Below, piece after piece: positions 1 through 64,000 of a stretch of DNA of 64,000 nucleotides. The notes beneath the pieces were generated by a model. That model was given only the letters and a program-made list of their open reading frames with translations. It searched no databases and was not told the DNA's origin. This DNA is from Bacillus multifaciens. Lineage in GTDB: Bacteria; Bacillota; Bacilli; Bacillales; Bacillaceae_G. How positions within the stretch are numbered: the first letter of the stretch is position 1; each line of letters opens with the position of its first letter. Location: the NCBI RefSeq assembly GCF_030756675.1, contig NZ_JAVBXD010000024.1, positions 1 to 64,000 of the forward strand, given 5' to 3'. A program made the position numbers and the translations under genes.

Positions 1-239
<239 letters not shown>

Positions 240-425
240 GTGTTTGTCTAGCGTCATAAATAAAAATTGACGTTTCACGTTGTTTGTTTCGTTCAGTTTT
301 CAAAGAACTTATCCATCGCTCAATTGCGACTTCCTCATGTTAACATCTTTGTTTTTCGATGTCAACATTGTTTTTTTCTTGTTTTTCATTTCGCTTTCTG
401 CTCTCGTGCAGCAGCGACGTTTATT
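240..425 (-). other. Pre-16S leader of the rrn operon
   Basis: This is the transcribed spacer between the rrn promoter and mature 16S. At 291-307 the minus strand carries TTCTTTGAAAACTGAAC, the conserved leader/antitermination-type sequence found before Bacillus rRNAs. The rest forms processing stems with the distal side of 16S. No gene is visible in it. Confidence 0.8.
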
Positions 426-454
426 AATATAGCATGCTCATTTTAGATGGTCAA
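426..454 (-). promoter_or_regulatory. rrn operon sigma-A promoter
   Basis: The -35 TTGACC (449-454) and -10 TATATT (426-431) are separated by exactly 17 bp. An A/T tract upstream (455-475) resembles an UP element. The orientation is leftwards into the 16S gene and divergent from ygzB. Confidence 0.85.
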
Positions 455-581
455 TACTTTTTATAAAAAATTTCACATCCTGATTAAATACCTCTAAACA
501 CATAAAAAACAACAGACACCCTTAATCATCCAAAAATTCAGAAATCTATGTTATATTATTATTTATAGGAAGGTGAAAGGG

Positions 582-938
582 ATGAGCATTAAATACTCAA
601 ATAAAATCAATAAGATTAGAACTTTTGCATTAAGTTTAGTATTTATTGGACTTTTCATTGCATACTTAGGGGTCTTCTTTCGCGAAAACATTCTTGTTAT
701 GACAATTTTTATGATGATTGGCTTTTTTGCAGTCATCGCTAGTACTGTTGTTTATTTTTGGATTGGTATGCTATCAACAAAAACAGTTCAAGTCATTTGT
801 CCATCTTGCAACAAACCGACTAAAATACTCGGACGAGTTGATGCTTGCATGCATTGTAACCAGCCTCTCACACTCGATCGAAATTTAGAAGGAAAAGAAT
901 TCGATGAAAAATACAATCGAAAGGGCTACAAAATGTAA
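582..938 (+). CDS. ygzB: UPF0295 membrane protein YgzB
   Basis: A 118-residue membrane protein of unknown function. Two hydrophobic segments (about residues 13-33 and 38-62) are followed by a soluble tail with two Cys-x2-Cys pairs (CPSC and CMHC) that look like a zinc ribbon. Length and sequence fit the UPF0295/YgzB family, which sits beside perR in B. subtilis as it does here. An in-frame GTG lies 9 bases upstream. The ATG at 582 is preferred because AGGAAGGTG is correctly spaced before it. A -10 like TATATT lies at 552-557. Confidence 0.9.
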
Positions 939-968
939 CAAAAGTCTATACTTACTTTCAATAAAAAA

Positions 969-991
969 AGGCTGACTTAAATCGTCAGCCT
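969..991. terminator. Convergent terminator between ygzB and perR
   Basis: The 8-bp stem AGGCTGAC/GTCAGCCT has a 7-nt loop. On the minus strand it is followed by a run of seven T, so it mainly ends perR. It may also stop ygzB. Confidence 0.9.
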
Positions 992-1005
992 CTTAATCAA
1001 TTGTA

Positions 1006-1437
1006 TTACTTATTACAGTCTTGACAAACACCGTAAATTTCTAAACGGTGACTATTGATTACAAAGCCTGTTGCTTTCGCAGCTTCATTCTCAATTTCCT
1101 CTAGACCCGCATACGAAAAATCAACAATTTTACCACATTTTTCGCAAATCACGTGATAATGCTGACTTGTAACGTAATCAAATCTGCTTGAGGCATCACC
1201 ATAGGTAAGCTCTTTTACAAGCCCTACTTCCTTAAATACGCGTAGGTTATTATAAACTGTCGCAACACTCATATTTGGAAACTTACCTTCTAATGCTTTA
1301 TAAATCTCGTCCGCTGTTGGATGCATCATAGATTCCACAAGGTACTCTAAAATAGCATGACGCTGTGGAGTAATGCGTACACCCGTATTTTTCAACATTT
1401 CCAGCGCTTCTTTTAATTCTTCTTTGACCACCGTCAT
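1006..1437 (-). CDS. perR: Peroxide-sensing repressor PerR (Fur family)
   Basis: A 143-residue Fur-family regulator that represses peroxide-stress genes with Fe or Mn bound, and is inactivated by metal-catalysed His oxidation. The N-terminal winged helix contains the PerR signature around [11 protein letters not shown]. The regulatory-metal ligands expected for PerR are present (His39, Asp87, His93, His95, Asp106), as are both structural-zinc CxxC pairs (Cys98/Cys101 and Cys138/Cys141). It lies beside ygzB as in B. subtilis, and near bcp, a peroxide-defence gene. The ATG at 1437 is preceded by a G-rich ribosome-binding site. A Per box in its own upstream region suggests autoregulation. Confidence 0.96.
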
Positions 1438-1465
1438 GCCCCCCGATTCTATACGGATTATTATT

Positions 1466-1480
1466 TTGTAATTCTTATAA
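1466..1480 (-). promoter_or_regulatory. Per box upstream of perR
   Basis: The minus strand reads TTATAAGAATTACAA, which matches the Per box TTATAATNATTATAA at 12 of 14 defined positions. It lies 29 bp upstream of the perR start, where an autoregulatory operator would act. Confidence 0.65.
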
Positions 1481-1654
1481 AGAGTGTACTCCTTTTCCTT
1501 CCACTCGTCAACATTTCTACTATAACTATGTATTTTATCCTTAAGCTTATTCCAAATTTAACAAACAGCGAAACGTAGTTAATGTGGAGGCCTTCTCCAG
1601 ATAAAACTTCATTTTATTTTTAGATGATCGTATTTCTTTTTATACATTTACATG

Positions 1655-1680
1655 AAAAAAAGTGCGAGAAAGTCTCGCAC
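1655..1680 (-). terminator. Terminator of the M60 protease gene
   Basis: The 8-bp stem GTGCGAGA/TCTCGCAC with a 3-nt loop is followed by T-rich sequence on the minus strand. It lies about 100 bp past the stop codon at 1782. The rest of the 1438-1781 intergenic stretch holds the Per box and nothing else I can name. Confidence 0.8.
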
Positions 1681-1781
1681 ATGAAAAACTATCATCTGAG
1701 GAGGTATGCCCTACACTGTTAGCATATGAAAAATCCCAAAAAAGTGTATAGTCATATGCCTTATATGTAAATTTTTACTAA

Positions 1782-3533
1782 TTATTTTATTCTGCGCAAA
1801 ATAACACTTACTAATAATAAAGTAACACCCATTAATCCTGATATCGGCATTTGTGAGCCTGTACTCGGTAATTTCTTATTTGTATCTTCTGTATTGTTCA
1901 CTTTAGTATTTACAGACTTATCATCAATGTTCGAAGAATGACTTGTTAGGTTAACATCGCTAGTTTGATCTGGTTGATTGGTTTGATTCGTTTGGTCCAT
2001 TTTACCCGCTTGATCCTTTTGATCTGTTTGGTCCGTTTTGCCCGTTTGATCTTTTTGATCTTTTTGATCTGTTTGGTCCGTTTTACCTACTTGATCCTTT
2101 TGATCTGTTTCACCTGTTTGATCTGGTTGATCTTTTTGATCTGTTTGACCATTTTGATCGCTAGTTGTTTGTTCTTGAACTTTAACAGGTTTAGAATCCG
2201 TTGCTTCCCAAATCGGTGCAGTTAATGTTGGATAATGTAAAGCTTCTATCTTTTGTCTTGTTTCCGGTGATGCTATAAGTCCCCATTTATCAAAGAAAGG
2301 TAGTAAATTTTGCTTTGCAAGCTTAGATGTATTGTAAATAAATGCTTGGATTTTCTCGTCACTTGTTTTCGGAAGCTCTGCTTTAGGTATGGAGCGGTAC
2401 AATTGATGTAATTTTGGATAAAATTCCTCTCCAAAAGCTAAGTCCAATTGCCAAAACATCGCTAATTTCACAAAGACATCATCAATTTTGTTATAGTCTT
2501 TTTCCGATTGCGGCTTGCTTAAATACGTAAATGCTTTTTCATATGTTCCCTCCTCTAATCTTGATGGATTTCCGAAGGCACGCTGCACAGACATACTATA
2601 AATATTTGTCGTAACTTCTCCTAACCCATTCCAGAGCCAAGGAGTTTGTTGTCTTTGATGACCCATTTCATGCCAAGGTCCCCATCCGCCTTTTGTAAAC
2701 TTATTTATATTTAATACATTTTGAATAGCGTCTCCAATATATGCTGTTCGACTAGAAGTCGCATACATATACCCATCAGAGTGATTATCCTCTACAAAGT
2801 GTATATAATGCTTATCCGCTTCTTCTTCAGATAAACCAGCAACGTGATCTTCAATTCTAATCGATTCATCTATTTTCTTTAACAGTTCTACAGGATCTGT
2901 ATTCGAACCTATTAAATATTTTTTAACTCGTTCAGGGCTTGCCGTTATAAGTGAGCGTTCTCCTTTTAATTCCACCGCATGGGCGTTAGGATATGTACCT
3001 AGCATATTGATTAAATCTTGTTTCGTATGTTTGCCTAATTCAAAGAAAGGCGTAGGCGATCCCCCTGTTTTTATTTCAGCCGCTACTTCGCCGCCTTGTT
3101 GTGGATTGTATAAATAAATCATTCCACCATTTGGCGACTCAATTGTATTTTCGCCTGGTTTTAAAGTAAATGACTTTATTCGTGAATCTTCATTCCATAC
3201 ACCGTCGTAGGAGAATGTTCCTATATACGCTTGAATATTTTGCGTCCCCTCTACTTGAATTGTTATTTTTTCATTTGGGCTTGCATATAGCCCAGTTGGT
3301 TCATATGGACTAAATCGAAATTGACGTCTATCCCTATCTTTAATCTGATCTACATTCCCCTTACCCGTAACATGAAACGTGCGTTCAGTGGATACTTGTG
3401 CTTTTGTAGTTTGTCCTTGCGTTTCAGCTGAAACTTTTGCTACCTCTCCGATAAATGGAAAAGCAAGTACATTCACAGCTATAAACGTTTTCATTACTAT
3501 TTTACTATTCCTTTTTCTATTACCTTTTTTCAT
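1782..3533 (-). CDS. LPXTG-anchored enhancin-like M60 metalloprotease
   Basis: A 583-residue surface protein. A signal peptide (residues 1-36, ending VSA) is followed by a beta-rich N-terminal region and an M60/enhancin peptidase domain. The zinc motif HEMGH lies at about residues 288-292 with a Glu 13 residues later (HExxHx13E). Next come a Gln/Asp/Thr-rich linker of DQ-x-DQ repeats, an LPSTG sorting signal, a hydrophobic helix and a basic tail for sortase attachment. M60 enzymes cleave glycoproteins such as mucins, so a host-surface role is likely. I start at the Met before KKGNRK. Another Met four codons upstream has its ribosome-binding site directly abutting it. Confidence 0.9.
   Translation of the reverse strand: MKKGNRKRNSKIVMKTFIAVNVLAFPFIGEVAKVSAETQGQTTKAQVSTERTFHVTGKGNVDQIKDRDRRQFRFSPYEPTGLYASPNEKITIQVEGTQNIQAYIGTFSYDGVWNEDSRIKSFTLKPGENTIESPNGGMIYLYNPQQGGEVAAEIKTGGSPTPFFELGKHTKQDLINMLGTYPNAHAVELKGERSLITASPERVKKYLIGSNTDPVELLKKIDESIRIEDHVAGLSEEEADKHYIHFVEDNHSDGYMYATSSRTAYIGDAIQNVLNINKFTKGGWGPWHEMGHQRQQTPWLWNGLGEVTTNIYSMSVQRAFGNPSRLEEGTYEKAFTYLSKPQSEKDYNKIDDVFVKLAMFWQLDLAFGEEFYPKLHQLYRSIPKAELPKTSDEKIQAFIYNTSKLAKQNLLPFFDKWGLIASPETRQKIEALHYPTLTAPIWEATDSKPVKVQEQTTSDQNGQTDQKDQPDQTGETDQKDQVGKTDQTDQKDQKDQTGKTDQTDQKDQAGKMDQTNQTNQPDQTSDVNLTSHSSNIDDKSVNTKVNNTEDTNKKLPSTGSQMPISGLMGVTLLLVSVILRRIK
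1955..2175 (-). repeat. Tandem DQ-repeat coding region in the M60 protease linker
   Basis: Short degenerate in-frame repeats encode Thr-Asp-Gln / Lys-Asp-Gln units such as DQTGKTDQKDQ, between the catalytic domain and the cell-wall anchor. Repeats like this usually serve as a flexible spacer through the wall. Copy number is likely to vary between strains. Confidence 0.8.
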
Positions 3534-3772
3534 ACTACATCCCATTCCTTTCTATCACTTTCCAAACCTAGCATTCTATTAAAAATTTAATATATTTTTA
3601 TACAATAATTACCTTAAGGATACAACCTCATTGCAAGTAGAGAAAAGAACACAAAACAACCATTTAAAAAATATTCCAAAAATTAACTCTATATATTTCT
3701 TCTCCATTTTTCTTTTCATTTCACACTGAGTTTAACATAAAATATGACATTTATCACCAAACTTCGACAAAA

Positions 3773-3802
3773 AATCCTTCATCACATTTATGATGAAGGA
3801 TT
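3773..3802 (-). terminator. Terminator downstream of bcp
   Basis: A perfect 12-bp stem AATCCTTCATCA/TGATGAAGGATT with a 6-nt loop is followed by a T run on the minus strand. The rest of the 3534-3858 interval is AT-rich with no gene visible; it must contain the M60 protease promoter. Confidence 0.85.
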
Positions 3803-3858
3803 AAACAACTTTTCTTTATCGTATTCAATTCAAGTAGAATCCCTAAAGTACTTTTTTC

Positions 3859-4323
3859 TTATAGATTTTCTTTCACAAATTGTAACGCTTCTTCAACATG
3901 GCCCTTAACTTTAACTTTCTTCCATTCCTTTACTAACTGTCCTTCTTTATCAACTATAAATGTCGATCTTTCAATGCCCATATACTCTTTTCCAAAGTTT
4001 TTCTTCAGCTTCCAAACACCGTACATTTCTGCAACTGTATGATCTTCATCAGCTAACAGCAAAAATGGCAAGTTATATTTTTCTATAAATTTTTCGTGTC
4101 GCTGTAAAGAGTCCGTACTTATCCCTAAAATTACACAATCTAACTCTCCAAAGGTTACATGATGATCGCGAAAATCGCACGCCTCAGTCGTACATCCTGG
4201 TGTCATATCTTTTGGATAAAAATAAATAACAACGTGTTTCCCACGAAAATCAGATAATTTTACTTGCTCTCCATTGCTTGCTTCTAACGTGAAATCCGGC
4301 GCCATTTGCCCTACTGTAATCAT
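3859..4323 (-). CDS. bcp: Thioredoxin-dependent thiol peroxidase Bcp
   Basis: A 154-residue atypical 2-Cys peroxiredoxin that reduces hydrogen peroxide and organic hydroperoxides using thioredoxin. The active-site segment is PGCTTEAC. The peroxidatic Cys and the resolving Cys five residues later correspond to Cys44 and Cys49 from this start. It is orthologous to B. subtilis YgaF, in the same place between gsaB and perR, although the M60 gene now separates it from perR. The ATG at 4323 is chosen over a TTG two codons upstream because AGAAGGAG is well spaced before it. Confidence 0.95.
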   Translation of the reverse strand: MITVGQMAPDFTLEASNGEQVKLSDFRGKHVVIYFYPKDMTPGCTTEACDFRDHHVTFGELDCVILGISTDSLQRHEKFIEKYNLPFLLLADEDHTVAEMYGVWKLKKNFGKEYMGIERSTFIVDKEGQLVKEWKKVKVKGHVEEALQFVKENL

Positions 4324-4369
4324 ATACAATCACTCCTTCTATTTTACTTTCACTATATCAAATATCCTA

Positions 4370-4774
4370 TTATTTTTCATTTTCCATAACTGTCCGCACA
4401 ACAAATGCAAATGGCATCGTATATCCAATCAGTGCTTCTATAATGGCAATCCAACGACCAATTCCAATCGGCGTTACATCACCGTATCCAACTGATAACA
4501 ATGTAATTGCACTAAAATATAAACATATTTCTACAAGAGCGAATGAATGATTCATTACTACTTTCCCGTCTTCTTCTAATACCGAAAATCCACTTTCCTC
4601 TAAAACAACATAACTAAGCGCAAATGCAATGAGTACCGTTGTATAAATAAGAAATAACGATATCAGATTATACAAAGAGAAAAAACGGTTTGATTCTCCT
4701 ACCGAACTCCATAGTAATTGTATACTCCGCAATACAGCAATCGCAGCAATTAATAAAATAATTACCCACAACAT
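4370..4774 (-). CDS. Two-TM potassium channel family protein
   Basis: A 134-residue ion-channel (PF07885-type) subunit. It has an N-terminal helix, a second helix at about residues 33-58, a pore helix, the selectivity filter SVGYGD (residues 94-99) and a last helix. There is no C-terminal RCK domain, so the protein is a minimal pore. The first filter position is Ser rather than Thr. The ATG at 4774 is preferred over a GTG three codons upstream because GAGGTGGAGG precedes it. It is transcribed in the same direction as bcp, 46 bp upstream of it. Confidence 0.85.
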   Translation of the reverse strand: MLWVIILLIAAIAVLRSIQLLWSSVGESNRFFSLYNLISLFLIYTTVLIAFALSYVVLEESGFSVLEEDGKVVMNHSFALVEICLYFSAITLLSVGYGDVTPIGIGRWIAIIEALIGYTMPFAFVVRTVMENEK

Positions 4775-4836
4775 GTCCTCCACCTCATTTTATTTGTATG
4801 AGGACAAACGGGGTTTTATCCCATATGAATAAGTAA

Positions 4837-5622
4837 CTAATTCCCCGCACCGCGATATCGCTTTACTCCTAAATTCCAAGTGAAAAACCCAATTAAAAAA
4901 CAAATAATCCCCACAATCGGTGTGACAAACGCATAAGAATTCCATTCTGTTTTTCCTAAAAAATAAGATGCTGGATACACACCAACAAAAGCAAACGGTA
5001 ATATAAACGTTAAAACAAAACGAATGACGCGATTATAAATATTCACAGGATAACGTCCGTAGTTTCCGATGTTATACATGAGCGGCATAATCGAACTTCT
5101 TGCATCTGACCAAAAGCCAATACTTGCAAGCGTTACGAAAATCCCGCCATACACAAGTGCACCGCCTATCACCATCAATATAAATAAAAAGAAATCATAC
5201 CAATGAAATGTTAATTGAAGCTGTAGTGCAGCATATCCCATTACACCAAAACCAGTTATTGCACCAAGAAGTGACTCCAATTCCATTCGTTCTAAGATGA
5301 CTTGAAATAAACTATGAATCGGGCGTGTTAAAATGCGGTCCATTTCACCTTTTACGATATAACGATCATTAAAATCCCATATATTAAAGAATGAAGAAAA
5401 AATCGCAAACGGAACTAGGAAAAACCCATAAATAAAGATCACTTCTTCCCTATTCCATCCTTTTAACGCTTGCGTATGTCCAAATACAACAAGAATAAAA
5501 ATTAAGTTTACTGCCTGTAACAATAAATCAGATAGTAAACCAACAATAAAATCCCCGCGATATTCTAGCTTCGTTTTTATATATTGACTTGCATATTGTA
5601 AAAACAACTTAAAATATAACAT
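4837..5622 (-). CDS. ABC-2 type transporter permease, second subunit
   Basis: A 261-residue membrane protein with about six hydrophobic segments and the features of ABC2_membrane_6-type permeases (COG3694). It is the last gene of a three-gene exporter operon and starts 7 bp after the stop of the preceding permease. The substrate cannot be read from sequence. The open frame extends eight codons upstream to a TTG, but the ATG at 5622 is the sensible start. Confidence 0.85.
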   Translation of the reverse strand: MLYFKLFLQYASQYIKTKLEYRGDFIVGLLSDLLLQAVNLIFILVVFGHTQALKGWNREEVIFIYGFFLVPFAIFSSFFNIWDFNDRYIVKGEMDRILTRPIHSLFQVILERMELESLLGAITGFGVMGYAALQLQLTFHWYDFFLFILMVIGGALVYGGIFVTLASIGFWSDARSSIMPLMYNIGNYGRYPVNIYNRVIRFVLTFILPFAFVGVYPASYFLGKTEWNSYAFVTPIVGIICFLIGFFTWNLGVKRYRGAGN

Positions 5623-5629
5623 TCTCTCA

Positions 5630-6421
5630 TCATCCCCCTTGTACAATCAGCCGTTTTCTTGCTGTTTTCCACATCATCACAATTGGAATAATGAGCAGCA
5701 CTGCCCATATGATTTGAAATAATAAAGCTTTATAAATCGCCTCACCTTGCATTCCTTCCGAGAAAATCATACTCGGAATATAACTAATTGCTTGAAACGG
5801 CAGAAACGTCATTACTTTTTGCGCCCATAACGGATAGAAACTGATCGGAAGTAATAACCCTGAAAACAAATCAATCACTACGCGTTTTGCATACATAATT
5901 CCGTTATTATTAAATAAAAAGAACGTTAACATTCCTGTCATTAAGTTAATTTGTGTATTAATGATGAAACTAAATAATAACGACAAAAAGAAGTACAACC
6001 AAGTTTGAAAATTCGTTGTAATTTGCAGTGAGAATAACAATGTAACGATGACCATACCCGGAATAGAGAAGAAAGCAAATCGGAAAATCCCTTCCCCTAA
6101 TCCTTGCATGACTTTCATACCCAAATAGTTATATGGACGAATTAACTCAACTGCAACCCGTCCTTCTTTAATTTCCATCGCAATCTCCCGGTCAATATTA
6201 TTAAAATAAAATGCACGGGCCATCCAGGCAATTGCAATGTATGTTGTCATTTGTGTAACGGATAAACTTTCGATATTTTCTTTTCCGCTATAAATGGCTT
6301 GCCATAAAAAGTAATATGCTCCGATATTAATTGTATAAATGATAATACCGCTATAATAGTTTGTTCGATACGCAAGCATCATTAAAAAACGAACGCGAAT
6401 CATTTCAATATACTTACCCAT
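5630..6421 (-). CDS. ABC-2 type transporter permease, first subunit
   Basis: A 263-residue integral membrane protein with about six helices, resembling COG4587 permeases that pair with COG3694 permeases and COG4586 ATPases. The start overlaps the end of the ATPase gene by 8 bp, and GAGGG precedes it at normal spacing, indicating translational coupling. It probably forms a heterodimeric exporter with the next gene product. Confidence 0.88.
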   Translation of the reverse strand: MGKYIEMIRVRFLMMLAYRTNYYSGIIIYTINIGAYYFLWQAIYSGKENIESLSVTQMTTYIAIAWMARAFYFNNIDREIAMEIKEGRVAVELIRPYNYLGMKVMQGLGEGIFRFAFFSIPGMVIVTLLFSLQITTNFQTWLYFFLSLLFSFIINTQINLMTGMLTFFLFNNNGIMYAKRVVIDLFSGLLLPISFYPLWAQKVMTFLPFQAISYIPSMIFSEGMQGEAIYKALLFQIIWAVLLIIPIVMMWKTARKRLIVQGG

Positions 6422-7427
6422 GAATCATGCCCTCTTCATAAATATTACGAATGATTTCTTCTGTAGAAACTTCATTAATTTTCAAATCTTTAATCCCAAA
6501 AGATTGGACAACTTTTGATATAAGCGTTGAAATCATGACTTCTTCATTTGGAATCTTGGCAATCCACGTATGTTGTTCTTTTCCTTGTGACCAAACTACA
6601 TCATTATCAGGCATTAGCATCGCAATTTGCTGATAAGAAACAGAAGTTACAAATTGAAAATGAATTTCTTTTTCTGCTCCCCACTGCGAACGAAGCTTGT
6701 CTAAAGATCCGTCATACATTATTTTTCCTTCATCTAACATAACAACACGATCACAAAGCGCTTCAATATCTGTAATGTCATGCGTCGTTAATAAAATTGT
6801 TGTTTTATAGCGTTCATTCATTTCTTTTAGAAAATCACGAATTTTTAATTTCACGAGAACATCAAGACCAATTGTCGGTTCATCTAAAAACAATAGCGGC
6901 GGATTATGAATTAAAGCTGCCGCTAATTCACAGCGCATCCGTTGGCCAAGCGATAACTTTCGGACGGGCTTATCTAATAAAGGACCAATATCCAACGTTT
7001 CAATTACATGTTCCATATGTTCTTTATACTGCGCATCGGATACACCATATACTTTTTTTAACAAACGAAATGATTCTTGCACAGCAATATCCCACCAAAG
7101 CTGCGAACGTTGGCCAAACACAACACCTATTGTTTTCACAAATTCTTCCCTTTGTTTATGAGGATTCATGCCATTCACAGTAATTTGTCCAGCAGTCGGT
7201 GTCAAAATACCTGTTAGCATTTTAATAGTAGTGGATTTACCAGCACCATTTTCTCCAATATATCCAACCATCTCCCCTTGCTTTACAGTAAACGAAATAT
7301 CATTTACTGCTGGGACAATTTTATAATTACGATTTAATAAATCTCGAAACGCTCCTTTTAATCCTGAGCGGCTTGAATACGATGTAAATTCTTTTCGTAA
7401 ATCTTTTACGTCAATAACCGTCTCCAT
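6414..7427 (-). CDS. ABC transporter ATP-binding protein (COG4586 type)
   Basis: A 337-residue ATPase that powers the two downstream permeases. It has Walker A GENGAGKST (58-66), a signature-like LSLGQ, Walker B LLFLDEPT and an H-loop THD. A C-terminal extension of about 90 residues is typical of COG4586. The N-terminal extension before the first strand (residues 14-40) is also a family feature. It is the first gene of the operon, with AGGAGAATCGTA before the ATG. Confidence 0.93.
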   Translation of the reverse strand: METVIDVKDLRKEFTSYSSRSGLKGAFRDLLNRNYKIVPAVNDISFTVKQGEMVGYIGENGAGKSTTIKMLTGILTPTAGQITVNGMNPHKQREEFVKTIGVVFGQRSQLWWDIAVQESFRLLKKVYGVSDAQYKEHMEHVIETLDIGPLLDKPVRKLSLGQRMRCELAAALIHNPPLLFLDEPTIGLDVLVKLKIRDFLKEMNERYKTTILLTTHDITDIEALCDRVVMLDEGKIMYDGSLDKLRSQWGAEKEIHFQFVTSVSYQQIAMLMPDNDVVWSQGKEQHTWIAKIPNEEVMISTLISKVVQSFGIKDLKINEVSTEEIIRNIYEEGMIHG

Positions 7428-7499
7428 TACGATTCTCCTTTCTCTCTTCCACTCTAGTAAACAATAGCTTTCCTTGTTACATGCCTAACTATATATTTT

Positions 7500-7645
7500 T
7501 TCGACATATAAATCGCTGCTATGCTAAATACAACATGACCTCCACTCCATGGCATGTGGCAGAATAATGCCATGACCGCCTCTACGCACGGCCAGTCGCT
7601 CTCGACCATCTAAAAAAAGAGAGGTTTATGTCGTTTTTTCAACTT
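7500..7645 (+). repeat. Dispersed intergenic repeat, copy A
   Basis: A full-length copy of a family found nine times in the window. Landmarks in order are AARTCGCTGCTATGC, AATACAACATGACC, GGCATGTGGCAG, TGACCGC, CTACGCACGGCCAG and CTCTCGACCA, then a run of A and a T-rich end. It lies in the intergenic space upstream of gsaB. No coding capacity. Confidence 0.85.
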
Positions 7646-7791
7646 AAACATATAATTACCAATGCGTTAGTGAAAGCTTCAATTTCGCACAACGAATAGT
7701 TTACCCAACAGCAGCAACTTGTACAAACAATACGTCTTTTCCAAAAACATGTTAAAATAATACATAGATTTTTGTAAGGAGATGAATTTTC

Positions 7792-9081
7792 ATGAAGTTC
7801 ACAAAGTCAGAAGAATTACATAAAGAAGCTTTAGAACATATCGTTGGTGGTGTAAACAGTCCTTCTCGCTCTTTTAAAGCAGTTGGCGGCGGTTCACCAG
7901 TTGCAATGGAGCGCGGGAAAGGTGCTTACTTTTGGGACGTGGACGGCAACAAATATATCGATTATTTAGCAGCATACGGGCCGATTATTACAGGTCATGC
8001 TCATCCACATGTAACAGAAGCGATTAAAGTCGCTGCCGAAAATGGTGTGTTATACGGAACACCGACAGCTTTAGAAGTAAAATTTGCAAAAATGTTGAAA
8101 GAAGCTATGCCAGCAATGAATAAAGTACGTTTTGTAAACTCAGGAACAGAAGCTGTTATGACAACAATTCGCGTTGCTCGCGCTTATACAGGACGCACAA
8201 AAATTTTGAAATTTGCGGGTTGCTATCATGGACATTCTGATTTAGTGCTTGTAGCAGCAGGCTCTGGTCCTTCTACGCTTGGTACTCCTGATTCTGCTGG
8301 TGTACCACAAAGTATTGCACAAGAAGTAATTACAGTTCCTTTTAATAATGTAGATACACTAAAAGAAGCTTTAGATAAATGGGGACATGAAGTTGCCGCG
8401 ATTCTTGTAGAACCAATCGTTGGAAACTTCGGTATTGTTGAACCAAAACCAGGCTTCCTTGAAAAAGTAAATGAACTTGTTCATGCAGCAGGTGCATTAG
8501 TGATTTATGATGAAGTTATTACAGCGTTCCGCTTTATGTATGGCGGTGCTCAAGATTTACTTAACGTGACACCAGACTTAACTGCACTTGGTAAAATAAT
8601 CGGTGGTGGTCTTCCAATCGGTGCTTACGGCGGGAAAAAAGAAATTATGGAGCAAGTTGCACCGCTCGGTCCTGCTTATCAAGCGGGTACAATGGCTGGA
8701 AACCCTGCTTCTATGGCTGCTGGTATCGCATGCTTAGAGGTACTTAAGCAAGAAGGCGTATATGAAAAACTAGATGAACTTGGAGCAATGCTTGAAAAAG
8801 GTATTCTAGAACAAGCAGCGGCACACAACATTGACATTACATTAAATCGCCTAAAAGGTGCTTTAACAGTATACTTTACAAAAGATAAAATCGAAGACTA
8901 CGATGCTGCCCAAAATACAGACGGTGAAATGTTCGGTAAGTTCTTCAAACTAATGCTTCATGAAGGAATTAACTTAGCACCATCTAAATATGAAGCATGG
9001 TTCTTAACTACAGAACATACAAAAGAAGACATTGAATACACAATTGAAGCCGTGGGCAGAGCATTTGCTGCCTTAAAATAA
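7792..9081 (+). CDS. gsaB: Glutamate-1-semialdehyde 2,1-aminomutase
   Basis: A 429-residue PLP-dependent aminomutase that converts glutamate-1-semialdehyde to 5-aminolevulinate, the first committed tetrapyrrole precursor. The family motifs [14 protein letters not shown] and DEVITAFR are present. The PLP lysine is Lys268 in [10 protein letters not shown]. The ATG follows AAGGAGATGAATTTTC. It is orthologous to B. subtilis GsaB in the conserved ygaE-gsaB-bcp neighbourhood. B. cereus-group genomes also carry hemL in the main hem operon, so this is probably the second copy. Confidence 0.96.
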
Positions 9082-9124
9082 AATGTAACTGCTCAGTTAC
9101 TTTCTGAAAAACCGACAGAAAAGC

Positions 9125-9287
9125 ATTTTTTAAATGGGCGAGAGGGACTGGCGATGCATAGAAGCGGTCAGGGCCTTTTCCTGCCACATGCCAGGTTTGA
9201 AACAAAAAGAGCTAGCCAGTAGCGGGCATGTCGTATTCTACATAGCAACAATCTATGTGTTAAAAAATCAAAGTGGATTTATATAAA
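9125..9287 (-). repeat. Dispersed intergenic repeat, copy B
   Basis: A reverse-orientation copy of the same family as at 7500-7645. GGGCGAGAG, CTGGCGATGCATAGAAGCGGTCAGGGCC, CCTGCCACATGCCAGG and the GTCGTATTCTACATAGC end are all recognisable, and it finishes in GGATTTATATAAA. It lies between gsaB and its terminator. Confidence 0.85.
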
Positions 9288-9315
9288 ACAGAGGCGATCC
9301 TCTGTTTTTTTATTT
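9287..9315 (+). terminator. Terminator downstream of gsaB
   Basis: The stem AACAGAGG/CCTCTGTT with a CGAT loop is followed by a run of T. It lies 205 bp past the gsaB stop, after a repeat element, so the repeat is probably transcribed as part of the gsaB 3' UTR. Confidence 0.88.
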
Positions 9316-9436
9316 TTACTATTTCATAAATTACACAACAATAGTATAATTATTCATAATTATCTGTCTTTATCGCAACATAAAGAGTCATCTTACTACT
9401 TCTCGTCAGTGTTTCACTTTATTATTTCTAAATATT

Positions 9437-9451
9437 AGGTGTCGTACACCT
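9437..9451 (+). promoter_or_regulatory. Palindromic operator candidate upstream of glutamate synthase
   Basis: AGGTGTCGTACACCT is a perfect 6-bp inverted repeat around CGT, 45 bp before the gltA start. It does not match the TnrA, CodY or GltC boxes that I know. It could be a regulator site, but that is inference. Confidence 0.3.
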
Positions 9452-9496
9452 TTAATATTTTGATTATTCTAAATTCAAAAAGAGGGGGATTGGCGA

Positions 9497-12400
9497 ATGC
9501 CGGGTACAACTAATAAATGGACACCATCTTTATTTCGAAATTATGCACGTGCCGAACATGATGCATGTGGAATCGTTTCCGTGATGGAGAAACGAAACAT
9601 TCCAACGAAAGAAAACATCGATCTTTGCATACAGTCACTTGTAAAAATGAATCACCGCGCTGGATTTATTAATAACGAAGGCGATGGAATCGGAATTCAT
9701 ATCGATCTTCCGAAAGCACTTTGGAAAGAAAAATTAATGAAAAATGGTTATAATCCAACATTAGTGGACCATCCTCACTTTATCGTTGGGCATTTTTTTC
9801 TACAGCAAAAACAAAGTGCACATGCCTTACAAAATGATATTCGCTCCTTACTACAGAGAGAAAATGTAACGATTATATTTGAAACTAGCACTGTAACTAA
9901 CTCTGATGCCCTCGGACCTATCGGTAAACAAGAAGAACCGCTATTTTGGCAAATTGCCGTTATTCCAGAAAAACAACATGAAAAGATTGACCAATTATTA
10001 TTCTCGCTAACGATAGAAATCGAAAAAAATGAAGCGATTCATGTTGCGTCATTCAGTCCAGATCATGTTGTTTATAAGGTGCTCGGAGCTGGCGATACAC
10101 TTGTATCCTATTATGCTGACCTGCAACATCCACTCATCGCATCTACAATGACTCTTGGACATAACCGTTATTCTACGAATACACTATCTAATTTTTTTCG
10201 CGTTCAACCTTTTAGCATCCTTGGACATAATGGAGAAATTAATACGATTGCTAAGCTGCGAGATCAATCTGAAATGATTGATGTGCCACTTACAAATGGC
10301 GGCAGTGACTCGCAAGATTTAAACCGTACACTAGAAACACTTCTTACCAACTACAACTATAGCTTATTCGAAGCAATGGACATATTATTTCCACCAATTA
10401 TTAATGAAATTAAATTATACAAGCCGCATATGCAAGACTTATATACGTATATACGTGAAGCATGGGGACATTTCGCTCAAGGACCGGCTGGAATTATTTC
10501 ACGCCATAAAGATGAAGCTGTTTTTAGCGTAGACTCCCTTGGTTTACGCCCCGTTTGGAAAGTAGAAACGGAAAGCTCTTATATTTTTTCCTCTGAACCA
10601 GGTGTTATTTCTCCGGCTGAATATGTCGCAGAACCAAAATCACTTGCTCCAGGTGAAAAAATAGGGCTGAAGCGAAACCTAGAAGGCGACCTTATTTTAT
10701 ATGAATATGATGCCTACCAAAAAGAAGTATATACACGTATGAAGCAACGAATTGAATCTGTTGACTATCGTCATCATCTACAAGCTCCGCCAACAGATGA
10801 ATTAGATCACCTTGTTTCAATTACAGAAGTAAAAACGGAGCAATACGCGGCTTTCGGCTGGGACCGCGAACATATTCAACTTCTCGAGCAAATGGCTGAA
10901 AAAGGCGCTGAACCAATTCGCTCCCTCGGTCATGATGCCCCTCTTACAGCACTCGATGCAGGAAGACGAAATATCGCTGATTTTATAAAGGAAAGCGTTG
11001 CAGTTGTAACAAATCCTGCAATTGATCGCGACCGAGAAGTAGAGCACTTTTCTACACGTACAATTGTAGGAAAACGGCCAAAGCTGCACGCGGCAAACGA
11101 ACAACCATTTATTGTAGAACTTCCAAGTCCAGTTGTCTTAGAGGGAGCAGCCGGACAACAAGCTGCAAGTCATCTAGATACAGTTTCTTCTGAACAACTC
11201 ATCCGTATGTTCGCTCTGCACAGCACTGTCTATAAATTGTCTGGAACGTTTACAGAGGATGAAACTTTAGGTGCGGCGCTGAATCGACTTGGGGCAGAAG
11301 CTGTGGCAGCAATAAAAAAAGGCACATCACTTCTTATCATTGATGATGCAAAAGCTCATCAAAACGGCCAATTATGGGTTGATCCACACTTACTTACAGC
11401 CAAAATTCATCAAGAGCTCGTGAAGCATAAACTCCGCCGTGATTGTGCAATTGTCGTACGTTCCGGGGCACTTCGTTCTTTACACGACATTGTGACTTTA
11501 TATGGTTTAGGAGCAGATGTTATCAATCCATACCTTACATTTGCAACAGTAAACGATGGAACAGAAACGCCTCTTCTCAACTTATATAACGCATTGAATA
11601 AAGGAATTGAAAAAGTGATTTCAACACTTGGAATTCATGAATTACGCGGCTATGGTCGCCTCTTCTCTTCCATCGGTCTACACGAAGAAATTGCACAGAT
11701 ATTGGATATTACAAATTTCCTTGGATCTAGTAGGTTGGCTTTTTCACTAAAAACACTAGCAGAAGATGCAAAAGCCCGGGCAATCGATTATACAAATGAA
11801 AAAGCAAACATACGAAAAACGTTTCATCTATTCCCGCGCATATGGAAAGCGATTGGAGATATTGCCAAAGGAAATGCATATGATGACTACCGTGAAAAGC
11901 TAAATGAATTAGAAGAAAAGAATCCAACGGCAATTCGTCACCTTATAAAAATAAAAGAAACAAATCATAAAGCGCCAATTGAAAAAGTTTCAATTGCAGT
12001 AAACGCTCATAGTCTCCCATTTATTATTAGCTCGATGTCATTTGGCTCACAAAATGAAATTGCCTTCCGTGCTTATGCCGAGGCTGCTGACCGATTAAAT
12101 ATGATTAGTTTAAACGGTGAAGGCGGCGAAATTAAAGATATGATTGGTAAATATCCACATACACGCGGGCAACAGATTGCATCAGGAAGATTTGGCGTCA
12201 ACGCTGAACTCCTCAATTCATCTAACTTAATTGAAATTAAAATTGGGCAAGGAGCAAAACCAGGAGAAGGCGGACATTTACCAGGTTCAAAAGTAACAGC
12301 AAAAATTGCAGAAGCGCGAAATGCAACAATTGGTTCGGATTTAATCTCACCTTCCAATAACCATGACATTTATTCGATTGAAGATTTAGCGCAAATCATT

Positions 12401-13936
12401 ACTGAAATTAAAACTGCCAATCAACACGCGAAAGTAGCTGTTAAAGTTCCTGTTGTCCCTAATATTGGAACCATTGCAGTAGGCATCGCCAAAGCTGGTG
12501 CTGACTTTATTAACATTAGCGGTTTCGATGGCGGGACAGGTGCCGCACGTATTCATGCCCTGCAGCACGTTGGTCTTCCTGTTGAAATTGGTGTCAAAGC
12601 TGCTCATAACGCCCTGTTAGAAGCTGGAATGAGAGAGCGTGTAGAAATTTGGGCTGACGGCGGCATCCGCAGTGCTGCAGATGCATTAAAAATTATGCTT
12701 CTTGGTGCAAACCGCATCGGCTTCGGTACACTGTCTATGATTGCGATCGGTTGTACGACATGCCGAGGCTGTCATTTAGATACTTGTCATGTCGGGATTG
12801 CAACGCAAATTGAATCAGAAGCACAAGCGAAAGAACATGGGCTGCGTCGCTTCGTACCGCGAAATTTCGAAAGTGCTGTAGAAGGATTGTTACATTTATT
12901 CACAGCTTTTGGCACAGAGCTAAAACGATTAACAGCGCAGCTTGGTTATAACAACTTACAAGAAATTGTCGGCCGTTCTGATTTATTAGAACAAACACAC
13001 GGCCAGCATTTACTAAATTTACATTACTTATTACAAACATTAGAAGATGTAACATACAATACCTTGCAAACAGCAGCGCATCAAGAAGGTAGTAAAGCTC
13101 ATTATTCTATTACATCTAAAGAACTTATTAGCATTGGCGTTGACCAACGTGTGATGGGCGGCATGGAATCTTGCTATCGCACTCGCAGTAAGCTATATGA
13201 AAATCGCGTATTAGAGCCGATCACATTAAAATATACAAACGGGTCTGTTCCTGGAAATGGACTAGGCGCCTATAATAGCGAAAACCTCTTTATTCACGTC
13301 AACGGCGGTGCACAAGACGGCATTGGAAAAACAGCTTTTGGCGGTGGGATTTATATTACAAAAACAAAAGGAAAAGATGGGAAATACTATAACGGTTCTG
13401 TTGGAAAAGGATTCGGATACGGCGCACAAAAAGGAGCATTATATGTACAAGGAAATGCTGACGCTAGAGCAGGGATTCGTCTATCAGGAGCTGATATGAT
13501 TATTGGCGGAAGAATGACAAAACCACTCCCGAAAGAAGAGCATGGAAATATCGGTATTCACGCTAATATAAAAGGATTTGCTTTTGAATATATGACAAAC
13601 GGCCGTGCGCTCGTCCTCGGTGACCCTGGCCCGTGGATTTGTGCCGGAATGACAGGCGGGGTTGTCTACTTACGTCATCATCCTGATTTTGGCTTAACAG
13701 AACAATCATTAAGACGACGAATTGCAAAAGGAGCGAATGTTACGCTTCGTCCGCTCAGCAAAATAGGAGAATCTGATGTGAAAGAGCTGTTATTAGATTA
13801 CATTCGTATATTAAATGAGCATGAACAATACGAAGAGGCCCTGCTCCTCTCACCTTTGCTAACCAATCTAAATTCTCATTTCTACGAAGTAATTCCAACA
13901 AAAGAGCAAGCCGATCCATCTGTTTCAACAGAGTAA
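9497..13936 (+). CDS. gltA: Glutamate synthase, large (alpha) subunit
   Basis: A 1479-residue GOGAT large subunit that makes two glutamates from glutamine and 2-oxoglutarate. The order is a class II glutamine amidotransferase domain (catalytic Cys24 in HDACGIVS, after a 23-residue propeptide), a central domain, an FMN-binding TIM barrel, a cysteine cluster (Cys1086, 1089, 1092, 1097) for the Fe-S centre, and a C-terminal GXGXG beta-helix. AGAGGGGGAT precedes the ATG. No small (beta) subunit gene adjoins it and no gltC regulator is nearby. The beta subunit is either elsewhere, or the enzyme uses ferredoxin. Confidence 0.95.
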   Translation: MPGTTNKWTPSLFRNYARAEHDACGIVSVMEKRNIPTKENIDLCIQSLVKMNHRAGFINNEGDGIGIHIDLPKALWKEKLMKNGYNPTLVDHPHFIVGHFFLQQKQSAHALQNDIRSLLQRENVTIIFETSTVTNSDALGPIGKQEEPLFWQIAVIPEKQHEKIDQLLFSLTIEIEKNEAIHVASFSPDHVVYKVLGAGDTLVSYYADLQHPLIASTMTLGHNRYSTNTLSNFFRVQPFSILGHNGEINTIAKLRDQSEMIDVPLTNGGSDSQDLNRTLETLLTNYNYSLFEAMDILFPPIINEIKLYKPHMQDLYTYIREAWGHFAQGPAGIISRHKDEAVFSVDSLGLRPVWKVETESSYIFSSEPGVISPAEYVAEPKSLAPGEKIGLKRNLEGDLILYEYDAYQKEVYTRMKQRIESVDYRHHLQAPPTDELDHLVSITEVKTEQYAAFGWDREHIQLLEQMAEKGAEPIRSLGHDAPLTALDAGRRNIADFIKESVAVVTNPAIDRDREVEHFSTRTIVGKRPKLHAANEQPFIVELPSPVVLEGAAGQQAASHLDTVSSEQLIRMFALHSTVYKLSGTFTEDETLGAALNRLGAEAVAAIKKGTSLLIIDDAKAHQNGQLWVDPHLLTAKIHQELVKHKLRRDCAIVVRSGALRSLHDIVTLYGLGADVINPYLTFATVNDGTETPLLNLYNALNKGIEKVISTLGIHELRGYGRLFSSIGLHEEIAQILDITNFLGSSRLAFSLKTLAEDAKARAIDYTNEKANIRKTFHLFPRIWKAIGDIAKGNAYDDYREKLNELEEKNPTAIRHLIKIKETNHKAPIEKVSIAVNAHSLPFIISSMSFGSQNEIAFRAYAEAADRLNMISLNGEGGEIKDMIGKYPHTRGQQIASGRFGVNAELLNSSNLIEIKIGQGAKPGEGGHLPGSKVTAKIAEARNATIGSDLISPSNNHDIYSIEDLAQIITEIKTANQHAKVAVKVPVVPNIGTIAVGIAKAGADFINISGFDGGTGAARIHALQHVGLPVEIGVKAAHNALLEAGMRERVEIWADGGIRSAADALKIMLLGANRIGFGTLSMIAIGCTTCRGCHLDTCHVGIATQIESEAQAKEHGLRRFVPRNFESAVEGLLHLFTAFGTELKRLTAQLGYNNLQEIVGRSDLLEQTHGQHLLNLHYLLQTLEDVTYNTLQTAAHQEGSKAHYSITSKELISIGVDQRVMGGMESCYRTRSKLYENRVLEPITLKYTNGSVPGNGLGAYNSENLFIHVNGGAQDGIGKTAFGGGIYITKTKGKDGKYYNGSVGKGFGYGAQKGALYVQGNADARAGIRLSGADMIIGGRMTKPLPKEEHGNIGIHANIKGFAFEYMTNGRALVLGDPGPWICAGMTGGVVYLRHHPDFGLTEQSLRRRIAKGANVTLRPLSKIGESDVKELLLDYIRILNEHEQYEEALLLSPLLTNLNSHFYEVIPTKEQADPSVSTE

Positions 13937-14004
13937 AGCAAAAGGATAACAGCTTTCTTATTGACGACTTTTCATTCTCATAGTACTCTATAACAAATTA
14001 CAAA

Positions 14005-14033
14005 AACCTGCTGAAATTCAGCAGGTTTTTTCA
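14005..14033 (+). terminator. Terminator of glutamate synthase gene
   Basis: The stem AACCTGCTGA/TCAGCAGGTT is followed by a run of T, 70 bp after the gltA stop. Confidence 0.9.
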
Positions 14034-14124
14034 TTAAAATACTACTTGCTAACATAAGTTAATGAATGTATAGTATCATATTGTACATTCATTCTGACAA
14101 GAAAGAAAGGATATAGAAAAGAGT

Positions 14125-15213
14125 ATGAAACTTGGTGCTCGCGTTTTAAAAACGGGTATTGCCATTACATTAGCTTTATTTACATGTGTACTGCTTGGAT
14201 TACCAAGCCCTGTATTTGCGGGAATCTCAGCAATTTTTGCTGTACAGCCTTCTGTGTACCGCTCATATTTAACAGCTTTAGAACAAATTCAAGCAAATGT
14301 AATGGGAGCAATTTTTGCAATTGTCTTTGTATTTGCTTTTGGAAGTAATCCTCTTACTATTGGATTAACGTGCATATTAGTTATTGCACTTGCTTTAAAA
14401 TTACATCTAGAAAATACCATTTCTATTGCGCTCGTAACGGTTATTGCCATTATGGAATATCAAGGAGCAAATTTCTTTGATTTTGCCCTATTACGATTCG
14501 CAACAATTATGATTGGGATTATTGCGGCATCTCTCGTAAACTTAATATTTATGCCGCCAAAATACGAAACAAAACTCTATCATAAAATCGTGGATAGTAC
14601 AGAAGAAATTGTAAAATGGATTCGAATGAGCAGTAGGCAGGCATCTGATTTCACAACATTGAAAACAGATATTGACCGTATGAAAGAAAGAATGATTCGT
14701 TTAAACCATTACTATTTGTTGTATAAAGAAGAAAGAAGTTATACAAAAAAAGTACAAGTTGCTAAAATTCGTAAACTAGTCCTATTTAGACAAATGTTAG
14801 CAACAACAAGTCGCGCTTTAAGTACATTAAAGGCGCTCCATCGAACAGAGAACGAGTTACGATATATGCCAGAATCATTTCAAGAATCGATTCAAAATGA
14901 GCTGGATTCATTAACTCATTATCATGAGCAAGTATTGCTCAAATTTATCGGGAAAGCAAAGAAACAACAATCTGTTGAAATACTTGACGAAGTTTCTGTT
15001 GGAAAACAACAACTAATTGATATATTTATGAACTATCAAAATAAAGATGACGAAGAAAGCTATCGAATATGGCTTCATTTGTTTCCTCTCGTTTCAGCTA
15101 TTATTAATTATAGCGAAGAAGTAGAACATTTAGATTTACTTGTAGACAGTTTCTATACGTATCACAACCCAGAAGATGAACTACAAATTCACGAAAAACA
15201 AGAGGACGAATAA
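14125..15213 (+). CDS. ygaE: Aromatic-acid exporter family membrane protein YgaE
   Basis: A 362-residue protein of the ArAE/FUSC type. Four to five transmembrane helices occupy residues 10-145, followed by a cytoplasmic, mostly helical C-terminal domain of about 215 residues. The family exports aromatic carboxylates, but the substrate here is unknown. The position between the ABC transporter ygaD and gsaB matches B. subtilis ygaE. AGAAAGGATATAG precedes the ATG. Confidence 0.85.
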   Translation: MKLGARVLKTGIAITLALFTCVLLGLPSPVFAGISAIFAVQPSVYRSYLTALEQIQANVMGAIFAIVFVFAFGSNPLTIGLTCILVIALALKLHLENTISIALVTVIAIMEYQGANFFDFALLRFATIMIGIIAASLVNLIFMPPKYETKLYHKIVDSTEEIVKWIRMSSRQASDFTTLKTDIDRMKERMIRLNHYYLLYKEERSYTKKVQVAKIRKLVLFRQMLATTSRALSTLKALHRTENELRYMPESFQESIQNELDSLTHYHEQVLLKFIGKAKKQQSVEILDEVSVGKQQLIDIFMNYQNKDDEESYRIWLHLFPLVSAIINYSEEVEHLDLLVDSFYTYHNPEDELQIHEKQEDE

Positions 15214-15215
15214 GA

Positions 15216-15250
15216 AAACGACCCTTTCCTATTATGAAGGGGTCGTTTCT
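15216..15250. terminator. Bidirectional terminator between ygaE and ygaD
   Basis: The stem AAACGACCC/GGGTCGTTT has T-rich flanks on both strands. It overlaps the last codons of ygaD, so two convergent genes share it. Confidence 0.85.
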
Positions 15251-16989
15251 TTTATATTTTGAATTTGATATAAATTATAGTAATAACCACGCTTTTCCAT
15301 TAATTGCTGATGCGAACCCTTTTCTTTTATTTCACCATCTTCTAAATAAATGATTGTATCTACGTGTGTAATTGTCGATAATCGATGCACAATCATAATT
15401 GTAGTTCGATCAGCCGCTAACGTTTGCAATGCTTCTTGAATATAACGTTCATTTTCTAAATCAAGCGCAGATGTAGCTTCGTCTAAAATAAGCAACGACG
15501 GATTTTTTAAAAATACACGCGCAATCGCGATGCGTTGCCTTTGACCACCAGACAATTTTACACCTCTTTCCCCGACCACCGTTTCATATCCGTCCGGTAA
15601 ACTCATAATAAAATCATGAATATGTGCGGCTTTAGCTGCTTCGACTACCTCTTCATCTGCCGCTTCTGGTCTTCCATATAAAATATTGGCACCAATTGTA
15701 TCGCTAAATAAAATATTATCTTGCAAGACAAGACCAATATGACTGCGTAAATTCCGCGCATTATAGTTTCTAACGTCCATCTCATCTACATAAATCGCTC
15801 CTTTAGAAACGTCATAAAAGCGCGGAATTAAACTGGCAAGCGAAGACTTTCCACCCCCGCTTAAACCAACAAGTGCTACTTTCTCACCTGGTGAAATAGA
15901 TAAAGAAATATTTCGGAGTACATCTTGTTCCTTTTCATTATAACGAAATGAAACATTTTCAAATATAATCTCACCTCGAAGCGACTTCTTTGTAATCGCA
16001 TTGGGACAATCTACAATATCATACTCTTCATCTAGTAATTCAAAAACGCGGTCCATAGAGGCAAAAGCTTGTGTAAGTGTCGTCGAAGAGTTTACAAGGC
16101 GGCGCAGCGGACTATATAAACTATCCATATATCCAACAAAAGCTACCATTGTGCCCAGCGTTAACGATCCATGAATGACTTCATAAGCAGCAAAAGCAAT
16201 TACGATTAAAGGTCCAAGATCCGTTAATGTGTTTACAGTAGAAAATGTCCTTGCTGTCCAGCTTGTATGAGTTAATGCCTTTGTTAAAAATGCACTGTTT
16301 TTCTCTTGAAATTTCTCTTTTTCATACTCCTCTAAAGCAAAGCTTCGCGTGACTTGCATCCCTTGAATACGCTCATGTAAATAGCCTTGCATCGTTGCCA
16401 GCGCTTGTGAACGCTCTCGTGTTAATGTTCGAAGACGACTGAAAAAATACTTAACTGCAATTACGTACAAAGGCAGTACGAGTAAGGAAACGAGCGTTAA
16501 TTTCACATTCATCGAAAACATAACCGTAATCGCAATAAAAATCGTTGCTGTATCAAGCCACACATTCATTAATCCAGTAATAACGAAGTCTTTCGTCTGC
16601 TCAACATCGTTTATTACACGAGAAATAACTTCACCCGTCTTTGTATTAGAATAAAATCGTAAGCTTAATTTTTGTAAGTGCGCGAAAATATGTTTTCTCA
16701 AATCATACAACACTGCATTTCCAATACGCTGCGCAAAGTATTGGCGATAGTATTCAATCGGCGGACGTAATACCGCAAAAATAAACATAGCAATCCCGAT
16801 AGCCACAAATAATTGAGATGTTTTCTGCTCTAGTGAACTTCCGCCTTGAATAATATCATCAATAATATACTTTAATAACCACGGCATAATAAGCGGAATA
16901 CCAAATTTAATAAGACCGATTACAATGGTAATCGTAATGAGCCACCGATATGGCTTTACGAATTGGAGATACCGTTTGATTCCTTGCAT
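15232..16989 (-). CDS. ygaD: ABC exporter, fused membrane and ATPase (YgaD type)
   Basis: A 585-residue half-transporter of the MsbA/multidrug lipid-exporter type. Six transmembrane helices (about residues 15-310) are followed by an ATPase domain with Walker A GLSGGGKSS, signature LSGGQ, Walker B LLILDEAT and an H-loop histidine. It probably works as a homodimer. The frame opens at 17007, but the ATG at 16989 has GGGAGGGAG at proper spacing. It corresponds to B. subtilis YgaD. Confidence 0.92.
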   Translation of the reverse strand: MQGIKRYLQFVKPYRWLITITIVIGLIKFGIPLIMPWLLKYIIDDIIQGGSSLEQKTSQLFVAIGIAMFIFAVLRPPIEYYRQYFAQRIGNAVLYDLRKHIFAHLQKLSLRFYSNTKTGEVISRVINDVEQTKDFVITGLMNVWLDTATIFIAITVMFSMNVKLTLVSLLVLPLYVIAVKYFFSRLRTLTRERSQALATMQGYLHERIQGMQVTRSFALEEYEKEKFQEKNSAFLTKALTHTSWTARTFSTVNTLTDLGPLIVIAFAAYEVIHGSLTLGTMVAFVGYMDSLYSPLRRLVNSSTTLTQAFASMDRVFELLDEEYDIVDCPNAITKKSLRGEIIFENVSFRYNEKEQDVLRNISLSISPGEKVALVGLSGGGKSSLASLIPRFYDVSKGAIYVDEMDVRNYNARNLRSHIGLVLQDNILFSDTIGANILYGRPEAADEEVVEAAKAAHIHDFIMSLPDGYETVVGERGVKLSGGQRQRIAIARVFLKNPSLLILDEATSALDLENERYIQEALQTLAADRTTIMIVHRLSTITHVDTIIYLEDGEIKEKGSHQQLMEKRGYYYNLYQIQNIKETTPS

Positions 16990-17019
16990 GCCTCTCCCTC
17001 CCATCATGTTAAAAGGATA

Positions 17020-17046
17020 AAACCTGCTGGACGCCCTAGCAGGTTT
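17020..17046 (-). terminator. Terminator between ygaC and ygaD
   Basis: The stem AAACCTGCT/AGCAGGTTT has T-rich sequence on both exits. On the minus strand it separates ygaC from the downstream ygaD, so the two are unlikely to be a simple operon. Confidence 0.8.
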
Positions 17047-17051
17047 TTTCT

Positions 17052-17582
17052 TTAATCTCTATACATTAAATATCGTTCATACCACATATCAATAAAATCA
17101 GGAGCAAACGGACCCTTTCGCTGATGAATCCACTGCGTTAAATATTCAACATTTCGTTTTAAAATCGTGTCAATGACAGCCGGATAATTCATAATCTCAC
17201 GATGTTTTTCGTACTCATCTTCATCTAACAATGTATACGTCATATCAGGATACACTTTAATATCTAAATCATAGTCAATATATTTTAATGCTTCATGATC
17301 ATAGGCAAATGGTGAACTTAAATTACAATAGTAATACACACCTTCCTGCCTTAGCATGCCAATAACATTAAACCAATAATTCGAATGAAAATAGCAAACA
17401 GCCGGTTCACGAGTAATCCATGTTCGTCCATCAGCCTCTGTTACGACCGTTCGATCATTTGCTCCAATCACAAGACTTTGTGTCCCCTTTAAAACGGTTG
17501 TTTCTTCCCACATTCTATGAATGGAACCGTTATGTTTATAACTATGTATTTGTATTTTTTCTCCTTCTTTGGGAAACCCCAT
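17052..17582 (-). CDS. ygaC: DUF402 nucleoside tri-/diphosphatase (UPF0374, YgaC)
   Basis: A 176-residue DUF402 protein. Family members characterised in Staphylococcus hydrolyse nucleoside tri- and diphosphates (Ntdp). The characteristic central segment with NLSSPFAYD and the acidic [11 protein letters not shown] is visible. Length equals the family standard. The position next to ygaD and ygaB matches B. subtilis. A ribosome-binding site of the type GAAGGGAGAAAGT precedes the ATG. Confidence 0.88.
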
Positions 17583-17731
17583 ACTTTCTCCCTTCTTTCG
17601 CCGTGAACGCTCTTCTAAAGTTGTTATTTGAAATGCCGTTCATTCTTACTCTTTTTCAAACATATTGAGCCGAATTCACTTTTCTCTTTATTATAACGTT
17701 TCTGTCGAAATTTTAAAACAAAAGAGCCGAT

Positions 17732-17992
17732 TCATGAAATCGTCTCTTCACTTGAAAGCATCTTCTCATTTTCAAAAGAATGAATGACCGCAGCTGTTTG
17801 CTGCTCAAACTTCAACTGTAAACCTTTTAATGCTTTTTCTGTTCGTTGAATTTCTTGACGAATAAAATGAAGTTCTTTCGCATCTTGCTCATTCATTTCA
17901 AGATGTTGATATTTTTCTAAATGAACTTGTAACTTTAATAATTCATCCATCGTCCGCAATTGCTCTTCAACCAATTCATCAAACAGTTTCAT
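17732..17992 (-). CDS. ygaB: YgaB family coiled-coil protein
   Basis: An 86-residue hydrophilic protein predicted to be almost entirely helical, with heptad-like Leu spacing and no membrane segment. Position (between sspE and ygaC), size and composition match B. subtilis YgaB, whose function is not known. AGGAGGGATG lies immediately upstream. A weak hairpin at about 17720-17748 overlaps its stop codon and probably ends transcription. Confidence 0.8.
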   Translation of the reverse strand: MKLFDELVEEQLRTMDELLKLQVHLEKYQHLEMNEQDAKELHFIRQEIQRTEKALKGLQLKFEQQTAAVIHSFENEKMLSSEETIS

Positions 17993-18093
17993 CCCATCCC
18001 TCCTAAAAATCCTATTACATATTTTCGAATAAAACCGCTTCGTCTCCTTTGACTATATTTGTTGACTTATTAGAAGTTATGTCGGCTTACACA

Positions 18094-18133
18094 AAGAAAA
18101 ACACTCCCCTTACATTAGAGGAGTGTTTTTCTT
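18094..18133 (-). terminator. Terminator of sspE
   Basis: The 14-bp stem AAGAAAAACACTCC/GGAGTGTTTTTCTT lies just past the sspE stop. The A-rich 5' arm supplies the T run on the minus strand. Confidence 0.88.
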
Positions 18134-18144
18134 ATTGGTTCGAA

Positions 18145-18420
18145 CTAAGATTTTTTTGCTGCTGATTTTGCGTTTTGTTGTTTTACTGCTTGTACATTTG
18201 TTTCTGTTGCAAACTCTGTACCATAGCTAGCATTTGCACTTTGAGCGCTAGCACTAGAAGCTTGTGATTTCTTAGCTTCTGCTTGAGCGTTTTGTTGTTT
18301 TACTGCTTGTACATTTGTTTCTGTTGCAAATTCTGTGCCATAGCTAGCGCTTTGTTGTTTTGCGCTTTGAATGCTAGCACCAGAAGTTGTTTTACCTAAG
18401 CTTTGTTGTTTTTGATTCAT
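18145..18420 (-). CDS. sspE: Gamma-type small acid-soluble spore protein
   Basis: A 91-residue spore-core amino-acid reserve protein. It has two copies of a repeat carrying the germination protease (GPR) recognition sequence, EFATETNV, each preceded by a Ser/Ala/Gln-rich stretch. The repeats are also nearly identical in DNA (around 18160-18235 and 18285-18350). The frame opens 11 codons upstream, but GGAGGTGAGAA before the ATG at 18420 fixes the start. Gamma-SASP do not bind DNA. They are made in the forespore and degraded at germination. Confidence 0.95.
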
Positions 18421-18555
18421 CTTTCTCACCTCCACAACAAATAATGTAACCATCCTTGCCTGAACCTATCCGTTAAAAACGTGAAAAGAAAAATTTTTTT
18501 TACGTATACAGATAAAAACGTTCATTCAAACTAATTATGATGGAGGTGCTACACA

Positions 18556-18780
18556 ATGTATGTTGGACGTGATATGACAGAGTTATCAATGACTCCGAAA
18601 GATCAATGGAATCAAGAAGAGCTCGCTTATTTTCATCATTCCTTACAACAAATGATGCCCTACTTAAACGTAGAAGGACAAACCATTTATAAAGAAGTTG
18701 TAAAAGAAATTGAAGCACGTGGCGGCCTGCAGCGGCAACAAGCTGATTGGATGCATAGTACAGAAATACCTCATGATTAA
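18556..18780 (+). CDS. YfhS-like small protein
   Basis: A 74-residue hydrophilic protein resembling B. subtilis YfhS, found in the same mutY-sspE interval. The function is unknown; sporulation-linked expression is plausible from the location. GATGGAGGTGCTACACA precedes the ATG. No signal peptide or membrane segment. Confidence 0.75.
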   Translation: MYVGRDMTELSMTPKDQWNQEELAYFHHSLQQMMPYLNVEGQTIYKEVVKEIEARGGLQRQQADWMHSTEIPHD

Positions 18781-18783
18781 GAG

Positions 18784-18810
18784 CTCCAGCCGCTACGGCT
18801 GGAGTCTTTT
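18784..18810 (+). terminator. Terminator between yfhS-like gene and mutY
   Basis: The stem CTCCAGCCG/CGGCTGGAG with a 3-nt loop is followed by TCTTTT on the plus strand. It overlaps the mutY stop codon (18793-18795). Confidence 0.88.
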
Positions 18811-19887
18811 CACGCACTCTTCATAAATTGTTCGATGTGATTTCGAAATAGGCAATTGTTCAAATTCTTCAGTAGTGATTATTTTTAAATGATCCGTTTC
18901 AACAATTGGTTGCAACGCGGTACCATAAAATACAAAGATATCCCACGTTCTATGCGTAAATGTATGATGAACATTCATTGCATAATCATCAATAGCAACA
19001 GAAAGAGAAAAATTCTCTTTCATATAGTCTGTTAATTGCTGTTTATGATTACGAATCCCTTCTCCAATCTCTACATTCGGAAATTCCCACATGTTAGCAA
19101 GTAAGCCTGTGCTCGCTCGTTTATTCACAACATATTTACCATCTTCAGTGCGCAATACACCAGCAACAAGCGGAACCATTTTTGGTGCCTTCGCTTTACT
19201 TTTCACCGGCAATTCTTTTTGTACACCTTCTGCAAATGCACGGCAATGCTCCCGAACCGGACATAAAAGACAAGATGGATTTTTCGGAACACAAACCAGT
19301 GCCCCGAGTTCCATCAATCCTTGATTAAAATAAGATGGATTTTCTTTTGAGATGATTTGGCGCACAACCTCTTCAAATACTTTACGTGTTTTTGGTTTGG
19401 CGATATCATCCCAAATTGACAAAATGCGTGATAAGACACGCATCACATTTCCATCAACAGCCGGCTCTGGAACTCCGTAAGCAATACTCAAAATCGCCCC
19501 TTTTGTATAGGGCCCTACACCTTTTAACTTTTCAATTTTTTTTACATCATTAGGAACTTTTCCGCCGTACTGTTCCTTTACTTCTTTTACGGCAGCGTGT
19601 AAGTTACGCGCTCTCGAATAATAACCAAGGCCTTCCCACGCTTTTAACACTTCTTCATCTTCTGCATCAGCTAACGCTTCTAATGTTGGGAACTTTTCCA
19701 TAAAGTTTGCGTAATATGGTTTTACAGCTTCAACCCGCGTTTGCTGAAGCATAATTTCCGAAACCCAAACGCGATATGGATCTTTATTCATGCGCCATGG
19801 TAAATCACGCTGCTCTGTTTCAAACCAACTGATTAAATCATGCCCAAATTTTTCTATGTTAAATTCATCTAATATCTCAAGTTTCAA
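18793..19887 (-). CDS. mutY: A/G-specific adenine DNA glycosylase MutY
   Basis: A 364-residue base-excision repair enzyme that removes adenine mispaired with 8-oxoguanine. The HhH-GPD fold has catalytic Glu44 (SEIMLQQT) and Asp145 (VDGNVMR). The 4Fe-4S ligands are Cys199, Cys206, Cys209 and Cys215 (C-x6-C-x2-C-x5-C). A C-terminal Nudix-like domain recognises 8-oxoG. The start is TTG, with GAGGGGGATC seven bases before it. Synteny matches B. subtilis YfhQ/MutY. Confidence 0.96.
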
Positions 19888-20033
19888 ACTTGATCCCCCT
19901 CATTTTTGCATATACGTACTATTATAATGAATTTAGGAGAAAACTTAAGTAAGATGATATAAGAAATTAAAGGCAAATGCCTTGTGATATAGAATAAAAA
20001 GAGTTACATTAATAAAAAACGGAGGTGGTTTTC

Positions 20034-21014
20034 ATGGACACAGCCACTCATCTTGTTATGGGCGTTACATTAGGAAGCTTAGCCACACTAGATCCAGCGC
20101 TCAGTCAAAGTGACTTCGGACCACAAGCTGTGATGTTTGCAACGATTGTCGGTTCAAATATCCCTGATATTGATACGGTTTTAAAATTAAGAAACAATGC
20201 AAAATATATTCGAAATCATCGCGGGATTACTCATTCGATTCCAGCTGTTATTCTTTGGACATTTCTTGTTAGCGGGATTACTTTTGCCGTATTTCAAAGT
20301 CCTCCTTATCTCCATCTGCTTCTATGGTCATTTATTGCTGTGTTTCTTCATGTTTTCGTTGATATTTTCAACGCATACGGTACACAAGCACTGCGGCCTT
20401 TCACTAAGAAATGGGTGGCACTAGGTGTTATTAATACATTTGATGCAGTGATTTTCTTCATTCATACATTAGCAATTGCCTGTATCCTTGTCGGTGCAAA
20501 TAAAGGTTATGCCGGAGTAGCTGCTTATATATTAATGGCCATTTATTATATTGGCCGAATTATGATGCGCCAAAATGTAAAGAATGTCGTAAAGAAACGA
20601 TTCCGTGATGTTGAACAAGTCATGATTTCACCGTCATACCGCTTTTATCATTATCACTTAGCCATCGTAACAAAAGACCATTACTATGTTGCCCGTTGGC
20701 ATCGCGGTAGTATTATGGTTCATGATAAATTCGAGCGCATTCCATTACCTAATAACGATGTCATTCGTGCCGCTCAAAAAGATGAAAACATTTCAGCGTT
20801 CTTATCATTCTCTCCTGTCTATCGCTGGGATATTTTTGAATACAATGATTATTATGAAGTTCGATTTATTGATCTGCGCTATCGCAGCAAAGATTATTAT
20901 CCATTTGTCGCAATTGTTCAGCTGAGTAAAGACCTTGAGATTATGAGTTCCTACACAGGATGGATTTTCAGCGAAGAAAAACTGCGCAAAAAATTAGAAT
21001 TACTTCCTCATTAA
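20034..21014 (+). CDS. yfhP: Membrane-bound metal-dependent hydrolase (YfhP, DUF457)
   Basis: A 326-residue protein of the YdjM/YbcI-type metal-dependent hydrolase family. The N-terminal half has four to five membrane helices and the conserved histidines and acidic residues seen in MDTATHL, GSNIPDID and RNHRGITHS. The C-terminal half is soluble. The enzymatic substrate is not established. GGAGGTGGTTTTC before the ATG at 20034 rules out the upstream GTG. Synteny matches B. subtilis yfhP. Confidence 0.9.
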   Translation: MDTATHLVMGVTLGSLATLDPALSQSDFGPQAVMFATIVGSNIPDIDTVLKLRNNAKYIRNHRGITHSIPAVILWTFLVSGITFAVFQSPPYLHLLLWSFIAVFLHVFVDIFNAYGTQALRPFTKKWVALGVINTFDAVIFFIHTLAIACILVGANKGYAGVAAYILMAIYYIGRIMMRQNVKNVVKKRFRDVEQVMISPSYRFYHYHLAIVTKDHYYVARWHRGSIMVHDKFERIPLPNNDVIRAAQKDENISAFLSFSPVYRWDIFEYNDYYEVRFIDLRYRSKDYYPFVAIVQLSKDLEIMSSYTGWIFSEEKLRKKLELLPH

Positions 21015-21042
21015 AAAAACGACCAAAATTGGTCGTTTTTTT
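21013..21042. terminator. Convergent terminator between yfhP and yfhJ
   Basis: The hairpin AAAACGACCAA/TTGGTCGTTTT is flanked by A and T runs and serves both convergent genes. Confidence 0.88.
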
Positions 21043-21307
21043 AATGTTTAACATGATCGTCTTTGTTAATTAAATGACTATACTTTGGATTATTCGTTTG
21101 AATTTCATGCAAACGTGCCCCTTGGTTATTAATCCACGTGCGTACGATTTTCTCTGTCATTTCAATCCCTTGATACGTTCCTACTTTTGCATATGTCGCA
21201 CCAAAGTCCTCCCATAATAACTCAACCCAAGTACGCGCTTGAGAATAAGAAAGAGATGCATTTTTTTCAAGAAGTTCTTTCGTTAGTTTTTCAAAAATAT
21301 CGTTCAT
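21041..21307 (-). CDS. yfhJ: WVELL family protein YfhJ
   Basis: An 88-residue cytoplasmic protein carrying the signature WVELLWEDF (residues 27-35) that names the family. The function is unknown. Size and location beside sspK match B. subtilis YfhJ. AAAGGAGACATAAC precedes the ATG. Confidence 0.88.
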   Translation of the reverse strand: MNDIFEKLTKELLEKNASLSYSQARTWVELLWEDFGATYAKVGTYQGIEMTEKIVRTWINNQGARLHEIQTNNPKYSHLINKDDHVKH

Positions 21308-21352
21308 GTTATGTCTCCTTTAATCAATTCATTCATTTCTTCAATATAAAAG

Positions 21353-21424
21353 TCACTTCTACGCACGGCCAGACGCTCTCGCCCACCTAAAAAGAAAAGG
21401 TTTTAAAGGGTTTTAAACCGTTTT
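21353..21424 (+). repeat. Dispersed intergenic repeat, copy C (partial)
   Basis: Only the right-hand half of the family consensus remains: CTTCTACGCACGGCCAGACGC, TCTCGCCCACC, an A run, and AAAACCGTTTTTTAT. The left half (the ATGCTAAATACAACAT side) is missing. It lies between yfhJ and sspK. Confidence 0.75.
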
Positions 21425-21515
21425 TTATTTGTATTTCTCTAGAATATTTTCTCTCACATTGCACAATCTATAAGTGATACTTTTTGTATCAAATTGTAGC
21501 GAGGGGGAGTTCCTC

Positions 21516-21674
21516 TTGGGCAAACAATCTGAAATTTGGTCTGAATCCAAAAACAACAGCAAAATCAACGGTCCTACACAAGCAAAAGCTCGCTTTGCTT
21601 CAAAACGCCCTAACGGCACCATTAATACGCATCCGCAAGAGCGAATGCGTGCCGCTAATCAAGAAGAAGCATAA
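21516..21674 (+). CDS. sspK: Small acid-soluble spore protein K
   Basis: A 52-residue spore protein. The C-terminal segment [19 protein letters not shown] is the SspK signature. It uses a TTG start at 21516, with GAGGGGGAG nine bases upstream. A longer open frame to 21474 has no ribosome-binding site. It is made in the forespore. It lies between yfhJ and yfhH as in B. subtilis, in which the gene is under sigma-G; that regulation is assumed here. Confidence 0.92.
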
Positions 21675-21712
21675 CAACTGTTTATCGATAACTTCTTATA
21701 CGAGGTGATAAA

Positions 21713-21865
21713 ATGAGCTACCGCAATCATTTAGACCGTCGTTCTGAGTCATTCAACCCCACGTGGGCTCGTCCAAAACACGCAAAAGCACAAGTGAATG
21801 GACAAACGCAGCAAACACAGTCTCTCATTATTTTGGCAAATGAGATGAGAAAACGTCAACTTTAA
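21713..21865 (+). CDS. YpzG-like small protein
   Basis: A 50-residue basic protein starting MSYRNHLDRRSE and ending with a TQQTQSLIILANEMRKRQ segment. Similar short Bacillus proteins are annotated as YpzG family and are thought to be sporulation-associated. CGAGGTGATAAA precedes the ATG. It is probably co-transcribed with sspK, 38 bp upstream, which suggests spore expression. Confidence 0.7.
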   Translation: MSYRNHLDRRSESFNPTWARPKHAKAQVNGQTQQTQSLIILANEMRKRQL

Positions 21866-21927
21866 CCGCCTATCTCCTTTAACAACTAGGAAAAGTGAAA
21901 ACCAGAGCAGCCAAGGCTCTCTGGTTT

Positions 21928-22248
21928 TCATTTCTTTTGCAATAATGAAATAGGAATGCCAATTTCCTCTGTATCATTTTGTTTATGTCCCCAAGCAAAT
22001 ACCCCATTAAAATACGTAATGGTAAACGATATCCCTGGCTCTTCTACAAGTTCATATGTTTCGCCAACCTGAAATTCATTTATATCTGTCATATAAGCAC
22101 GTGCCATCGCAATTTTTCTCATTAAAACATCAAATTCATTTACAATGCCAAGTTGCTCTGCTTTTACTGCTTGTTCTTTTAAAACGCCTATTTCTTCTCT
22201 TAGCTCATGTGGTGTCATCTCGCTATAGCGCTTTGGCATGTTTCTCAT
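21928..22248 (-). CDS. yfhH: YfhH family protein (DUF1811)
   Basis: A 106-residue cytoplasmic protein. A helical N-terminal half (KRYSEMTPHELREEI) precedes an SH3-like beta half. The function is unknown. The frame opens at 22263 overlapping recX, but GAGGGAG is correctly spaced for the ATG at 22248. Its coupling to recX matches B. subtilis recX-yfhH. Confidence 0.88.
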   Translation of the reverse strand: MRNMPKRYSEMTPHELREEIGVLKEQAVKAEQLGIVNEFDVLMRKIAMARAYMTDINEFQVGETYELVEEPGISFTITYFNGVFAWGHKQNDTEEIGIPISLLQKK

Positions 22249-22259
22249 ATTTTTCTCCC

Positions 22260-23072
22260 TCATCCCTCTTCACGTTTCATTTGAATAAATACTTCTATTT
22301 CATCAATCGAAAAACCCTTTCGATATAATGCTTGCTTCATCTTATTTTCATACGTCCAACCATCATATTTCTTATATTTTTCATGATACTTATTCCCGTG
22401 ATATATAAGGGCTTCTTCTTGCTGTTTATCATCCTTTTCATCTTTTAGTTCTTCTAAACAAATTTGAATGATATCACGCCCATACCCTTTCCGCACTAAC
22501 ATCTCCTCTAATTTTTGTTTCATTTGTAGAAAAGAATGTTTTTGATAAGACTTTTTCTTTTTTTCTATAAGTACAAGAGCATTTTCAATTTGCTTCTCCT
22601 CGGGATACTCCTGTAAACTATGGGTAATCATTACATCCGAAATCCCTTTACTTAACAGTTCACGCCTAATGACAATTGGGCCTTTTTGATTCACATTGCT
22701 ATGCGTACGCACATAGGCAATTGCATACTCTTTGTCATTAATATAACGATCACGTAATAGTTTTGAAATAACTTCAGAGATGATGGCTTGTCCAATTTCT
22801 TTTTTCCGTAATTGCTCTTCTACTTCTTGCTTCGTTCTCATTTGATGCGATAAATAAGTAATTGCATATAAATATGCTTTTTGTACTTCTTCATCATATA
22901 AAACGTTTGCTAATTCAACATCATCAAATTCCAAACCTTTTTGAAGTCCATGTTTTATTAAGGTCACTTGATCAACACTAAAGCCATATTCTTCTCCATG
23001 ACCTTTATCAATGTAAATATTAAATCTTTCGTTCGTTCGTTTTTGTACTTCTATTTTTGTAATGACAGCCAT
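22260..23072 (-). CDS. recX: Regulatory protein RecX
   Basis: A 270-residue modulator of RecA filaments. It is all helical with repeated three-helix RecX modules, seen as KxEVExQLRKK, YAIAYVRTHSN and VRKGYGRDII. The length equals that of B. cereus-group RecX. GAGGTGAAATGT before the ATG at 23072 sets the start. It is transcribed with yfhH, and divergently from yfhF. Confidence 0.93.
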   Translation of the reverse strand: MAVITKIEVQKRTNERFNIYIDKGHGEEYGFSVDQVTLIKHGLQKGLEFDDVELANVLYDEEVQKAYLYAITYLSHQMRTKQEVEEQLRKKEIGQAIISEVISKLLRDRYINDKEYAIAYVRTHSNVNQKGPIVIRRELLSKGISDVMITHSLQEYPEEKQIENALVLIEKKKKSYQKHSFLQMKQKLEEMLVRKGYGRDIIQICLEELKDEKDDKQQEEALIYHGNKYHEKYKKYDGWTYENKMKQALYRKGFSIDEIEVFIQMKREEG

Positions 23073-23152
23073 ACATTTCACCTCAATATCATTTTAACAT
23101 ATATGAAACAAATTTGAGTTTCTTGAATATACATAATAAGGAGGGATTTCTC

Positions 23153-24058
23153 TTGGAAATTGCTATTACTGGAGGAACTGGTTTTATTGGAAAAGAACTC
23201 ACTTTATATTTAGCAAGCAACGGACATACCGTATACATCCTGACACGTCAAGTAAGAGAAAATCATTCCCCTACAAATATACGGTATATACATTGGAATG
23301 ATGACGCTTCAGAATTCCCGCTTTCTTCCGTTGATATCGTTATTAATCTGGCCGGAGAATCTATTAATAATGGTCGCTGGACGAAACAACAGAAAGAAAA
23401 AATTATAAATAGTCGTTTAAACACCACAAAAGGATTAATTAAACAACTACAAACTTTACACCAATCCCCAAGCACGTTTATAAATGCAAGTGCGATTGGC
23501 TATTACGGTACATCAGAGACAGACACATTTACAGAAGATCATCCTAAGAAAGGGAATGATTTTTTAGCCACTACCGTACAATTATGGGAAGAAGAAGCGA
23601 GTAAAGCGGCTGATCTTGGTATTCGTACGATTTATACGCGCTTCGGTATTGTTCTTGGAAAAGATGGAGGAGCACTACCGAAAATGTTACTTCCCTATCA
23701 ATTCTTTATTGGAGGAACAATCGGTTCAGGAAACCAATTGCTTTCTTGGGTTCACCTTGAAGATGTTGTTCGAATGATCGATTTTGCGATTCATACAAAA
23801 GAAATAAGCGGTGCATTCAATATTACAGCTCCTCATCCTATAACAATGACGGAATTTGGAAGCACAATCGCGAAAGTGCTTCATCGCCCACATTGGTTAC
23901 CAGTACCTGAGTCTGCGCTTAAAACCCTTCTCGGTGAAAAGAGTATCCTTGTTTTAGAAGGACAAAAAGTATTACCTCAAAAGGCAATACAACATGGATA
24001 TACACATTCTTATGCTACTTTAGAACATGCGCTTCAAAATATTGTATTGCATTCATAA
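23153..24058 (+). CDS. yfhF: NAD-dependent epimerase family protein YfhF
   Basis: A 301-residue extended SDR of the TIGR01777 type. The Rossmann motif GGTGFIG is at residues 7-13. A catalytic-like YYG segment (AIGYYG) follows, then a C-terminal DUF1731-type region. The substrate is unknown. It starts at TTG 23153 with AAGGAGGGATTTC. Orthologous to B. subtilis YfhF beside recX. Confidence 0.9.
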   Translation: MEIAITGGTGFIGKELTLYLASNGHTVYILTRQVRENHSPTNIRYIHWNDDASEFPLSSVDIVINLAGESINNGRWTKQQKEKIINSRLNTTKGLIKQLQTLHQSPSTFINASAIGYYGTSETDTFTEDHPKKGNDFLATTVQLWEEEASKAADLGIRTIYTRFGIVLGKDGGALPKMLLPYQFFIGGTIGSGNQLLSWVHLEDVVRMIDFAIHTKEISGAFNITAPHPITMTEFGSTIAKVLHRPHWLPVPESALKTLLGEKSILVLEGQKVLPQKAIQHGYTHSYATLEHALQNIVLHS

Positions 24059-24107
24059 TTTCTAAATTCCGCTAGAAAAAACTTGCAGGAAAGCTAAAGA
24101 GGTTCTT

Positions 24108-25232
24108 ATGAAAACATTATTTAAGCAAGCGACTGTTTATCCCATTACATCTCCTAAATTGCAAGGGGATGTATTGGTAGAGAATGACAAAATCGTTGCG
24201 TTAGAACGATTGATTGAACCTAGCAAGGATATGATTGTTATTGATGCACGCGGCCTTCATCTTCTCCCAGGCTTTATCGATGTGCATACACATCTTGGTT
24301 TATATGATGAAGGAACTGGTTGGGCTGGAAATGATGCAAATGAAACCGCAGAAGTATTAACACCCCATATTCGTTCTCTTGACGGCATTCATCCTTTTGA
24401 TGTGGCTTTTCAAGATGCTGTGCAAAGCGGCATTACAACCGTGCATGTTATGCCTGGAAGCCAAAATGTAATTGGCGGAACAACATGCGTCATTAAAACA
24501 GCAGGAAATAGTATTGATCATATGGTCATTCAAGAACCTGCTGGTTTGAAAATTGCGTTTGGAGAAAATCCAAAACGAATGCATAGCAACGGAAACAAAG
24601 AATCTATTACCCGTATGGGAATTATGGGAATGCTTCGAGAAGCATTTTATGAAGCAAAGCACTATGGACATGATACCGATTTTCGAATGATTCCTATTTT
24701 GCAAGCGCTCCACCGTGAAATTCCTATACGTGCCCACGCTCATCGTGCAGATGATATTTTATCTGCTCTTCGCTTCGCTAAGGAATTTAATCTCGATTTA
24801 CGTATTGAACACTGTACAGAAGGCCATCTTATTGCTGATAAATTAGCAGGCCACGATTTAAAAGTATCCGTCGGACCAACATTAACGCGCCGTTCAAAAA
24901 TTGAAATTAAAAACAAATCTTGGCAAACATATCATACTTTATCTACTAATGGGATTGAAGTTTCTATTACGACAGACCACCCCTATACACCCATTCAATA
25001 TTTAAATGTTTGTGCGGCTATCGCCGTTCGGGAAGGATTAGATGAACATAAAGCTCTAGAAGGAATTACAATTCTACCCGCTCGTAATTTACGGTTAGAA
25101 AAGAAAATTGGTAGCATAGAGACGAAAAAAGACGCTGACCTTGTCCTATGGACTCATCACCCTTTTCACTATTTAGCCAAGCCTGTATTAACAATGATAG
25201 ATGGAAAAATTATCTATACAAAAAAATCATAA
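24108..25232 (+). CDS. Amidohydrolase superfamily protein (imidazolonepropionase-like)
   Basis: A 374-residue cyclic-amidohydrolase-type metal-dependent enzyme (COG1228-like). The first metal pair is in FIDVHTHLG. Further ligands are likely at the histidines of RAHAHRADD and RIEHCTEGH, with a terminal Asp in TTDHPY. The composite beta-sandwich at both ends is typical. The substrate cannot be assigned. AAAGAGGTTCTT precedes the ATG. It lies downstream of yfhF, a position with no counterpart in the B. subtilis cluster that I know. Confidence 0.85.
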   Translation: MKTLFKQATVYPITSPKLQGDVLVENDKIVALERLIEPSKDMIVIDARGLHLLPGFIDVHTHLGLYDEGTGWAGNDANETAEVLTPHIRSLDGIHPFDVAFQDAVQSGITTVHVMPGSQNVIGGTTCVIKTAGNSIDHMVIQEPAGLKIAFGENPKRMHSNGNKESITRMGIMGMLREAFYEAKHYGHDTDFRMIPILQALHREIPIRAHAHRADDILSALRFAKEFNLDLRIEHCTEGHLIADKLAGHDLKVSVGPTLTRRSKIEIKNKSWQTYHTLSTNGIEVSITTDHPYTPIQYLNVCAAIAVREGLDEHKALEGITILPARNLRLEKKIGSIETKKDADLVLWTHHPFHYLAKPVLTMIDGKIIYTKKS

Positions 25233-25248
25233 AAACTAGTTTATTTTT

Positions 25249-25277
25249 TTGACTAGATGAAGTATTATACGATTATA
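25249..25277 (+). promoter_or_regulatory. Possible promoter of the tRNA-like leader
   Basis: TTGACT (25249-25254) and ATTATA (25272-25277) are separated by 17 bp, directly after the amidohydrolase stop. The -10 match is weak. A start near 25285 would give a leader of about 45 nt before the tRNA-like fold. Confidence 0.35.
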
Positions 25278-25331
25278 AACTGAATGAAACCATGATCAAT
25301 TTGTGTCGTGTTGAGTAATTTCAAATTGATG

Positions 25332-25403
25332 AATGGGGAAGGCAAATGGTGCGCCACCAGCATTATAGACTGGTTCTAGTGGGTTCGATTCCCACCCCGA
25401 AAT
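25332..25403 (+). ncRNA. tRNA-like element (pseudo-tRNA) in the leader of a GNAT gene
   Basis: The T-arm GTGGG-TTCGATT-CCCAC (25379-25395) is canonical. Before it lies an anticodon-arm-like stem CCAGC/ACTGG with one mismatch, a 7-nt loop that would present UAU, and a 5-nt variable region. A short D-arm GGC/GCC with a GG-containing loop precedes that. The acceptor stem is badly paired (only GGG/CCC plus one pair) and no CCA is encoded, so it is not a normal tRNA. B. cereus is known to contain pseudo-tRNAs (tRNA-Other); whether this is one is not established here. Confidence 0.55.
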
Positions 25404-25449
25404 TTTTTAAAGTTTTATATAAAAATTTCGAGGGTGGGATGTTTTTTTT
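25391..25449 (+). terminator. Terminator sharing bases with the tRNA-like T-arm
   Basis: The 5' arm 25391-25407 (CCCACCCCGAAATTTTT) pairs with 25421-25438 over 17 bp with a single bulged A, followed by eight T. The first five bases of the 5' arm are also the 3' strand of the tRNA-like T-stem, so the two structures cannot form fully at once. It lies before the GNAT gene. Confidence 0.85.
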
Positions 25450-25482
25450 CGTCATGCTGCCCTCTTTTTAGGAGGAGATAGT

Positions 25483-26040
25483 ATGTTAAAAAAACGTGAC
25501 CTACATGACAGCCACGTTCTATATGATTTGATGATGCACCCTGATGTCTTCCCCTTTGTGCGTCAAAAGGCGTCTTCTTATGACGAATTTTTGTTTTTAA
25601 CAAAACAAACAATTGAAGCGGAAGAACGTGGAGAATTAATTTCACGCACAATTGTTGATGAATGGGGAAATCCAATCGGAACAATAACTTTATTCGACAT
25701 CCAAGAAAAAGCAGGTTTTCTTGGCACTTGGCTCGGTAAACCGTATCATGGAAAAGGTTATAATAAACCAGCGAAAGACGCTTTCTTTAGTGAGCTTTTC
25801 TACGAATTAGATATTGAGACTATTTTCATGCGAATTCGCAAATTAAATACTCGTTCTATTAAAGCTGCCGAAAAACTACCATACGTCAATCTAGCAAATG
25901 AAACTCGTAAATGTGTATACGATCAAATTAACGCAAACGGTGAAGTATATAACCTATATGAAATTCCAAAGGATCAATACACGTTGCACACAATGCGCGA
26001 AGCAACATTCCAAGACGCTCACCATTTAAAAGAAGCGTAA
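25483..26040 (+). CDS. GNAT family acetyltransferase (RimJ/RimL type)
   Basis: A 185-residue N-acetyltransferase. The acetyl-CoA loop region is seen in LGKPYHGKGYNKPAK and the C-terminal RIRKLNTRSIKAAEKL segment is typical of RimJ/RimL-like enzymes. The target, whether ribosomal protein, amino sugar or antibiotic, is unknown. AGGAGGAGATAGT precedes the ATG. Transcription must pass the terminator at 25391-25449 unless a promoter lies in the 30 bp after it. Confidence 0.85.
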   Translation: MLKKRDLHDSHVLYDLMMHPDVFPFVRQKASSYDEFLFLTKQTIEAEERGELISRTIVDEWGNPIGTITLFDIQEKAGFLGTWLGKPYHGKGYNKPAKDAFFSELFYELDIETIFMRIRKLNTRSIKAAEKLPYVNLANETRKCVYDQINANGEVYNLYEIPKDQYTLHTMREATFQDAHHLKEA

Positions 26041-26110
26041 TAATCTATGTATATCTCCCTCTGTCATTGGTAACGATAGGTAATGACTTTATGACATGAG
26101 GTGAACTAGA

Positions 26111-26233
26111 ATGGATAAGAAAAGACGTGAAAAAACGAAAAGTAAATTATCTAGCACACAAGAAGTTCTCTATCAACGTGAATTTAAAAGAGCAGATCGT
26201 GCAGCTGGATATAAACCAAAAGGAATTTATTAA
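26111..26233 (+). CDS. YfhE-like small protein
   Basis: A 40-residue, very basic protein (MDKKRREKTKSKL start, REFKRADRAAG centre). It resembles B. subtilis YfhE, which sits at the equivalent end of the yfh cluster. The function is unknown. GAGGTGAACTAGA precedes the ATG. A strong terminator follows 8 bp after the stop, supporting a real gene. Confidence 0.75.
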   Translation: MDKKRREKTKSKLSSTQEVLYQREFKRADRAAGYKPKGIY

Positions 26234-26240
26234 CATACCG

Positions 26241-26271
26241 CTACCTCTTGTTCAGAAGAGGTAGTTTTTTT
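26241..26271 (+). terminator. Terminator of the yfhE-like gene
   Basis: The stem CTACCTCTT/AAGAGGTAG with a 6-nt loop is followed by seven T. Confidence 0.92.
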
Positions 26272-26461
26272 GTGGAAAACTTTATCCACAAAAATCGAAA
26301 AATGTGTATAAATTCGAATATCTCTCCTATAAAAGAGGAATTTAACCACAGTGCATTTGTTTGATTTGTGGATATTCTTACTAAAACTTGTGGATATTGT
26401 GGATACTTTTGTTAATATTTTAAGTTTACTGTATATTGAAAGCGAATTCTTTTGTGGATAA
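26271..26461. promoter_or_regulatory. Cluster of DnaA boxes
   Basis: Two perfect DnaA boxes (TTATCCACA) lie at 26282-26290 (plus) and 26453-26461 (minus). Five more match 8 of 9 bases: 26271-26279, 26342-26350, 26367-26375, 26389-26397 and 26398-26406, the last two directly abutting. The intervening DNA is AT-rich. No dnaA or dnaN gene is nearby, so this is not a conventional oriC. A DnaA-titration or regulatory cluster is the likely reading. No gene is visible in 26272-26574. Confidence 0.75.
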
Positions 26462-26574
26462 TTTAAAATTCTACAAACAATTTCCCTTCTCGTGTGGAAG
26501 GTTCTTAGACATGAGGGCTTAGGAGTCAGAGCTAGACAAAATATCGAAAAATGAAAATAGATTTATACATAAAC

Positions 26575-26607
26575 GAAAAAAACCTCCTTCTACAGATAGA
26601 AAAGAGG
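26575..26607 (-). terminator. Terminator of ugtP
   Basis: An imperfect hairpin between CCTCCTTCTA and TAGAAAAGAGG is followed by GGTTTTTTTCG on the minus strand, close after the ugtP stop. Confidence 0.75.
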
Positions 26608-26615
26608 CTCTTATA

Positions 26616-27779
26616 TTAAGTAAAAGACTGTACAAGGGCTGCTGAACGTACTGGTGAATGTATCCGCACGTGATTTTCCTCTAAAATCGAATCTACAATA
26701 TGAAACGCTGGTTCCGGACGATAAATGCGTTTCATCGCTTCTTTCATTTGCAATAACTTCATATCATCTTGCAATAATTCTTTCGTTTTCGGAAAGATTT
26801 CATGATCTTCACGAATAACAACTGCTGCACCTTGTTTTTCAAAATACTTCGCATTTTCATTTTCTTGTCCTGGTACTGGTTTATATAAAACGACAGGTAC
26901 TTGCAAAGCTGCTGCTTCACTTAATGTAATTCCTCCTGGCTTCGTAATCATACAAGAGGTAATACGGAACAGCTCATCAATATTCTCTACATAACCGAAT
27001 ACTTTTAATGCATCTGGATTGCTTTCCTGTAGTTGTAGCAAATCCTCCTGCAATGCTTTATTTTTCCCACAAACTACGGCTATCTGCAGATTAGGAACTG
27101 ATAGAAAGGACTGACATAACTCTTTTACACTTCCTAGCACTCCATGCGCCCCTGCTACAATAAGTAAAATCTTTTTGTCTCGTGACAAATTATACTTATC
27201 ATACAGGGCTTCTACATTAACAGATGCTTCAAAGTTTTTCCGAATCGGAATTCCTGTCTCTACAATTTGCTCAGCAGGTACCCCTACTTCTATCATAATG
27301 TTCTTCACATAATCTGTTGCGACAAAATAACGATCTACTTCTCGGTGAATCCATATTTTATGCAAGCAAAAATCAGTAAGTACATTATAAACAGGAATAG
27401 AAATACCTGTTTGTTTTTTTAACTCTGGCACCGCAATGATTGGAAATGTATTAATAACAATATCGGGTTTTTCAGCCTGTAATATCGCTTTTAGACGTTT
27501 TCGACCAAAATTGGCATACCATGATGCAATTTTTTTATCGTAAATTTTTTCAACACCATAATAAAATAAGCGGTATAGCTCTTTCCCAATTGTATAACTT
27601 TTTAAATATAAATATTTTGTAATGTCTGTTATGACAGGATGTGATTCACTAAAAAGATCGCATACAATTACATCCTTAAGTCCTCTTTGACGAAATGTTT
27701 GTTCTAATGTTTTTGCCACTTGTACATGACCGTTACCGTAATGTGCTGTTAATATTAAAACCTTGGGGTTTTTAATCAA
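26616..27779 (-). CDS. ugtP: Processive diacylglycerol beta-glucosyltransferase
   Basis: A 387-residue membrane-associated glycosyltransferase (GT28, MGDG-synthase type) that adds UDP-glucose to diacylglycerol, making glucolipid anchors for lipoteichoic acid. The N-terminal TAHYGNGH motif and the C-terminal nucleotide-binding [11 protein letters not shown] motif are present. It starts at TTG 27779 with CTAGGAGTGGA upstream, as in other B. cereus-group UgtP. It is transcribed alone. The upstream 27780-28174 is AT-rich, with one near-palindrome and no gene. Confidence 0.95.
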
Positions 27780-27810
27780 ACAAATCCACTCCTAGCTTTT
27801 TCGGTCCTTT

Positions 27811-27830
27811 ATATTGCATATGTACAATAT
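27811..27830. promoter_or_regulatory. Near-palindrome upstream of ugtP
   Basis: ATATTGCATATGTACAATAT has 6-bp inverted arms (ATATTG/CAATAT) around a CATATGTA core and ends 32 bp before the ugtP start. It might be an operator or overlap the promoter. I cannot name a regulator. Confidence 0.3.
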
Positions 27831-28174
27831 AAAAAACAATTTCCTTTTAATTTTGCAAGTTTGAACTCCAACGAATTTCCGCTGGATATGTACCTGTCGT
27901 GGATATACAAAGCATATGTTATTGACCCCTTAATCCCATCTGCTCATATCTTAACATTATACTTTCCTATAACTGCTTTCGCAATAACTTGACGTTTGTC
28001 TATACTTCATGATACGCACTACACTATTTCTTAATTCTTTCTATTGTTTCGTTTTCCCTTTACATTTTTGTAAATTTATCCATATCATTTCTTTACAAAA
28101 ATAGTCATTATATAATATAAGTATACTCTTTTCCTTATCTTTGCTCTACTATTTATCGAAAGAAAGCAAAAAGC

Positions 28175-28194
28175 CTAATCCACAATTGGATTAG
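28175..28194 (-). terminator. Terminator of pflBA operon
   Basis: The stem CTAATCCA/TGGATTAG with loop CAAT overlaps the pflA stop codon. On the minus strand it is followed by GCTTTTTGC. Confidence 0.85.
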
Positions 28195-28922
28195 ACTGCG
28201 CCTAAAATATTTTTTGCTTTTTGAACACTTTCTTCCGTTGGAGGCTCTACTCCTTCAAGAGGATATTTGTGACCTAGTGCCTCCCATTTATAGACCCCTA
28301 ACTTATGATACGGCAGAACTTCTACCTTTTGTACATTATCAAGACTTTGAATAAAGGCTCCGAGCTTTTCTAAGTCCTCTGTACCATCAGTAACTCCAGG
28401 TACAAGTACATGACGCACCCAAATTGGTTTCTTTTTATCTGATAAATAACGAGCAAATTGTAAAATATGTTCGTTATGTTTTCCTGTTAATTTGCGATGT
28501 TTTTTTGAATCAATGTGTTTTAAGTCAAGTAATACCAAATCTGTATATTCCATCAAAATATCTAGTTTTCTTTGGAATTCTTCATCTTCAGAATAGCACC
28601 CACCGGAAGAATCAATCGTCGTATGAATGCCGATCTCTTTACATTTCTTAAACAGTTCAATCAAAAAGTCTAGCTGTAATAGCGGCTCACCGCCACTTAC
28701 AGTAATCCCACCGCCGGAAGTTTCCATAAAAGGAATGTAACATGTAACATCCTGCATCACTTCTTCGACTGTTATTTCTTTCCCTTTACCAATTTCCCAC
28801 GTATCCGCATTATGACAATATTGACAACGTAGTAAACACCCTTGCGTAAAGATGATATAACGAATCCCAGGACCGTCAACAGTACCACAAGACTCAACAG
28901 AATGAATTCTTCCTTTTACCAT
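28191..28922 (-). CDS. pflA: Pyruvate formate-lyase activating enzyme
   Basis: A 243-residue radical-SAM enzyme that installs the glycyl radical on PflB. The iron-sulfur motif C-x3-C-x2-C is Cys29, Cys33, Cys36 (CLLRCQYC). [11 protein letters not shown] binds S-adenosylmethionine. GAGGAGGAAGTAAC precedes the ATG. It lies 66 bp downstream of pflB, and a GC-poor hairpin (CCCTCTGT/ACAGAGGG, 28951-28977) in the gap may set the relative expression of the two genes. Confidence 0.96.
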
Positions 28923-28988
28923 GTTACTTCCTCCTCTATTAAAACAGCTCCCCTCTGTCTTTATGAAAAACAGAGGGAAACTTTTTCC

Positions 28989-31238
28989 TTACATGCTTTC
29001 GTGCATTGTACGGTTAATAACATCAATTTGTTGTTCACGAGTTAACTTAATGAAGTTAACCGCATAACCAGACACACGAATTGTTAATTGTGGATATTTT
29101 TCAGGATGTTCCATTGCATCCATTAATGTTTCACGGTTAAATACGTTAATATTTAAGTGATGTCCTTCTTTTACAGCATACCCATCTAACATAGATACTA
29201 AATTGCGAATTTGTACATCTTCTTCTTTTCCAAGCGCTTTTGGAATAATAGAGAATGTATTAGAGATACCATCTCTTGCCTGTTCATATGGTAATTTCGC
29301 AACAGATAATAATGACGCTAGTGCACCTTTTGTATCACGGCCATGCATTGGGTTTGCACCTGGTGCAAATGGTTCGCCAGCACGACGGCCATCTGGTGTG
29401 TTACCAGTTTTCTTACCGTATACAACGTTAGATGTGATTGTTAAGATTGACATTGTATGAACAGAGTTACGATATGTTTTATGTTTACGAAGCTTGTTCA
29501 TAAATGTTTTTACAAGGCTTACTGCCATTTCATCTACACGGTCATCGTTGTTACCGTATTTAGGGTAATCTCCTTCGATTTCAAAATCAACAGCAATACC
29601 ATTTTCATCACGAATTGGTTTTACTTTCGCATATTTAATTGCACTTAAAGAGTCAGCTACTACAGATAATCCTGCGATACCTGTTGCCATTGTACGAATA
29701 ATCTCTGTATCATGAAGTGCCATTTCGATACGCTCATAGCTGTATTTATCATGCATGTAATGAATTACATTTAATGTATTTAAGTAAAGACCTGCTAACC
29801 ATTCCATTGTCACATCAAATTTACGCATAACTTCTTCATAATCTAATACTTCAGAAGTAATTGGTGCATATTCAGGTGCAACTTGTGCTTTTGATTTTTC
29901 GTCTTTACCACCGTTGATCGCATATAATAATGCTTTCGCTAAGTTTGCACGTGCTCCGAAGAATTGCATTTGTTTACCAATTTTCATTGCAGATACACAG
30001 CAAGCGATACCGTAGTCATCACCATATTCTGGGCGCATAATGTCATCATTTTCATATTGAATTGCAGATGTTTTGATAGACATTTTCGCACAGTAGTTTT
30101 TAAAGTTCTCTGGTAATTGTTTAGACCAAAGAACTGTTAAGTTTGGTTCTGGAGCTGGTCCTAAGTTATCTAATGTATGCAAGAAACGGAATGAGTTTTT
30201 CGTTACTAATGGACGACCATCAAGTGCAATACCACCGATAGATTCGGTTACCCAAGTTGGGTCACCAGAGAATAATTCATTATAATCAGGTGTTCTTGCG
30301 AATTTCACAAGACGTAATTTCATAATGAAGTGGTCAACAATTTCTTGTGCTGTTTCTTCTGTTAATGTACCGTTTGCTAAATCTCTTTCAACATAGATAT
30401 CTAAGAAAGTAGATGTACGGCCAAGACTCATTGCTGCACCATTTTGCTCTTTAATTGCTGCAAGATAACCGAAATATAACCATTGGAATGCTTCTTGTGC
30501 ATTTGTTGCTGGTTTAGAAATATCAAAACCATGAGAAGCTGCCATTTGTTTTAATTCTTGAAGGGCACGCATTTGCTCAGATAACTCTTCGCGTAAACGA
30601 ATTGTCTCTTCGCTCATTACACTGCTCGTTAAGTTTAAATCTGCTTTTTTCATTTCGATTAAGCGATCAATACCGTATAATGCAACGCGGCGGTAGTCAC
30701 CAATAATACGACCACGGCCATATGCATCTGGAAGGCCTGTAATAACGCCTGATTTACGAGCTGCTCTCATTTCTGGAGTATAAGCATCGAATACACCTTG
30801 GTTATGCGTTTTACGATAGTCTCTGAAAATACGGCTTAGTTCTTTGTCCATTTCGTATCCGTAAGCTTCACAAGATAGCTCTGCCATACGAACACCACCG
30901 AATGGTTGTAATGAACGTTTGAATGGTTTGTCAGTTTGGAAACCAACTACTTTTTCAATATCTTTATTTAAATATCCTGGACCATGTGATGTAATAGTAG
31001 AAACAATTTCTGTATCCATGTCAAGGACGCCGCCATTGTCACGCTCTTGTGTTGTTAAATCCATTACTTGATCCCAAAGTTGTTTCGTCGCTTCTGTTGC
31101 TTCAGCTAAGAAGGTATCATCACCTTCATAAACGTTTATGTTATTTAAAATGAAGTCGCGAACATCAATCTCTGCTCTCCACTTTTCACCTTTAAAGTTT
31201 TCCCATGCGTTTTTTACATTTTCTAATACTTCAGTCAT
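28989..31238 (-). CDS. pflB: Formate C-acetyltransferase (pyruvate formate-lyase)
   Basis: A 749-residue glycyl-radical enzyme for anaerobic cleavage of pyruvate and CoA to acetyl-CoA and formate. The two adjacent catalytic cysteines are in IACCVSAMK. The radical glycine is in RVSGYAVNF near the C-terminus (Gly724 from this start). The frame opens at 31253, but GGAGGAGATTAGG is correctly placed for the ATG at 31238. First gene of the pflBA operon. Oxygen-responsive control is expected; inverted repeats upstream (31369-31397) could be the operator. Confidence 0.97.
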
Positions 31239-31368
31239 CCTAATCTCCTCCATTTTATGATTAGTACAGGACTTAGATTTTGTATATAACAGCTTACGTA
31301 TTTAGGATACTACTTTTTCGAAAAAGTGAACGTTTAAGTTGTGACATGTTTGTGAATAGTTGAGCAAA

Positions 31369-31397
31369 TCACTATTGACATAGTGAAAACGTCACTA
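31369..31397. promoter_or_regulatory. Overlapping inverted repeats upstream of pflB
   Basis: TCACTATTGACATAGTGA (31369-31386) is a 7-bp inverted repeat with a 4-nt spacer. TAGTGAAAACGTCACTA (31381-31397) shares one arm with it and has a 5-nt spacer. Together they give three alternating TAGTGA-type half-sites, about 130 bp upstream of pflB. They resemble but do not match the Fnr (TGTGA-N6-TCACA) or Rex consensus. The rest of 31254-31717 holds a weak hairpin at 31555-31569 and no convincing gene. Confidence 0.45.
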
Positions 31398-31717
31398 GAA
31401 ACATTGTTAAATTAACCCTATTTTAGTAATTTTATTATTTTGAATTCCAATAAAGGAATCATCCCCTGTAATATAAGAGTCATACCTATCGCAAACTGTA
31501 ATACTCTAAAAATCCATTCTGTTATATTATTTTTGAAACAGAATAAAAAAAACTGTACCTGTTTGGTACACCTTTTTTCATTCTCTCTTACGTCCTTCAT
31601 CATACACCAAGCAAATCTTTTGTCATTAAATAAAACAAATCACATACCTATACATGAAGTACACACCCCTGTGCAAACATATTAAAGTGATACTTCTATA
31701 AATAGGAGGAATTTGAT

Positions 31718-33133
31718 ATGCGAAAAACAAAAATCGTTTGCACGATTGGACCTGCAAGTGAACAATACGAAACATTGCTTTCTTTACTGGAATCTGGAAT
31801 GAATGTGGCTCGGTTAAATTTCTCTCATGGAACGCACGAAGAACATCAAGTACGGATCAATACAATCCGAAAAGCTGCAGCAGCCTCCAAAAAGAACATT
31901 GCACTCTTACAAGATATTAAAGGACCCAAAATTCGTACAGATGAATTTGAAGGGGGACAAGCAAAATTACTTGAAGGGGAAACAGTTACTGTTTCCATGA
32001 AAAAAGTGCTCGGAACATCTAAACGTTTTTCTGTCACTTATGAAGGCCTATATGATGATGTAGAAGTAGGATCTCATCTATTACTCGATGATGGCTTATT
32101 AGAGCTAGAAGTAACAACAAAAAATAATGGTGAATTACAAACGAAAGTTATACACGGCGGAATCATTAAAGATCATAAAGGTGTAAACGTACCAAATGTA
32201 AAAATCCGCTTGCCAGGTATTACTGAAAAAGATAAACAAGACATTTTGTTTGGCGTCCAGCAACAGGTTGATTACATCGCAGTCTCTTTTGTCCGTAAAG
32301 CTGCGGATATTTTAGAAGTACGCGATATATTAGCAGCGCATAGCGCCTCGCATATTCGTATCATCGCAAAAATTGAAAACCAAGAAGGAATTGATAATAT
32401 AAATGAAATTGTAGAAGTTGCAGATGGGATTATGGTTGCACGCGGTGATATGGGGATTGAAATCCCAGCAGAATATGTACCAATCATTCAAAAAGAGTTG
32501 ATTCACACTTGTAACCTACTCGGAAAACCAGTCATTACAGCAACACAAATGCTTGATTCTATGCAAAGAAATCCAAGACCAACAAGAGCGGAAGCATCCG
32601 ATGTAGCAAACGCCATCTTTGATGGAACAGATGCGATTATGCTTTCAGGAGAGACAGCTGCCGGTGAATATCCAATAGAAGCCGTACAAATGATGGATAA
32701 AATTGCTCTGCAAGTAGAAGAGTCTTCTTTATTCCAAAACCAAACGCAATCACTTCACAATGACCACAAACAAATAACAGAAACAATTGGAGCTGCTGCT
32801 GTCCAAGCGGCTTATTCTTTACAAGCAAAGGCAATTTTAACACCAACGAAAAGCGGTTATACAGCACAAATGATTTCCAAATACCGTCCGCACACTCCGA
32901 TTATTGCAACAACATCTGAACAATACGTGATGCAACAACTTGCACTCGTATGGGGCGTACACCCATTTTTCACCACCCCAAAACAAACGACAGATGAAGT
33001 AATTGAACAAGCAATAAGTAACGTTAAAGAACAACAACTTGTCTCTTCACAAGATATCATCATCGTAACAGCAGGCATTCCTGTTAACGAACGCGGCACA
33101 ACAAATCTGTTAAAAATTGAGGTTGTGAAGTAA
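31718..33133 (+). CDS. pyk: Pyruvate kinase, short form
   Basis: A 471-residue pyruvate kinase that makes ATP and pyruvate from phosphoenolpyruvate. MVARGDMGIEIP and TATQMLDSM carry the PK signature and active-site residues. The protein ends after the C-terminal allosteric domain. It lacks the extra PEP-utiliser-like domain of the usual Bacillus enzyme (about 585 residues), so it is probably a second isozyme. TAGGAGGAATTTGAT precedes the ATG. Location beside pflB suggests a fermentative role, by inference. Confidence 0.93.
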   Translation: MRKTKIVCTIGPASEQYETLLSLLESGMNVARLNFSHGTHEEHQVRINTIRKAAAASKKNIALLQDIKGPKIRTDEFEGGQAKLLEGETVTVSMKKVLGTSKRFSVTYEGLYDDVEVGSHLLLDDGLLELEVTTKNNGELQTKVIHGGIIKDHKGVNVPNVKIRLPGITEKDKQDILFGVQQQVDYIAVSFVRKAADILEVRDILAAHSASHIRIIAKIENQEGIDNINEIVEVADGIMVARGDMGIEIPAEYVPIIQKELIHTCNLLGKPVITATQMLDSMQRNPRPTRAEASDVANAIFDGTDAIMLSGETAAGEYPIEAVQMMDKIALQVEESSLFQNQTQSLHNDHKQITETIGAAAVQAAYSLQAKAILTPTKSGYTAQMISKYRPHTPIIATTSEQYVMQQLALVWGVHPFFTTPKQTTDEVIEQAISNVKEQQLVSSQDIIIVTAGIPVNERGTTNLLKIEVVK

Positions 33134-33164
33134 AGAAAGACTTATATAAGCTAAAAAACAATAA

Positions 33165-33332
33165 ACCCCTCTTCTTTTTAGGAGGACGAGAACAGCTGGC
33201 CGCGCGTAGAAGCGGTCAGGGCCTTTTTCTGCCTCATGCCAGGTTTTAAAACAAAGGGAGAAAATGAGGATATGTTGTATTTTGCATAACCGCGATTTTT
33301 ATGACAAAAAATTAAAATGAATTTATATAAAT
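33165..33332 (-). repeat. Dispersed intergenic repeat, copy D
   Basis: A reverse-orientation, full-length copy. It runs from CCTCTTCTTTTTAGGAGG through AGCTGGCCGCGCGTAGAAGC, GGTCAGGGCC, CTGCCTCATGCCAGG and TGTTGTATTTTGCATAAC to the AATTTATATAAA end. It lies just downstream of pyk. Confidence 0.88.
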
Positions 33333-33359
33333 ATTCCCCTATCTACTAGTTGAGTAAAA

Positions 33360-33387
33360 AAGGCAGATGCACGATGTCATCTGCCTT
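33360..33387. terminator. Terminator downstream of the 272-residue membrane-protein gene
   Basis: The 10-bp stem AAGGCAGATG/CATCTGCCTT has an 8-nt loop. T runs follow on the minus strand, and on the plus strand after a short gap. Confidence 0.88.
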
Positions 33388-33404
33388 CCTTTGTTTTACC
33401 ATGT

Positions 33405-34223
33405 TTAACTATTTTTCAACGTCAATATTGCAGCTATCGCATAATACAGAGCTTTCTCGTACATCGGTTTTTCCACCACTGATAAATTAACAAGCGAGCC
33501 GCCGCTAGCCGAAAAATATTCAATCGCTTCTACCGGAATTGCATCTTCTTTTACTTCAATAGAACTACCATCATTCCATTGTCCCTTTTGAATATTCGCA
33601 TACAAATCTCCAGTAATTTCACCAATTTCTTCATCATGCTCAGACAGTAAGAGCCACTTCAACTTTTTTAAACTTAAGATTTGTTTCAATCCACCAATCT
33701 TATTCCCTGCCAAGTCATAAAACGTATAAGAAAAGGACATGCCTGCTTTTTGTTTTACAATCAGCATCGCTTCACCCAGTTCGTTATACAAAACAAAGCG
33801 TTTTTCAATCAATGCGTTCAAAATAAATGATATGAAAATTTTCCATAGTCTTTGCAGGTTTGTTTCATATTCTTCTTTTAAAATAGCCATTGTATTTCCA
33901 TCCATCGAAAAGTATGTAACAGTGGTTACGAAAGATACCTCTCTTCGTACAACGAATCGATGGTGATGCAAGAGCGACGATGTCCCTTCGATACAAATTG
34001 TTGCGCCAATTTTCTTCGCCCTCTCTCTTTCTACAAAACTATAAATCATAAGCAGGCAGGCCGTTATAATCATACTAATAAAAGGCATCGTGTCTTTGTT
34101 CCACTGGAAATGCGGCGTTCGTGTATAATCAAGAATAAACGCTATAATAGCAACTAAAAATATAAAAATAGAAAAAAGAAATAACCTTTTTCCATTCCTG
34201 GCATGGTGCTCATGGACCCCCAT
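33405..34223 (-). CDS. Membrane protein of unknown function
   Basis: A 272-residue protein not recognised with certainty. Two membrane helices lie near the N-terminus (about residues 13-31 and 46-63), followed by a soluble beta-rich domain. Segments such as FVLYNELGEAMLIVKQKAG and YTFYDLAGNKIGGLKQ are reminiscent of LURP-one/tubby-like phospholipid-scramblase folds, but this is only a pattern impression. It stands alone between pyk and a YgbA-family gene. AAGGAGGAAAAAATGG lies at the start. Confidence 0.6.
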   Translation of the reverse strand: MGVHEHHARNGKRLFLFSIFIFLVAIIAFILDYTRTPHFQWNKDTMPFISMIITACLLMIYSFVERERAKKIGATICIEGTSSLLHHHRFVVRREVSFVTTVTYFSMDGNTMAILKEEYETNLQRLWKIFISFILNALIEKRFVLYNELGEAMLIVKQKAGMSFSYTFYDLAGNKIGGLKQILSLKKLKWLLLSEHDEEIGEITGDLYANIQKGQWNDGSSIEVKEDAIPVEAIEYFSASGGSLVNLSVVEKPMYEKALYYAIAAILTLKNS

Positions 34224-34317
34224 TTTTTCCTCCTTATTTTTTACATATTTTTATTATTATCTCATTTTCGCATGCTTTTTCCAAACACATACATATATTA
34301 TGTTTATTCACTATAGG

Positions 34318-34425
34318 CGTACCGCCATATGCCCATCAAGCTAAGGTTTTGGATCATCCCCTAAACGAAAATTTTATAATTCTACTAGGGTGCAGCCAAC
34401 AAAATATCACAATGCTGGCGGTACG
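34318..34425. mobile_element. Small MITE-like element with perfect terminal inverted repeats
   Basis: CGTACCGCCA (34318-34327) and its exact complement TGGCGGTACG (34416-34425) bound 108 bp of noncoding DNA. An inner pair, CCCTA and TAGGG, could form a second stem. No ORF and no obvious target duplication. It looks like a short non-autonomous element or a bcr-type B. cereus-group repeat. I cannot say which without a genome search. Confidence 0.5.
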
Positions 34426-34440
34426 TCGTTAATAAAAGAA

Positions 34441-34470
34441 AAAACGGGCTTGTTAGACAACCCGTTTTTT
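34441..34470 (-). terminator. Terminator of the YgbA-family gene
   Basis: The hairpin AAAACGGG-C-TTGT/ACAA-CCCGTTTT has flanking A and T runs, just past the stop codon. Confidence 0.88.
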
Positions 34471-34473
34471 CTT

Positions 34474-34806
34474 TTAGCTCTTTTTTCTTTTCGGTAAGTC
34501 AGGAGCCCTCTTCATTGTGTCAGCAATATGCATGACCGCGAAATATGGATGTTTTAAAATCATTTTCGGTCCGCTCTTCTTCATAACATCCTTAACGGAA
34601 TCTTTCATATCTGGTTTATAACAATGAATTTTGCAATTTTGACATGCTGGCTTCTTCTCTTGAAATGGACATTTTGATAAACGAAAATAAGCATACTCTT
34701 TTAACTTCTGACATTCTTCACATATAGTATCTTTTTCATGTTCGTTTTTACAATACATATCAATCATAATGCTAATTGTTTTCTCTTCACGTTCAATTCG
34801 ATTCAT
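34474..34806 (-). CDS. Nitrous oxide-stimulated promoter family protein (YgbA-like)
   Basis: A 110-residue cysteine-rich cytoplasmic protein. Two cysteine clusters (CEECQKLKEYAYFRLSKCPF and CQNCKIHCY) match the YgbA_NO family, whose E. coli member is induced by nitric oxide stress. The biochemical role is unknown; metal or Fe-S binding is likely. The frame opens 25 codons upstream, but GGGAGGCACTAGTC before the ATG at 34806 is the best start. Confidence 0.8.
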   Translation of the reverse strand: MNRIEREEKTISIMIDMYCKNEHEKDTICEECQKLKEYAYFRLSKCPFQEKKPACQNCKIHCYKPDMKDSVKDVMKKSGPKMILKHPYFAVMHIADTMKRAPDLPKRKKS

Positions 34807-35035
34807 GACTAGTGCCTCCCGTTCCAAAGTCTCTCTGCTTTGATTGTAAGACTTTTTTAGAGGGTTTACATGAATTTTCATTGACAGTTTTTCTAATGTT
34901 TATCTCTTTCCTACGAATTATTAATGGAGAATGTCCCTACCAATCATAACCAACAGTAAAAGCAAACACATTAAGACTTAAATAAATGTAGTGTAGTACT
35001 TTGAGAAAAAGACAGTCTTTGATATTCTGGGCATC

Positions 35036-35192
35036 GTATATGAGTCGCGGCTATGCTAAATACAACATAACCTACTCTCGCTTCCTCCTTTTGTTTTAAA
35101 CCTCGCACGTGGCAGAAAAAGGCACTGACCGCTTCCATGCATAGCCAGATGCTCTTGCCCGCCCAAAAGGAAGATGTTTTTATGTTTATATT
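35036..35192 (+). repeat. Dispersed intergenic repeat, copy E
   Basis: A full-length plus-orientation copy. GAGTCGCGGCTATGC, TAAATACAACATAACC, TTTGTTTTAAACC, CGCACGTGGCAG, GGCACTGACCGC and CCATGCATAGCCAGATGC are followed by a T-rich end. The remainder of 34807-35249 is AT-rich spacer with no gene. Confidence 0.88.
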
Positions 35193-35249
35193 TTTTTACA
35201 AAAATCCCCATAAAAAGATATAAAAAAAGCTATCTCGTAAGATAGCTTT

Positions 35250-36422
35250 CTAACCTTCTACATGCCGCACCATCGTATAAATATCATTGCTTACAACGCC
35301 AAACGACTTAATGTTATTTTGAATATTTGATAATAACACAACATACGTATTTCCATCTTTACTAAAACTATTTAAACAATTCCATCCTGGCATCACACCA
35401 TGATTTGAGTAACTACCAGGGTCCACATACCAACCAAAACCATAATCCTTTTTAACTGCTGTAAACATTTGATGATAACTATCACTTGAAATCAGCTTTC
35501 CAGTAAATAAAGCTTGATCAAATAAATATAAATCATATGCAGTTGTGTATATATCACCGCAGCCAAATAATTGCGACATACTTGGTAAAGCTGGTGTTGT
35601 CATTTTATTATCTACAATTTTATAACCAGTAGATGGGTATTTTCCTTGTTGAAATTGATCACCAAATCCTGAGCGTTTCATACCGACTACTTCAAAGATA
35701 TTCTTTTGAATATAATCTTGAAGGGGTTGTCCACTCACCTTCTCGGCAATATACGCAAGCACGGAATAATTAGAATCGGAGTACTTCCATTTCGATCCGG
35801 GTGGGAATGCCAATTTTTGCTTTCCTATTCTTTTAATTAATTCCTCATGGGTGATATCCGCTGATCCTTCGCTGTACTCTGGAATCCCTGACGTATGCGT
35901 AAGAAGGTGTACTAATTTAATTTCCCCACCCCTTGGAAAATCAGGAATATATTTCGCGACAGTATCTTCTATGTTTAACCTATTTTGTTCTTTCAATTGC
36001 ATAATAGAAGTTGCGACAAAAGCTTTTGTAATGGAACCAATATAGTAGGATGTCTCTGAATTATTAGCAACATTTTTTTCTTGATTGGCAAGTCCATATC
36101 CTTTGTTCAAAAGAACCTTTCCATTTTTCACAACAACCGCTGTACCGCTAAAGTTTTTACTCTTCATATACTCATCTAATTGGGCATTATTATTGATTTC
36201 TTGCGGTGGTTGCTCCACTACCACTTCTTCTTTTGGTTTCTCTACAACTTCTTTCTTTACTTCTTCTTTCTTTACTTCTTTTTTTTCTTCTTTCATCGCT
36301 TGCAAAGTTGCCTTTTCTTTATCGTGGGAAGTAGTTTTCGCATACCCCCAATAGACAAGGGCAAACAACAGACTGAGAATAATCGTTCGTTTTATATATA
36401 CAATCGGTCTGCGAGATTTCAT
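35250..36422 (-). CDS. Serine beta-lactamase-like / class C PBP family protein
   Basis: A 390-residue membrane-anchored serine hydrolase. An N-terminal helix (about residues 8-25) is followed by a Lys/Glu-rich low-complexity linker rich in KKEEVKKE and an AmpC-like domain with SxxK in IGSITKAF, a YSDSNY motif and a C-terminal HGVMPG triad equivalent. Such proteins include D-aminopeptidases and esterases; the substrate is unknown. The frame stays open to 36683. A terminator lies there (36631-36660), so I start at the Met before KSRRPIVY, although its ribosome-binding site is weak. Confidence 0.8.
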   Translation of the reverse strand: MKSRRPIVYIKRTIILSLLFALVYWGYAKTTSHDKEKATLQAMKEEKKEVKKEEVKKEVVEKPKEEVVVEQPPQEINNNAQLDEYMKSKNFSGTAVVVKNGKVLLNKGYGLANQEKNVANNSETSYYIGSITKAFVATSIMQLKEQNRLNIEDTVAKYIPDFPRGGEIKLVHLLTHTSGIPEYSEGSADITHEELIKRIGKQKLAFPPGSKWKYSDSNYSVLAYIAEKVSGQPLQDYIQKNIFEVVGMKRSGFGDQFQQGKYPSTGYKIVDNKMTTPALPSMSQLFGCGDIYTTAYDLYLFDQALFTGKLISSDSYHQMFTAVKKDYGFGWYVDPGSYSNHGVMPGWNCLNSFSKDGNTYVVLLSNIQNNIKSFGVVSNDIYTMVRHVEG

Positions 36423-36630
36423 AGCAATAAAAACCTGCCTTTTCACATAGTTGCTCATTTCACATCTTACTTTATCACGCAACCAGTATTTTACCAATGC
36501 TATGCACAAAAAAATAAAAAAGAGCACCAAAAATGCAAGATAGCCGTTATATTTGTAATGAAAAAACATACCGTTTCTTATTATAAATCGCATATCAATA
36601 TCAAATGAATTCACAGTACAAATCACACAC

Positions 36631-36660
36631 AAAGAGCTTAGAGAATTCCCTAAGCTCTTT
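36631..36660 (-). terminator. Terminator of the VOC-family gene
   Basis: The 11-bp stem AAAGAGCTTAG/CTAAGCTCTTT with an 8-nt loop lies 73 bp past the VOC-gene stop. A second small hairpin, CCCG-CACTAA-CGGG, lies at about 36678-36691 in a segment that looks like the end of a repeat element. In 36423-36630 no gene is seen beyond the open upstream frame of the beta-lactamase-like gene. Confidence 0.75.
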
Positions 36661-36732
36661 GTCATTTTAATTTTATCCCGCACTAACGGGCAGTAAGACC
36701 CCCACTGATGGAAGTTTCACTTTATTTAGCAT

Positions 36733-37095
36733 CTAAATTGCTTGAATCATTTCCACTCTATTTCCGAATGGGTCTCTGAACTCAAAACGTTCAAAGCCTG
36801 GTATTGGTACTCCTTCAAGGATTTGAATGTTGTTTTTTTCTAACACATTTCTCCAGTGTGAGATATCATCGACTTGATAAGCTAAATGAGCTTTTGTTTT
36901 TGAACGGTCAAAACCATCTTCTGTACCTATATGTACATCTCTATCTCCGACTTTTAGCCAAAATCCTCCGCGCCCCTTTAGTGATTCGGGCTTTTCTGTC
37001 TCAGATAAACCGAGAATTCCGCAATAAAAATCTTTCCCCTCTTTTTCAGCACCTTTTGGAATGGTAATCTGAGCGTGATGTAAACCAAGAATCAT
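36733..37095 (-). CDS. VOC (glyoxalase/bleomycin-resistance) family protein
   Basis: A 120-residue vicinal-oxygen-chelate fold protein made of two beta-alpha-beta-beta-beta modules. The first begins LHHAQITIP with a probable metal-ligand His, and the second contains HLAYQVDD and FEFRDPFGNRVEM. The substrate is unknown. GGGGGAGATTAT precedes the ATG. It is transcribed alone. Confidence 0.88.
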   Translation of the reverse strand: MILGLHHAQITIPKGAEKEGKDFYCGILGLSETEKPESLKGRGGFWLKVGDRDVHIGTEDGFDRSKTKAHLAYQVDDISHWRNVLEKNNIQILEGVPIPGFERFEFRDPFGNRVEMIQAI

Positions 37096-37579
37096 ATAAT
37101 CTCCCCCATTATGAATCGAAATTTAAGAACGTTTTCTACTATCATAAATTCTTTTAGGAATATTTTCCAACTACTCTTTTATTTTACATCACAAATACAA
37201 TAAGTATAATATACGTTTATTATAATATTCGATAAGTATTTCTTATGTTTCATATGATACTTATCATAAGAATCCATATCTTAATGAAAAGTCGCCTTTA
37301 CTTGAAATGGAGTATATCGTTGAGTGTAAATTGTTTGTTAGTTAATTCTAATTGTTGAGCAGGAGTTAATTTTTCTTTGCCCTTAGTTTTCATTGTCAAA
37401 CAAAAGTTATAGTAGGTGCGCAAGATGATCGAAGAGAGTGAAGTCCTCATTCATACATCACTGTTTGTGAAAAGCATAATCTGGTTCAATATCCTTCACG
37501 ATACAATTGTGCGTTTTCTTATGCGAATTAGCTTGTTAAATGAAGAAGAAATTTCATATAAACATTGATATTACAACAA
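37096..37579. other. Long gene-poor AT-rich stretch
   Basis: About 480 bp with no convincing gene. It contains a hairpin GATAAGTAT (37231-37239) / ATACTTATC (37257-37265) with an embedded Fur-like half site TGATACTTATCA. It also holds a 47-codon open frame (37425-37568, plus) preceded by AGGTG, whose product (MIEESEVLIHTSLF...) I do not recognise. It may be a decayed gene. Confidence 0.4.
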
Positions 37580-37621
37580 AAAAGCGTATTAGAAATCATA
37601 TATGATTTCTAATACGCTTTT
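37580..37621. terminator. 42-bp perfect palindrome, bidirectional terminator
   Basis: A perfect 21-bp inverted repeat with no loop bases (centre ATCATA/TATGAT, ends AAAAGCG/CGCTTTT). When transcribed it would be a strong terminator on either strand. It most likely ends nagE, whose stop lies 72 bp away. Confidence 0.75.
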
Positions 37622-37692
37622 GCTTGTTTTATAACTGTTTGCGCCTCTAAAGTAAACCCGTTAATTTTTATCAATAAGGGTTTTCATATTCC

Positions 37693-39192
37693 TTATACGT
37701 GCTTTTTCATATCATCAGCAACAGACTCAACGTTTGTTCCAACGATAACTTGTACACTTGTATCACTTAATTTCATAACACCTTTTGCACCGGCACGCTT
37801 TAATGCTTGTTCATTTATTAAGTTTGCATCTTTTACTTGCAGGCGAAGACGAGTAGCACAGTTGTCAATAACAGCTAAATTTTCTTTTCCGCCTAATGCT
37901 GCGACATACGTTTCACCGATGGAACCAGCTTCACCCGCTGTAATTGTTCCTTCTTCTAATAACTCATCATCATCTTCACGACCAGGCGTTTTTAAGTTTA
38001 ATTTCTTAATTAAGAAATAGAATACGAAGAAATAAATTGCTGCGTAAACTAAGCCGACACCTGCTAATAATACTGGTTTTGTTGCAATACCGAAGTTAAT
38101 ACCGTAGTCAATTGCCCCAGCACTAAATGAGAAACCATCGTGAATGCCAAGCTTTGTTGTTATAAATAAAGAAAGACCTGTTAATACAGCATGAATTCCA
38201 TATAATACTGGTGATAAGAACATGAATGAGAATTCAATTGGTTCTGTAATACCAGTTAAAAATGAAGTTAAGGCAAGGCCAATTAACATACCTGTAACTG
38301 CTTTACGCTTTTCTGGCTTTGCTGCTGCAATCATCGCAAAACATGCTGCTGGTAAACCAAACATCATGATTGGGAAGAAACCTGTCATAAACATACCCGC
38401 ACTTGGATCTCCTGCAAAGAAACGAGCGATATCGCCATTTACAACATTTCCTGCTGCATTTGTAAAGTCACCAAATACAAACCAGAAATATGTGTTCATT
38501 ACATGGTGTAAACCAATTGGAATTAATAAACGGTTTAATAGACCAAAAAGTCCTGCACCAATTGCCCCTAAGTTAACGATGCCATGCGCTACTGCATCGA
38601 TACCGCTTTGAATTGTTGGCCAAATTTGTCCAAATACCAAACCTAACAGGAGCATCACTACAGCTGTAATAATCGGTACAAAACGCTTACCAGCAAAGAA
38701 TCCTAACCATTCTGGTAATTTAATTTTATGGAATTTATTATATAACAATCCTGCAACCACACCCGCAATAATACCACCTAAAATAGCCATATTAATTTTC
38801 GGTGCTAACGTTGCCGCTTTCGCAACCTGTCCTAAAGTATCTGCCATTTTAGATGGATCCACAGAACCAACTAAATGTTGCACACTATTTAATTTATCGT
38901 TTAACTCTGCCGCTGAATACCCTTTACTTAAAGTATCAGTCGTATTTTTCAAAACCTCATAACCAATCGCACCTGCAAGAGCTGCGGCACCGCTTCCATC
39001 AACAGACAAACCAACTGCAACACCAATTGCAAAAATAAGTGCTAAGTTATCAAAAATCGCTGCACCGGCTTGCGCCATAACAGGAATATTAAATACGTCA
39101 GGCTGCCCTAAGCGAAGCAATAGGCCTGCCGCTGGTAACACTGCAATTGGGAGCATTAACGCTTTACCAATACGTTGTAAAAACTGGAACAT
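37693..39192 (-). CDS. nagE: PTS N-acetylglucosamine-specific EIICB component
   Basis: A 499-residue PTS permease with an N-terminal EIIC domain of about ten membrane segments (residues 1-390), a Glu/Asp-rich linker and an EIIB domain. The EIIB phosphorylation cysteine is in VIDNCATRLRLQ. There is no EIIA domain, so phosphate must come from another protein. Sequence features (MFQFLQRIGKALMLPIAVLPAAGLLLR, HHVMNTYFWF) favour GlcNAc over glucose. A CcpA cre site upstream indicates carbon catabolite repression. GGGGGAATTTAG precedes the ATG. Confidence 0.9.
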   Translation of the reverse strand: MFQFLQRIGKALMLPIAVLPAAGLLLRLGQPDVFNIPVMAQAGAAIFDNLALIFAIGVAVGLSVDGSGAAALAGAIGYEVLKNTTDTLSKGYSAAELNDKLNSVQHLVGSVDPSKMADTLGQVAKAATLAPKINMAILGGIIAGVVAGLLYNKFHKIKLPEWLGFFAGKRFVPIITAVVMLLLGLVFGQIWPTIQSGIDAVAHGIVNLGAIGAGLFGLLNRLLIPIGLHHVMNTYFWFVFGDFTNAAGNVVNGDIARFFAGDPSAGMFMTGFFPIMMFGLPAACFAMIAAAKPEKRKAVTGMLIGLALTSFLTGITEPIEFSFMFLSPVLYGIHAVLTGLSLFITTKLGIHDGFSFSAGAIDYGINFGIATKPVLLAGVGLVYAAIYFFVFYFLIKKLNLKTPGREDDDELLEEGTITAGEAGSIGETYVAALGGKENLAVIDNCATRLRLQVKDANLINEQALKRAGAKGVMKLSDTSVQVIVGTNVESVADDMKKHV

Positions 39193-39245
39193 CTAAATTC
39201 CCCCTATCCAAAATTATGAAATCGTTACCAATAATAAACATGTTT

Positions 39246-39261
39246 TAGAAAACGCTTTCTA
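39246..39261. promoter_or_regulatory. CcpA cre site upstream of nagE
   Basis: TAGAAAACGCTTTCTA is palindromic and matches the cre consensus core GAAARCGYTTTC. It lies 54 bp upstream of the nagE start, downstream of a TATAAT at about 39304-39309 (minus), where it could act as a roadblock. Confidence 0.7.
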
Positions 39262-39327
39262 TTACAAAAACATAATAACATATAGTTGTATAGATGTGTA
39301 GTTATTATACTCAATTTTTTTATAAAT

Positions 39328-39427
39328 TTATTTTCCTTTTGTTTTAAACATCGCACGGGGCAGGAAAAGGCACTGACCGCTTCTATGCATGGCCAGACGC
39401 TCTCGACCACCTAAAAAAAGGGTTTTC
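39328..39427 (+). repeat. Dispersed intergenic repeat, copy F (partial)
   Basis: This copy lacks the left AATACAACAT part. It starts at CCTTTTGTTTTAAAC and continues through TCGCACGGGGCAGG, GGCACTGACCGCTTCTATGC, ATGGCCAGACGCTCTCGACC and an A run. Confidence 0.82.
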
Positions 39428-39460
39428 TATTCATTTCCTTTATACAAAGGAAATGAATAG
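39427..39460. repeat. 15-bp perfect hairpin abutting repeat copy F
   Basis: CTATTCATTTCCTTT and AAAGGAAATGAATAG are exact complements separated by the 4-nt loop ATAC. It is AT-rich and begins exactly at the end of repeat copy F. It is not a typical terminator; it may be a processing or insertion footprint. Confidence 0.6.
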
Positions 39461-39561
39461 AAGTTTCATTTTATCATTCCTCTATTTCATGTTATTATTT
39501 ATTTCCATGGCTTGTCGGGCAAGTTAAATTTAATGACTAATACAACTAGGGGTGTTTTATT

Positions 39562-40491
39562 ATGCAGTGTATCGAGACTAACAACTTACAACAATTATTA
39601 GATCAAGTTCAGCCCTATACGAAACAAGGTAAGCTTGCAACGTATATTCCTGAGTTAGGAAACGCAAATCCTGATGACTTAGGGATTGCAATTTATCATA
39701 TAGACGGCCATTACGTTCACGCTGGAAAATCCCAGACACTCTTTACACTTCAAAGTATTTCAAAAGTAATTACACTTGCACTCGCACTGTTAGATTGCGG
39801 TGAGGAATATGTATTTTCTAAAGTTGGCATGGAACCAACTGGTGATCCTTTTAATTCTATTATTAAACTAGAAACAACAAGCCCATCTAAACCATTAAAT
39901 CCAATGATTAATGCCGGAGCACTAGCAATTACAAGTATGATTGCAGGAAATTCTAATGAAGAGAAAATGGAACGCATCCTCCACTTTGTACGTGAGATTA
40001 CAGCTAACCCTTCCATTAACTACTCTTCTAAGGTGGCCATCTCTGAATTAGAAACGGCTTATTTAAATCGTTCTCTTTGTTACTATATGAAGCAAAGCAA
40101 CATCATTGATGGGGATATCGAAGAGTTAATGGACCTCTACACACGCCAATGTGCAATCGAAGTAAGTTGCATCGACTTAGCTCGTATTGGACTCATTTTT
40201 GCAATGGACGGTTACGATCCATATTATAAGAAGCAAATTATCCCGAAACACATTACGAAAATTTGTAAAACGTTTATGGTGACATGTGGTATGTATAACG
40301 AATCTGGGGAATTTGCAATTCGTGTTGGGATCCCAGCAAAAAGTGGTGTAGCTGGCGGGATTTTAGGATGTGTAAAAGGTGAAATGGGTATTGGTATTTT
40401 CGGTCCTGCACTAGATGAAAACGGAAATAGTCTTGCTGGATTTAAAATATTAGAATTACTTTCTGAACAAGAAGGTTGGAGTATTTTCTAA
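39562..40491 (+). CDS. glsA: Glutaminase
   Basis: A 309-residue serine-dependent glutaminase that hydrolyses glutamine to glutamate and ammonia. The beta-lactamase-like fold has catalytic Ser65-x-x-Lys68 (QSISK), NPMINAGA and YESG-like segments, and the C-terminal KSGVAGG motif. CTAGGGGTGTTTT precedes the ATG. It is divergent from nagE and followed by its own terminator. Confidence 0.95.
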
Positions 40492-40517
40492 AAAGCGTCG
40501 GAAACGACGCTTTTTTT
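40491..40517 (+). terminator. Terminator of glsA
   Basis: The stem AAAAGCGTCG/CGACGCTTTT with a GAAA tetraloop is followed by T, starting at the stop codon. Confidence 0.95.
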
Positions 40518-40648
40518 CAATATAATTGTGCATATTCACCATGCACCTCCGAATAGTATAGTACAGCCTAGTGTATTTCCATTTAGGGTTCTAAATGGTT
40601 AACTAACTTGCTCTTACGGAAAGTATCCTAAATAAAATGGAGGTGCTC

Positions 40649-40990
40649 ATGAAACTCATCCTTCAAACAGAAGATCAGGCAGTTCTCGAGAAGACCATCC
40701 TTCTCTTTGTATTAAGCATCGTTGAAAGTTTAAAATTAAAAGTTGTTTCCCTTGATGAAGCCTATCGATACATATTTAATCTAGATGTACTGGAATTGTT
40801 AATGGACCGCAGTATTGATGATAAAATATTAGAAATTGTCCATTTTGGCATCGAATTAGAAGACATTCAAAATTTAATCCCGGAAGATTTAGAACAAAAT
40901 ATCGAAGAGTTAAAATGGCGCTGTATTCAAGTGCTAAGCGACTATGAAATGTATGAAGAAACGGAACAATTATTTGAAGATATTCGGTAA
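40649..40990 (+). CDS. DUF3969 family protein
   Basis: A 113-residue acidic, fully helical cytoplasmic protein resembling the DUF3969 family. Repeated helices rich in Leu, Ile and Glu suggest a protein-interaction role, but the function is unknown. The frame opens four codons earlier; ATGGAGGTGCTC places the start at 40649. It is monocistronic. Confidence 0.7.
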   Translation: MKLILQTEDQAVLEKTILLFVLSIVESLKLKVVSLDEAYRYIFNLDVLELLMDRSIDDKILEIVHFGIELEDIQNLIPEDLEQNIEELKWRCIQVLSDYEMYEETEQLFEDIR

Positions 40991-40996
40991 GTAGAA

Positions 40997-41020
40997 AAAA
41001 GCACCTTTTTAGGTGCTTTT
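40997..41020. terminator. Convergent terminator, DUF3969 gene and the 52-residue gene
   Basis: The 10-bp stem AAAAGCACCT/AGGTGCTTTT with a TTTT loop lies between two convergent stops. Confidence 0.9.
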
Positions 41021-41178
41021 TAATGCTTTTTCAAACTATTTTTATACGTTTCAATATTTACTGGTAATTCTTCCTCTTCTAACGTATGTTCATTTACATC
41101 TTTATGAATATACGCACCTTTTGGAGGTTGATGATCGTGCCCTTTTTTCTTATGATCAAAGGATTTACCGCGGCCCAT
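41020..41178 (-). CDS. Small hydrophilic protein of unknown function
   Basis: A 52-residue protein beginning MGRGKSFDHKKKGHD. It has a basic, His-rich first half and an acidic second half (EHTLEEEELPVNIE). No homologue is recognised. AAGGAAGGTGTTAGT precedes the ATG, and the stop lies on a convergent terminator, both of which support a real gene. Confidence 0.65.
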   Translation of the reverse strand: MGRGKSFDHKKKGHDHQPPKGAYIHKDVNEHTLEEEELPVNIETYKNSLKKH

Positions 41179-41317
41179 ACTAACACCTTCCTTTACCTAA
41201 ATTCTATGTTAGTATAAATAAAAGGTCGTCGACATATGCAATGGTTTGTTGTATTTCCGAGGAAATGGTAGAAAATTGTTTTATTCGTTACTTAGCGAGC
41301 AGTAGAACCGCTCTACT

Positions 41318-41470
41318 CTATACTTGCTGTTATGCAGAATACAGCATGGCCCTACTCGCTTAATCCTTTTGTTTTTAAATCTCGCATGTGGCTGAAAAAG
41401 CTACTGACCGTTCCTATGCACGGCCAGATGCTCTCTCCCCTCCTAAAAAAGGAGTTTTCATGTTGTTCTT
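41318..41470 (+). repeat. Dispersed intergenic repeat, copy G
   Basis: A diverged full-length copy. TTGCTGTTATGCAGAATACAG, CATGGCCCTACTCGC, CGCATGTGGCTG, CTACTGACCG and CCTATGCACGGCCAGATGC are followed by a T-rich end. It lies between the 52-residue gene and ytaF. Confidence 0.82.
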
Positions 41471-41485
41471 TAACATATATATCTT

Positions 41486-42094
41486 TCACAAAAGCTGCTT
41501 AACTGCAATGATAATAAGCAAAGCTCCAGCAATAATAGTTGCCCATTTCCCTAGATACAGCGCTAAGTATTTTTTACCGATATACGAACAGAACCTAACA
41601 CATAAGAAGCTAAAACAACCTGAAATTATAGCCGTTATCCACAAATTCAAATTCGTCACACCTGCATCAAAACCACCTGCAATGTTATTAATGGATAATG
41701 CAACGCCAAGTACAATTGCTTCTGAAAAGCCAATTGTTTTAGACCCATCAAAATCAGCTGCTTCTGGATTACGTAAAATACGCATCAGCACATTGCTTTG
41801 CTTTCTTTCTCCTCCCTCTTTACTAAGCAGCGGCTGACATAATACCAATACACCAATACTTCCAAGTACGATAGCGCCTATCGTATTAGCGGCAGCACTT
41901 GAAATAAACAAGGAAAGCCAATTCCCGAAAAAACCTGCCAAAAGTGTAAAGAAAAAGCCAAAGAAAGCTATGATAAAATTGTTGGACCATGAGATATGAA
42001 TCTTCCGAATTCCATAAGCAATGCCTACACCCGCATTATCTAAATTTGAAGCAATCCCAATAAAAAGAATGGGAAGCAAACTTGTTATATACAT
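41486..42094 (-). CDS. ytaF: Sporulation membrane protein YtaF (MntP-like)
   Basis: A 202-residue protein with six predicted membrane helices in two related halves. Each half has a conserved Asn/Asp motif (ASNLDNAGVGIAYG and ALSINNIAGGFDAG), typical of the YtaF/MntP cation-exporter fold. In B. subtilis YtaF is linked to sporulation; the substrate is not certain. AAAGGAGTGCTTATT precedes the ATG at 42094. Confidence 0.88.
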   Translation of the reverse strand: MYITSLLPILFIGIASNLDNAGVGIAYGIRKIHISWSNNFIIAFFGFFFTLLAGFFGNWLSLFISSAAANTIGAIVLGSIGVLVLCQPLLSKEGGERKQSNVLMRILRNPEAADFDGSKTIGFSEAIVLGVALSINNIAGGFDAGVTNLNLWITAIISGCFSFLCVRFCSYIGKKYLALYLGKWATIIAGALLIIIAVKQLL

Positions 42095-42221
42095 CAATAA
42101 GCACTCCTTTATTGCACCTTTTATTGCATCGTATGCAAATATTGAGCAACTGTGCCTGTCTGTTTCATATACTTTTAATAAAATATCAACATTTCAGAAA
42201 CAAAAAGGAGCGCCTAAACCT

Positions 42222-42890
42222 ATGTCTACTCAAAATATAAATCATCAACTCGGTACGGTATTAAAAGAATTGTTACAAGAGCGTTCATTATCGATGCGGC
42301 AGTTTGGAGTGCTAACCGATATTGACCCTTCCACCATTTCACGAATTATTAACGGAAAGCAACAAGCGAAGAAAAAGCATCTTCAAAAGTTTGCAGAATG
42401 CCTCCAAATTCCTATACAGTTCTTATATGATGCAACATACGCCAAACAGCCTCACCAAACTACTGAACCCCAAACTGAAATGTATACATCAATTGATGCC
42501 ATTCAAAACACATTACAATCCTCTAACGTATTTGATTACAAGTACACAACAACTCGTGTAAAACAAGAACTTGAAAATTACGAACGCTATGCGAAAACAA
42601 TAGAAGGAACCCGTCTGATTCATGAAGGATTCTCAACAAAGTTGCAACAACTTGATAGTACAGGTCCTTTCATTGATCAACTTACAGATATGTATCATCA
42701 ATTTTGCAAAGAAACGATTACATTGCAAGAACGGGCAATTATCGGAAGTGCCTTGCTCTATTTCGTTTTATCAACAGATATTATTCCAGATTACGTATTT
42801 CCCATCGGATACTTAGATGATGCCATTGCAGTAGAATTAGCAAAGGAAAAATTACTTGCGATGAAAAACAAATCGGAGAAAGAAGAATGA
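42222..42890 (+). CDS. XRE-family helix-turn-helix protein with DUF1232 domain
   Basis: A 222-residue protein. A Cro/CI-type HTH is at about residues 10-65 (MRQFGVLTDIDPSTISRIINGK). A helical linker leads to a C-terminal DUF1232/YkvA-like segment (LYFVLSTDIIPDYVFPIGYLDDAIAV) that usually contacts membranes. HTH-DUF1232 fusions are poorly understood; a membrane-linked transcription regulator is possible. The long open frame to 42021 overlaps ytaF, so I start at 42222 after AAAAAGGAG, although the spacing is long. Confidence 0.8.
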   Translation: MSTQNINHQLGTVLKELLQERSLSMRQFGVLTDIDPSTISRIINGKQQAKKKHLQKFAECLQIPIQFLYDATYAKQPHQTTEPQTEMYTSIDAIQNTLQSSNVFDYKYTTTRVKQELENYERYAKTIEGTRLIHEGFSTKLQQLDSTGPFIDQLTDMYHQFCKETITLQERAIIGSALLYFVLSTDIIPDYVFPIGYLDDAIAVELAKEKLLAMKNKSEKEE

Positions 42891-42908
42891 CTCCTTCCAC
42901 ACAAATAA

Positions 42909-42945
42909 CAAAGAAAATCGGTGCAACATGCACCGATTTTCTTTG
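42909..42945. terminator. Convergent terminator, HTH gene and amino-acid permease
   Basis: A perfect 17-bp stem, CAAAGAAAATCGGTGCA and its complement, with a 3-nt loop lies between two convergent genes. Confidence 0.92.
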
Positions 42946-42951
42946 TTTTGT

Positions 42952-44367
42952 TTATAAACTGTGTATTTCTTTTACATTCGTTTCTTCGACCTGTTTCACT
43001 TTTTTCTTCTTAGAAAAATGATAAAACAGTAAGCAAACTAACATAAACGGAATACCGCAATACAATGCCATACGTTGATCTGGGATGAAAGCCATGCTCA
43101 CAATTACGATCATATTTAATACGAAAGAAAGAAGAGGCACAAGCGGATATAACGGCGTTTTAAATTTCAAATCCTTAATATCTCCGCCTTGTTTTACATA
43201 CTTTCTTCTACCTAGAAGGTTTGATAAAGCAATCGATGCCCAAACTAATATTGCACCGAATCCTGCAATAGAAAGAAGCCATAAATAAACAGTATCTTCT
43301 GCATATATACCACATAATAAGGAAAGACAACCAACAATTGTACTTGCGATTAATGCGTAAATAGGAACACCCTTTTTCGATAACTTTCCAAAAATCGGAC
43401 TGATCATCCCTTGGTCCGACATAGACCACAACATACGTGAAGTTGCATATAAGCCAGAATTTGCTACTGATAACACCGCTGTAATAATAACAAAATTCAT
43501 AATATCGGCGGCATATGGAATCCCAATTTTATCAAATACAACTACAAACGGACTTTCTACTAGTCCTGCTTGTTGCCATGGGAATAAGCCAGCAAGTATA
43601 AACATAGAAAGGATAAAGAAAACGAATATACGCCAAACCGTGTTATTAATTGCTTTCGGAACCGTTTTCTCTGGATTTTCACTCTCTCCAGCCGCAATCC
43701 CAACAATTTCAGTTCCCTGAAAGGAGAAGTTGACGGCAATCATTGTAACTAGAATCGCTTTCAGTCCATTCGGGAACAATCCCCCGTGATCCGTAAAGTT
43801 TGAAAGCATCGGTGCTGCTTCATTTCCCTTCATATGTAAAAAACCAAACATCGCTTCACCGCCTAAAATAATAAACGCAATAATCGTAATGACTTTAATA
43901 CCCGCAAACCAAAACTCAACCTCTGCAAAACTCCGTGATGATAATGCATTAATAGCAAAAAGAAGTACTGCAAAAGCAACGCACCAAATCCAAGATGGAG
44001 CATGCGGAAACCAGCGCTTCATTAAAATGCTTACTGCGATTAGCTCAATCCCTATCGTAACAGCCCAGTTTAGCCATGACATCCAACCGACTACATAACC
44101 TACCGCAGGCGAAATATTCTTTGTAGCATACACTTGATAAGACCCTGCATTCGGCATGGCAACTGCTAATTCGCCAAGGCAGAGCATCGTTAAATACATA
44201 ACAAAGCCCCCAACAAGATACGCGACAAGTGCACCGCCTGGTCCGGCTTCATGAATTGTATAGCCAGATCCTAAGAAAAGCCCTGTACCAATAACCCCTC
44301 CAAGTGCAATCATAAATATGTGTCGACTTTTTAGCTCTCGCTTTAACTCCTGGTTTTGCTTTTCCAT
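42952..44367 (-). CDS. Amino-acid permease (APC family)
   Basis: A 471-residue transporter with twelve predicted helices. The AAT-subfamily N-terminal motif ALGGVIGTGLFLGSG and the loop GTEIVGIAAGESENPEKTVPKAI are typical of amino-acid:H+ symporters such as RocE, GabP and AnsP. The specific substrate cannot be read. A cre site sits 21 bp upstream of the start. A RocR-like regulator lies close by, so arginine or ornithine uptake is a reasonable guess. Confidence 0.88.
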   Translation of the reverse strand: MEKQNQELKRELKSRHIFMIALGGVIGTGLFLGSGYTIHEAGPGGALVAYLVGGFVMYLTMLCLGELAVAMPNAGSYQVYATKNISPAVGYVVGWMSWLNWAVTIGIELIAVSILMKRWFPHAPSWIWCVAFAVLLFAINALSSRSFAEVEFWFAGIKVITIIAFIILGGEAMFGFLHMKGNEAAPMLSNFTDHGGLFPNGLKAILVTMIAVNFSFQGTEIVGIAAGESENPEKTVPKAINNTVWRIFVFFILSMFILAGLFPWQQAGLVESPFVVVFDKIGIPYAADIMNFVIITAVLSVANSGLYATSRMLWSMSDQGMISPIFGKLSKKGVPIYALIASTIVGCLSLLCGIYAEDTVYLWLLSIAGFGAILVWASIALSNLLGRRKYVKQGGDIKDLKFKTPLYPLVPLLSFVLNMIVIVSMAFIPDQRMALYCGIPFMLVCLLFYHFSKKKKVKQVEETNVKEIHSL

Positions 44368-44387
44368 ATGAACCTCCCTAGAAAAAA

Positions 44388-44401
44388 TGTAAACGCTTTA
44401 A
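44388..44401. promoter_or_regulatory. CcpA cre site upstream of amino-acid permease
   Basis: TGTAAACGCTTTAA fits the cre consensus (TGWAARCGYTTWNW) well. It lies between a TATATT-like -10 and the ribosome-binding site AGGGAGG on the minus strand. Confidence 0.65.
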
Positions 44402-44588
44402 AAATAATATAAAAAGAATAAAGTGCATGCTCATGATTACGAATTGTAACAAGAGGGAGATGTTTCAAAAGAAAATCTCCCAATCCAAAGAAATACCGAT
44501 AACTCGATAGATAGTTGCTACAATTTTTTTATAATTTACCATAATTGTTTAAAAGATTATCAGAAAACGGTACATTATCCAGAAGGAC

Positions 44589-44780
44589 TTTATAAATCTA
44601 TTTAATTTGGCAACACATAAGTCGCTGCTATGCATAGTACAACATAACCACTACTTGCTTTCTCCCTTTGTTTTAAACCACGCATGTGGCAGGAAAAGGC
44701 ACTAATCGCTTCTATACATGGCCAGACTCTCTGTTCTCCCTTAAAAAGAAAGGGGGTTTTTACGTTGCTTTTTTTATTTA
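44589..44780 (+). repeat. Dispersed intergenic repeat, copy H
   Basis: The longest complete copy. It starts TTTATAAATCTATTTAATTT and continues through AAGTCGCTGCTATGC, ATAGTACAACATAACC, TTTGTTTTAAACC, CGCATGTGGCAGG, GGCACTAATCGC and TATACATGGCCAGAC to a T-rich end. It sits between the permease and the biotinyl-like gene. Confidence 0.88.
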
Positions 44781-44784
44781 TATA

Positions 44785-45039
44785 TTAATCACTTCCTGTG
44801 ATCAATAAATCATCCCTAACTGCTATTAATAATGTTTCATTCGTGATAACTTGTCCTTCTTCTACTTCTAGCAATTCCACATAGCCGCTGATTCCTACTT
44901 TAACTTCTACTTTCCGCTCATCCATCGTTTCAATTAAAGCTAATTTTTCCCACTCATAAACATAGGAACTTTCATTAATAAATAATTTTGCAACTCTGCC
45001 ATAACAAGGACTGTACACGTTTTCTATTACTGTTTTCAT
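44785..45039 (-). CDS. Biotinyl/lipoyl-like domain protein lacking the lysine
   Basis: An 84-residue single beta-barrel domain of the biotinyl/lipoyl type. The sequence runs SPCYGRVAKLF, ALIETMDERKVEVK, SGYVELLEVEEGQVI. The usual EAMKM motif is ETMDE here (residues 37-41), so Asp40 replaces the modified Lys and the protein cannot be biotinylated in the normal way. It has a good sigma-54 promoter and sits divergent from a RocR-like activator. A structural or regulatory role is likely. GAGGGGTTTAAAAG precedes the ATG. Confidence 0.75.
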   Translation of the reverse strand: MKTVIENVYSPCYGRVAKLFINESSYVYEWEKLALIETMDERKVEVKVGISGYVELLEVEEGQVITNETLLIAVRDDLLITGSD

Positions 45040-45121
45040 CTTTTAAACCCCTCTTTCTTATTAAGTGCTCATGTAAATCTATTGATTCACCTCCAAATTT
45101 ATAGGATTCAACTACTATTCA

Positions 45122-45137
45122 TGCAAGATATGTACCA
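45122..45137 (-). promoter_or_regulatory. Sigma-54 (-24/-12) promoter
   Basis: On the minus strand, TGGTACATATCTTGCA matches TGGCAC-N5-TTGCA with one mismatch, with the GG and GC dinucleotides at the exact spacing. It lies 83 bp upstream of the biotinyl-like gene and is oriented towards it. The divergent gene encodes a sigma-54 activator. Confidence 0.75.
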
Positions 45138-45234
45138 ATCTAATTTCTTACCTGGAATTAAGAGTTCATACTGAAAAAATCTGCATTCCACGCAAGATCT
45201 TTCTTCTCCTTTACAGATTTTTAAGATTAAAAAC

Positions 45235-45262
45235 GCAAATTTTTTTTGCATACTCGCAAAAA
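45235..45262. promoter_or_regulatory. Probable activator-binding site between divergent genes
   Basis: TTTTTTGC (45242-45249) and GCAAAAA (45256-45262) form an inverted repeat around ATACTC. Another GCAAAT lies at 45235-45240. RocR-type upstream activating sites are built from TTTGC/GCAAA half-sites. It lies about 100 bp upstream of the sigma-54 promoter, which suits enhancer binding. Confidence 0.5.
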
Positions 45263-45320
45263 TTTTATTAAAATTAAGAAAAATCAGTCTTCATAGGGTA
45301 TAACAAGGAGAAGATGAAAC

Positions 45321-46724
45321 ATGTATACAGAAGAAATCAATTTCAAAAAATTAGTTGAAATGAATACGTTATATGAAGCATTACTGAATGAAATTGATAT
45401 TGGGATTCACATGATTAACGAAGAAGGAAAAACAATCATCTATAATCGCAAAATGATGGAAATTGAATCGATGGATCATAAAGATGTACTATATAAAAAT
45501 CTTTTAGAAGTATTTGCATTTGAAGCAAACCAAAATAGTACTCTTATCGAGGCATTAACAGTTGGAAAAGCGCGGAAAAATATAAAGCAAACGTATTTTA
45601 ATAATAAAGGGCAAGAAATTACAACAATTAATGACACCTTTCCGATAGTTAGGAATGGAAAAATTAAAGGCGCTATTGAGATCGTAAAGGAGATTCCTCC
45701 ATTCAGACAAACGAGTAAAGACAGCTCTATTCGAGGTCATCATACGAAATTTACCTTCAATCATATAATCGGTAATTCTAGCGCCATTCAATCGGTTATT
45801 ACAGAAGCAAAAAGAGTAACACGTACCTCTTCTTCTGTACTGATCGTGGGAGAAACAGGAACTGGAAAGGAACTATTTGCACAGAGTATTCATCAAGAAA
45901 GCAAGCGTGCCGGAAAACCTTTTATCTCGCAAAATTGCGCGGCCATTCCTGAGACTTTAATGGAAAGCTTATTATTCGGTACAAATAAAGGAGCTTTTAC
46001 AGGGGCGATCGATAAACCCGGTTTATTTGAGGAAGCACATGGAGGAACTTTATTATTAGATGAAATTAACTCGTTAAGCCCAGCCCTGCAAGCTAAATTG
46101 TTGCGTGCAATCCAAGATAAAACAATACGAAGAATCGGAGGAACACAAGAAAAAGAAGTAGACGTCCGCATCATTGCCACAATCAATGAAGATCCGATTG
46201 AAGCGATCACGCATAATCGCCTGCGAAAAGATTTATATTACAGATTAAGCGTCGTTACTTTATTCCTCCCGCCTTTAAGACAGCGTAAAGAAGACATCTT
46301 ACCGCTTCTTCATCGTTTTATTGAAAAATATAATATGCAGTTTGGTTTACGAGTGCAAGGTGTGGATGACAGCGTAATCAATTTTTTCTATAAACACGAT
46401 TGGCCTGGAAATATACGCGAATTAGAGCACATCATTGAAGGCTCTATGAACTTACTTGAAGATGAGGATGTGATTACAACCTCCCATCTCCCAACCCGTT
46501 TTTATGAGCTAACAAAAAATGAATGCAACATTCATCCTCCTCTAGCTAATTGGGAAACAAATCAATCGAAAACTTTAAAGAACACAATAAAAGAAATGGA
46601 AAAAGAATATATCATTGAAATTCTTAGCGAGCATAGCGGGAATATCTCGCAAGCTGCAAAATATTTAGGATTGAGTAGGCAAAACTTGCAATATCGCTTG
46701 AAAAAGTATGGGCTGAATACATAA
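45321..46724 (+). CDS. RocR-like sigma-54-dependent transcription activator
   Basis: A 467-residue enhancer-binding protein. A PAS-like sensor domain (about residues 10-125) matches B. subtilis RocR closely by eye (YFNNKGQEITTIN is shared). The AAA+ domain has Walker A GETGTGKE (177-184), GAFTGA (224-229, the sigma-54 contact) and an arginine-finger region. A Fis-type HTH with SQAAKYLGLSRQNLQYRLKKYG is at the C-terminus. RocR senses ornithine/citrulline to turn on arginine catabolism. AACAAGGAGAAGATGAAAC precedes the ATG. Its target here is probably the divergent biotinyl-like gene. Confidence 0.88.
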   Translation: MYTEEINFKKLVEMNTLYEALLNEIDIGIHMINEEGKTIIYNRKMMEIESMDHKDVLYKNLLEVFAFEANQNSTLIEALTVGKARKNIKQTYFNNKGQEITTINDTFPIVRNGKIKGAIEIVKEIPPFRQTSKDSSIRGHHTKFTFNHIIGNSSAIQSVITEAKRVTRTSSSVLIVGETGTGKELFAQSIHQESKRAGKPFISQNCAAIPETLMESLLFGTNKGAFTGAIDKPGLFEEAHGGTLLLDEINSLSPALQAKLLRAIQDKTIRRIGGTQEKEVDVRIIATINEDPIEAITHNRLRKDLYYRLSVVTLFLPPLRQRKEDILPLLHRFIEKYNMQFGLRVQGVDDSVINFFYKHDWPGNIRELEHIIEGSMNLLEDEDVITTSHLPTRFYELTKNECNIHPPLANWETNQSKTLKNTIKEMEKEYIIEILSEHSGNISQAAKYLGLSRQNLQYRLKKYGLNT

Positions 46725-46751
46725 TCTTAGTGATTTCTGTAAGCGAAAATA

Positions 46752-46805
46752 AATAAGGAGCTGATTCAAAAGAGATGTAGATGTCTTTTAAATCAACTCC
46801 TTATT
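46752..46805 (+). terminator. Terminator of the RocR-like gene
   Basis: A long hairpin with outer stem AATAAGGAG/CTCCTTATT and an inner stem AAAAGA/TCTTTT lies 27 bp past the stop. Confidence 0.75.
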
Positions 46806-46817
46806 ATATGTTCACTG

Positions 46818-46897
46818 ATATATCGGCGGTTTTCTCAATATATCGGCGACTTTTCCAATATATCGGCGCTTTTTTCGATATATCGGCGACTCGACAC
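46818..46897. repeat. Four 20-bp tandem repeats with core ATATATCGGCG
   Basis: Four head-to-tail 20-bp units start at 46818, 46838, 46858 and 46878. All begin with the invariant 11-mer ATATATCGGCG, and the remaining 9 bp vary, mostly T-rich. Noncoding, between the RocR-like gene and truA. Confidence 0.92.
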
Positions 46898-46940
46898 AGA
46901 ATAAAGACACTTCGACAATGTTCAACATTCTAAATGCACA

Positions 46941-46965
46941 AAAAGGAGCTGAAATTAGTCCTTTT
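46941..46965 (-). terminator. Terminator of truA
   Basis: The stem AAAAGGA/TCCTTTT lies immediately after the truA stop, with T-rich sequence on the minus strand. Confidence 0.7.
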
Positions 46966-46966
46966 C

Positions 46967-47704
46967 CTAAAAATCAACCTTCTCCAAATACAACCCACTC
47001 GCATCAGCAAGACAATTGATTTGATTTCGCTGTTTTTCCTCTAAAATTTGCGGTATCGCCTCAGCGTCTAACTGGCCTAATCCAACTTCTATTAACGCTC
47101 CGACAATCTTTCTCACCATATTATGAAGAAATCCGTTTCCACTTACTCTAATTTCGACGAATCCATTCTTTTCCGTTACACCTAAAGAGTAGACTTCACG
47201 AACCATGGATTTTTTCTTCGACTTCGCATTAGAGAAAGCCGTAAAATCATGCGAACCGATCAAATATTGCGCTGCTTTTTTCATGCTTTCAACATTTAAT
47301 TTTTTTCCAACGTGCATGCTGTACTTACGCATAAACGGATTCGTATGTTCTTCATTCCAAATCTTATATAAATACGTTTTCGCTTTCGAATTGTAACGGG
47401 CATGGAAACGCTCCGGAACTAATTCCACATTCGTAATACTAATATCATTTGGTAAGTATTGATTTAAATACTTTTTCACTTTATGTTCTACTAAAATTTC
47501 ATCACTTTTAAAGTTAGCGACTTGATTCAGAGCATGTACACCTGCATCCGTTCTGCTGCAGCCAATGATTTCAATTTCTCTTCCTAGCATTTCAGATATT
47601 ACATTTTCTATTTTCCCTTGAATGGTATTATCGTTATTCCCGAGACGCTGCCAACCTTTATAGCGGCTGCCGTCATATTGAATTGTTAATTTGTAGTTGT
47701 TCAT
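46967..47704 (-). CDS. truA: tRNA pseudouridine synthase A (second copy)
   Basis: A 245-residue enzyme that modifies U38-U40 in the tRNA anticodon stem. Catalytic Asp53 is in CSRTDAGVHA; GNGFLHNMVR is the second family motif. B. cereus-group genomes normally carry truA in the ribosomal-protein cluster, so this isolated gene is likely the truA2 paralogue. A ribosome-binding site for the ATG at 47704 is weak. Confidence 0.93.
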   Translation of the reverse strand: MNNYKLTIQYDGSRYKGWQRLGNNDNTIQGKIENVISEMLGREIEIIGCSRTDAGVHALNQVANFKSDEILVEHKVKKYLNQYLPNDISITNVELVPERFHARYNSKAKTYLYKIWNEEHTNPFMRKYSMHVGKKLNVESMKKAAQYLIGSHDFTAFSNAKSKKKSMVREVYSLGVTEKNGFVEIRVSGNGFLHNMVRKIVGALIEVGLGQLDAEAIPQILEEKQRNQINCLADASGLYLEKVDF

Positions 47705-47827
47705 TGTTTTCTGCTACTAAATCTATTCTGTTTTTAGTAACAGATTCACCGCCTTTCTTTTACCTGTACCTAAATATACACCTTCATGTGAAAAAATACC
47801 ACGCTACAGAGCACTGCGGTAGATAAT

Positions 47828-47866
47828 GAATACAAAAAGACCGATTTTACTCGGTCTCTTGTATTC
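47828..47866 (-). terminator. Terminator of the ABC-F gene
   Basis: The hairpin GAATACAA...AGACCGA/TCGGTCT...TTGTATTC has an inner 7-bp GC-rich stem plus an outer 8-bp stem. Confidence 0.85.
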
Positions 47867-47883
47867 ACGCTTAATGATTCAAT

Positions 47884-49812
47884 TTAATCCCCTAAACTTA
47901 ACCACAACTCCATCGCCGAATCTAGTTCATGATTTAATTCAAGTTTCCTACCATATAGCTGATTGAGTTCCTCATACTCGATATGATCAGCAGCCATAGC
48001 TATATCTAGTTGTCTTATCTCCTCTTCAAGCCTTTCAATATTCGCTAGTGCCTTAGCTTTTACTGCTTCCTCCTTTATGCCTTCCGAAGCACTTCTTTGT
48101 TTCTTCACCTTCACGCTCTTTTTCACCAGTTCTTTCACATTCTGCAGGCTTAACTCCGCTTTTACACCTTTATAATAATCGTAGTTTCCAAGGTAGCTTT
48201 TACAGGAATGCTCCTCAATAGCAATTACTCTTTCACCAATTTTATTAATAAAATATCTGTCGTGAGAGATAAAAAATATCGTTCCCTTAAAATCTTCCAG
48301 CGCTTCCTCAAGGGTTTCTATCGAATCAATATCAAGATGATTTGTCGGCTCATCTAGTATTAATAAATTTACATCTTGATATAACAACATACCAAGTTTG
48401 AGCCTAATTCTCTCTCCTCCTGATAAGTGTTTTACTTTTTTGAAGACGCTATTTTTATAAAACATAAATTTTGATAAATATTCCCGCGCTTTTCCTTCTA
48501 ATATCGAGATATCCTCTCTAAAACATTCAAGCACCGTAAGCTCTTCATTTTTAAAGGTAAGTTTCTGCGGTAAATAGGCTACCTTCACATTAGCACCGAA
48601 TTCCACTACACCATGATCCGGATGCTCTTCCCCTAAAAGCATCTTTAAAAACGTAGTCTTCCCGCTGCCATTCGAACCGATTAATCCGACTCTTTCCCCG
48701 TAATGAACCATTACATCTGCATCCTTAAAAATTACTTTATCTCCATAACCTTTGGAAAGTCCTACTGCCTTAATCGTTTCATTTCCAGACCTTTGCGCAG
48801 CTTTTACATGCATCTTCATATTCGGTCTCTCAAAAATCGGTTTTTCAATCCGCCCCATTTTATCAAGCTTTTTCTGTATACTAGCAGCCCTTCTAAAGAA
48901 CTTGTTATTATCAGCTCTCATCGCCCAGTCTCTCAAATCTTTGACGGTCTTTTCCATAGAATTGATCTTTTTTTGCTGCTCTCTAAAATGCTCATATTGA
49001 ATGCGTAAATTCTCTTCCTTTTGACTCACGTAAGATGAATAGTTCCCCTTATAGGTAATAGACTCCATATCCTCTATTTCTACAATCTTTGTTACTACAT
49101 TGTCTAGAAAATATCGATCATGTGATACGATAATGACAACTCCCTTATAGCTCTTCAAATAGCCTTCGAGCCATTCAACGGAATCCATATCTAAATGATT
49201 TGTCGGTTCATCAAGCAGCAATATGTCTGGATCATGAATCAACAGTTTTCCAAGTACAACAGTCGTTTTTTCACCGCCGCTCAACAAATGAAAATCCTTA
49301 TTTAAAAAGCTTTCATCAAATTTCAGCCCTGTGCAAACTTTACCTAATTTTTCTTTTATATCATATCCGCCCTTCACTTCATATAATTGAACTAAGTCAC
49401 TGTACTTTTGCAGAGCTTTTTCTAAATCGCTATCTGCTAACATCTTCATTCGCTCTTCTAATACACGCATTTCCTTCTCTATACAATGAACTTCCTCAAA
49501 AGCCATGTTTAAAACATCGATCACCCTTAAGCCTTCTGCATACGAATGCGTTTGCTCAAGATATGCACAAGTTGCCCCTCTCGGAAAATGAATAAGACCT
49601 TCATCATATCCATAGCTTGAGGTTTGTGGATAACCTGGATAATAATGCATAGGCTCTATCCCTGCAATTAACTTCAGGATCGTACTCTTTCCGCTGCCGT
49701 TTGCGCCAACAATCCCAACCTTCTCTCCTGCATAAATCTCAAAGCTTATATTTTTAAGAACAAGTGTAGCATCCATATATTTCTTAATACCATTTAACGT
49801 TAACTCAAACAT
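47884..49812 (-). CDS. ABC-F family ATPase
   Basis: A 642-residue soluble protein with two ABC domains and no membrane segment. Walker A sequences are GANGSGKST (36-44) and GSNGSGKTT. Both domains carry LSGGE and LLLDEPTNHLD-type Walker B. A charged helical linker between the domains (around YEHFREQQKKINSMEKTV) and a coiled-coil C-terminal extension are typical. ABC-F proteins bind the ribosomal E site; some protect against antibiotics. Its long leader with an upstream ORF and terminator hints at drug-inducible attenuation. The ATG at 49812 has GAAGGGAATTG; the frame opens six codons earlier. Confidence 0.88.
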   Translation of the reverse strand: MFELTLNGIKKYMDATLVLKNISFEIYAGEKVGIVGANGSGKSTILKLIAGIEPMHYYPGYPQTSSYGYDEGLIHFPRGATCAYLEQTHSYAEGLRVIDVLNMAFEEVHCIEKEMRVLEERMKMLADSDLEKALQKYSDLVQLYEVKGGYDIKEKLGKVCTGLKFDESFLNKDFHLLSGGEKTTVVLGKLLIHDPDILLLDEPTNHLDMDSVEWLEGYLKSYKGVVIIVSHDRYFLDNVVTKIVEIEDMESITYKGNYSSYVSQKEENLRIQYEHFREQQKKINSMEKTVKDLRDWAMRADNNKFFRRAASIQKKLDKMGRIEKPIFERPNMKMHVKAAQRSGNETIKAVGLSKGYGDKVIFKDADVMVHYGERVGLIGSNGSGKTTFLKMLLGEEHPDHGVVEFGANVKVAYLPQKLTFKNEELTVLECFREDISILEGKAREYLSKFMFYKNSVFKKVKHLSGGERIRLKLGMLLYQDVNLLILDEPTNHLDIDSIETLEEALEDFKGTIFFISHDRYFINKIGERVIAIEEHSCKSYLGNYDYYKGVKAELSLQNVKELVKKSVKVKKQRSASEGIKEEAVKAKALANIERLEEEIRQLDIAMAADHIEYEELNQLYGRKLELNHELDSAMELWLSLGD

Positions 49813-49910
49813 GCAATTCCCTTCTTTCATCCATAATACAAGTTACGCATTTTATGGACAGGACAAAGAAGACCTTCATTACTATTTTATTTTTAAAAAT
49901 AAAAAGACCA

Positions 49911-49931
49911 TAAGAAGATGATGTCTTCTTA
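49911..49931 (-). terminator. Leader attenuator ahead of the ABC-F gene
   Basis: On the minus strand, TAAGAAGA-CATCA-TCTTCTTA is followed by TGGTCTTTTTATTTTT, an intrinsic terminator lying about 100 nt before the ABC-F start. The segment GGTCTTCTTT (49865-49874) could pair with AAGAAGAC of the terminator 5' arm, giving an alternative antiterminator. Confidence 0.65.
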
Positions 49932-50192
49932 CAGCCTAAATAATCTGTGAATATAATTTACATAACTACATACAAGCCAAAAATGTGTACGTCAAAAACA
50001 CATTGTTATGCCTATATATCGCCTCCTAAACAGAGGTGAAATATCTTATAAATTATAATCCCGATTTTAGTAAAGTAAGTTACCTTCTAAATTGCCTTGA
50101 TTCCATAAAGAGCATAACAAAATAAACCTAACCAAATTAGGAAAATTGATACTCGTTATAAAATCCATATTAATTTAAAATTAATATCAATA

Positions 50193-50213
50193 TTAGCAAT
50201 TAGTTGGTGTCAT
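50193..50213 (-). CDS. Possible leader peptide (6 codons) before the ABC-F gene
   Basis: ATG ACA CCA ACT AAT TGC TAA encodes MTPTNC. It is preceded by AAGGGGGAAAGTAAGTT, a strong ribosome-binding site. It opens a leader of roughly 400 nt that ends in the attenuator at 49911-49931. Short leader peptides of this kind control many ribosome-protection and methylase genes. Translation is not shown. Confidence 0.5.
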   Translation of the reverse strand: MTPTNC

Positions 50214-50258
50214 AACTTACTTTCCCCCTTCGGAATTTTCTTTATTGTCTCACTTTTC

Positions 50259-50287
50259 TCGATATTTGTAAATACAATTAATGGAAT
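50259..50287 (-). promoter_or_regulatory. Possible promoter of the ABC-F leader
   Basis: On the minus strand TTTACA and GACAAT are 17 bp apart, ending about 45 bp upstream of the leader-peptide ATG. The -10 match is poor. The other DNA in 49813-50306 is AT-rich leader without a further gene. Confidence 0.35.
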
Positions 50288-50306
50288 TAATAGTGTACAA
50301 TCTCAT

Positions 50307-51146
50307 TCACGGATGCCAGCTATGTTCCTGCAAAAACTTCTGGAGTTCTTCTTCAGACGGTACATGTTTCTCCCACTCTTCGCACTCCTTTAGAAACTTC
50401 TCAGTCTCATGGACGACAGACGGTTCTTTCTTCCGAAATCGCACTGCTGCTTCCTCTACTTCACTCAGCTTCGTATATCCTTTTTCATGCCAGTCCCGCA
50501 GAATACCCTTCGCATAAGCAAGCGTATGCTTATTATTTTCATGGGCAATATGGAGTGCTTTTAATACAAGTTCATCTGACAAATCACCCATCCACACATT
50601 CAGTTCTTCCTTTGCATACGGTGACATGCTGCCAAAGTTTTGTTCATAAAACGTGAATACATTGCCAGCGGAAGTCATTTCTTCATCAGCTTCACAGCTT
50701 TCAACGTCAGCTTGAGAATCCTGGGCAGACACGCCAAAATGCTCTAATAATAGCGGAATGTTCATCTCTTCCTCCAAACATTTTTGCAGAAACATATGTA
50801 CAAACTGTTTGCTTTTCACGGTCTTAAGCTCACGCAGCACACATTTCTCAACGTTCGTGTTCGTAACTGGGTTATAGCGCAGCCAGTTCTTAATGTATAA
50901 CTCCTTCGTTTCCGGATCATATAATATTTTTCCATAGTCAATAAACCGCTGCAGCAGCTTCTCAACAGTCTCTCGGTTATATCCTGTTTCCATCTCCGCC
51001 AAACGCTTCGGCAAGGAATAAATGCCGCATTGCGTCGTTTTAGAGCATGTCAGCAAATATATGTAAAAGTAGCGCTCCTCTGGTGTTAACTCCAATACAA
51101 AATCATCCTGCCAAAAATTCACCTGTACATTTCGGTATACTGCCAT
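50307..51146 (-). CDS. DnaD-domain replication initiation-like protein
   Basis: A 279-residue protein resembling phage and plasmid DnaD-like replication proteins. A winged-helix N-terminal region (about residues 5-85, FVLELTPEERYFYIYLLTCSKTTQCGIY) is followed by a linker and a DnaD domain (FYEQNFGSMSPYAKEELNVW, ALAYAKGILRDWHEKG-like). It stands alone with no other phage gene around it. GC content looks higher than its neighbours, which suggests separate acquisition. TGGGAGGAATCAAT precedes the ATG at 51146. Confidence 0.82.
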   Translation of the reverse strand: MAVYRNVQVNFWQDDFVLELTPEERYFYIYLLTCSKTTQCGIYSLPKRLAEMETGYNRETVEKLLQRFIDYGKILYDPETKELYIKNWLRYNPVTNTNVEKCVLRELKTVKSKQFVHMFLQKCLEEEMNIPLLLEHFGVSAQDSQADVESCEADEEMTSAGNVFTFYEQNFGSMSPYAKEELNVWMGDLSDELVLKALHIAHENNKHTLAYAKGILRDWHEKGYTKLSEVEEAAVRFRKKEPSVVHETEKFLKECEEWEKHVPSEEELQKFLQEHSWHP

Positions 51147-51449
51147 ATTGATTCCTCCCATCTTTTGCGGCACATAGCAAATTACCGTTTCCTTAATAGA
51201 TATAAGGTGGAATGAGGAAAATTGGCAATTTGATTTTTAAAAAGTGACTACTACGGTTTTACTTCTTTCAGGGATAATTCTTGTAGTAGTAGTTTTTTTG
51301 TTTTGTTTTTGTAATGATTTATTACTTGCAAGGGGCTTATAAGGAGCTTGTAAGGGGCTATTCAGCGTGAATCGAAAAAATTTGGCCATCATTTTTATCT
51401 GTCATTCTATTAAAAAATCCAAATTTGACCAATTCAACACAATAAAATC
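51147..51449. other. Intergenic region with an orphan hairpin
   Basis: ACTACTAC (51248-51255) and GTAGTAGT (51283-51290) flank a 27-nt loop and are followed on the plus strand by a run of seven T. It is terminator-like, but no plus-strand gene precedes it. It could end a small RNA or be a relic. The open frame 51358-51558 (minus) has no ribosome-binding site and is not called. Confidence 0.4.
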
Positions 51450-51473
51450 TATATATATCCAAATTAAAAAACC
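51450..51473. repeat. 24-bp direct repeat, left copy
   Basis: The sequence begins TATATATATCC and ends AAATTAAAAAACC. It is identical over 24 bp to 51709-51732. The two copies flank the break in repeat copy I. Confidence 0.9.
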
Positions 51474-51845
51474 GACATAAAAATCTCTTTCTTTTTAGGG
51501 GAATCATAACTTGATATGGAACATATAATGTCGTTTTTAACTTATATATGTCATTCATTTCACTATTTATAAAAAATGTGTAGAGATTTAATTCTACACA
51601 TTTTTTTATTCTTTAACTTATCTCTACGTTATCTGCATCTTATCTTTATCTGTTTCTATTAATGTATGTACTGGGAAAAAAATAGAGGTGAGTGATATGA
51701 AAAACTTATATATATATCCAAATTAAAAAACCTCTTCCTGCCACATGCGATGTTTTAAAACAAAGGGAAAAAGCGAGTACAGGTGGTGTTGCAGTCTGCA
51801 TAACAGCAACTTATATATTGAAAGATTAAAATTGATTTATATAGT
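51462..51845 (-). repeat. Dispersed intergenic repeat, copy I, split
   Basis: One end of the family (AACCGACATAAAAATCTC, TTTCTTTTTAGGGG) lies at about 51466-51500. The other part (CCTCTTCCTGCCACATGCG, TTTTAAAACAAAGGG, GTGTTGCAGTCTGCATAACAGC, ATTGATTTATATAG) lies at 51731-51845. About 230 bp of other DNA separates the two, and the middle GGTCAGTGCC/TGGCCAG section is missing. A 24-bp direct repeat brackets the interruption. Confidence 0.7.
51709..51732. repeat. 24-bp direct repeat, right copy
   Basis: Identical to 51450-51473. The spacing between starts is 259 bp. Confidence 0.9.
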
Positions 51846-51938
51846 CAAAAATAATGAAAATTTAAGAATAATAAGGTACACTAGTCAATGGTTTTAGTTT
51901 TAAATCGGTTGACGTTGATATATACGGAGGAAAGATTT

Positions 51939-53384
51939 ATGAACAACAATACGCTAAATGAATCAGTTGAAGAAGTTGATAAAAAACGGGTAAACTCACG
52001 CAAACGCTCTACAAATTGGAAACTTATCACAGCGGGTGGCGGTATAATTGCACTTCTCCTTGGGGGAATGAGTTATTATCAGGCAACTCGTTTCAATTCA
52101 CAGGTTACAATTAATGACACAAAAGTCGGCGGTCTGACTGCTGATCAAGCAATACAGAAATTAAAAACATCTGGATTAGAAAACAAAGTTTATGTTGGCC
52201 AACAACAAATTTTAGATGAAAAAGATACGCAAACGGAACTTACGGAAAAAGATTTTCCTCAAGTTAAGAAACTATTAAAAAGCCAGTGGACATTTTTCCC
52301 TTCCTCAAAGGAAAAAAATTATTCGCTGCTAACGGAAAAGGCAGACCAGTATCGAAGTGAAACAATGAAAAAACTTGTAGAAGAAAAGCTCTTATCTATG
52401 AATAAAGGTTTAAAAGCTCCTCAAGATGCTATGGCAAAGCTCGAACAGGGCAAAGTTATTATCTCAAAAGGCGTTGACGGAAAACAGTATGATGTTGCTA
52501 GTCTATTAAAAGATTACGACAAGCAAAAGCATAAAAGTGAAATCCATTTGAAGCCTGTATACATACAGCCTATTAAAGAAAACGATCCGATTGTAAAAAA
52601 AGAGGAGAAGGCACTACAGGATCTTCTTCAACAGTCTGTTGATTATAAGGTACAAAATGAAGTTTACTCTTTAAAAGCGAAAGATTTAATTCAAAATGCC
52701 TCTATGTCAAAAGATATGAAAGTTACAATCGATGCGAGCGACATTAAGAATAAGGTTGCTAAAATTAATAATGATAAATCAACATTAAATAAAGACTTCA
52801 CATTTAAAACTCATTCTGGTTCGGTCATATCAGTAAAAGGACAAGGCTATGGCTGGGCACTAGATGTTGAAAAAGAAACAAAGCAAATCCAACAAGCCTT
52901 TGAAAAAGGCGAAAAATCTCTTTCTGCTTCTAATATTCGCGGAAATGGCTGGGATAATGAAGGCATCGGTTATGAAACAACAGCGAATAATGGCATTGGA
53001 GACACGTATGCGGAAGTATCAATTGCAGAACAGCAAATTTGGATTTACAAAGATGGACAATTAGCAGTCTCAACGAATGTAGTAACTGGTAAACATAGCA
53101 CGAGTGAAGATACATCACCGGGAGTGTGGTACGTCCTTTATAAACGATCACCGTACACACTCAAAGGCAGCGCAGTAGGTAAACCAGATTATTCCGTTAA
53201 GGTAGATTACTGGGCTCCGTTCACAAACGGCGGACAAGGATTCCACGATGCCGCTTGGCGGACAAACTGGGCAAATAATGCCTATTTAACAGGAGGTTCG
53301 GGCGGATGTGTTAACCTTCCTCCTAGTGTTGCGAAAACTGTTTATGATAATCTCAGTACTCATGAACCAGTTGTCGTGTACTAA
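51939..53384 (+). CDS. L,D-transpeptidase (YkuD domain) with PG-binding domain
   Basis: A 481-residue single-pass membrane protein. A basic cytoplasmic N-terminus is followed by a TM helix (about residues 29-49), two repeats of a PG_binding_4-like domain and a C-terminal YkuD domain. The catalytic Cys is in GGSGGCVNLP, with the preceding His in GFHDAAWR. It makes 3-3 cross-links or attaches proteins in peptidoglycan. CGGAGGAAAGATTT before the ATG at 51939 sets the start; the frame opens 17 codons upstream. Confidence 0.92.
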   Translation: MNNNTLNESVEEVDKKRVNSRKRSTNWKLITAGGGIIALLLGGMSYYQATRFNSQVTINDTKVGGLTADQAIQKLKTSGLENKVYVGQQQILDEKDTQTELTEKDFPQVKKLLKSQWTFFPSSKEKNYSLLTEKADQYRSETMKKLVEEKLLSMNKGLKAPQDAMAKLEQGKVIISKGVDGKQYDVASLLKDYDKQKHKSEIHLKPVYIQPIKENDPIVKKEEKALQDLLQQSVDYKVQNEVYSLKAKDLIQNASMSKDMKVTIDASDIKNKVAKINNDKSTLNKDFTFKTHSGSVISVKGQGYGWALDVEKETKQIQQAFEKGEKSLSASNIRGNGWDNEGIGYETTANNGIGDTYAEVSIAEQQIWIYKDGQLAVSTNVVTGKHSTSEDTSPGVWYVLYKRSPYTLKGSAVGKPDYSVKVDYWAPFTNGGQGFHDAAWRTNWANNAYLTGGSGGCVNLPPSVAKTVYDNLSTHEPVVVY

Positions 53385-53411
53385 CATATCAAGTATTTTC
53401 TTTATAAAAAT

Positions 53412-53455
53412 AAAGAAGCAGGAAATCGCGAGTGATTTTCTGCTTCTTTTTTTAC
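53412..53455 (+). terminator. Terminator of the L,D-transpeptidase gene
   Basis: A 16-bp stem (AAAGAAGCAG and its complement, then GAAATC/GATTTT) is followed by T. It marks the last housekeeping transcript before the AT-rich island. Confidence 0.9.
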
Positions 53456-53646
53456 TTATAGTGCGGTTCACCGTGATATATTTAGCGGTAAATCAAAAGA
53501 ATCAGTTGATTTATAATTCTTTAATTTTGTCATTAACAATCTAAAAATACTACTCTATTTAAAAGTTCACTCTATACTTATTGCGCTTACTTTTATTACA
53601 ATTTTCTCCTTTAACTTTAAGCTTATAGTTTCACAGATTGTAATTA

Positions 53647-54513
53647 TTAAACGTGTTTTGTAATTTTATAAATTAATATTTTCCCTTCCATTTCACTATC
53701 AATACCTTCTGGAATACAAGGGCAAAAATAAATTCTATCTGGCGCCTCAGTAGACATTTTTTTCATTTTTGTATGTAGTTCGCAATTGATATCTATTCCG
53801 TTAACTCGTTTTACTAATTTATGTTTAACCGTTTCTCTACTTCGTTCAGGGCTACAATCCAACGACATTGCATCCCCAATATTTTGGTATCCACTTATAT
53901 GTCCACTAATAATTTCAGGTATTTCATTCTGGATACAATACAAATGATAAATAATTTCGTTCTTCCTTGCATCAAAACCATCATTTAACTCTTCTATTGA
54001 ACTTTCAAGATTTTCATCAAATACTACTTCAGAGAGAATCAGTTTTAATTCTTTTACAAATCCGTCTATATCATGTATTCGCTTAGAAAATAATAAAAGA
54101 ACTTGTTTTAGATGTTCCAATTCAAATATATTTCTTAAATTAACTCCTATATCCAACATATAGCCTATTTCATTAACATCGTGATCAAAATACTGGTCAT
54201 TTCTTAATATTTCTTTAAATGAATCTGATTCTTCTTGTGCTAAATTATTAAGCTTTCTTATACACTGATCATGCTCAGTGGTTTCTACATAACTAAACAT
54301 CTTTTCAAATATTTTATTTATAATCTTTATATCTTCTTTATTTTTTAAAATATGCAATACTTCAAAAATTTCTTCTAAAAGTTGATCAGATAGGATAACT
54401 GTATATGATAATTCTTTTAATAATTGGAGGGTTGAAACAAAATCTTTTAGCTCATTTTCACTACCATTCAATAGTTCTAAAAACTTTTCGTTTTTAAGTA
54501 CCATTTTCCCCAT
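53647..54513 (-). CDS. Third gene of the DUF262/DUF3696 operon, unknown
   Basis: A 288-residue protein that I do not recognise. It is mostly helical and acidic over residues 1-230, ending in a short beta-rich tail with CPCIPEG and ILIYKITKHV. No signal peptide or membrane segment. It overlaps the DUF3696 ATPase stop (TAATG), so it is translationally coupled to it. Strict coupling suggests it works with the ATPase and the DUF262 protein, perhaps as the effector or a regulator. Confidence 0.75.
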   Translation of the reverse strand: MGKMVLKNEKFLELLNGSENELKDFVSTLQLLKELSYTVILSDQLLEEIFEVLHILKNKEDIKIINKIFEKMFSYVETTEHDQCIRKLNNLAQEESDSFKEILRNDQYFDHDVNEIGYMLDIGVNLRNIFELEHLKQVLLLFSKRIHDIDGFVKELKLILSEVVFDENLESSIEELNDGFDARKNEIIYHLYCIQNEIPEIISGHISGYQNIGDAMSLDCSPERSRETVKHKLVKRVNGIDINCELHTKMKKMSTEAPDRIYFCPCIPEGIDSEMEGKILIYKITKHV

Positions 54514-55595
54514 TATTTTTTCAACCTCATTTTTCTAATTTCAAACAAATCATTTTCTTCTTGATCCATAAAACCAGTAGGCCAATGAGTTATTTCTGCT
54601 TTATCATTTAATGCTATCTCTTCAATATGACAAATTTTATCCACATTAAAATAATTTATAACTAAATCCGAAGGCTTTAATGGATTTTTATCATATAAAA
54701 TAGCTTTTCTAAATCCATTTACGATATGTTCACTATGTGTTTCAATGACAACTTGTACTCCAGATGCTGCAATCACTCCTAAAAAAGCAGCAATATTAGA
54801 TTGAGCTTTGGGATGTAAATGTAATTCTGGATTTTCAACAATTAAAATAGAGCCCTCATCTGCTATTAAACCAGCAACAATTATTGGTAGAATAAAAGAA
54901 ATCCCATAACCTACATTAGTTTGGTGTAGTGAATCCTTTTCACCAAATAATAAAGAAAGATGATTATCTGTACCTTTATTTGTTGCAGTCACTCTACTTT
55001 TGGGCAATATATAATTCAGCCAATCATTTATCTGTATATCCAAAATAATGGTGTCTTTATGATCCCAATGATTACGATTCTTATTAATTTTTATAAATTT
55101 ATCGTGGCGTCCTTTCTCAATAATATAACCTAAATATTCATTAGTTTCGCCTAATCGTATACTGTGAACATCGCCACTCTTTTGATATCTAGAAATCGAT
55201 CTATCTGCACTTAAATAAGTTAATGCATTTGTAAATTTATTTATCTCCCCAGTAAAATTCAATTTAACAACATTATTATCGTCAGTCGGTTTATATTCAA
55301 TAGTTGATGTATAATCCCCGTAATTTAATTCCAGACTGAACAGATTATCTCCAGCATCTTCATAAAGAATCTCATCAAAGGAGTATAGGTTTAATCCGTA
55401 ATCATTAGTTATTAAATCTATACTTTTATTTACATCCTGCATATCACATTCTAAAGACATTTTTGAAAGCAATAGCGCTTGAATCAGTGAAGATTTACCT
55501 CCAGAATTAGTTCCTAATAAAAGATTAGCTTTATTCATCTTTACATCATTTTCTTTGAAACATTTAAAGTTCTTAATCTTTATACTTTTTATCAT
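54513..55595 (-). CDS. DUF3696-type AAA ATPase (OLD/SMC-like)
   Basis: A 360-residue ATPase. Walker A is GTNSGGKSS (from about residue 28). The ABC-like Walker B ILIVENPELHLHP is followed by ETHSEHIVNGFRK. This is the AAA_15/AAA_21 plus DUF3696 layout common in defence loci. There is no TOPRIM nuclease domain. The ATG at 55595 follows GGAGGTAGCG; the reading frame opens at a TTG four codons earlier. It overlaps the end of the DUF262 gene by 23 bp. Confidence 0.85.
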   Translation of the reverse strand: MIKSIKIKNFKCFKENDVKMNKANLLLGTNSGGKSSLIQALLLSKMSLECDMQDVNKSIDLITNDYGLNLYSFDEILYEDAGDNLFSLELNYGDYTSTIEYKPTDDNNVVKLNFTGEINKFTNALTYLSADRSISRYQKSGDVHSIRLGETNEYLGYIIEKGRHDKFIKINKNRNHWDHKDTIILDIQINDWLNYILPKSRVTATNKGTDNHLSLLFGEKDSLHQTNVGYGISFILPIIVAGLIADEGSILIVENPELHLHPKAQSNIAAFLGVIAASGVQVVIETHSEHIVNGFRKAILYDKNPLKPSDLVINYFNVDKICHIEEIALNDKAEITHWPTGFMDQEENDLFEIRKMRLKK

Positions 55596-57006
55596 CGCTA
55601 CCTCCAAAAATTCCGACTAAAAATTTTTCGACAAGCATAAATGTTGTATCAATTCTAGATCTATCATTTGTACCATATGTAATTGATTCAAACAGGTACT
55701 CTTCTTTCTGTAGCCATTTTGCAAAATCTTTAATAACATTTCCTTTTTCATTAACAACAATGCTATCATAATTTGAAAGTAATACTGAAAAAGCAGTAAA
55801 TAAAGATTTATTAATCATATTTTTATAATATGTATTATAATCAATTTTCACTTTTCTAAACGCATAATCTTCAAATAAAGTAAACGCATTTTCCATAGCC
55901 AACATAAAATCTGCTTTTATAATATTAAAAGGAACTGCTTTGAATTCATTATTTAAAATTTCAACGACATTATCTAAAAATTCATCCATTATTCCATTAT
56001 AACGAAGTTGTGGAAACCAACTTGGTCGTTTATAAACAAAATAAAAACCAATAAATCTAATAACTAATTCTTGATCCATCATTCTTTTTGGTTTAACACT
56101 ATTATTAGTTGCCAATTTAAACTCATTAGAATTAGCTAAATCCCTAACAAAATCTCTTGATTCTTTTCTTAATATTGAATTTCTAATTTCTTGGTTATTT
56201 AAGCTCCTACCACCTGTGTTTAATCTTTTAAATATATCCGATTTAACCCTATTAGGTGTATCAGGTTCAATAATATTACAATCTATTTGATATGATCTTA
56301 AATGCCTAACAAATTTAGGATGTAATGAAGCATTGTTCTCTTTTTGAAAATATTTTTGGTCGCATTCCTCTTTTAAATATTCTAAATTTCTTAATTTAAA
56401 ACCATTTGAGAAGAATTCATTTATAACCGATAAGCGTTGTACACCATCTACAACTTGATATTTTCCTTCTTTACTTCTAGCTAGATAAAATACTGGTAAA
56501 GGGATTTTTAATAAAATTGATTCAATTAAACGAGATTTCCTCGTATTATCCCATACATAGTTTCTTTGAAAGTCTGGTGATAAATCTAATATTGATTCAT
56601 CATATTCTGTACCATTAATCATTTCAAATATTTCTCTTAAAGAGAAACGCCCCTGTGTTACTCTTATAGAATTTGGATCATACGGCACAGTTATATTAGG
56701 ATCATTTTCCACATCTTCTTGCGTCGATTCAATTCCACTTTCTAGATTTTCAATCATGAGTTTAACTGATTCATTGTACTGATTAATAAAAAGTTGTATT
56801 ATCATTTCTGTATATTCATTAAGATAATCCCTATTATCAATTCTTTTAGCATCATAACAATAAGCTTTATTATCAGTAATTGCCATTAAAGTTAACCCAG
56901 ATTCAGTAAAATATTCACTATCTGAGGACTTTTTTCTAGAAAAATTTAACACTTCAATTTCCCCATCCAATGTAATTTCTATCCTAACATTGTTTATAAA
57001 CCCCAT
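55573..57006 (-). CDS. DUF262 (ParB/GmrS-like) protein
   Basis: A 477-residue protein with a DUF262 domain from about residue 120. DFQRNYVW (145-152), DGVQRLSV (187-194) and DIFKRLNTGG are the conserved motifs. The usual DGQQR reads DGVQR. DUF262 domains bind or hydrolyse nucleotides and occur in GmrSD-type modified-DNA restriction and other anti-phage systems. No HNH (DUF1524) domain is fused, unlike GmrSD. The N-terminal 110 residues are unassigned. GAGGTGCAATTAA precedes the ATG. First gene of the operon. Confidence 0.85.
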   Translation of the reverse strand: MGFINNVRIEITLDGEIEVLNFSRKKSSDSEYFTESGLTLMAITDNKAYCYDAKRIDNRDYLNEYTEMIIQLFINQYNESVKLMIENLESGIESTQEDVENDPNITVPYDPNSIRVTQGRFSLREIFEMINGTEYDESILDLSPDFQRNYVWDNTRKSRLIESILLKIPLPVFYLARSKEGKYQVVDGVQRLSVINEFFSNGFKLRNLEYLKEECDQKYFQKENNASLHPKFVRHLRSYQIDCNIIEPDTPNRVKSDIFKRLNTGGRSLNNQEIRNSILRKESRDFVRDLANSNEFKLATNNSVKPKRMMDQELVIRFIGFYFVYKRPSWFPQLRYNGIMDEFLDNVVEILNNEFKAVPFNIIKADFMLAMENAFTLFEDYAFRKVKIDYNTYYKNMINKSLFTAFSVLLSNYDSIVVNEKGNVIKDFAKWLQKEEYLFESITYGTNDRSRIDTTFMLVEKFLVGIFGGSDDKKYKD

Positions 57007-57238
57007 TTAATTGCACCTCACTTTACCGATTTTAATAATTGAGTTCAATATAAAATTAATTTTTCATTATTAGAATCCTATTATCTTTATTTCCCCATAA
57101 ATTCTAGTGTAATATTTAGATTTTTATCGTACTAAAACAATCTATTTAGAAGACCTTCCCTATTTGTGATAAGCTTCACTGTATAATCTTTAACTGCGAA
57201 CACTCTACCTTAAACAATCACTTTATACATAATAAAGT

Positions 57239-58948
57239 TTACTTCACCTTGAAAAATTTGTTATCCATGCTTAATTCTAATACTTTTGCTTTTTCAATTA
57301 CATTTGCATCTAATTTATCTACTCGTTCTCTTAGAATAGGTATTATATATTGACCATTAATTTCCTGACATAACTCAAATATAGTTTTTAACTGATTAAT
57401 ATGTGTATTCTCTAATTTATCGTGAATTACAAATTGTGGGGCACTAATATCCATTACTTCTGCATACTTCATGTATGCTAAATCAAATGCTACTATGACC
57501 CCTTTTTTCATGCCTGTTCCAACATTCCCCTTAAAAGAATCTAAAGAAACAGGGAATTTTTTTTGCTCTTTCCAATTGTTGTTATAGACAAATAAATATT
57601 TTTCACCATATAGTTTTTCACAATACAAGGAAAAGTATTTATTAAACACTTTTATTTTTTCATTAATAATGTCTGGATTCATTTGTTTATTCACTTCTTT
57701 AATTTGACTAACTAAAGACGTTCTTTCTCTTTCAGCACCTTCTAAGATTTTTAAGGATTGTTCAATTCCACCTATTTCTATATTTAAAAACTCTATCTTA
57801 GTATTCATTACATTCAACTCATCTAATAGACCCTCATCCAATATATCTATAGTTATTTGTTTCTTTTCCTCCAATAAAATATCCCTAATTTTCAAAACTT
57901 CAGCTAAGTCATCCTTTTTAGAATCCAATTGATTTGCTATAAAATCAATCCTATTTTGAATCATTGTATTATGAAAAATTAATACTTCCTCATACGTTTT
58001 TTCTAAATTATCAATATATACTCTTGCCTCATTATAAAGTTGTCTAATTTGTTGGGCATTAACATTACTTTTTTCGTTCTTTAACTTTACAATGCTTTTA
58101 TGTATTGAACTAATATCAAACTCTATGAGTTGAATATATTCTTCTAATTCATTTATTTTAGCTGTTAATTCTCTCTTTTTTTGTAATTCCTCTTTATATG
58201 TCTCCATATAATCTAATTCTCTTCTCTTTATGATTAAAATAGTTAATTCATCTTCTATTAATTCTTTCCTTTGTTTTAAACTATCTAACGAAGATATATT
58301 AACATCTTTCTCATAAAATTTAAGCTTCTTTTCACATTCCTGAAGTTGAGTGGACAAATTATCTTTTTTATTTAATAATTCATCCTTTAGGATATCTAAT
58401 AAAAATAAATAGATCGTATCATACGTAGTATTAAAATTCGAACCAGGTAAATATTTAATCATATTTCCTGAAGTTGTATCATCTACTCTAACAAATTTAG
58501 GAATTAATTGTCTTAATGTTGGATGCTCTTCACATGAATTAAACAATATTTTTTTTAATTCAAACCAAAAATCTTTCTCTACCTCTGGTACACCATTAAT
58601 AAATTTCTTTCCCCTAGTAAATAGTTGCCTAATAATACTTACCTTATTTTCTCTGCTATCTATAAGTATAAGTTCTGCTTCTACTTTATTTTCATTTAAA
58701 AACAACTTAATCTCTGTATTTTCACTCTTAGTATCAGAATCATAATATAATGATTTAACTGATTTACCACCTAAGCATAGATCAATAATTTTTATTGCTG
58801 TAGTTTTCCCTACATTATTCCCACTATCTTCTGCTAAATCACTAGTGTTATCTACAATTAAACTCAATCCTTTTAAATTAAAGTCAATCTCTCGTATAAT
58901 TTCATAATTCGGATGGGTTTTTCTAACAATTAATTTTTTTATTAGCAT
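57239..58948 (-). CDS. ABC-3C system ATPase (DUF2326, SMC-like)
   Basis: A 569-residue SMC/RecN-like ATPase. Walker A GNNVGKTT lies at residues 43-50. Coiled coil extends over about residues 190-430 with a central break. The C-terminal ATPase half has a SFKGNVGTGMKKG signature region and a FVIHDKLENTH Walker-B-like segment. This is the DUF2326 layout seen in ABC three-component conflict systems. Its start overlaps the middle-component gene by 7 bp. It is the last gene of the operon. Confidence 0.88.
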   Translation of the reverse strand: MLIKKLIVRKTHPNYEIIREIDFNLKGLSLIVDNTSDLAEDSGNNVGKTTAIKIIDLCLGGKSVKSLYYDSDTKSENTEIKLFLNENKVEAELILIDSRENKVSIIRQLFTRGKKFINGVPEVEKDFWFELKKILFNSCEEHPTLRQLIPKFVRVDDTTSGNMIKYLPGSNFNTTYDTIYLFLLDILKDELLNKKDNLSTQLQECEKKLKFYEKDVNISSLDSLKQRKELIEDELTILIIKRRELDYMETYKEELQKKRELTAKINELEEYIQLIEFDISSIHKSIVKLKNEKSNVNAQQIRQLYNEARVYIDNLEKTYEEVLIFHNTMIQNRIDFIANQLDSKKDDLAEVLKIRDILLEEKKQITIDILDEGLLDELNVMNTKIEFLNIEIGGIEQSLKILEGAERERTSLVSQIKEVNKQMNPDIINEKIKVFNKYFSLYCEKLYGEKYLFVYNNNWKEQKKFPVSLDSFKGNVGTGMKKGVIVAFDLAYMKYAEVMDISAPQFVIHDKLENTHINQLKTIFELCQEINGQYIIPILRERVDKLDANVIEKAKVLELSMDNKFFKVK

Positions 58949-59175
58949 AATACCACCCTATTTTCATCAATCTCAATTATCGACAACATATATAACCAAT
59001 CTAAGGCATAGTATAAAAAATCTATATGTAAATTTTGATCTATCTCTAAACGTATCTTACTATATAGAACTCCTATATCCATATTTTTACTATCTTTCAA
59101 TTGTTTTATTATAATTGATCCTATATTATATAATGAATATTTAGGTTCCCTATTTAAATTTATAATCATATCCAT
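58942..59175 (-). CDS. ABC-3C middle component (MC6-like)
   Basis: A 77-residue winged-helix-like protein (INLNREPKYSLYNIGSIIIKQL, DFLYYALDWLYMLSIIEI). Size and pattern fit the small middle components of ABC three-component systems, most like those annotated as middle component 6. It probably bridges the ATPase and the CTD protein. It overlaps the preceding stop (TGATG). Confidence 0.75.
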   Translation of the reverse strand: MDMIINLNREPKYSLYNIGSIIIKQLKDSKNMDIGVLYSKIRLEIDQNLHIDFLYYALDWLYMLSIIEIDENRVVLC

Positions 59176-59789
59176 CACCTAGGTTTCTCTAAAATTTTAC
59201 ATTCTACAAAGGCATAACAAATTATTCTAATTAAGCCTATATTTAAATCCTCTATTAAAATATTTGTACTATCATCCGTGATAATTCGTTCCTCTAATTT
59301 CTCTCTTACATATTCTATTACATCATCTGCATGTTTCCTAATGATATCAATTAACTCCATTTCACTATCCCTATAGCGCAATAGTAATTGTCCCCTACAC
59401 TCTTTATATAGAAGGGTAATATCTCTTAAAATCTTGTCTTTAATCCCTATATTATTATTATCTAATATATTGAAAGCCTCTTCACAAATTCTCCCATACT
59501 GAGAGTATTCTTCTACAATGTAACTGTACTTAATCAACCGATTATGTGTGATTTTTTTAGGTATATCATATGAGGTTAAATCTTCCATATTCACTTTATA
59601 CATCTTGTCTATTTCTTCATCAGGTAAATTTGTTAACTCGGCTAATTTTTCTATAATCCTTGGAATTAATGATGGTATTTTTTTTCTCTCTCTTTGAATA
59701 TTGTAAATATTACCATTCACTATATTAGCCATTACACCCCTATTTTCGCCTGAATTGCTTAATGAGACATCACCACTATTTTCTATCAC
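59175..59789 (-). CDS. ABC-3C C-terminal-domain protein with N-terminal Asn/Gly motif
   Basis: A 204-residue protein. Residues 3-28 form an Asn/Gly-rich motif (core SNSGENRGVMANIVNGNI). The remainder is a helical ABC-3C CTD-type domain ending in IRIICYAFVECKI. The same motif occurs at the C-terminus of the upstream membrane protein, with 13 of 26 identical positions and no gaps. It starts at GTG, overlapping that gene by 15 bp. In these systems the CTD protein is thought to be the sensor or effector arm. Confidence 0.75.
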   Translation of the reverse strand: MIENSGDVSLSNSGENRGVMANIVNGNIYNIQRERKKIPSLIPRIIEKLAELTNLPDEEIDKMYKVNMEDLTSYDIPKKITHNRLIKYSYIVEEYSQYGRICEEAFNILDNNNIGIKDKILRDITLLYKECRGQLLLRYRDSEMELIDIIRKHADDVIEYVREKLEERIITDDSTNILIEDLNIGLIRIICYAFVECKILEKPR

Positions 59790-60036
59790 TATTCTTTATT
59801 CCCCCTGTTACGACCCCTGCCATTACACCCTTATTGGTACCTTCATTATCAATCTTTATATCACCTTCATTTTTAACACTCGTATCTTTTATTTTCTGAT
59901 TTCCAGTGTTAGATATACTATGCTCCACCTTATTCAATATCTTTTTCGATTCATTTTTTGCTCTTACTGCAATCACACAAGAAATTACAGTTGCAATCAT
60001 TGAAATAAGACTAATTATCATCATAAGAATATCCAT
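59776..60036 (-). CDS. Small membrane protein sharing the ABC-3C Asn/Gly motif
   Basis: An 86-residue protein. An N-terminal transmembrane helix (about residues 4-24) is followed by a short basic stretch, then an Asn/Gly-rich tail (residues 41-80) whose last 26 residues (core DNEGTNKGVMAGVVTGGI) match the N-terminus of the next protein. AGAGAGGTAATAAAAT precedes the ATG. First gene of the ABC-3C operon. It may tether the complex to the membrane through motif-motif contact, which is inference. Confidence 0.7.
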   Translation of the reverse strand: MDILMMIISLISMIATVISCVIAVRAKNESKKILNKVEHSISNTGNQKIKDTSVKNEGDIKIDNEGTNKGVMAGVVTGGIKNSDRK

Positions 60037-60105
60037 ATTTTATTACCTCTCTCCTTCTAAGTTCTCAACTAATATTAACATTTTTTTACACGGTTCAAGA
60101 TAGCT

Positions 60106-60146
60106 AACTTTAAATTTAATAACTTTACATTAATAAATTTAAAGTT
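60106..60146. promoter_or_regulatory. 13-bp inverted repeat upstream of the ABC-3C operon
   Basis: AACTTTAAATTTA (60106-60118) and TAAATTTAAAGTT (60134-60146) are perfect complements with a 15-nt spacer. They lie just upstream of a TTGAAC/AATATT promoter candidate (about 60070-60100, minus). Either an operator or a hairpin. The remainder of 60037-60467 is AT-rich, with the two hairpins listed at 60354-60412. Confidence 0.5.
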
Positions 60147-60353
60147 ATTAAACGTGTACTCGACCCTATAATAGTAAATAAAAAAGTTATAGTATAAAGA
60201 CTATATCCATTATCCTTCTGCCAATTGGTAGAAAGATTTTTAAATTTATAACGTTCCAATTAATTGATATCGTTACAATAATTAATGGCATTATCAATAC
60301 CATTCCATAAATTAGCTTGTATAAGCCGAATATCCGCCCTTAAAATGTATCTG

Positions 60354-60412
60354 AATAACAATTTTAACTAATAAAAGCAGCCGTTAAAATTGTTATTTCA
60401 ATTCTAACGGCT
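60354..60412 (-). terminator. Two overlapping hairpins after the lipoprotein gene
   Basis: AGCCGTTA (60379-60386) and TAACGGCT (60405-60412) form a terminator. AATAACAATTTTAAC (60354-60368) and GTTAAAATTGTTATT (60383-60397) form a perfect 15-bp alternative. They share bases 60383-60386, so only one can fully form. Confidence 0.7.
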
Positions 60413-60467
60413 TTAATCTAACATTATTTATAATACAACCGATTATATAGTATAAAGATACATCTAA

Positions 60468-61340
60468 CTAATACTGATAACTCCCACCCGCTACTTCCAT
60501 TATTGTAACAGAACCATCAAATCCAACATGATAATTTGCAATATGACTAGTATGTGTTTCCTTAGAATTATCATCAATAGTACCTCCAAACCCCCGTTCT
60601 GTATTCATATGTGACAGAGGTGTAATCAATACCTCCTTTATATCTAGGTCATAACCTTTCTCTGCTAAATATTTTTTTAATGCCTTTTCTACATATGTTA
60701 TCGCTTCATCATCACTTTTTATGTCAACTTTTTTCTTTTCTTCAGCCTTCTTTTTCTCTTCAGCTTGCTTTTTTCCCTCGGCTTCCTTCATTTTTTTCTC
60801 AGCTTCTACTTTCGTAAGTTCTGCATCTACTGTCACCATTAGTTGTGTAGCTTTTTGATTATATTCTTTTAATTTTTCATTTGTCGCTGTTTCTTGCTGA
60901 ACGCTACTTAATAGCTGTTTTGCCTCATTTAAAGATTTATTATTTATTAATTCTTGCGCTTGAGTTAGCCGATTATTGTATTTCTCCAAAGTTTCTTTAC
61001 TAGCCTTTAGTTCATTTTTCATTTTTTTAGCATCTTCTTTAAGGGAGCTTACACCACCTTTAGTTCCCTCTACCTCTCCAAGAAGTTTATTCGCTTCATC
61101 CCATTTTTGTTCATCTTTTGCCTTCATTGCATCTATCATTTTTTTCGTTTGTGTATGTAAAACTTTTGCTTCGTCACTCTTTTCATCTAATGCTAAACTA
61201 AATGAGGCAAGTGCCTTATCGTACTCCTTATTAGCTAGTGCCAATTTCCCTTGTTCTATTGCCTTGTCAGCCGTTTTATCTCCACATCCTGCCAATAAAA
61301 TAAAACATGCACATATAGTCCCTAAAATTCTAAGCTTCAT
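60468..61340 (-). CDS. Lipoprotein with TPR-like and coiled-coil regions
   Basis: A 290-residue lipoprotein. The lipobox is LAGC with the lipidated Cys19. TPR-like helices (residues 25-75) and a long Lys/Glu-rich coiled coil (up to about residue 205) are followed by a globular C-terminal domain containing ITYVEKALKKYLAEKGYDLD and ending GGSYQY. The function is unknown. GGGGAGAGAGATC precedes the ATG. It lies in the island but has no obvious link to the flanking systems. Confidence 0.85.
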   Translation of the reverse strand: MKLRILGTICACFILLAGCGDKTADKAIEQGKLALANKEYDKALASFSLALDEKSDEAKVLHTQTKKMIDAMKAKDEQKWDEANKLLGEVEGTKGGVSSLKEDAKKMKNELKASKETLEKYNNRLTQAQELINNKSLNEAKQLLSSVQQETATNEKLKEYNQKATQLMVTVDAELTKVEAEKKMKEAEGKKQAEEKKKAEEKKKVDIKSDDEAITYVEKALKKYLAEKGYDLDIKEVLITPLSHMNTERGFGGTIDDNSKETHTSHIANYHVGFDGSVTIMEVAGGSYQY

Positions 61341-61493
61341 GATCTCTCTCCCCTATTATTATGAATATATCTTCTAACCCAATAATCATACCATTATTTT
61401 ATAATATTATATAAATTTTACAATTTATCATTACGCACTTTAAAGCATATATTTGTAATTTCTCCAAACCTTTTACTGATTAAGGTTCCCTCT

Positions 61494-62009
61494 TCAAATA
61501 TATCCTTTCTCCTTCAAAGACACATACCTATCAATCCCTACGATTAAATGATCTAAAACAGCTATTCCTACAACCTCACCCGCTTTAACTAATCGCTTAG
61601 TGACCTCAATATCCTCTCTACTAGGTGTAGGATCAGAGCTTGGATGATTATGAGCAACAATAATAGAAGCTGAATTAGATAAAATTGCAGGTTTCATCAC
61701 CTCTCTAGGATGAACGATACTTGCATTTAAACTTCCTACATGACAAATATTAATTGCTGTTGGTTGATTTTTTGTATCTAGACAGGCAACTAAAAAGTAT
61801 TCCCTATCACTATCCACTAAAAATTTTTTTACTAAGTTAAATGCATCTTCAGATGATCGAACACGTCTTTCAGGATATAAGAAACTATTTTCCCTTACCA
61901 TTTTTAGAGAAATAATATTCACTCTTTTTGCAACTACTGCCTTTGTTGTTATTTCCCCTTCTTTAATCAATTCCATTTGTTCTTCTTTTTTAGCTTTGTA
62001 CTTATTCAT
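61494..62009 (-). CDS. RadC-family JAB/MPN domain protein
   Basis: A 171-residue protein consisting mainly of the RadC JAB metalloprotease-like domain. The JAMM motif is His120-x-His122-x7-Ser130-x2-Asp133 (HNHPSSDPTPSRED). The N-terminal HhH of chromosomal RadC is absent. Short RadC proteins of this form are typical of mobile elements; the biochemical function is not settled. GGAGGGATTAGC precedes the ATG. Confidence 0.9.
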   Translation of the reverse strand: MNKYKAKKEEQMELIKEGEITTKAVVAKRVNIISLKMVRENSFLYPERRVRSSEDAFNLVKKFLVDSDREYFLVACLDTKNQPTAINICHVGSLNASIVHPREVMKPAILSNSASIIVAHNHPSSDPTPSREDIEVTKRLVKAGEVVGIAVLDHLIVGIDRYVSLKEKGYI

Positions 62010-62073
62010 GCTAATCCCTCCATATTTTCATTAATTGTATTTATAATCAGTTATAGATATAAAGAAAATTGAA

Positions 62074-62106
62074 AAGAGGATGATTCACTCGTGGAATCAT
62101 CCTCTT
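62074..62106 (-). terminator. Terminator of the LRAT-domain gene
   Basis: A 13-bp perfect stem AAGAGGATGATTC/GAATCATCCTCTT with a 7-nt loop is followed by T-rich sequence on the minus strand. Confidence 0.88.
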
Positions 62107-62168
62107 CATGTTATGTAAAAAGGAAATTTACAAAAAGGCTCCTTTTTTACAACTATAATTACTTTTTC

Positions 62169-62729
62169 CTACAGTTTAAATAACCTATCTATCCGATTAC
62201 CAAATTTGATTAAAGGATTAAAAACTGCATCTATCGCTGTTTCTACTACATCCTTCTTCTCTTCTTCCACCTTATCTTCCAATCCTAATTTTTTATCAAG
62301 CGCTTTTCCTGCAAGAATTATAGGATCAAAAACTGCATCTATTGCCTTTTCTACTATATCTCTTTTATCATCTTCTGGATTCACATTGAAAGTCTGCTTA
62401 GACTGTCTAATTCCTGTCACACACCAACATACAAAGTGTTCACAATTATTTTCTAACAAATTGTATCCTCCAAATCTGCTACCTACTTGGCTAGATGCTC
62501 TTCTAATAATCTCTTCTGCATCATATTTTGCATTATATACCTTTTCTATATACGCTGTTCCACCTTTTTCAAACTCTTTTAAAGTAGTAAATTTGATTCT
62601 AGCATTTCTAATACTATCTCCTGTAAAATGATATACCCATCCATCACCATCATATATACCATAATGCTCTGGAAGTAAGTTTGTTCCCCTTAAAATTGAA
62701 ACTCTAATAACCGCTCCCTTATTCGCCAA
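62169..62729 (-). CDS. LRAT-domain protein with duplicated C-terminal helices
   Basis: A 186-residue protein. The LRAT (lecithin:retinol acyltransferase / NlpC-P60-like) domain covers residues 8-108. His22 is in EHYGIY, His34 in VYHFTG, and the catalytic Cys96 in the NCEHF motif. Such domains act as acyltransferases or phospholipases on lipids. After it, a 16-residue segment is duplicated (123-138 and 159-174, 11 identities, core AIDAVF-x-P) as amphipathic helices that may bind membrane. AGGAGGAGCGAA precedes the ATG. Confidence 0.85.
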   Translation of the reverse strand: MANKGAVIRVSILRGTNLLPEHYGIYDGDGWVYHFTGDSIRNARIKFTTLKEFEKGGTAYIEKVYNAKYDAEEIIRRASSQVGSRFGGYNLLENNCEHFVCWCVTGIRQSKQTFNVNPEDDKRDIVEKAIDAVFDPIILAGKALDKKLGLEDKVEEEKKDVVETAIDAVFNPLIKFGNRIDRLFKL

Positions 62730-62767
62730 TATTCGCTCCTCCTTATCACTTATAATTGAAAAACAAC

Positions 62768-64000
62768 TTAAATTATTATCGTAAAACCAAAAGAAGATGG
62801 AACCTGTTGCGAGGTTCCACCTTCTTCTACACCCAAAATATATTTCTCAATTTGTTCATTAATATGTATAACTATAGAATCTAATTCTCTGTTATTATTA
62901 ATATTTATTTTAGTTATTATTAACTGTAGTATTAACTTTCGTTTTGCTGGTTCTATTGTCTCTATTAAATGATGAAAACTAGTCAACAGCTTTTTTACTG
63001 TATCCACTTGGATAGGGTTTGATGTATTTTGCTGTAATTCTTTTTCAATATGAACTTTCTGGGCCAAATTCATTTCTATTTCATTTGAAATATGTTCAAG
63101 TCTGCTAGTTAATACCTCTTTTGCAATTATTCCTTCCTCATATAAATCAAAAACCCTATTTTTCTTTTTCTCAAGACTTTGTATATTTTTGTTAGTTATA
63201 TTTAATTCTTCTTCTAATGGTTTAATCTTATTGTGTGTATTATCATTTAATTTGCTTACAGTATCTTTTAGGATTTTATCGTTTAACACTATTTGATTTA
63301 TTCTTTTAAAAACAAGTTTCTCAATTTTATCTGCTCTAACTCCATTCGAACGACATACTGCTGTTCCTTTATTTCTCCAAGCTCCACATTGATAATATCT
63401 AATAATATTTACGTTCCCATCCTTTAATTTTCTTTTTACTCTACCAGCTACCATAGGAGCTCCACACATAGGACATTTAATTAAACCTGTCAAAGGAAAG
63501 ATACCATCGAATAGCCTTTTAGGTTTTTGAGATTTTTTCTTATATAGCTCCTGTACCCTATTCCATAAATCTAATGAAATTATAGGATCATGATTTCCAT
63601 TAGTATAAATAGGATTTTTATTTATTCCTCTACGTCTTTTCTCACTCCAATTTTCCCTCACATTATATCTTATTTTTCCTATATAAATAGGATTTAACAA
63701 AATAGTACGGATAGCAATAGGTGTGAAAAAGTTTCCTTTCTTAGTCCTATACCCCAACTTATTCACTAAGTTTGTAATAGCTTTTAGTCCACGTCCTTCT
63801 GCATATAAATTAAATATTTCTTTTACAATAAATGCTTCCTTTTCTTCTATTTCTAATTTCGTTTTACTTTCAGTCTTATCTATTTTTACAGTATTATATC
63901 CTAATACAATGCCCCCATTCCACTTTCCTTCTCTAGCTCTCTGCTTCATCCCCATTTTTACATTTTCCACAATACTTTCCCGTTCAAATTCTCCTATAGA
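62768..64000 (-). CDS. Large serine recombinase, partial (N-terminus beyond window)
   Basis: At least 410 residues. The reading frame stays open to the window end, where IGEFERESIVENVKMGM is the end of a resolvase catalytic domain, so the catalytic Ser lies outside. Visible are the recombinase domain (GYNTVKID to about residue 130), a zinc ribbon (CPMCGAP ... YQCGAW ... CRSNG) and a long coiled coil (about residues 235-320). It is a site-specific integrase of a phage or integrative element, and probably mobilises the island. Confidence 0.92.
   Translation of the reverse strand, partial: SIGEFERESIVENVKMGMKQRAREGKWNGGIVLGYNTVKIDKTESKTKLEIEEKEAFIVKEIFNLYAEGRGLKAITNLVNKLGYRTKKGNFFTPIAIRTILLNPIYIGKIRYNVRENWSEKRRRGINKNPIYTNGNHDPIISLDLWNRVQELYKKKSQKPKRLFDGIFPLTGLIKCPMCGAPMVAGRVKRKLKDGNVNIIRYYQCGAWRNKGTAVCRSNGVRADKIEKLVFKRINQIVLNDKILKDTVSKLNDNTHNKIKPLEEELNITNKNIQSLEKKKNRVFDLYEEGIIAKEVLTSRLEHISNEIEMNLAQKVHIEKELQQNTSNPIQVDTVKKLLTSFHHLIETIEPAKRKLILQLIITKININNNRELDSIVIHINEQIEKYILGVEEGGTSQQVPSSFGFTIII

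Follow-up and report, generated by a model that had tools for sequence, protein, structure and literature searches.

Matched, co-diverging motifs pair a small predicted membrane protein with the CTD protein of DUF2326-type ABC-3C operons

Introduction

What does a small membrane protein do at the head of an ABC three-component (ABC-3C) operon, and why does the end of that protein resemble the beginning of the next one? The question is raised by four genes in the window, which here denotes the whole 64,000-nucleotide stretch of Bacillus multifaciens DNA that was analysed. ABC-3C is placed in the Lamassu superfamily in an excerpt of PMC10586767, where the effector domain of LmuA is described as usually lying at the N-terminus. 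The ABC-3C accounts in the available parts of PMC10586767 and PMC12409362 locate effectors within LmuA or DdmA, and those parts mention no TM protein encoded separately. The layout of BASS, as given in an excerpt of PMC7889193, comprises motifs at the C-terminus of the effector and the N-terminus of the receptor, a small effector with a membrane helix, and adjacent or overlapping genes; published bacterial amyloid-signalling pairs share this layout, according to part of PMC12261475. An earlier interpretation of the window, referred to below as the sequence-only reading, proposed that the operon contains a BASS- or RHIM-like pair.

Operon organization

The features of the locus are collected in Table 1. 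The sequence-only reading described four overlapping, co-oriented genes at 57239-60036, and this description holds: all four open reading frames are present on the minus strand, and each overlaps the next (TM/CTD by 14 nt, CTD/MC6 by 4 nt and MC6/DUF2326 by 7 nt). MC6 and DUF2326 are both above the Pfam cut-off, and the ATPase matches the PADLOC profiles PDC-M68B (2.3e-34) and LmuB (2.1e-8). With an SMC-like ATPase and a dedicated middle component, the operon is, by its predicted protein content, an ABC-3C system. The CTD protein of the window reaches no Pfam family (CTD10, E 0.76), and CTD10 is matched by 12 of the 24 short CTD proteins aligned. Neither the CTD nor the TM protein has any PADLOC match, no effector domain is recognized by Pfam or PADLOC in the CTD protein, and the TM protein has no confident family match in either collection. 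Sequence searches of solved structures returned no match for the ATPase and MC6 profiles and only matches of E > 0.3 for the CTD profile and the window ATPase.

A hairpin (60412-60379) parts the operon from the gene upstream and probably represents the end of that preceding gene, and the inverted repeat is a possible candidate operator. Rfam finds nothing at gathering thresholds over positions 52000-64000 of the window. The minus-strand genes at 53647-57006 encode a GmrSD_N-type protein resembling PADLOC NsnA (1.2e-108), an AAA ATPase resembling NsnB (9.3e-93) and a third ORF of 288 aa, a set that is probably a second defence system adjoining the ABC-3C operon. A RadC-like gene, a gene for an LRAT-domain protein and a serine recombinase gene (Pfam Recombinase) adjoin the operon at 61494-63970, and these neighbours suggest a mobile defence island around it.

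Table 1. Features of the operon and its upstream region, in window coordinates
Feature	Positions	Strand	Description
TM gene, small membrane protein, 86 aa	59776..60036	-	ORF; predicted N-terminal TM helix and disordered tail
CTD gene, CTD protein, 204 aa	59175..59789	-	Motif and helical core (putative docking); GTG start
Middle component gene, Pfam MC6, 78 aa	58942..59178	-	E 3.6e-18
ATPase gene, DUF2326 SMC-like ABC ATPase, 569 aa	57239..58948	-	Pfam DUF2326 7.6e-15
Predicted TM segment, TM protein residues 6-24	59965..60021	-	Kyte-Doolittle 2.64; net charge -1 before, +3 after
Effector-side motif copy, TM protein residues 55-80	59797..59874	-	Alignment to CTD N-terminus
Receptor-side motif copy, CTD protein residues 3-28	59706..59783	-	Predicted disordered
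Terminator-like hairpin	60379..60412	-	14 pairs then T-rich tail; upstream of operon
Inverted repeat, perfect 13-bp, 12-bp spacer	60115..60152	.	About 80 nt upstream of TM gene; read directly from sequence

AlphaFold2 predicts a helix at residues 2-45 of the TM protein, followed by a tail with pLDDT of about 50, and residues 1-30 of the CTD protein are predicted to be disordered (mean pLDDT 40-49). Among the 34 TM/CTD pairs analysed below, charge is higher after the TM helix than before it in 31, with two ties and one opposite case. Because charge rises across the helix in most pairs, the TM tail is probably cytoplasmic, and the charge pattern favours this location for the tail of the window protein as well.

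The sequence-only reading had also aligned the two motif copies of the window without gaps. Counted by eye, this 26-residue match is real, with 13 of 26 identities, whereas its limits need adjustment, as the best local alignment extends one residue further at its start and six further at its end. The BLOSUM62 score of the best local alignment is 90 (z 12.5), which none of 1000 tail shuffles equals.

Motif pairing within operons

For each of the 34 pairs, the TM tail, taken as everything after the most hydrophobic segment, was compared with residues 1-60 of the CTD protein. The score of the own pair exceeds 1000 shuffles at p ≤ 0.01 in 30 of 34 pairs; the four weak pairs are L017 (p 0.236), L069 (0.039), L005 (0.037), for which a frame without a standard start codon was read, and L098 (0.034). 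The 15 pairs in the cluster of the window are not independent, and pairs were compared as representatives of CTD cores clustered by identity. At 40% identity the own partner scores highest for 13 of 14 representatives, and the score sum of 788 compares with a permuted mean of 399 (sd 41), none of 20,000 permutations being as high. Clustering at 50% gives the own partner as the top score in 19 of 21, again with 0 of 20,000 permutations as high; at 35%, with four clusters only, the observed sum is reached by 847 of 20,000 permutations. When only ordinary start codons are used throughout (33 pairs), the own partner is top in 12 of 14 clusters. In same-operon controls the mean score of the own tail is 20.3 versus CTD residues 61-120 and 21.2 versus MC6 (12 of 14 representatives), compared with 55.3 versus the CTD N-terminus.

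The letters of the motif vary between systems (GVMAG, IQIG, IQVVG, QQVG, GTGYQTG, GHQAENMTIN and others) and agree within the operon. The tail is nearer to its own CTD partner than to the tail of any other cluster in 8 of 14 clusters, and is not in the other six. Two pairs found later through a TM-protein search, and standing outside the tests, match too (L183 and L185, p 0.001 each). A generic low-complexity segment, named in the sequence-only reading as something that would refute it, is contradicted by these comparisons, as the other partners are equally rich in Asn and Gly and yet give a tail much lower scores than its own partner does. The TM and CTD proteins are thus paired, at the level of their predicted sequences, by matched motifs that diverge together.

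Inspection by eye also reveals a loose common ending, D/N-M/I-T/N-I/V-N, in the tails of L057, L126, L153, L031, L024 and L050, with tail-tail scores of up to 66; these distant tails perhaps belong to one widespread motif family.

Codon agreement in the motifs

Of 33 pairs, 28 reach a score of at least 40, and these contain 313 identical residues, of which 156 have the same codon, and 155.0 are expected from the codon usage of the same genes. Since the amino acids agree but their codons coincide no more often than chance predicts, the match is evidently kept by selection on the protein and not by recent local duplication, which is ruled out as a general cause. Single pairs depart from expectation in either direction: the same codon is used at 9 of 10 residues in L024 (6.1 expected), 10 of 15 in L003 (6.4) and 2 of 11 in L126 (5.2), and the raised agreement in L024 and L003 may reflect young duplication in those pairs.

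Distribution of the TM gene among relatives

A DUF2326 search with an alignment of five ATPases provided 95 loci, namely the best 80 of 296 confirmed loci from species genomes and 15 from viral contigs; this set leans towards the kin of the window and its proportions are not population frequencies. One contig is counted twice (L043 and L096, both HNH), and five loci are left out of the classes: L041 and L055 (contig end), L048 (CTD fragment), L082 (no CTD protein found) and L090 (cut). In this set of the best 80 of 296 plus 15 viral loci, the CTD protein is short and without nuclease in 27 of 95, and a small TM ORF lies directly upstream in all 27. The CTD protein contains HNH or SMEK in 63 of the 95, including L072 with its broken HNH gene, and no small TM ORF occurs within 20 nt in any of these 63, 12 of which have no upstream ORF at all in the walk. 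In the short proteins a short motif precedes the C-terminal core that is common to the long ones, and in the long proteins an HNH or SMEK nuclease is N-terminal to the same core. These classes are assigned by patterns of sequence letters, with Pfam profiles run on L018, L093 and L099 only: CTD10 is matched in all three, SMEK_N in L093 (3.7e-40), and HNH in L018 and L099 below cut-off. The HNH relative L018 also resembles PADLOC PDC-M68A (1.9e-34) and SAVED-HNH endonucleases, which are CBASS effectors.

In the sampled DUF2326 loci the TM gene and a fused nuclease are mutually exclusive. ABC-3C operons without a TM gene, which the sequence-only reading had regarded as potential counter-evidence, do exist, but in this family they are the 63 that have a nuclease in their own CTD protein; because the operons lacking the TM gene carry their own nuclease, the interpretation as a BASS/RHIM-like pair is strengthened. 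By record titles, the TM class is present in Bacillota, Bacteroidota, Balneolota, Myxococcota and Pseudomonadota, as well as in Actinomycetota (Collinsella), and the TM and CTD genes abut or overlap in 25 of 30 pairs. The presence of the TM gene requires three changes on a quick tree, but a single TM clade is compatible with the data (p-AU 0.637); repeated independent gains were consequently dropped, and the swap of effectors may have been one event. In L002 the true start of the CTD gene probably lies upstream of the annotated one (4336-4788), and an in-frame extension (4183-4788) contains the motif.

A sample based on MC6, drawn from 398, 395, 246, 246 and 299 genomes together with eight seed genomes or records, contains 80 loci, and the upstream gene could be assigned in 71. 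The TM class accounts for 12 of these. Apart from the eight seeds it comprises L126, L127 (the contig of L073), L152 and L153, or 4 of 63; the other 59 were judged in bulk, and many have CTD proteins unlike those of the DUF2326 set. On the basis of these 4 of 63 non-seed loci, TM pairing characterizes a minority of MC6 systems. L153, extended as L182 (2180-4951), has a TM/CTD pair and MC6 together with a CTD protein and an ATPase that are divergent by eye, which suggests that the pair occurs beyond one ABC-3C subfamily. A repeat phylum search over almost the same genomes as one of these MC6 searches yielded no new locus.

At E 1e-5, neither plasmids nor phages contained relatives of the window CTD protein, and plasmid searches with the nucleotide sequence of 52000-64000 and with the window TM protein were likewise without matches, as was a search of viral contigs with the window ATPase as single query. 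Seven plasmid records are matched by the ATPase. Plasmid loci L002, L003 (Lacticaseibacillus paracasei) and L005 are of the TM class and L004 is of the SMEK type; L186 (Caballeronia) is SMEK-like and broken by insertions, and L187 (Acinetobacter) is a fragment without an annotated CTD protein. These six were classified, and the seventh is a second Caballeronia record. Searches with two further TM proteins recovered one previously found locus and two weak matches, and two further scans of viral contigs added a single contig, L190, whose letters place it in the SMEK type.

Resemblance to amyloid-signalling motifs

The two motif copies of the window have no Pfam match, and most motifs matched none of the amyloid families tested. 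L086 has an IQIG/LQIG core, and its CTD-side motif scores 20.7 bits against fungal Ses_B, below the cut-off of 23.2, while its tail reaches only E 8.9. Q-centred cores are present on both sides in L086, L087, L003 and L005. The tail of L086 aligns with the Frankia BASS3 peptide (score 37, p 0.003 uncorrected, the best of 68 segments), a peptide that has been shown experimentally to aggregate and to form amyloid, as an excerpt of PMC8086366 reports. Taken as a set, the 68 segments score higher against this peptide than any of 300 shuffled sets; against a second, archaeal BASS3-like peptide there is no signal, 93 of 300 shuffled sets being as good. From the analogy with BASS and from these few motifs we infer that the motifs may assemble literally as amyloid. 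As far as sequence can test it, the proposal of a BASS/RHIM-like pair within an ABC-3C operon is supported by the matched motifs and their co-divergence.

Proposed mechanism and alternatives

The explanation that we favour, with a probability of roughly 0.6, is that the TM protein acts in trans as the membrane effector of an ABC-3C system of the Lamassu superfamily and is engaged by the CTD motif through heterotypic pairing. The TM protein is proposed as effector, with the motif replacing a covalent fusion, because sister systems have a nuclease where the TM class has the motif. According to this model, the DUF2326 SMC-like ATPase and MC6 would sense foreign DNA or phage activity, and their complex would hold the CTD protein via its helical core. 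Activation would expose or cluster the N-terminal motifs of the CTD protein, and these would seed an assembly, ordered and probably cross-beta, that takes in the matching TM protein tails in the cytoplasm; the TM helices gathered in this way would disturb the membrane, so that the infected cell is stopped or killed. Direct binding, polymerisation, membrane damage, the trigger and a role in phage defence are elements of this scheme that we infer.

A single-helix TM protein might only anchor. It could permanently tether the ABC-3C complex to the membrane through simple beta-pairing, with no polymer and no membrane damage, and another activity would kill the cell. The TM protein has a single TM helix, no enzymatic domain is recognised in it, and motif pairing of this kind accounts for the data without amyloid. 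However, the operon would then be without a recognised effector, as the CTD protein does not have the nuclease of its relatives, and an anchor would be expected with the nuclease types too, where the small upstream TM ORF is absent from all 63 loci; we regard this explanation as unlikely, though it is the foremost of the alternatives. Less probable again is a neutralising pair, in which binding of the TM tail to the CTD motif would hold the system inactive until infection releases it, following guard or antitoxin logic. An upstream overlapping gene is found in many toxin-antitoxin operons, and the arrangement of the TM gene and the matched motifs are compatible with such a function, but Pfam and PADLOC recognise no other toxin in the operon, and like motifs on both sides would suit co-assembly better than they suit an inhibitor and its target.

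Coincidence, low complexity or recent local DNA duplication is very improbable. Asn, Gly and Ser or Thr abound in both segments, and a few single pairs show high codon agreement; nevertheless, the match within pairs is far above that across pairs and in shuffles, and codon agreement over the 28 pairs is no better than codon usage predicts. As a general cause, this group of explanations is refuted by the pairing and codon tests.

Relation to known systems

The operon resembles Lamassu (LmuABC, DdmABC) in having an SMC-like sensor, a small middle component and an effector protein presumed to dock by its C-terminal part, so far as the available accounts describe it. It differs in that LmuA has an N-terminal effector domain and the window CTD protein has none; the match to LmuB is weak, and the defence role is putative here. 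ABC-3C systems with MC6, DUF2326 and CTD10, including PDC-M68, have the same middle component, the same ATPase and a homologous C-terminal CTD core. Nuclease-type relatives such as L018, which matches PDC-M68A, have an N-terminal HNH or SMEK domain, whose place is taken in the window by a roughly 30-residue motif together with a TM protein encoded separately. The operon is not filed as PDC-M68, because PDC-M68B is the only component matched and PADLOC matches neither the CTD nor the TM protein. A YydD-YydB model from Bacillus subtilis, built from cross-linking MS and deep learning, provides a further match, between the CTD core and the C-terminal portion of YydB; the matched chain, taken as YydB, has 481 residues with about 330 ahead of the matched part, unlike the short TM-paired type. 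The Yyd proteins are unnamed in the main text of PMC10090944.

In the parts of the literature available, BASS and BELL-NLR pairs share with the operon the placement of the motif pair, adjacent or overlapping genes, a small effector with a membrane helix, and many motif families, of which BASS has ten. The receptor there is an NLR, whereas here it would be the CTD protein side of an SMC-like ABC-3C complex. Since a CTD protein from a DUF2326 ABC-3C operon, and not an NLR, stands in the putative receptor position, the operon is not filed as BASS. In the window TM protein a membrane helix is predicted at the N-terminus, which does not imply membership of BELL. Lamassu and amyloid were not found together in the literature searched, a scope outside which lie the founding ABC-3C and BASS papers, most subscription papers and preprints. 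The operon combines two known kinds, ABC-3C and amyloid-type motif pairing, and prior mention of the combination elsewhere is possible.

The broader proposal, to which we would give about even odds, is that templated amyloid is the signalling mode of an entire branch of SMC-like ABC-3C immunity, with system-specific motif pairs seeding a membrane-permeabilising single-helix protein after DNA or phage sensing. If true, amyloid signalling is not tied to NLRs, and effector slots can be filled in trans via a short matching tag. SMC-like DNA sensing and amyloid-motif signalling, which are separate forms of bacterial immunity, would be joined, and a class of membrane effectors would be revealed that is easily missed, its genes being tiny, mostly unnamed and fitting no profile. 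The divergence from system to system represents over a dozen natural motif pairs for the study of insulation and cross-seeding.
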